A stretch of DNA of 20,437 nucleotides from Paracoccaceae bacterium (GTDB lineage: Bacteria > Pseudomonadota > Alphaproteobacteria > Rhodobacterales > Rhodobacteraceae), in NCBI GenBank assembly GCA_003561595.1, contig PWWF01000413.1, forward strand, positions 1 to 20,437, in the 5' to 3' direction. Shown here piece after piece: positions 1 through 20,437 of this stretch. A model generated the notes under the pieces. That model ran no database searches. It was not told the DNA's origin and saw nothing but the letters and a program-made list of their open reading frames with translations. Each line of letters opens with the position of its first letter. Position 1 is the stretch's first letter. Made by a program: the position numbers and the translations under genes.

Positions 1-371
1 ATGCTGGCCCCCAGCCCGCGCAGCATGTGCTCCAACACATGGTCATCGCGGATGATCAGGCGATCACCCTCTATCTGGCAGGGCGTGTGGCGGTTGCCGA
101 TATGCCAGGCCAGACGCGGCAGATCGCCGGTCACGACCAGAACCGCCTCCTGCGCGGGTTCAATCCGGATGGCGCGCCCGTCCTCAAGTTCGAACCCCCA
201 ATAGGCATCGAGATTGGTGACCTCGGGCAGATCGACCAGAAACCCCGCACCGCTGCGCGTGACCAGCCGTTTGCGGCGCATCAGGCGCGCGTCATAATCC
301 ATCGCGACCGTATCATCGCAGCGCGCGGGTGCATTGGAGAGCAGGCTAGATGCGGGGGGCAGATCCGTCAT
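1..371 (-). CDS. ureE: Urease accessory protein UreE, nickel metallochaperone (C-terminus beyond window edge)
   Basis: UreE binds Ni(II) and delivers it to apo-urease with UreD, UreF and UreG in the cytoplasm. The reading frame starts at ATG 371 and stays open to base 1, giving 123 residues without a stop. The visible part covers the N-terminal beta domain and the start of the metal-binding domain. The most diagnostic stretch is WHIGNRHTPCQ (about residues 88-98), followed by LIIRDDHVLEHMLRGLG; the His of HVLEHML matches the conserved interface nickel ligand of UreE. The usual His-rich C-terminal tail would lie outside the window, so its presence is unknown. An AAAGG seven bases upstream supports the start. 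The start overlaps the stop of the preceding small ORF in an ATGA junction, so translation is probably coupled. ureF and ureG are expected further left but cannot be seen. Confidence 0.93.
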   Translation of the reverse strand, partial: MTDLPPASSLLSNAPARCDDTVAMDYDARLMRRKRLVTRSGAGFLVDLPEVTNLDAYWGFELEDGRAIRIEPAQEAVLVVTGDLPRLAWHIGNRHTPCQIEGDRLIIRDDHVLEHMLRGLGAS

Positions 372-601
372 GACTGACCTTTCGACAGGATATCACTGTA
401 AACATGTTCCGGCAGGGCATCGCGCTGCAAGCCCATCGCGCGCAGCGCCCCGTCGGGCAGCGCCTCCAGATGGGCGAGGGCGGCCTCGCGCGCGGGGCGG
501 TCCTGTGCAGGGTTGAAGCCCAGGCCTTGCGCGGCAAGATACCAGTCAAGCGCGGCAGATTGCGCCGGGCTGAGCGGGGAGTTCGCGGGGCGATGTCGCA
601 T
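368..601 (-). CDS. Small unassigned protein between ureC and ureE, DUF1127-like C-terminus
   Basis: A 77-residue protein inserted in the urease operon. I do not assign a function. The start at ATG 601 is chosen because a perfect AAGGAG lies six bases upstream, and because third-position G/C is high after this ATG but close to random in the 41 in-frame codons before it. The N-terminus (MRHRPANSPLSPAQ) is basic and Pro-rich. The middle is a helix-prone Ala/Leu segment. The C-terminal part, LEALPDGALRAMGLQRDALP, resembles the Leu-x-x-Leu-x-Asp/...-Gly-Leu-x-Arg-x-x-(Ile/Leu) pattern of short DUF1127-type proteins, known in alphaproteobacteria for small RNA-binding or regulatory proteins. That match is by eye and weak. 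The stop overlaps the ureE start (ATGA), so it belongs to the urease transcript and is likely made in ratio with UreE. No cysteine and no membrane segment is visible. Confidence 0.75.
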   Translation of the reverse strand: MRHRPANSPLSPAQSAALDWYLAAQGLGFNPAQDRPAREAALAHLEALPDGALRAMGLQRDALPEHVYSDILSKGQS

Positions 602-607
602 CGAACG

Positions 608-613
608 CTCCTT
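608..613 (-). promoter_or_regulatory. Shine-Dalgarno site that fixes the start of the small urease-operon ORF
   Basis: On the minus strand this reads AAGGAG and lies six bases before ATG 601. The longer in-frame alternatives, GTG at 724 and ATG at 718, lack a comparable site, which favours the shorter 77-residue protein. Confidence 0.7.
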
Positions 614-735
614 GAGGCAGTTCATCCCCTCCCCATGCGCAAGATAACATGAATCGCAGGCATGTGTTCCACACGCCGCGATCACGATTTGCTGCGGTGC
701 AGAAAGATCACGGTTCATCGGCACTGGCCCGCCCC

Positions 736-2457
736 TCAGAACAGAAAGTAGCGCTGCGCAAGCGGCAATTCGCTGGCCGGTTCACAGGTCAGCAATTCGC
801 CATCTGCGCGCACTTCATAGGTTTCGGGGTCCACTTCTATCTGCGGGGTGGCGTCATTCAGGACCAGATCGGATTTCTGCACCCCCCGACACCCCGCAAC
901 GGCAAGCGCGTCCTTGGCCAGCCCCAGCGCGTCGCGCACACCTTCCTCTTGCGCGGCCTGGCTGATGAAGGTGACGGCGCTGCGCTCGACCGCGCGGCCA
1001 AAGGACCCGAACATCGGGCGCGAATGCATCGGCTGCGGGGTGGGGATAGAGGCATTGGGATCGCCCATCTGCGCGACCATGATGGACCCGCCGATCAGCA
1101 CCATTTCCGGTTTCGCACCGAAAAACGCGGGCGACCACAGGCACAGATCGGCGCGCTTGCCTTCCTCGATGCTGCCGATATGCGCGCTCAGACCGTGCAC
1201 GATGGCCGGGTTTATCGTATATTTCGCGATGTAGCGCCGCACGCGCAGATTGTCATTCGCGCCTGCCTCACCATCCAGCCGCCCGCGTTGCAGCTTCATC
1301 TTGTGCGCGGTCTGCCATGTGCGGGTGATGACCTCGCCGATCCGCCCCATGGCCTGACTGTCCGAGGAAATCACTGAAAACGCGCCCATATCGTGCAGGA
1401 TATCCTCGGCGGCGATCGTCTCGCGCCGGATGCGGGATTCGGCAAAAGCCACATCCTCGGGCACCTTGCGGTCCAGATGGTGGCAGACCATCAACATATC
1501 GAGATGTTCCTCGATCGTGTTGACCGTGTAGGGCATGGTCGGGTTGGTGGATGACGGCAGGATGTTCTGGCTGCTGACCACCTTGATGATATCGGGCGCA
1601 TGGCCCCCGCCCGCGCCCTCGGTGTGAAAGGCGTGGATGGTGCGCCCGCCAATGGCCTTGATCGTGTTTTCCACAAAGCCCGATTCGTTCAGTGTATCCG
1701 TGTGGATCATGACCTGAATATCGGTCGCCTCGGCCACGGACAGGCAGCAATCGATGGCTGCCGGGGTGGTGCCCCAATCCTCGTGCAGTTTCAGCGCGCA
1801 GGCCCCGGCGCGCACCTGTTCGTGCAGCGCATCGGGCAGTGACGCATTGCCCTTGCCCGCAAAGGCCAGGTTCATGGCAAAGGCATCCGCCGCCTGCAGC
1901 ATCCGCCCGATATGCCAGGGCCCCGGTGTGCAGGTGGTGGCCAACGTGCCATGCGCGGGGCCAGTGCCCCCGCCCAGCATGGTCGTCAGGCCGGAATGCA
2001 ACGCATCGTCAATCTGCTGCGGGCAGATGAAATGGATATGCGCGTCAAAGCCCCCGGCAGTCACGATCTTGCCCTCGGCGGCGATGATCTCGGTGCCCGG
2101 TCCGATGATGACATCGACACCGGGTTGCGTGTCGGGGTTGCCCGCCTTGCCGATCTTGTGGATGCGCCCGTCGCGCAAGCCGATATCGGCCTTGTAGATG
2201 CCGCTATGGTCCACGATCAGCGCATTGGTGATGACCGTGTCCATGGCCCCGGCCTCGCGCGTGATCTGGGACTGGCCCATCCCGTCGCGGATGACCTTGC
2301 CGCCGCCGAACTTGACCTCTTCGCCGTGGCCGCCGCGCTCCGCGATCAGGTCGCGCTCGACCTCGATGATCAGATCTGTGTCACCCAGCCGCACCTTGTC
2401 GCCCGCAGTGGGGCCATACATATCGGCATAGGCCGCGCGGGAAATGCTGTAAGCCAT
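736..2457 (-). CDS. ureC: Urease alpha (catalytic) subunit UreC
   Basis: The catalytic subunit hydrolyses urea to ammonia and carbamate at a dinuclear nickel centre in the cytoplasm. It is full length at 573 residues. All active-site residues are present, offset by six from Klebsiella numbering: His140 and His142 (HIH), Lys223 for carbamylation (ALKLHEDWG), His225, His252 ([10 protein letters not shown]), His278 ([11 protein letters not shown]), the mobile-flap His326 (VCHHLD) and Asp366 (SSDSQAMGR). The enzyme should therefore be active once nickel is loaded. The start at ATG 2457 is one base past the ureB stop, so the three structural genes form a tight translational unit. After the stop there are 134 bp before the next ORF, the only sizeable gap within the operon. 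Separate alpha, beta and gamma subunits are the standard bacterial arrangement. Confidence 0.98.
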
Positions 2458-2458
2458 T

Positions 2459-2764
2459 CTAGAGCGCCCCCATTACTGTGCCATTGAACCCATACACCTT
2501 GCGCCCGCCTGCATAGGGCACCAGCCGCACCTCTCGGGTCTGGCCGGGCTCAAAGCGCACGGCGGTCCCGGCGGGAATATCCAGCCGCTGGCCCTGTGCT
2601 GCCGCGCGGTCAAAGGACAGCCCGTCATTCGCCTCGGCGAAATGGTAATGGCTGCCCACCTGCACAGGCCGGTCGCCGGTATTCGAGACCTCCAGCACCG
2701 TGACGGGCACGCCTGCATTCACCTCGATCTCGCCATCGGGACAGATGATTTCTCCGGGGATCAT
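2459..2764 (-). CDS. ureB: Urease beta subunit UreB
   Basis: A structural subunit of the (alpha-beta-gamma)3 urease complex, with no catalytic residues of its own. At 101 residues it has the normal family length. It begins with the typical MIPGEI followed by [11 protein letters not shown]. Further family signatures are [20 protein letters not shown] followed by [14 protein letters not shown], and the C-terminal YGFNGTVMG. It starts at ATG 2764 with AAGGAG six bases upstream; that site lies inside the last codons of ureA, leaving three bases between the ureA stop and this start. The ureB stop is one base from the ureC start. The spacing implies all three subunits come from one polycistronic message. 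Confidence 0.97.
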
Positions 2765-2767
2765 CGC

Positions 2768-3079
2768 TCACTCCTTCTCGCGGATGGGGTGGTGGACCGT
2801 GACCAGCTTGGTGCCATCGGGAAAGGTGGCCTCGACCTGCACGGAATGGATCATTTCAGGGATGCCGGGCATGCACTGATCGGCAGTGATGACATGCGCG
2901 CCGGTATCCATCAGTTCGGCGACCGGGCGGCCATCGCGCGCGCCCTCGACCACGAAATCGGTGATCAGGGCAATCGCCTCGGGGTGGTTGAGCTTCACGC
3001 CCCGTTCCAGCCGGTTGCGCGCCACCATAGCGGCCAGCGCGACCAGCAGCTTGTCCTTTTCGCGTGGGGTCAGGTTCAT
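2768..3079 (-). CDS. ureA: Urease gamma subunit UreA
   Basis: The small structural subunit of urease, needed to assemble the trimer of heterotrimers. It has 103 residues, close to the usual 100. It opens with [13 protein letters not shown], continues with [20 protein letters not shown] and ends in the [21 protein letters not shown] block, all characteristic of UreA. The start at ATG 3079 has GGAGG four bases upstream; that site sits directly after the TGA of ureD, so the ribosome can reinitiate across the ten-base gap. Nothing in the sequence is abnormal for the family. Confidence 0.97.
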
Positions 3080-3089
3080 GCAGCCTCCG

Positions 3090-3896
3090 TCAGATTTGCC
3101 AGACGCGCGGCAGGGCGCGCCCGCGCAGGATAGTCAGGATACGCGCCAGACAGCGCCGCAGCGGCCAGCCGTCCCGCGCCATCAGGCGCACGACCAGACG
3201 GCCATCCGGGCAGGATGCGGCGGCGTGGCAGTCGGGGTCATCCAGCACCGGGCGCAGCGCATCGCGCGCAGCATCTGCCCCCGGCCCGATACGCACCAGC
3301 GTCGCCAGCGCGCGCGCGCCACCCAGCCCCGCGCTGGACGCGCCCAGCCGCGCGCTATCCAGCGCCAGCGCCTCGATATGCAGGGGCGTGTCGCCCCGCC
3401 GGATCATCCGCAGATCGTGGAAATTCAACGCACTGACTGTCTCGCCCATCGCAGCGCGGCCAAGAACCAGCGTCTCGACACTCAGGCAGGTGGCGCCGGG
3501 CGCGAGCGTGATCTGCGTGCGCCGCCGCGCGCGGGCGCGCTGGAACAGGATCGTTTCCTGCGGCAGCCAGTCCAGATGCGCGCCTGCACCGACATCCAGC
3601 GTCACGCCCATCCGCGCGTGTCCCGATGCGCTGCGATACACGCGCTCGGCGGTCTGCGTCGTGGCCGTGACCGTGCAGCTATCGCCCACGGACAGGCCAT
3701 ACTCCAGCACATCCCCGCCTGTCAGCCCGCCAGAGGTGTTGAGGAACACCATCTCGCCCCCATCCAGCGCGATGGCCTTGGCGGACCCGCGCTGATGCAA
3801 GGCCTGCACCTGCGCGCGGCCCCGGCGCAGCGCATAGCCTGCGCGCGCGGTCCCCATGCTGCGTTGATGGCGCAATTCAGTGGAATGAGCGTTCAT
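3090..3896 (-). CDS. ureD: Urease accessory protein UreD
   Basis: UreD is the first scaffold protein to bind apo-urease; with UreF and UreG it forms the complex that carbamylates the active-site lysine and inserts nickel. The protein is 268 residues from ATG 3896, a normal length. Family marks are [20 protein letters not shown] (about residues 50-69), [11 protein letters not shown] and [12 protein letters not shown] longer in-frame start at 3986 would add 30 residues, but ATG 3896 is preferred because GGAGG lies four bases upstream and the resulting N-terminus is normal for UreD. It is the first gene of the operon; its promoter should lie in the 220-bp divergent region shared with xthA. No nitrogen- or nickel-responsive operator could be recognised with confidence there. 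Confidence 0.93.
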
Positions 3897-3900
3897 CCGA

Positions 3901-3905
3901 CCTCC
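3901..3905 (-). promoter_or_regulatory. Shine-Dalgarno site deciding the ureD start
   Basis: The minus strand reads GGAGG four bases before ATG 3896. It supports the 268-residue UreD over the longer 298-residue open frame. Confidence 0.65.
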
Positions 3906-4000
3906 GTCCCGTGGTGATGCCGCCTTGCCCGGGGCAAGACAATCGGTCGCGCGGCGGGGCTGACGCTTCGGCGCAGAGCAATTCATGACGCGGTGAAATT

Positions 4001-4120
4001 ATGAGCACGGAGGCGAAAAAATATGCACATCCTGCATCATGTGTTCGCACGCCTGGCGCTTGCCCCCTGCGCTGCAAACTGGCACTGTCGCGCAAATTCC
4101 AAGCGTTGGGTCCGCCATGA
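4001..4120 (+). other. Possible 39-codon leader ORF ending on the xthA start codon
   Basis: An ATG at 4001 opens a 39-codon frame whose TGA (4118-4120) overlaps the xthA ATG (4117-4119) in an ATGA junction. A weak GGTGA lies four bases upstream of 4001. The product starts MSTEAKKYAHPASCVRTPG and resembles no family I know. Its third positions are less G/C-biased than those of real genes here, so coding is doubtful. The attraction is that xthA itself has almost no Shine-Dalgarno site, which coupling to a leader would explain. Confidence 0.2.
4023..4037. repeat. Perfect inverted repeat ATGCA-N5-TGCAT, candidate operator
   Basis: The 15 bases consist of two exact 5-bp half-sites around a 5-base spacer. 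The dyad lies in the A/T-rich centre of the ureD-xthA intergenic region, 127 bp before ureD and 80 bp before xthA. The total length suits a dimeric helix-turn-helix repressor, but no regulator can be named. A 5-bp dyad may also arise by chance. Confidence 0.3.
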
Positions 4121-4926
4121 AGATCGCCAGTTTCAACATCAACGGGATCAAGGCCCGCGCCGGCGCGCTGACCCGCTGGCTGGATGACGCGCAGCCCGAT
4201 CTGGCCGTGCTGCAGGAAATCAAGTCAACGGATGAGACCTTTCCCCGCGAGGTGATCGAGGATCGGGGCTATAATCTGGAAACCCATGGTCAGAAAGGGT
4301 TCAACGGGGTGGCGATCCTGTCGAAAGCCCCGCTTGAGGATGTCACGCGCGGCCTGCCCGGTGATGATGAGGACACCCAGGCCCGCTGGATAGAGGCAAC
4401 AGTGACGGGCGAGCGCCACGCCCTGCGCATTTGCGGGCTGTATCTGCCCAATGGCAACCCGGTCGAACTGAACGATGACGGCAGCCCGCGTGCGGGCGGC
4501 AAATATGCCTATAAACTCGCGTGGATGGAGCGGATGGAATCGCGCCTGCGCGCGCTGATGGCGCAGGAAATCCCGCTGCTGGTGACGGGTGATTTCAACA
4601 TCATCCCGCAGGCCGAAGATGCCGCCCGCCCCGACGTCTGGCGCGAGGATGCGCTGTTTCGCCTGCCGTCGCGCGCGGCGTTTCGCCGGGTGCTGAACCT
4701 TGGCTTTGCCGATGCCTTTCGCCTGCGCCATGCGGGGCCGGGGCATTACACCTTCTGGGACTATCAGGCCCGCGCGTTTGAACGCAATGACGGCATCCGC
4801 ATCGATCATGTGCTGCTGAACGCGTACGCTGCCGATCTGCTGCAGGACTGCCGCATCGACACGGATGTGCGCGCGGGTGAAAAGCCGTCGGACCATGTGC
4901 CGATCTGGGCGCAGCTTGGGCTGTAG
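4117..4926 (+). CDS. xthA: Exonuclease III family AP endonuclease / 3'-5' exonuclease
   Basis: This enzyme cleaves DNA 5' to abasic sites and trims blocked 3' ends in base-excision repair, using Mg2+. The protein has 269 residues, against 268 in E. coli ExoIII. All expected active-site features are present: Asn7 (FNINGIK), the metal ligand Glu34 (VLQEIKS), Asp159 and Asn161 (TGDFNI), the aromatic stretch GHYTFWDYQ, the Asp of IRIDHVLLN, and the terminal Asp259-His260 pair (SDHVP). ATG 4117 is chosen because it gives the canonical MKIASFNINGIKAR start; the open frame extends upstream but with no family similarity. The Shine-Dalgarno site is very weak. The gene is convergent with the LysR gene, with only one base between the two stop codons. 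Confidence 0.95.
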   Translation: MKIASFNINGIKARAGALTRWLDDAQPDLAVLQEIKSTDETFPREVIEDRGYNLETHGQKGFNGVAILSKAPLEDVTRGLPGDDEDTQARWIEATVTGERHALRICGLYLPNGNPVELNDDGSPRAGGKYAYKLAWMERMESRLRALMAQEIPLLVTGDFNIIPQAEDAARPDVWREDALFRLPSRAAFRRVLNLGFADAFRLRHAGPGHYTFWDYQARAFERNDGIRIDHVLLNAYAADLLQDCRIDTDVRAGEKPSDHVPIWAQLGL

Positions 4927-4927
4927 C

Positions 4928-5836
4928 TCAGGCGACTTGCGCCTCCAGCCGCGCCAGTTCCTGCCGCAGCCCCCGATGCAGCAATTCGGCAAAGCGGTTC
5001 AGCCGCGCCACGCGCCGGTCATCCAGATGCCGGATCAGGTAGAAACTGCGCGTCAGGCTGAACGCGTCAGGCAGCACCCGCACCACACCGGGGGCCGAGG
5101 GCAGCGCGAAATCATGCACCACACCCACCCCCGCGCCCAGCCGGATTGCATTGACCTGCACGGCGACGGAATTCGACGCCAGCGCCACACGCTCCAACCC
5201 CAGCGAGGCCAGATAATCCAGCTCGCTGTCAAAGATCATGTCGGCGATATAGCCGATGATCCGGTGCGATTTCAGCGCCTCAAGGTCCGTGATGGGGGGG
5301 CTCTGGGCCAGATAGCCCTGCGCTGCCGCCAAGCTTAAACGGTAGTCGGTGATCTTTTGCACGCTCAGCCGCCCGGCCTGCGGGGCCGAGACGCCGATGG
5401 CCATATCCGCCTCGCGCCGCGACAGGTTGAAGACGCGGGGCAGGGCGATGATCTGCACATCCAGGCCGGGATTGTCCTCGCAAATACGGGCGACGACCTG
5501 CGGCAGCAGGTAATTCGCGCAGCCATCGGGTGCGCCAATGCGGATCTGACCGGCAAGGCCGGATTGCGCCTCGGCGGCCTCATGCGTGGCGGCGGTCATT
5601 GCCGCTTCGGCCGCGATTGCATGGGGCAGCAGGCGCGCGCCTTCTTCGGTCAGCGCATAGCCCTGATGCGAGCGGGTAAAAAGCCGCTTGTCCAGCGCCC
5701 CCTCCAGCCGTGCGATGCGGCGGCTGATCGTGGCAGGGTCCAGCCGCAGGCTGGCCCCGGCGCGGCCAAGGCTTTCGGTGCGCGCAAGCGCCAGAAACAG
5801 CCGCATGTCATCCCAGTCGCGCAACAGCCCCTCCAT
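4928..5836 (-). CDS. LysR-type transcriptional regulator, probable regulator of mmsAB
   Basis: A DNA-binding regulator of 302 residues, the usual LysR-type length. Residues about 8-67 form the winged helix-turn-helix (DMRLFLALARTESLGRAGASL, then ATISRRIARLE and LFTRSHQGYALTEEG). The rest is the two-lobed effector domain, starting at GQIRIGAPDG. ATG 5836 is chosen because it places the helix-turn-helix at the expected distance; the longer open frame to 6583 runs antisense through mmsA and is rejected. The gene is divergent from mmsA with 94 bp between starts, the usual arrangement for a LysR protein and its target. A perfect dyad with T-N11-A geometry touches its start codon, suggesting autoregulation by blocking its own ribosome site. 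The effector is unknown; a valine catabolite such as methylmalonate semialdehyde or 3-hydroxyisobutyrate would be an inference from context. Confidence 0.9.
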   Translation of the reverse strand: MEGLLRDWDDMRLFLALARTESLGRAGASLRLDPATISRRIARLEGALDKRLFTRSHQGYALTEEGARLLPHAIAAEAAMTAATHEAAEAQSGLAGQIRIGAPDGCANYLLPQVVARICEDNPGLDVQIIALPRVFNLSRREADMAIGVSAPQAGRLSVQKITDYRLSLAAAQGYLAQSPPITDLEALKSHRIIGYIADMIFDSELDYLASLGLERVALASNSVAVQVNAIRLGAGVGVVHDFALPSAPGVVRVLPDAFSLTRSFYLIRHLDDRRVARLNRFAELLHRGLRQELARLEAQVA

Positions 5837-5852
5837 CTTGCAAATCTGCAAG
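5837..5852. promoter_or_regulatory. Candidate LysR-type operator CTTGCA-N4-TGCAAG
   Basis: A perfect 6-bp inverted repeat with a 4-base spacer, lying between the divergent lysR and mmsA genes. T5839 and A5851 give the T-N11-A spacing of LysR recognition sites. A further TGCAAG half-site occurs at 5889-5894, 42 bp away (about four helical turns), as expected for a recognition plus an activation site. The dyad abuts the lysR ATG at 5836 and occupies the position of its Shine-Dalgarno site. Confidence 0.55.
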
Positions 5853-5920
5853 GTATATCTTGAATATTGCCGCTTCCATCGGCGAAAATGCAAGCCTATC
5901 CTGCCCCAAAGCTGAGTGAT

Positions 5921-5925
5921 GGAGG
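5921..5925 (+). promoter_or_regulatory. Shine-Dalgarno site deciding the mmsA start
   Basis: GGAGG is followed by a five-base spacer and ATG 5931. It excludes the upstream in-frame GTG 5916 and ATG 5919, which would add five residues and place this site inside the gene. Confidence 0.7.
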
Positions 5926-5930
5926 GCAAG

Positions 5931-7430
5931 ATGGAAGAGCTGTCACACTGGATCGACGGACAACGCGTTGCGGGCACATCGGGGCGCTTTGCCGATGTGT
6001 TCAACCCCGCAACGGGTGAAGTGCAGGCGCGTGTGCCGCTCGCCTCTCGCGCGGAACTGGATGACGCGGTCGCCCGCGCCGCCAAGGCGCAAGAGAAATG
6101 GGGCGCCACCAACCCGCAGCGCCGCGCGCGGGTCATGATGGCGGCGGTCGCGCTGATCAACCGCGATATGGACAAGCTGGCCGAGAAACTCTCATCCGAA
6201 CATGGCAAGACCTTTGTCGATGCCAAGGGCGATGTGCAGCGCGGGCTGGAAGTGATCGAATTCTGCATCGGCGCGCCGCATCTGCTGAAAGGCGAGTTCA
6301 CCGACAGCGCAGGCCCCGGCATCGACATGTATTCGATGCGCCAGCCGCTGGGCGTGGTCGCGGGCATCACGCCCTTCAACTTTCCGGCCATGATCCCGCT
6401 GTGGAAAATGGGCCCGGCGCTGGCCTGCGGCAATGCCATGATCCTCAAGCCGTCCGAGCGTGACCCCTCGGTGCCGCTGATGCTGGCCGAGATATTCAAG
6501 GAGGCCGGGCTGCCCGACGGGGTGCTGCAGGTGGTCAATGGCGACAAGGAATCGGTGGATGCGATCCTTGACAATGACACCATTCAGGCCGTGGGGTTTG
6601 TCGGCTCCACCCCCATCGCGCACTACATCTATTCCCGCGGCTGCGCTGCCGGAAAGCGGGTGCAATGCTTCGGCGGCGCCAAGAACCACATGATCATCAT
6701 GCCCGACGCCGACATGGATCAGGCCGCCGATGCGCTGGTCGGGGCAGGCTATGGCGCGGCAGGTGAGCGGTGTATGGCGATCTCGGTCGCGGTACCGGTG
6801 GGCGAGGGCACGGCAGATGCGCTGCGCGACCGTCTGGTGCCCAGGATCGAGGCGCTGAAGGTCGGTCCCTGGACCGGCGGCGATGATGTCGATTACGGCC
6901 CCGTCGTGACCGCAGCGGCAAAGGAAAGCATCCTGAAGCTGGTCGAATCGGGCATCGAGCAAGGCGCCGAACTGGTCGTTGACGGGCGTGATTTCAAGCT
7001 GCAGGGCTATGAGGACGGCTTTTTCGTAGGCCCCCATCTGTTCGACCGCGTCACCCCGGACATGGATATCTACCGCAAGGAAATCTTCGGCCCTGTCCTG
7101 TCGATGGTCCGTGCGGCCAGCTACGAGGAAGCGATCGGCCTGGCCATGGACCATGAATACGGCAATGGCACCGCCATCTTTACCCGCGACGGCGATGCCG
7201 CGCGCGATTTCGCCAGCCGCATCAATATCGGGATGGTCGGGGTCAATGTGCCGATCCCGGTGCCGCTGGCCTATCACACCTTTGGCGGCTGGAAGAAGTC
7301 GGGCTTTGGCGATCTGAACCAGCATGGGCCGGATGCGTTCAAGTTCTACACCCGCACCAAGACCGTGACCACGCGCTGGCCGTCCGGCATCAAGGAAGGC
7401 GCGGCCTTCAACTTCAAGGCGATGGAGTGA
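5931..7430 (+). CDS. mmsA: CoA-acylating methylmalonate-semialdehyde dehydrogenase
   Basis: The enzyme oxidises methylmalonate semialdehyde with NAD+ and CoA to propionyl-CoA and CO2, the last step of the distal valine pathway, and also acts on malonate semialdehyde. The protein has 499 residues from ATG 5931, the standard length. The aldehyde dehydrogenase fold is clear: the NAD-binding GITPFNFPAMIPLWKMGPAL and KPSERDPSVP segments, GFVGSTPIA, and the nucleophile Cys281 in GERCMAIS. Where hydrolytic aldehyde dehydrogenases have the general-base Glu, this protein has Asn252 (GGAKNH), as in CoA-dependent family members, supporting acyl transfer to CoA rather than water. It is followed after 37 bp by mmsB in the same direction, forming a valine catabolic operon, and is divergent from the LysR regulator. 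Members of this family are also called IolA when in inositol clusters; none is present here. Confidence 0.96.
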   Translation: MEELSHWIDGQRVAGTSGRFADVFNPATGEVQARVPLASRAELDDAVARAAKAQEKWGATNPQRRARVMMAAVALINRDMDKLAEKLSSEHGKTFVDAKGDVQRGLEVIEFCIGAPHLLKGEFTDSAGPGIDMYSMRQPLGVVAGITPFNFPAMIPLWKMGPALACGNAMILKPSERDPSVPLMLAEIFKEAGLPDGVLQVVNGDKESVDAILDNDTIQAVGFVGSTPIAHYIYSRGCAAGKRVQCFGGAKNHMIIMPDADMDQAADALVGAGYGAAGERCMAISVAVPVGEGTADALRDRLVPRIEALKVGPWTGGDDVDYGPVVTAAAKESILKLVESGIEQGAELVVDGRDFKLQGYEDGFFVGPHLFDRVTPDMDIYRKEIFGPVLSMVRAASYEEAIGLAMDHEYGNGTAIFTRDGDAARDFASRINIGMVGVNVPIPVPLAYHTFGGWKKSGFGDLNQHGPDAFKFYTRTKTVTTRWPSGIKEGAAFNFKAME

Positions 7431-7467
7431 GCACGCGGCTGGCCGCGCCGAGGACGGGGGACAGGCA

Positions 7468-8337
7468 ATGAAGATCGGCTTTATCGGGTTGGGCAATATG
7501 GGCGCGCCGATGGCGGCCAATCTGGCGGCGGCGGGGCATCAGGTCACGGGGTTCGACCTGTCCGCCCCGTGCCCCGCAGGCGTGACGCGCGCAGACAGCG
7601 CCGATGGGGCTGCAACCGGCGCCGAGGTCGTCATCACCATGCTGCCCGATGGCGCGATCCTGCGCTCTGTCGCCGCTCAGGTTGCGCCTGCCATGACGCA
7701 AGACGCGATCCTGTGCGATTGCTCGACCGTGGATGTGGACAGCGCGCGCGCGGTCGCGGCACTGGCCCGCGACGCCGGGTTGGGGGCGCTGGATGCGCCT
7801 GTCTCTGGCGGCGTGGCCGGGGCGGGGGCAGGCACGCTGACCTTTATGGTGGGCGGAGACCCGGACAGTTTCGCGACCGTGCAGCCGCTGTTTGACGTGA
7901 TGGGACAAAAGGCCGTGCATTGCGGCGATGCCGGCGCCGGGCAGGCGGCCAAGATCTGCAACAACATGATCCTGGGCGTCACCATGGCGGTCACCTGCGA
8001 GGCCTTTGCACTGGCCGACAAGCTGGGGCTGGATCGGCAGCGGCTGTTCGATGTCGTCTCGACCTCTTCTGGCTATAGCTGGTCGATGAACGCCTATTGC
8101 CCCGCCCCCGGCATCGGCCCGAGCAGCCCTGCCGATAACGATTACCGCCCCGGTTTCGCGGCAGAACTGATGCTCAAGGATCTGCGCCTTTCGCAGCAGG
8201 CAGCAGGAACGGTCGATGCCGACACGCCCATGGGCGCGCGGGCCATGGCGCTCTATGAGGCGTTTGTCGCCGCAGGTGGCAAGGGCCGCGACTTCTCGGC
8301 CCTGTTGCCGGAACTCACGGCGCGCGGGCGCAATTAG
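7468..8337 (+). CDS. mmsB: 3-hydroxyisobutyrate dehydrogenase
   Basis: The enzyme oxidises 3-hydroxyisobutyrate to methylmalonate semialdehyde with NAD+, supplying the substrate of the upstream MmsA. The protein has 289 residues, normal for the beta-hydroxyacid dehydrogenase family. Residues 1-25 hold the dinucleotide-binding GFIGLGNMGAPMAANL. The substrate-binding signature DAPVSGGVAGAGAGTLTFMVGG follows near residues 110-131, and the catalytic lysine is Lys162 in GQAAKICNNM. The GYSWSMN segment near residue 205 is typical of 3-hydroxyisobutyrate dehydrogenases rather than tartronate-semialdehyde reductases. It lies 37 bp after mmsA. Its TAG stop overlaps the TAA stop of the opposing permease gene by four bases, leaving no room for a conventional terminator between them. 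Confidence 0.94.
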   Translation: MKIGFIGLGNMGAPMAANLAAAGHQVTGFDLSAPCPAGVTRADSADGAATGAEVVITMLPDGAILRSVAAQVAPAMTQDAILCDCSTVDVDSARAVAALARDAGLGALDAPVSGGVAGAGAGTLTFMVGGDPDSFATVQPLFDVMGQKAVHCGDAGAGQAAKICNNMILGVTMAVTCEAFALADKLGLDRQRLFDVVSTSSGYSWSMNAYCPAPGIGPSSPADNDYRPGFAAELMLKDLRLSQQAAGTVDADTPMGARAMALYEAFVAAGGKGRDFSALLPELTARGRN

Positions 8338-9212
8338 GCCGGTCCGGCGGCCTTTACCCGTGCGCGCCACAGGGTAAAGACCCCGGCGCCCACGACGACA
8401 GCCGCGCCCACGACCACATTGCTGCGGATCGCCTCATTGAACATCAGAACGCCCAGAGCAGCGGCAAAAGGCAGTTGCAGATAGGCAAAGGGCTGCACGG
8501 CGCTGGCTTCGGCCACCTCATAGACGCGGATCAGCAGGAAATGGCTGAAGGCCGCCGTCGCGCATAGCAGGATCATCCAGCCCCAGTCGCCCCGCGCCAT
8601 CGGTTCCCAGAACCACAGGCCGATCAGTGTCATCGTCACCGCCCCGGCCACACCCGTCCAGAAAAAGCTGACCGCCGCGCTGTCCTTGCGCGCGGCATAG
8701 CGGGTCAGCAAACCGTAAAGCGCGAACATCAGCGCGGCCAGCAACGGGATCAGGGCCGCTGGCTGGAACACGCCAAAGCCCGGCTGCAGGATGATCAGCA
8801 CCCCCACAAAGCCGATCGCGATTGCCACCCAGCGCCGCCAGCCGACAGCCTCGCCCAGCACCGGGCCGGACAGCGCAGCGATCAGCAGCGGATAGACGGC
8901 AAAGACCGCATGGCTTTCCACCAGCCCGATCACGACAAAGGCGGTGACCATGACGCAGACCTCCAGCGCCAGCAGAACCCCGCGAAAGATCTGCAATATC
9001 GGCTGCCGGGTGGCCACCGCCGCGCGCAGGCCGCCTGCCTGCCGCGCGGCTACCACGATCACGAAACTGGCAAAGAACCAGTAGCGGATCATGATGATCA
9101 TCAGCACATTGTATTCGCCCGCCAGATGCCGCGACACCCCGTCCTGCATGGCAAAGACAAAGGATGTCGCGATCATCAGCCAGATGCCGAGCGTGTTGTT
9201 CTGCGGGCTCAT
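8334..9212 (-). CDS. EamA/DMT-family inner-membrane transporter
   Basis: A membrane protein of 292 residues with about ten hydrophobic segments in two homologous halves, as in drug/metabolite transporters of the EamA type. The first segment is LGIWLMIATSFVFAMQDGVSRHL; others include ALLAALMFALYGLL and VVVGAAVVVGAGVFTLW near the end. The substrate cannot be read from the sequence; relatives export amino acids, nucleosides or other metabolites. ATG 9212 is chosen because the protein then begins at the first membrane segment and overlaps the TGA of the upstream methyltransferase gene in an ATGA junction. The longer open frame to 9644 is antisense-frame noise within that gene. Coupling to a tRNA-modification gene is curious but may be simple compaction. 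Its stop overlaps the mmsB stop by four bases. Confidence 0.9.
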   Translation of the reverse strand: MSPQNNTLGIWLMIATSFVFAMQDGVSRHLAGEYNVLMIIMIRYWFFASFVIVVAARQAGGLRAAVATRQPILQIFRGVLLALEVCVMVTAFVVIGLVESHAVFAVYPLLIAALSGPVLGEAVGWRRWVAIAIGFVGVLIILQPGFGVFQPAALIPLLAALMFALYGLLTRYAARKDSAAVSFFWTGVAGAVTMTLIGLWFWEPMARGDWGWMILLCATAAFSHFLLIRVYEVAEASAVQPFAYLQLPFAAALGVLMFNEAIRSNVVVGAAVVVGAGVFTLWRARVKAAGPA

Positions 9213-9862
9213 GCCTTGTGGCCCCGGCTCATATGTCGCTTGCGCCCGTATCCCGGTGCGCGTGTGACCGTGAACCCCGCCGCTGCCAGGGCACGGCGCA
9301 CATGCCCCGCCGCCGTATAGGTCGCGAAACTGCCGCCCGCTTTTGTGTGTCGCCCGACCTCTGCCATCAGCGTGTCGGTCCACAATTCGGGGTTCCTGGC
9401 GGGCGAGAAGCCGTCCAGATACCACGCATCGGCCTGCCCGTCCCAGTGGGGCAATGTCGTGCGTGCATCGCCCAGGATGATCTCGACCTCCAGCGCGCCA
9501 AGGGCAAAGCGCGCCTGTCCCCAATGCGCCAGCAGCCCGGATGCATCCAGTTCCGGAAAGGCCCGCAATGCGCGTTCTGCATCCGCGCTGGGGATGGGAT
9601 ACGCCTCGAAACTCGTGTAGCGGATAGGGCCTGGCACACCGCAAAGTGCCTCCAGTGTCGCCAGCAGGTTCAGCCCGGTGCCAAAGCCAAGCTCGGCAAT
9701 GTGAAACCCGGCCTGCGCGCGCGCGCGCAGATCATTGCCGTCAATGAACACATGCCGCGTCTCTGCCAGCCCGTCTTCAAGCGAGAAATAGGGGTCGTCA
9801 AACCGGGTCGAAACCGGGACGCCCTCATCCTTCCAGGCAAGCTCTGCATGCTGGCCGTTCAT
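9209..9862 (-). CDS. mnmD: Stand-alone MnmC-type tRNA methyltransferase (MnmD / MnmC methyltransferase domain)
   Basis: It would transfer the final methyl group from S-adenosylmethionine in making 5-methylaminomethyl-uridine at wobble position 34 of certain tRNAs. From ATG 9862 the protein has 217 residues, matching the N-terminal methyltransferase half of E. coli MnmC. Signatures are STRFDDPYFS (residues 18-27), the cofactor-binding ELGFGTGLN (57-65), the family motif YLDGFSPARNPELW and FATYTAAGHVRRAL near the end. The in-frame start at 9922 is rejected since it overlaps the divergent gene start and its extra residues have no family similarity. The FAD oxidoreductase partner is encoded divergently 59 bp away instead of being fused. 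The stop overlaps the permease start (ATGA). Confidence 0.9.
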   Translation of the reverse strand: MNGQHAELAWKDEGVPVSTRFDDPYFSLEDGLAETRHVFIDGNDLRARAQAGFHIAELGFGTGLNLLATLEALCGVPGPIRYTSFEAYPIPSADAERALRAFPELDASGLLAHWGQARFALGALEVEIILGDARTTLPHWDGQADAWYLDGFSPARNPELWTDTLMAEVGRHTKAGGSFATYTAAGHVRRALAAAGFTVTRAPGYGRKRHMSRGHKA

Positions 9863-9921
9863 CGCTATCTGCCTTATGTCTGCCTCTGCCGGATACATGC
9901 AGAGGCGCGCAGGAAATGACA

Positions 9922-10953
9922 ATGCCGGATGTGACGATCATGGGGGCCGGGGTCTTCGGCCTGACCCTCGCGCTGGCCTGCCGCGAGCGTGGCGCGCGCG
10001 TGCAGGTGATCGAGGCACGGGCCATCGGCGCGGGGTCCAGCGGCGGGCTGGTCGGCGCGCTGGCCCCCCATGTGCCCGAAAACTGGAACGCCAAGAAAGA
10101 CCTGCAATTCGACGCGCTGCGCATGGCGCAGGACTATTGGCGTCGGGTGCAGGAGATATCAGGCATTGATCCGGGCTATGCGCGGCTGGGTCGGGTACAG
10201 CCCGTGCCGGAGGGGGGGCTGGAACTGGCGCGGGAGCGGGCGGCGGGCGCGCGTGATCTGTGGCAGGGCTTCGCGCAATGGCATGTCCTGCCAGTGGATG
10301 AGGCGCCGGGTCTGGTGCCGCATGCGCCATCCGGCTGGGTGATCCATGATACGCTCAGCGCGCGGCTGCATCCGCGCCGCGCGGGGCAGGCGCTGGCAGG
10401 CGCGTTGCAGGCATTGGGTGGCGAGATCGTCTTTGGCACGGCAGAGCCGCGCGGCAAGATCGTCTGGGCCACCGGGTATGAGGGGTTGGAGGCGCTGAGC
10501 ACGGCGCTGGGCCGCAAGATCGGTGGCGGGGTCAAGGGGCAGTCGCTGCTCTTGCGTCATGACGCGCGCGCAGCACCCCAGCTTTTCGCCGACGGGCTGC
10601 ATATCGTGCCGCATTCCGATAGCACCATCGCCATCGGATCGACCAGCGAACGCGATTTCGACAGCCCCGACAGTGTGGATGCCCAATGCGATGCGCTCCA
10701 TGCCCGCGCGCTGGCCATCTGTCCCGCGTTGCAGGGCGCGCCGGTCCTCGCGCGCTGGGCGGGTGTGCGACCGCGTGCGCGGTCCCGCGCGCCACTGCTG
10801 GGGCCATGGCCAGGGCGGGCGGGGCAGTATGTGTTCAATGGCGGGTTCAAGATCGGCTTCGCCATGGCCCCGGCGCTGGCGCAGATCATGGCCGATCTGG
10901 TGCTGGACGGGGTGGACCGCGTCCCGCGCGATTTCGGCTTCGACGCGCTGTAG
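9922..10953 (+). CDS. Stand-alone FAD-dependent MnmC-type oxidoreductase (cmnm5U34 demodification)
   Basis: A DadA/glycine-oxidase-like flavoprotein of 343 residues. It probably corresponds to the oxidoreductase half of MnmC, which removes the carboxymethyl group from 5-carboxymethylaminomethyl-uridine in tRNA to give the substrate of the methyltransferase. The N-terminus carries the FAD-binding fold (VTIMGAGVFGLTLAL, then VIEARAIGAGSSGG). A C-terminal arginine-rich block (WAGVRPRARSRAPLLG) and the NGGFKIGFAMAPALA segment complete the family pattern. ATG 9922 is preferred to ATG 9916 because AGGA lies seven bases before it and only one base before the other. The functional assignment relies on homology plus the divergent MnmD neighbour; alone, a D-amino-acid or glycine oxidase would be a fair alternative. 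Confidence 0.82.
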   Translation: MPDVTIMGAGVFGLTLALACRERGARVQVIEARAIGAGSSGGLVGALAPHVPENWNAKKDLQFDALRMAQDYWRRVQEISGIDPGYARLGRVQPVPEGGLELARERAAGARDLWQGFAQWHVLPVDEAPGLVPHAPSGWVIHDTLSARLHPRRAGQALAGALQALGGEIVFGTAEPRGKIVWATGYEGLEALSTALGRKIGGGVKGQSLLLRHDARAAPQLFADGLHIVPHSDSTIAIGSTSERDFDSPDSVDAQCDALHARALAICPALQGAPVLARWAGVRPRARSRAPLLGPWPGRAGQYVFNGGFKIGFAMAPALAQIMADLVLDGVDRVPRDFGFDAL

Positions 10954-10967
10954 TGCAGCGCCGCGGC

Positions 10968-10983
10968 GCGCGGAGAGCCGCGC
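10968..10983 (+). terminator. GC-rich hairpin after the MnmC-type oxidoreductase
   Basis: GCGCGG, loop AGAG, CCGCGC: a 6-bp perfect stem 15 bases after the stop codon, followed by a pyrimidine-rich stretch (TTGTCTCTCT) rather than a true T run. It may act as a weak intrinsic terminator for the plus-strand gene. Confidence 0.4.
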
Positions 10984-10986
10984 CCG

Positions 10987-11013
10987 CACGTTGTCTCTCT
11001 GTCACAAAACGTG
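10987..11013. repeat. Inverted repeat CACGTT-N15-AACGTG in the convergent gap
   Basis: A 6-bp perfect inverted repeat between the convergent oxidoreductase and glycosyltransferase genes. It could form a loose hairpin or serve as a protein site. It lies immediately after the GC-rich hairpin, so a bidirectional termination role is possible but unproven. Confidence 0.25.
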
Positions 11014-11032
11014 GCTGGTCTGGTGTTGAACC

Positions 11033-11071
11033 GAGGAGGGGAAAGCTGTGCTGGCATTCTTGCCCCGATAG
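11033..11071 (+). other. Strong Shine-Dalgarno with a 7-codon mini-ORF in the convergent gap
   Basis: GAGGAGGG (11033-11040) is one of the strongest ribosome-binding sequences in the window. Seven bases later comes GTG 11048, then six codons and TAG at 11069-11071 (product MLAFLPR). ATG 11075 opens a second frame, about 33 codons, antisense to the end of the glycosyltransferase gene. No recognisable gene follows. This may be a leader remnant, a small-RNA segment or chance. Confidence 0.2.
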
Positions 11072-11086
11072 GCGATGAACATTCCG

Positions 11087-14000
11087 TCAACCGGACCCGA
11101 TGACCCGAGGCATGCGCTCCACCTCGCGCATTGGTCCACTCGTCCGGGGCAGGGTGATCGTGTTCTGCAACTCTGACACCGGCTTTGTTAAGGCCGTTGC
11201 GGTTGTCATGGCCGCCCCTGCGCCGGTGATGGCAGCCCATTCCCCCCGCAAGACCCGATGCCCCGCACCGAAGTTCGCGCAGATATCCTGCACAGTCTTG
11301 CAATCCGCCAGCCGGACCGAGAGGGCAGGGTCATACATCACCTCGCGCGCTTCGACCCGCAGCCCGAGATACTGGCGATATTCCTCAGCATTGTTGAAAT
11401 GCTGGCCGCGCGCGACCTCAGCTTCTGCCTTGGCGTGAAAGGCGGCGTGGTATTTGAAATGCCCAAAGGCCAGATCCCGCGCCGCAACCCGCGCGCCGGT
11501 CAGGTAATGCAGCCCCGCGGACAGGCGCATCAGGGGGTGGTATTTCAGCAGCGCGTATTTCTGGGCCACGAACAGATTGGCCCGCGCGGGTGTGCCAGCC
11601 TGTGCCATCAGGCGATGGCGCAGCGCGCTGGTCACAGTCTCGCAATTCGACCATGGCCCAAGGCCCTGCCAGTCGCGCCGTAGCGGCTCGCGGTCCAGCC
11701 ACCCGGCCTCGGCAAAGGGGGCGCGGGTCAGCGGCACCTGCGACAGCGGCTGATCGGGATAAAGGTCGAGCATCAGCAGGCGCACAGCGTCACATTGCGC
11801 AAAGGCCGCCCCGTCCAACAGGCTCGGCAAGTCGCCCCGGACATGGCCATCCGCGTCCGGTAGCCGCCAGAAGGCCAATTCATCTGCATCGGCCAGAAGC
11901 GACCATTTGCCCAGACGAAACTGCGCCATCAGCGCTTCCTGCCAATCAACCCCGTAGCTGGACAGGCGGTAGGGCGTGTCGGTCGAAAAGACGCTGACAT
12001 CGGGCTGGGCGACCAGCGCCTCCAGCGTGCCGTCATCCGATCCGTTATCCACCACCAGAAAGGCATCCGCCCCCAGCCTACGGTAATGCGCGAGGAAATG
12101 CGGCAGCATGACCGCCTCATTGCGCATGACCGCGATGACGGCCAGCGGGGCGGTGCGCGCGCCCTCCAGCCGTTCGGGCGGCGTGACAAGATCGAGCGCA
12201 TTATTCGCCCAGCCGGTGCGGGCGGGCACGTTGGGGGGCCAGACCTTCATAGGGCTGGGCCATGGGCTGCGTGTGGCCTCTTGCGCCGTGGCAGGCGGTG
12301 TGCCCCCGTCCAGATGCACGAGTTTCAGGCCAGAACCCGCGAAGGGCAGAAAGCTGTTTTCATATTGCGACAGGGGCGGCAGCCCCGCCGCTGCCTTGCG
12401 AAATACCGCGACATCATAGCCGGGCCCCTCAACCGTCACCCCAGTCAGGCCAAGCAGATCGCCGACCAGCTTGTCCTCCATGAACGAGACCTGTTCCAGT
12501 GCGCGCCCGCGCGCAGTGTTGCGGGCCGTGACCAGCGCCTGCAGGGCCGGGCGCGCCAGCATGTAGCCGGTGCTGCCATCGGCATAGAGCGAGGGTTCGG
12601 GCGATTTGTCCAGCTCCTGTCGGCCGCGAGCGGACCCCGCCTTTGCCATATGCCAGCCCCGGTCCATCGACCCCGCGCCGCGGCGCAGCGGGCGACCGTA
12701 ATAGGGTGTGTTCAGAAAGGCGCCATCGGCAAAATACGCCTCGGGGTCGAGAAAGCAGTCATCATCGATCTTGAGCACGCGGCCAAAGCCGGTGCGCGCC
12801 AGCACCCATTCGGCGAGCGCCAGCGTTTTCTGCGGCAGGCCTTCGTAATCATCGGGCACATCAAGTTGCAGCAGCGCCCCGTCAAAACGCGTGGGCGCGC
12901 GATCCTGACCTTGCGGGCGACCAACAACAGTGATCACCGGGATGCCGCGCGCGCGCAGCGCATCGCCCCAGGCCGCCATGACCTGAGGAACACGCGTCGC
13001 AAGATTGGCGTGGCAGGAGATCAGGGCGACCAGCGTATCGGCAAAGGGCGATGCGCTCGCGCGCAATTCCCGTGCGCGCGTGTCCTGCGTGTCAGGTGCC
13101 AGCATGTCCGGATCTAAACTGATCCGTTCCTGCACATGCACGGCATGCTCGGGGCGAAGTGCCACGAACCGGGCGAGTGACAGACGCGCTGCCAGCGCCT
13201 CCTGCGGCAGGTGCTGCCCGGCAGGCAAAGACTGCAAGGCGGTGTCGCGCAGGTCGCGTGCAAGCTCGGTATCGCCCTGAGTTGCCGCAGCTTCGGCAAT
13301 AGACAGCAACCCGGCAAGCCCGGCATACCCAGCCTCAGGTATGCACAGCGCCAATCCGGCGCGCCTCAATTCCGTGATTGCAGGCTCTGGGGGGATCTGT
13401 CCTTGTTTCAACGCCTGCTCACACAGGGCAACCTGTGCCGCAAGATGCGCTGTCACACGCGACCATGGTGGGCGCGGGATGTGCCGCGCCCCGAACCGCA
13501 GCGCGTGGTAAGCGGTCCGGTGCACTGGCTCGTCCTTTTCAAGCACGAGCGCGGCGCGCTCTGCCCCGGTACGCGGTCGCGCCAGCCAGCGCAGACAGGC
13601 CTCTGCTGTGATGTCCGGTCCCGCGATATCGGGACGGTCCGTGATCTGCTGGCCAAGGACCCGCGCCAGAGGCTCTGCCCCGGCGATGCGTTTTTGGATA
13701 AACGGAGATGCGGCTTGCATCGAGGGGCCGCCCGTCGCCAGCCCGCGCTCGAGAATCTCGAAATCGCGCGCGGCCTCGGCGACCGGGGGCAGCGCCATGA
13801 CTGTGCTATTTGTGCGCGCCTGTTGCCAGAATTCCGGTCGCACCCCATAGGCCGCGAGCGCCTGCGCGGGATACCAGCTTGCGCACCAGTCGGGCAGATA
13901 GGGCAGTTGTGCAAGGATCGCCAGCACACCGCCGATCAGTCTTGTGCAGGGCATTTGGGACGTGTGGTTCGGCGCAAGATCGGCAACCAGTTCAAGCAGC

Positions 14001-15358
14001 GCCGTCATCATCGCGATCCGCTGATCGGTGGGCGGTGGCGCCCCCTGGTGATCGCGCAGGTTCCGCGCCAAGGCGCAGGCGGTCCATGCAAGGCAGGGGG
14101 TCAGCACCCATCCACGCCCCTTGCGCGGGTAGCGGCGGAGTGTCTGCCGGATCAGTGGCCAATCCCCCTGCGCCCAGAGCATCGGTAGCGCGGCCAGTCC
14201 CAACCCGGCATCTGCGTCCATCCGTGCTGAAAGGGGCCATAGCAAGCGCGGGTCCGAATGCAGGCAGAACCACTCGCTCAGCTGCAGTGCCAGCGGGACG
14301 ATCTGGTCGGGTGCCAGATCATGCTCTGTGCAGATATCCCTGAACATGTCGGAAGGGTCGCGGGCATGTCCCTGCCCCGCGCAGCGGTGAAACGCGTCCC
14401 GCGCCACCAGAACCGGGTCGTTCTGCGATTGGGTGGGCGCAGGTGGTGGTTCCATCCGGTCTGGAGGGCTGAAACCGGCTAGCGGAACCGTCGCGGCGGC
14501 CTGTTCCAGAATGCTGCGCAACTCCGGGGGCAGTGCGTCCCAGACCCTGGCAAAATGCACATGCTCCAGCATCTGCATCCGGGCGGCGATGTCGTTGCGT
14601 GCGATCCAGCCGGCCTCTGGCTGTTGCAGTGCCGCGCATAGATCGGCGCGGCGCAGCTGCAGCGTTTCAGTTGTGCCACGCCGCTGTAGTTCCAGCGCAA
14701 CATCCTCTCCGCGCCAGATGCGTCCGGGCAGGGTGACCAGGCTCAGGCGCTGCAATTTCGGCATCCTGGCGCCCGGCACGGGCAGCACGGGCAGTTGCGT
14801 CCCGTCCGGCAGGAGGACGTGCGCCTCTGCCTCTGCCGGGTATGGCAGAACAAGCTCCATTCGCGGGCTTAGCCCTCGGGTCGTGGGCGCAAGGCGACGC
14901 AAGGACCGCAGCCCGGCGGGCCATGTCATTGCGCTGACCCGGTTCAGCCCGGCAAATCCGCGCCGCAGGAAGAATCGCCCCTCGCGCGACGGGCGCGGAC
15001 AGGCGTCTGCGCGCGCCACGATCTGCCCGTCCAGCCAGACCCGCAGCGCCAGATTCCCCAGCAGGTCGCGCAGGCATTCCAGATACAGATCATGCACCGC
15101 GCGCCGCAGGGGCGCGGCAAGCGGGACCTCGCGCCGCCAGCCTTTTGCCGCGCGGCGGTTCAGAACGATCACTCCCTCATCACGGCGCAGCGACAGGTGA
15201 AAGGGCGCATCCCCCACTACAGGATCAAGGAAATCGATATTCACACAGGCATGGTGGATCAGATCGATCTCCATGCACAGAACGGCCCTTGCGGAGAATG
15301 TCACAGGGCCATGGTCGGGCCAGTCCTGCGCCGCTGACGGGCGGCGCTCAGGTTGCAT
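11087..15358 (-). CDS. Large multidomain glycosyltransferase with N-terminal galectin-like domain
   Basis: A 1423-residue protein with no signal peptide or membrane segment, so probably cytoplasmic. Residues about 20-153 look like a galectin-type lectin domain. Residues 160-295 are a further beta-rich region. A Pro-rich linker (about 297-315) leads to a long helical region (to about 765) matching no family I recognise. Residues about 769-1010 resemble family GT31 beta-1,3-galactosyltransferases (LVALISCHANL, DVPDDYEGLPQKTLALAEW, then KIDDDCF with Asp865-867 as metal-binding triad). Residues about 1070-1330 resemble a family-2-like transferase of the Glyco_tranf_2_4/GT92 kind (VIAVMRNEAVMLPHFLAHYRR with Asn1080, LVVDNGSDDGT, and Asp1157-Ala-Asp1159-Glu). 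Two transferases in one chain suggest synthesis of a repeating or two-sugar unit. ATG 15358 has GAAAGG seven bases upstream and overlaps the sulfotransferase gene by 11 bp. Acceptor and sugars are unknown. Confidence 0.85.
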   Translation of the reverse strand: MQPERRPSAAQDWPDHGPVTFSARAVLCMEIDLIHHACVNIDFLDPVVGDAPFHLSLRRDEGVIVLNRRAAKGWRREVPLAAPLRRAVHDLYLECLRDLLGNLALRVWLDGQIVARADACPRPSREGRFFLRRGFAGLNRVSAMTWPAGLRSLRRLAPTTRGLSPRMELVLPYPAEAEAHVLLPDGTQLPVLPVPGARMPKLQRLSLVTLPGRIWRGEDVALELQRRGTTETLQLRRADLCAALQQPEAGWIARNDIAARMQMLEHVHFARVWDALPPELRSILEQAAATVPLAGFSPPDRMEPPPAPTQSQNDPVLVARDAFHRCAGQGHARDPSDMFRDICTEHDLAPDQIVPLALQLSEWFCLHSDPRLLWPLSARMDADAGLGLAALPMLWAQGDWPLIRQTLRRYPRKGRGWVLTPCLAWTACALARNLRDHQGAPPPTDQRIAMMTALLELVADLAPNHTSQMPCTRLIGGVLAILAQLPYLPDWCASWYPAQALAAYGVRPEFWQQARTNSTVMALPPVAEAARDFEILERGLATGGPSMQAASPFIQKRIAGAEPLARVLGQQITDRPDIAGPDITAEACLRWLARPRTGAERAALVLEKDEPVHRTAYHALRFGARHIPRPPWSRVTAHLAAQVALCEQALKQGQIPPEPAITELRRAGLALCIPEAGYAGLAGLLSIAEAAATQGDTELARDLRDTALQSLPAGQHLPQEALAARLSLARFVALRPEHAVHVQERISLDPDMLAPDTQDTRARELRASASPFADTLVALISCHANLATRVPQVMAAWGDALRARGIPVITVVGRPQGQDRAPTRFDGALLQLDVPDDYEGLPQKTLALAEWVLARTGFGRVLKIDDDCFLDPEAYFADGAFLNTPYYGRPLRRGAGSMDRGWHMAKAGSARGRQELDKSPEPSLYADGSTGYMLARPALQALVTARNTARGRALEQVSFMEDKLVGDLLGLTGVTVEGPGYDVAVFRKAAAGLPPLSQYENSFLPFAGSGLKLVHLDGGTPPATAQEATRSPWPSPMKVWPPNVPARTGWANNALDLVTPPERLEGARTAPLAVIAVMRNEAVMLPHFLAHYRRLGADAFLVVDNGSDDGTLEALVAQPDVSVFSTDTPYRLSSYGVDWQEALMAQFRLGKWSLLADADELAFWRLPDADGHVRGDLPSLLDGAAFAQCDAVRLLMLDLYPDQPLSQVPLTRAPFAEAGWLDREPLRRDWQGLGPWSNCETVTSALRHRLMAQAGTPARANLFVAQKYALLKYHPLMRLSAGLHYLTGARVAARDLAFGHFKYHAAFHAKAEAEVARGQHFNNAEEYRQYLGLRVEAREVMYDPALSVRLADCKTVQDICANFGAGHRVLRGEWAAITGAGAAMTTATALTKPVSELQNTITLPRTSGPMREVERMPRVIGSG
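14900..15301 (-). other. Galectin-like carbohydrate-recognition domain within the large glycosyltransferase
   Basis: Residues about 20-153 of the 1423-residue protein. The galectin sugar-binding pattern H-x-N-x-R ... V-x-N ... W-x-x-E-x-R is nearly complete: His54-x-Ser56-x-Arg58, Val65-x-Asn67, Trp74-x-x-Glu77. Three spacings equal those of galectin-3: His to Arg four, Asn to Trp seven, Trp to Glu three. The Arg-to-Asn loop is shorter (9 against 12). The galectin Asn in the first motif is Ser here, and the last Arg is replaced by Pro79. The following LRVWLDGQIVARAD and GLNRVSAMTW match the later galectin strands. This is by-eye recognition. Confidence 0.6.
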
Positions 15359-16052
15359 GGGTCAACCTTTCGCGCATGATCGCGCGCATATCTGCCGCCG
15401 CCGGTCGCCCATCGAGCGCCTGGAACAAAGGTTCCAAAGCGTCATGATCCGAGACATACTCCTCATAGCGCAGGGTGAGACAACGGGACGGATGGGCAGC
15501 TGCAACCGCGTCAAAGACCTGCTCAGCCGAGTGGATCACGGCCTGCACCTCTGCCGGATCGTGCCGCCGCCACCAGGAAGATCGGGCGACCGCATGGACA
15601 TCACGCGTGTTGAAGATCAGGCGTGCGCGCGGAAAGTTCCGCAGGATGAATGCCAGATAGGCGCGGAATTCGGCCTGATCGGGGAGAGTGCGGATTTCCT
15701 TGAACCCGCCGATGCGGGTGCCCGGCGGCGGCCGCAGCACCTGCGCGACAAAGCATTCGGTCAGCATGCGTGCATAGGTGTCGGCATCGATACGCTCCGC
15801 CCCGAACCATGGATGCGCGGGGTCGGAGATCAGGGATCTTGCCCGCATGTCGCGTATGTCCGGACTATGCGCCAGCGCCCGCCAGCTTCGGAACAGCGGG
15901 TAGAGTGCATTGTTGTTCTCGCCCCGGATCAGGCAGCCCGGAACCGCGTTCATCAGCCGTTGCAGCAAGGTCGAGCCCGAGCGCCCGTAAGTGACGATAA
16001 AGGCATATCCGTCAGGGGGATGTCGAAACTGGCTCACGTATCGTTGCCTCAT
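15348..16052 (-). CDS. PAPS-dependent sulfotransferase family protein
   Basis: It probably transfers sulfate from 3'-phosphoadenylyl-sulfate to a carbohydrate. The protein has 234 residues. The 5'-phosphosulfate-binding loop is TYGRSGSTLLQRLMN (residues 21-35). The 3'-phosphate-binding region is visible as RLIFNTRDVHAVARSSWWRR, with the usual Arg and Ser. A TLRYEEYVSDHDALEPLFQAL segment near the C-terminus is the typical family ending. The ATG at 16052 has a poor ribosome site; GTG 16037, with GAGG nine bases before it, is an equally plausible start and would lose five residues. The gene overlaps the large glycosyltransferase gene by 11 bp, so the two are co-expressed and likely act on the same glycan. 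It is divergent from the P-loop gene at 16177. APS/PAPS synthesis genes are not in the window. Confidence 0.85.
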   Translation of the reverse strand: MRQRYVSQFRHPPDGYAFIVTYGRSGSTLLQRLMNAVPGCLIRGENNNALYPLFRSWRALAHSPDIRDMRARSLISDPAHPWFGAERIDADTYARMLTECFVAQVLRPPPGTRIGGFKEIRTLPDQAEFRAYLAFILRNFPRARLIFNTRDVHAVARSSWWRRHDPAEVQAVIHSAEQVFDAVAAAHPSRCLTLRYEEYVSDHDALEPLFQALDGRPAAADMRAIMRERLTHAT

Positions 16053-16061
16053 CTGGTCTGG

Positions 16062-16099
16062 TGTCCCGGCATGTCGGGCCTGCTCCCAATCTGGGGACA
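16062..16099. repeat. Nested dyads in the sulfotransferase / P-loop divergent promoter region
   Basis: TGTCCC (16062-16067) and GGGACA (16094-16099) form a perfect 6-bp inverted repeat 26 bases apart. Inside it sits CCCGGCATGTCGGG (16065-16078), a near-perfect palindrome with one mismatched pair. The region is 124 bp long and separates two divergent transcripts, so an operator is a reasonable but unproven reading. Confidence 0.3.
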
Positions 16100-16176
16100 G
16101 CGGATTAACATTCCGTTGCCTGTGGCACGGTTTTTTCGTTGATCTTTCAGTAAGGTTTGCGGGTTAGGGTGCTCAC

Positions 16177-17322
16177 ATGCTCGATTCAGACCCACCTCGC
16201 GGACCGACTGTCGCAGATGCGTCACTGCAGGCGCATCCGGGGCACGACCTTGACCAGCATCGCGCGCGGGCCACCGGGATGGATGTGCAGGGTCTGACGG
16301 CTGCGATGATGGCACGCGCGGATCTGGGCGATATCCGCGCCGCTTTGGTCTATGGCGAGGCTTTGTTTGCTCGGCAACCCGGTGCCGCGCTGGCACAGCG
16401 TCTGGCGCGGTTCCATCGGCAATGCCGAACTTTCCGGGCGGGCGCGCGCCTGCTGTCGCGCGTGCAGGCGCGGTCATGCGAGTGCCCTGCAGTGTTACGC
16501 CAGCAGGCGGAGCTTGCCGCGCTGGCGCAGGACTTCAGCGCAGCGGCCAACCTGTGGGAACAGGTGTTGGGAGCAAGTCGTGAACTGGGCAGCTATGCCA
16601 TTCTACAAGCGGTCGGATGTTTGCGGCACGCCGGACAAGATGCGCTTGCGCAAAAGGTCATCCGCGCCCATTCGGACCCCCTGCGCGCAGCCCATGGACC
16701 GGATGCCGTGGCACTGCTGTCCAAAGGGTTGCAGGGGCTGCCCGCTGCGCCGCCGGCGCTGAGCATGATCACCGGCAATAACGGCACCGGCAAGACCAGC
16801 GTCGGGCATCTGTTGCAGGCCATCGGGTTCCGGATCGTCGATGCGGATGCCGCGATCGGCATGTATTGCCGGGCGGGGCAGTACAGCCCGCTGCGCTTTG
16901 ATCTGACGCAGGGCAATCCGCAGATGGAGCGCGATATCGTCTGGATCTGGCCAGGGTCGTTGTTTCATGCGGCCTGTTCTCGGGCGCGGGATTCCGGGCG
17001 TCCCGTCGCCGTCGTCGGTGGGTTCGGCCGGGTTGTCGCGCCCTTCATCGAACAGGTAGATCACGTTATCCATATGGCAGCGCCGACCGGGGTGATCGCG
17101 CGGCGACTGGCAAAGCGCAACTCGCCCACCCACCGCCCCGGTACGCGTGGCCATGCAGCCGCGTTGCGGCGCAATGACCGGCTGTCAGCACAGGCGCTCG
17201 GCGCGACCCCGATCCGGGCGAACCAGCCGATCTGGCAGGTCTGCGCTGATATCCTGGCCGCTTTTGCAGCGCCCGGGAACGCACCCGGGCCGCAGGCTTC
17301 CGTATGCGCGCGGCAGCCTTAA
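16177..17322 (+). CDS. Unassigned protein: helical (TPR-like) repeats plus P-loop kinase-like domain
   Basis: A 381-residue protein I cannot name. Residues about 35-185 are Ala-rich helical hairpins with tetratricopeptide-like spacing (GDIRAALVYGEALFARQP, QDFSAAANLWEQVLG, GQDALAQKVIRAHS). Residues about 195-360 form a nucleotide-binding domain: Walker A is GNNGTGKT with Lys206 and Thr207, then a DADAAIG motif (222-228) placed as in shikimate or nucleoside-monophosphate kinases, a VVGGFGRVVAPF strand, and a basic RRLAKR segment that may act as lid. Phosphorylation of a small molecule or sugar is the likeliest activity, but the substrate is unknown. No membrane segment or signal peptide is seen. 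ATG 16177 has only AGGG-type upstream bases; ATG 16279 is an alternative. It precedes the type I secretion pair by 97 bp on the same strand and is divergent from the sulfotransferase, so it may link the two units. Confidence 0.75.
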   Translation: MLDSDPPRGPTVADASLQAHPGHDLDQHRARATGMDVQGLTAAMMARADLGDIRAALVYGEALFARQPGAALAQRLARFHRQCRTFRAGARLLSRVQARSCECPAVLRQQAELAALAQDFSAAANLWEQVLGASRELGSYAILQAVGCLRHAGQDALAQKVIRAHSDPLRAAHGPDAVALLSKGLQGLPAAPPALSMITGNNGTGKTSVGHLLQAIGFRIVDADAAIGMYCRAGQYSPLRFDLTQGNPQMERDIVWIWPGSLFHAACSRARDSGRPVAVVGGFGRVVAPFIEQVDHVIHMAAPTGVIARRLAKRNSPTHRPGTRGHAAALRRNDRLSAQALGATPIRANQPIWQVCADILAAFAAPGNAPGPQASVCARQP

Positions 17323-17419
17323 CCTCGTCTCAAACTCTCTGCGGCATGGTCCTGTTACACTCTGGCACACCCCGCCGGGGGCCAAACTGTCCATTGCCGC
17401 ACCCGGAAAGACCATTCGC

Positions 17420-19201
17420 ATGACCCACCCCCCCGATACCGCGCCTGGCGACCGTATCAGGGGGCTGCTGACCCGCGGCGAAGGGCGTCTGGTCTGGGTC
17501 ATTGGGGGGATCAGTGTCTTCACCAACCTGCTGATGCTGACCGGGCCGATCTTCATGCTGCAGGTCTATGACCGTGTGCTGTCCAGCCAGTCGGAACCGA
17601 CGCTGCTTGTCCTGTTCGCGCTGGTCGCCTTTCTCTACACCGTCTTTGGCGTGCTCGATCATGCGCGTGCGCGCATCGGTGCGCGGCTGGGTGCGCAACT
17701 TCATGACCGGCTCGACCCGCAGGTTTTCGCGGCGGCCCTGAGCACGGATCGCACGCGCGCCGCAAGGGCCCCGGCCGAGCTGTCGGGCCTGCAGCAATTC
17801 GCCAGCGCCCCGGCCTTCATGGCGCTGTTCGATTTCCCCTGGGTGCCGCTGTTTCTGGGCATAATCGCGCTGCTGAACCCATGGCTGGGGTTGTTGGCCT
17901 GCCTGGCCGCGCTGCTGCTTGCGGGGTTGGGCATGGCCAATATTCGCGCCAGCCGCTTACCGGTGGGGCAGGCGCAAACATCGGCGTTCCGGGCCGACCG
18001 GATGACCCGCCAGATCGCGCAACAGAGCCCCGAGCTCGATACCATGAACATGCGCGCAGGCGCGCTGTCGCGCTGGCAGGGGCAGCGGCGGAAGGCGCTT
18101 GATCATGCGCTGGCGCTCAGCGATACCTGCGGACGGTTCGGCGCTACTGCGCGCGCGTTACGGCTGTTCCTGCAATCCGCGATTCTGGCTGCGGGCGCGT
18201 TGCTGGTGCTGCGCGGGCAGTTGACGCCGGGGGGCATGATCGCGGCCTCGATCATTCTGGGCCGGGCGCTGGCGCCGCTGGATCAGTTGATCGGGGGCTG
18301 GCCGCAAGTGCAGCTTGCGCGCGCGGGCATGGCAAGCTTGCGTGACCTGCTGTCACACAATCCGCCCCTGCGCGCGCGCACCCGGCTTCCCGTCCCGCGC
18401 GGGCAGCTTGTCGTCCGCCAGCTTGGGCTGCAGGTGCAAACCGGGGCGCGGCGTGTCGTGTTGCGGGATGTGAGTTTCACGCTGGGGCATGGGCAGGTGC
18501 TGGGCGTCGTCGGGGCTTCGGGCGCGGGCAAATCCTCGCTCGCGGCGGCGCTTGTCGGGCTCTGGCCGCCCGACAGGGGCGAGATCCGGCTGGATGGCGC
18601 GCGGCTGGACCAGTATCCGCCCGACCAGCTTGGCGCAGCGCTGGGCTATCTGCCCCAGCGCGTCACCCTGTTCGAGGGCAGCCTGCGCGACAATATCGCG
18701 CGTCTGGACCCGGCTGCCAGCGACAGTGATGTGATTGCCGCCGCAAAGGCGACCGGCGCCCATGACATGATCCTGTCACTGCCCGATGGCTATGAGACAA
18801 TGATCACGTCTGAGGAGGCGCGGCTTTCGGGGGGCCAGAACCAGCGGATCGGGCTGGCCCGCGCCTTTTTCGGCGATCCTGTCGTGATTGTTCTGGATGA
18901 ACCCGATGCCAGTCTGGATGCTGAGGGGTTGCGCGCGCTGGGCCTGGCGATCACTGCGGCGCGGGACCGGGGGGCGAGCGTGGTCCTGACCACGCATCGC
19001 GTCGAATTGCTGCAGGGCTGTGACATGACCATCCAGCTGGAGCGCGGCGCTATGGTCCGGCCCCACCCGGCGAGTGGCGAAGCCGCCCGACGGCACACTG
19101 CTACACGATCGGTCCCGCAAGTGCTGCAAGCACCGGTTCTGACGGATGCTGGCCAGATCAGGTTTCCGTGGGAGGCCGGTCGCAACGGGGCCGCACGATG
19201 A
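17420..19201 (+). CDS. Type I secretion ABC transporter, PrtD-like permease-ATPase
   Basis: The inner-membrane energy component of a type I secretion system, exporting proteins straight through both membranes with an HlyD adaptor and a TolC-like channel. The protein has 593 residues. The membrane domain (about 25-300) starts with the typical LVWVIGGISVFTNLLMLTGPI and LQVYDRVLSS. There is no N-terminal C39 peptidase domain, which fits the PrtD group. The ATPase domain is complete: Walker A G365-S372 (GASGAGKS), Q-loop YLPQRVTLFEGSLRDN, signature LSGGQ (469-473), Walker B ending Asp493-Glu494, and H-loop His526. ATG 17420 is chosen because GGAAAG lies nine bases upstream and the protein then has the normal family N-terminus; the open frame back to 17147 runs through the preceding gene. 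The stop overlaps the adaptor gene start (ATGA). The substrate is unknown. Confidence 0.93.
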   Translation: MTHPPDTAPGDRIRGLLTRGEGRLVWVIGGISVFTNLLMLTGPIFMLQVYDRVLSSQSEPTLLVLFALVAFLYTVFGVLDHARARIGARLGAQLHDRLDPQVFAAALSTDRTRAARAPAELSGLQQFASAPAFMALFDFPWVPLFLGIIALLNPWLGLLACLAALLLAGLGMANIRASRLPVGQAQTSAFRADRMTRQIAQQSPELDTMNMRAGALSRWQGQRRKALDHALALSDTCGRFGATARALRLFLQSAILAAGALLVLRGQLTPGGMIAASIILGRALAPLDQLIGGWPQVQLARAGMASLRDLLSHNPPLRARTRLPVPRGQLVVRQLGLQVQTGARRVVLRDVSFTLGHGQVLGVVGASGAGKSSLAAALVGLWPPDRGEIRLDGARLDQYPPDQLGAALGYLPQRVTLFEGSLRDNIARLDPAASDSDVIAAAKATGAHDMILSLPDGYETMITSEEARLSGGQNQRIGLARAFFGDPVVIVLDEPDASLDAEGLRALGLAITAARDRGASVVLTTHRVELLQGCDMTIQLERGAMVRPHPASGEAARRHTATRSVPQVLQAPVLTDAGQIRFPWEAGRNGAAR

Positions 19202-20437
19202 CATCCGCGCGCTATTCGGCACGGGGGCCACTGCGTATCGCTGCCGCCGCGATCATCTTTCTGCTGTTCGGCTTCGGGTCATGGGCGGTTGCAGCGCGCC
19301 TGTCCGGGGCGGTGATCGGCGAGGGGGTGATCGCGGTCGAGCGCAATCTTCTGGCCCTGCAGCACCCCGATGGTGGTGTGATCGCGGACCTGCCGGTCGT
19401 TGAGGGGCAGGAGGTCGCGCCCGGAGAGGTTCTGCTACGCATCGACGGGGCAGCGCTGGAGACGGAGCTGCGGCTGATCGAGGGGCGGCTGACCGAGATT
19501 CTGGCGCGGCGCACGCGGCTGGAGGCCGTGATCGCGGGGGCGGAGGAACTGGAGCCACCCGCGGATGCACCGCTACCTGTGATGCAAGAGAAATTCGCCG
19601 CGAGCCTGCGCAGCGAGGCCGCGGTGTTCGATGCGCAGCACATTGCCAAGGCGGCGCTCGTCGCGCAGCTATCGCAACGCAAGGTGCAGATCGATGCGCA
19701 ACTGGACGGGATCGCGGCGCAGATCGCGGCACTTGACGAGCAGCGCGCCCATGTTCAGCGTGAACATGACGTTCAGGCCAAGCTGATCGCGCAAGGCCTG
19801 GCACAATCCGCGCGCCTGACCGCGCTGGAGCGCGAGGCCGCGCGGCTGCGCGGCAGCCATGCGGGCCTGATCGCTGACCGGGCCGTGGCGGCAGAGCGCC
19901 GGGCCGAAATCGCGCATCAGATCCTGTCGCTGAATGCCCAGCACCGGGATGAGGCGCTGCGGGAATTGCGCGATGTCACGCTGCAACAGGCCGAGCTGAC
20001 CGAACAGCGCGCGGCATTGCGCGGCCGCATCGCGCGGCTGAGCCTGCGCGCGCCGATGCGCGCGCGCGTGCATGCGCTGGCCGTCGCCGGTGCGGGTGAG
20101 GTGCTGCGCGCGGGCGATGCGGCGCTGCATCTGGTGCCGACCGACCGGCCGCTGGTCATCACGGCGCAGGTGGCCCCGTCGGATATCGACCAGATTGTGC
20201 AGGGCCAGCAGGCGAGCATCGTGTTGCCATCGCTGAACCAGCGCGACCTGCCACAGCTTGACGCGCAGGTGACGCATGTGTCGGCGGATGTGTTTCAGGA
20301 TCAGGCGGGCGGGCCGCGGTATTACCGGGTCAAGCTGCGGATGGCCGAGGGGGCTCTGGGTGATCTGGTGCTGCGCCCCGGCATGCCGGTCGATGTGTTC
20401 TTCGCCACCGGCGCGCAAAGCCCGCTGACCTATCTGA
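19198..20437 (+). CDS. HlyD-family type I secretion periplasmic adaptor (C-terminus beyond window edge)
   Basis: The adaptor links the ABC transporter to an outer-membrane channel. ATG 19198 overlaps the ABC transporter TGA in an ATGA junction. The frame remains open for 413 codons to the right edge. A short cytoplasmic N-terminus is followed by one membrane segment (about residues 13-33, IAAAAIIFLLFGFGSWAVAA). A lipoyl/beta-barrel part follows (VERNLLALQHPDGGVIADLPVVEGQEVAPGE). Then comes a long Ala/Leu/Gln/Arg-rich coiled coil (about 85-280), and the second lipoyl half and barrel (LSLRAPMRARVHAL, VAPSDIDQIVQGQ, LRPGMPVDVFF). The last visible residues, SPLTYL, resemble the GERTPLSYL seen near the end of PrtE-type adaptors, so only some 15-30 residues are probably missing. 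A TolC-like protein or the substrate gene could lie to the right. Confidence 0.93.
   Translation, partial: MTSARYSARGPLRIAAAAIIFLLFGFGSWAVAARLSGAVIGEGVIAVERNLLALQHPDGGVIADLPVVEGQEVAPGEVLLRIDGAALETELRLIEGRLTEILARRTRLEAVIAGAEELEPPADAPLPVMQEKFAASLRSEAAVFDAQHIAKAALVAQLSQRKVQIDAQLDGIAAQIAALDEQRAHVQREHDVQAKLIAQGLAQSARLTALEREAARLRGSHAGLIADRAVAAERRAEIAHQILSLNAQHRDEALRELRDVTLQQAELTEQRAALRGRIARLSLRAPMRARVHALAVAGAGEVLRAGDAALHLVPTDRPLVITAQVAPSDIDQIVQGQQASIVLPSLNQRDLPQLDAQVTHVSADVFQDQAGGPRYYRVKLRMAEGALGDLVLRPGMPVDVFFATGAQSPLTYL

Follow-up and report, generated by a model that had tools for sequence, protein, structure and literature searches.

A galectin-fold domain shares a polypeptide with GT31 and GT2-type glycosyltransferase domains in Rhodobacteraceae

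Results and Discussion

The window, that is, the whole 20,437 bp stretch of DNA analysed here, encodes a protein in which an N-terminal galectin-fold domain with intact core contacts lies in the same chain as a GT31 domain, an arrangement supported by profile searches, fold comparison and conservation. The gene and the regions of its product are located as follows.

11087..15358, (-) strand: galectin / helical middle / GT31 / GT2-type glycosyltransferase protein P0001, an ORF of 1423 amino acids
14900..15301, (-) strand: galectin-fold domain, residues 20-153 (PDB profile, AlphaFold2 model, Foldseek, VIA-align)
15128..15199, (-) strand: putative core sugar-contact residues His54, (Ser56), Arg58, Asn67, Trp74 and Glu77 (predicted strands, alignment)
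12959..14887, (-) strand: middle region, residues 158-800 (AlphaFold2, pLDDT 65.2)
12179..12991, (-) strand: GT31 (Galactosyl_T) domain with flanks, residues 790-1060 (PF01762, profile A5)
11873..12124, (-) strand: GT2-type domain PF13704, residues 1079-1162 (Pfam 79.8 bits, cut-off 27.5)

Sequence and fold of the N-terminal domain

Taken by itself, the window sequence is weak evidence for a galectin. The Pfam model PF00337 yielded 10.8 bits at residues 48-78 of the whole protein and 14.7 bits when the domain was scanned alone, a check asked for by the earlier note, both values lying below the cut-off of 22.1. At a loose limit of E<=10 a PF00337 search of the source genome recovered the locus at E 0.0405; matches at this limit were also obtained in 7 of 14 control genomes, with none of the 14 above the cut-off. 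The best matches to the window domain in a plain sequence search of the PDB were galectins, and these were weak (4hl0, E 0.0048).

The segment HLSLRRDEGVIVLNRRAAKGWRRE begins at residue 54 of the protein, and His54, Ser56, Arg58, Val65, Asn67, Trp74 and Glu77 occupy the positions at which the earlier note had read a galectin sugar-binding pattern. When residues 20-153 were shuffled 200,000 times, the pattern H.[SN].R, N, W..E with galectin-like gaps, which was written with hindsight, arose twice. The gap between Arg and Asn is that of the solved galectin 4hl0, which we take to be a nematode protein, such that the two align without gaps (HLSLRRDEGVIVLN vs HISVRFDEGKIVFN), and the spacing from His to Asn is likewise identical; in galectin-3 the Arg-to-Asn gap is longer. 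The core contacts His, Arg, Asn, Trp and Glu align with those of both galectin-9 and 4hl0. At two further site positions, Asn46 and Arg73 in what is presumably galectin-1 numbering, the window domain has Ser and Pro respectively, and 4hl0 also has Ser at the former.

A profile constructed from the family matched galectins in the PDB. The AlphaFold2 model of the domain (pLDDT 76.5) was placed on galectins by both Foldseek and VIA-align, so that the search for a lectin fold proposed earlier returned galectins by profile and their beta-sandwich by model comparison. The contacts from His54 to Glu77 fall on three successive predicted strands (E50-58, E63-70 and E73-81) which, together with the alignment, suggests that they would cluster. 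The earlier reading of a galectin-like N-terminal domain is borne out by the family profile, the predicted fold and the conserved contacts, and residues 20-153 almost certainly represent a galectin fold homologous to galectins. A chance resemblance in an unrelated domain would accord with the score of the window sequence below the PF00337 cut-off and with the loose matches in half of the control genomes. Against this, the family profile, relatives that score above the PF00337 cut-off and the fold comparison all concur; the profile and fold comparison rule out coincidence, which we regard as scarcely credible.

Conservation of the putative sugar-binding site

A family alignment of 12 members (A1) was assembled from rows collected by similarity to the window, galectin sequences playing no part; it comprises 12 of the 13 accepted members described below, the omitted one, G207, being truncated at a contig end. 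Identity of the rows to the window domain is 23-34%. Only eight columns are invariant, namely N25 and F28 (row numbering) and the equivalents of His54, Ser56, Arg58, Asn67, Trp74 and Glu77. The probability of five given positions falling by chance within 8 of 143 columns is 1.2e-7, a result that supports the site pattern more strongly than the shuffle test.

Across 49 non-identical homologous domains obtained from loci and proteins, among which near-duplicates remain, Arg58 and Asn67 were present in all 49 and His54, Trp74 and Glu77 each in 48. All five contacts were retained in 47; one of the two exceptions is cut by a contig end and the other, G549, has lost His. A set of 19 members of the genus with full coverage, which partly overlaps the 49, gave 18 with all five contacts, a twentieth member cut by a contig end lying outside this set. 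The Asn46 equivalent across the 49 is Ser in 47, Ala in one and Glu in one and the Arg73 equivalent is mixed; neither the window domain nor the family possesses the Asn46 and Arg73 pair of galectin-1. These two residues are common among galectins, not universal. Judged from the sequence, the domain is likely to bind sugar at the canonical galectin site.

The homologue that has lost the His of the site (G549, locus L068) belongs to the same genus as the window, as do G1251 and G1252 (L101 and L102), which have Glu at the Ser position and keep His, Arg, Asn, Trp and Glu. These three altered-site loci represent a natural test set for a change of ligand.

Catalytic domains and middle region

A GT31-like catalytic domain in the same chain, as the earlier note had supposed, was confirmed by PF01762, which matched residues 829-975 with 24.2 bits (cut-off 23). 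This region contains KIDDDC at residue 863 and EDKLVG at residue 961. Profile A5, built from ten GT31 regions, found beta-1,3-galactosyltransferases 6 (4.5e-7) and 5 (4.9e-5) as its best matches in the PDB, and K.DDDC and EDK..GDLL are invariant in all ten sequences. We take the DDD metal-binding motif and the E-D-x-x-x-G motif to be hallmarks of GT31. The GT2-type domain that follows contains DADE at residue 1157.

The middle region was modelled by AlphaFold2 with modest confidence as short beta segments followed by a mainly alpha-helical stretch. A PDB search with it gave no matches at E<=0.001 and no usable fold match; it is possibly a scaffold, judging from the model. Hydropathy revealed no obvious membrane span or signal peptide in the 1423 residues, the highest 19-residue Kyte-Doolittle mean being 1.54.

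Distribution and domain architecture

A search of approximately 5.8 billion proteins with residues 15-165 yielded five matches, including the query itself. In 394 genomes of the same family a single-sequence search matched 23 genomes at E<=0.01, of which 13 (the source included) were accepted as real from their reading frames; the other ten represented shadow frames or unrelated proteins. Within the genus, 20 of the 37 genomes searched carry the gene. The lectin profile (E<=0.001) matched 11 genomes in a family sample of 256 and, since so few carry it, the galectin domain is an optional trait. The GT31 profile (E<=1e-6) also matched 11 of these 256 genomes and both profiles matched ten, the exceptions being G207, where the lectin is cut by the contig end, and G152, which has a weak GT31 match alone. 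Lectin and GT31 lie on one contig in split frames in G216.

In a sample of the order, 16 of 292 genomes matched, all of them Rhodobacteraceae. A sample of the class yielded one genome in 385 besides the source genome, G940 of another family, whose protein of 1223 residues combines PF00337 (37.1 bits) with GT2 and GT25; the same combination occurs in a second genome of that family (two of four searched). A phylum-wide PF00337 search found one genome in 349 (G250, of the same family as the window), which is a lower bound, the model having missed the window itself. A probe built from four close members, and which finds close relatives only, recovered 14 loci with hosts that include Thalassobius vesicularis, Mesobacterium pallidum, Salipiger aestuarii, Tranquillimonas rosea, Ruegeria marina and Pseudophaeobacter flagellatus. 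The presence of relatives in these named isolates and in more than half of the genus genomes rules out contamination or a transfer accident limited to the source genome.

Each of the 16 full-length proteins submitted to Pfam possesses at least two glycosyltransferase domains above the cut-offs, and PF00337 exceeds its cut-off in seven of them. Besides GT31, the family proteins carry one to three further glycosyltransferase domains. In P0010, L046 and L074 there are two PF00535 (GT2) stretches, which either precede the lectin or are reported with the best-matching one on its N-terminal side; P0008 has one such stretch N-terminal to the lectin. The lectin-bearing frames in the loci read are mostly of 1,363-1,457 or 1,989-2,085 residues, with others of 1,223 (the family of G940), 1,683, 1,723 and 1,882; several long frames also have an ATG just upstream of the lectin, and these lengths may exceed those of the true proteins. 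A protein of 693 residues in G162 (L116, 206-2284, (-) strand) has the lectin core HIAYR, N, W..E and GT31 in one frame, its lectin match being weak (E 6.4e-4). No free-standing bacterial galectin was established, the five short matches found lying on contigs of at most 6.7 kb and having the appearance of gene fragments. The bacterial galectin-GT31 protein of the earlier note is real and is not an isolated case: it recurs across the family, and the family of G940 joins a galectin to other glycosyltransferases.

Gene neighbourhood

The genes adjoining the galectin-GT gene in the window are as follows.

15348..16052, (-) strand: sulfotransferase, PF13469 (Pfam 54.3 bits, cut-off 27)
17147-20436, (+) strand: type I secretion ABC protein (TIGR01842, 545.5 bits), then HlyD adaptor (TIGR01843, 255.3 bits)

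The sulfotransferase gene and the galectin-GT gene are probably co-translated, being encoded on one strand with an 11-base overlap at the start of the latter. The type I secretion pair is adjacent to this operon and divergent from it. An ORF between the divergent groups (16177-17322, (+) strand) has a weak match to P-loop kinases (PF13238, 24.5 bits, below the cut-off of 29.4). Elsewhere in the window, 736-3986 (-) is presumably a urease operon, judged by eye (ureC, ureB, ureA and a ureD-like ORF).

Neighbours were counted at 32 other loci, 31 of them distinct (L030 and L078 overlap) after six more had been excluded as repeats from the same genomes; the flanks are unequal, and the counts are lower bounds to be read without a background rate from random loci. 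A GT4-type enzyme BLAST cluster was present at 21 of the 31 loci (one member confirmed by Pfam) and a UDP-galactopyranose mutase cluster at ten, where PF03275 verified four members and TIGR00031, above its cut-off, two. In the source genome UDP-galactopyranose mutase lies on a different contig. ORFs with the P-loop motif of the window-type sulfotransferase occur at 8/31 loci, and Pfam verified four such enzymes. ABC ATPases of the polysaccharide-exporter type were found at four loci, the one tested matching teichoic acid and galactan exporters best, below their cut-offs, and UDP-glucose dehydrogenase at two (one tested). Large ORFs of one BLAST cluster flank the galectin-GT genes at eight loci; the single member tested (L025, 8738-10999, (-) strand) has RTX repeats, and the product of such an ORF is a possible substrate of the galectin-GT enzyme or of type I secretion. 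The window-type sulfotransferase P-loop is also present in G152 (L117, 1929-2684, (+) strand), near a GT31-like gene in which no galectin domain was detected.

Proposed function

On balance, the galectin is probably an accessory carbohydrate-recognition module of a cytoplasmic, multi-domain enzyme of polysaccharide assembly. The ligand we infer is a galactose-like unit, pyranose or furanose, of a nascent surface glycan, which the N-terminal galectin would grip, thereby holding the acceptor end close to the GT31 and GT2 active sites. By analogy with the lectin domains that direct animal GalNAc-transferases, the effect might be higher affinity or processivity, and the product would then be sulfated by the adjacent sulfotransferase and exported. 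That the domain holds the acceptor during glycan assembly is slightly more plausible than the contrary, and the gene neighbourhood fits. The differing Asn46 and Arg73 equivalents, the absence of His from G549 and the Glu at the Ser position of G1251 and G1252 count against the proposal, as do the score of the window domain beneath the Pfam cut-off, the loose PF00337 matches in control genomes and the presence of the domain in no more than 11 of the 256 family genomes sampled.

The acceptor could instead be a protein: the enzyme would add O-glycans to a surface protein or to a secreted one of RTX type, whose existing sugars the lectin would read. The type I secretion ABC protein and HlyD adaptor that divergently adjoin the locus would suit such a role, as would the RTX-cluster ORFs at 8 of 31 other loci (one tested member), although genes of both kinds are widespread in Rhodobacteraceae, which diminishes their weight. 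The plant galectin-GT31 enzymes GALT2-6 modify proteins, the arabinogalactan proteins (PMC4687291). UDP-galactopyranose mutase (10/31), polysaccharide-type ABC ATPases (4/31) and UDP-glucose dehydrogenase (2/31), however, are better suited to a polysaccharide, and we consider a protein acceptor unlikely. Equally improbable is a structural or protein-binding role for the fold, or the binding of a sugar other than galactose, its contacts being preserved for another reason. The departures at Asn46 and Arg73 and the single member that lost His favour that account; 47 of the 49 non-identical sequences nevertheless retain the five contacts, though the A1 rows share only 23-34% identity with the window domain. 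An acceptor-holding module of polysaccharide assembly is preferred.

Origin and significance

Galectins are best known from animals and fungi. Alphaproteobacteria might hold a long-standing galectin line of their own, consisting of chain-holding glycosyltransferase modules joined on more than one occasion to differing catalytic domains (GT31 with GT2; GT2 with GT25), and galectins would then be no eukaryotic invention; this is a speculation that we rate as doubtful. If it is true, the galectin-GT31 pairing of plants would either be related to this line or have arisen convergently to meet the same need.

The galectin-GT31 fusion is already known from plants, and PF00337 annotation is already present on some bacterial database entries (P0007, P0010, P0011, P0014 and P0017-P0019). 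Among the matches listed in a search of the open-access literature, no paper on a bacterial galectin-GT31 fusion was found. The role of the galectin domain on plant GALTs was named as future work in 2015 (PMC4687291), and the bacterial set probably offers soluble models for what the domain does on a galactosyltransferase. The finding also points to a galactose-containing, possibly sulfated surface glycan in bacteria of the roseobacter group, and to these bacteria as a potential supply of further galectins from which glycan tools could be made.

Comparison with known systems

Fusions of galectin and GT31 had been ascribed by the earlier note to animals; those that could be documented here are in plants. 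What defines Arabidopsis GALT1-GALT6 is the joint presence of PF00337 and PF01762 in a single protein, and their predicted topology is that of type II proteins of the Golgi membrane (PMC4687291). The bacterial protein likewise has galectin and GT31 in one chain, but differs from the plant GALTs in that approximately 640-675 residues separate the two and in that its family carries the extra glycosyltransferase domains. It works like a GALT yet is not classed as one because, by hydropathy, it is without the obvious membrane span of a type II protein.

The animal galectins compared (galectin-9, galectin-8, C. elegans LEC-6 and 4hl0) share the fold and the core His, Arg, Asn, Trp and Glu, whereas the bacterial domain is part of an enzyme, is not free-standing as far as seen and is unconserved at the Arg73 position. 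Polypeptide GalNAc-transferases resemble the bacterial protein in coupling a lectin domain to a glycosyltransferase, but have an unrelated lectin fold and belong to a different GT family. Their linker-borne lectin domain modulates where the catalytic domain acts (PMC5716993). The ABC-dependent O-polysaccharide systems of Klebsiella O4 and O7 possess polymerases with multiple GT modules and recognise the glycan through a carbohydrate-binding module that is carried by the ATPase of the transporter and recognises the end of the chain (PMC11231755). In the bacterial protein described here the lectin is instead a galectin and is carried on the glycosyltransferase protein.
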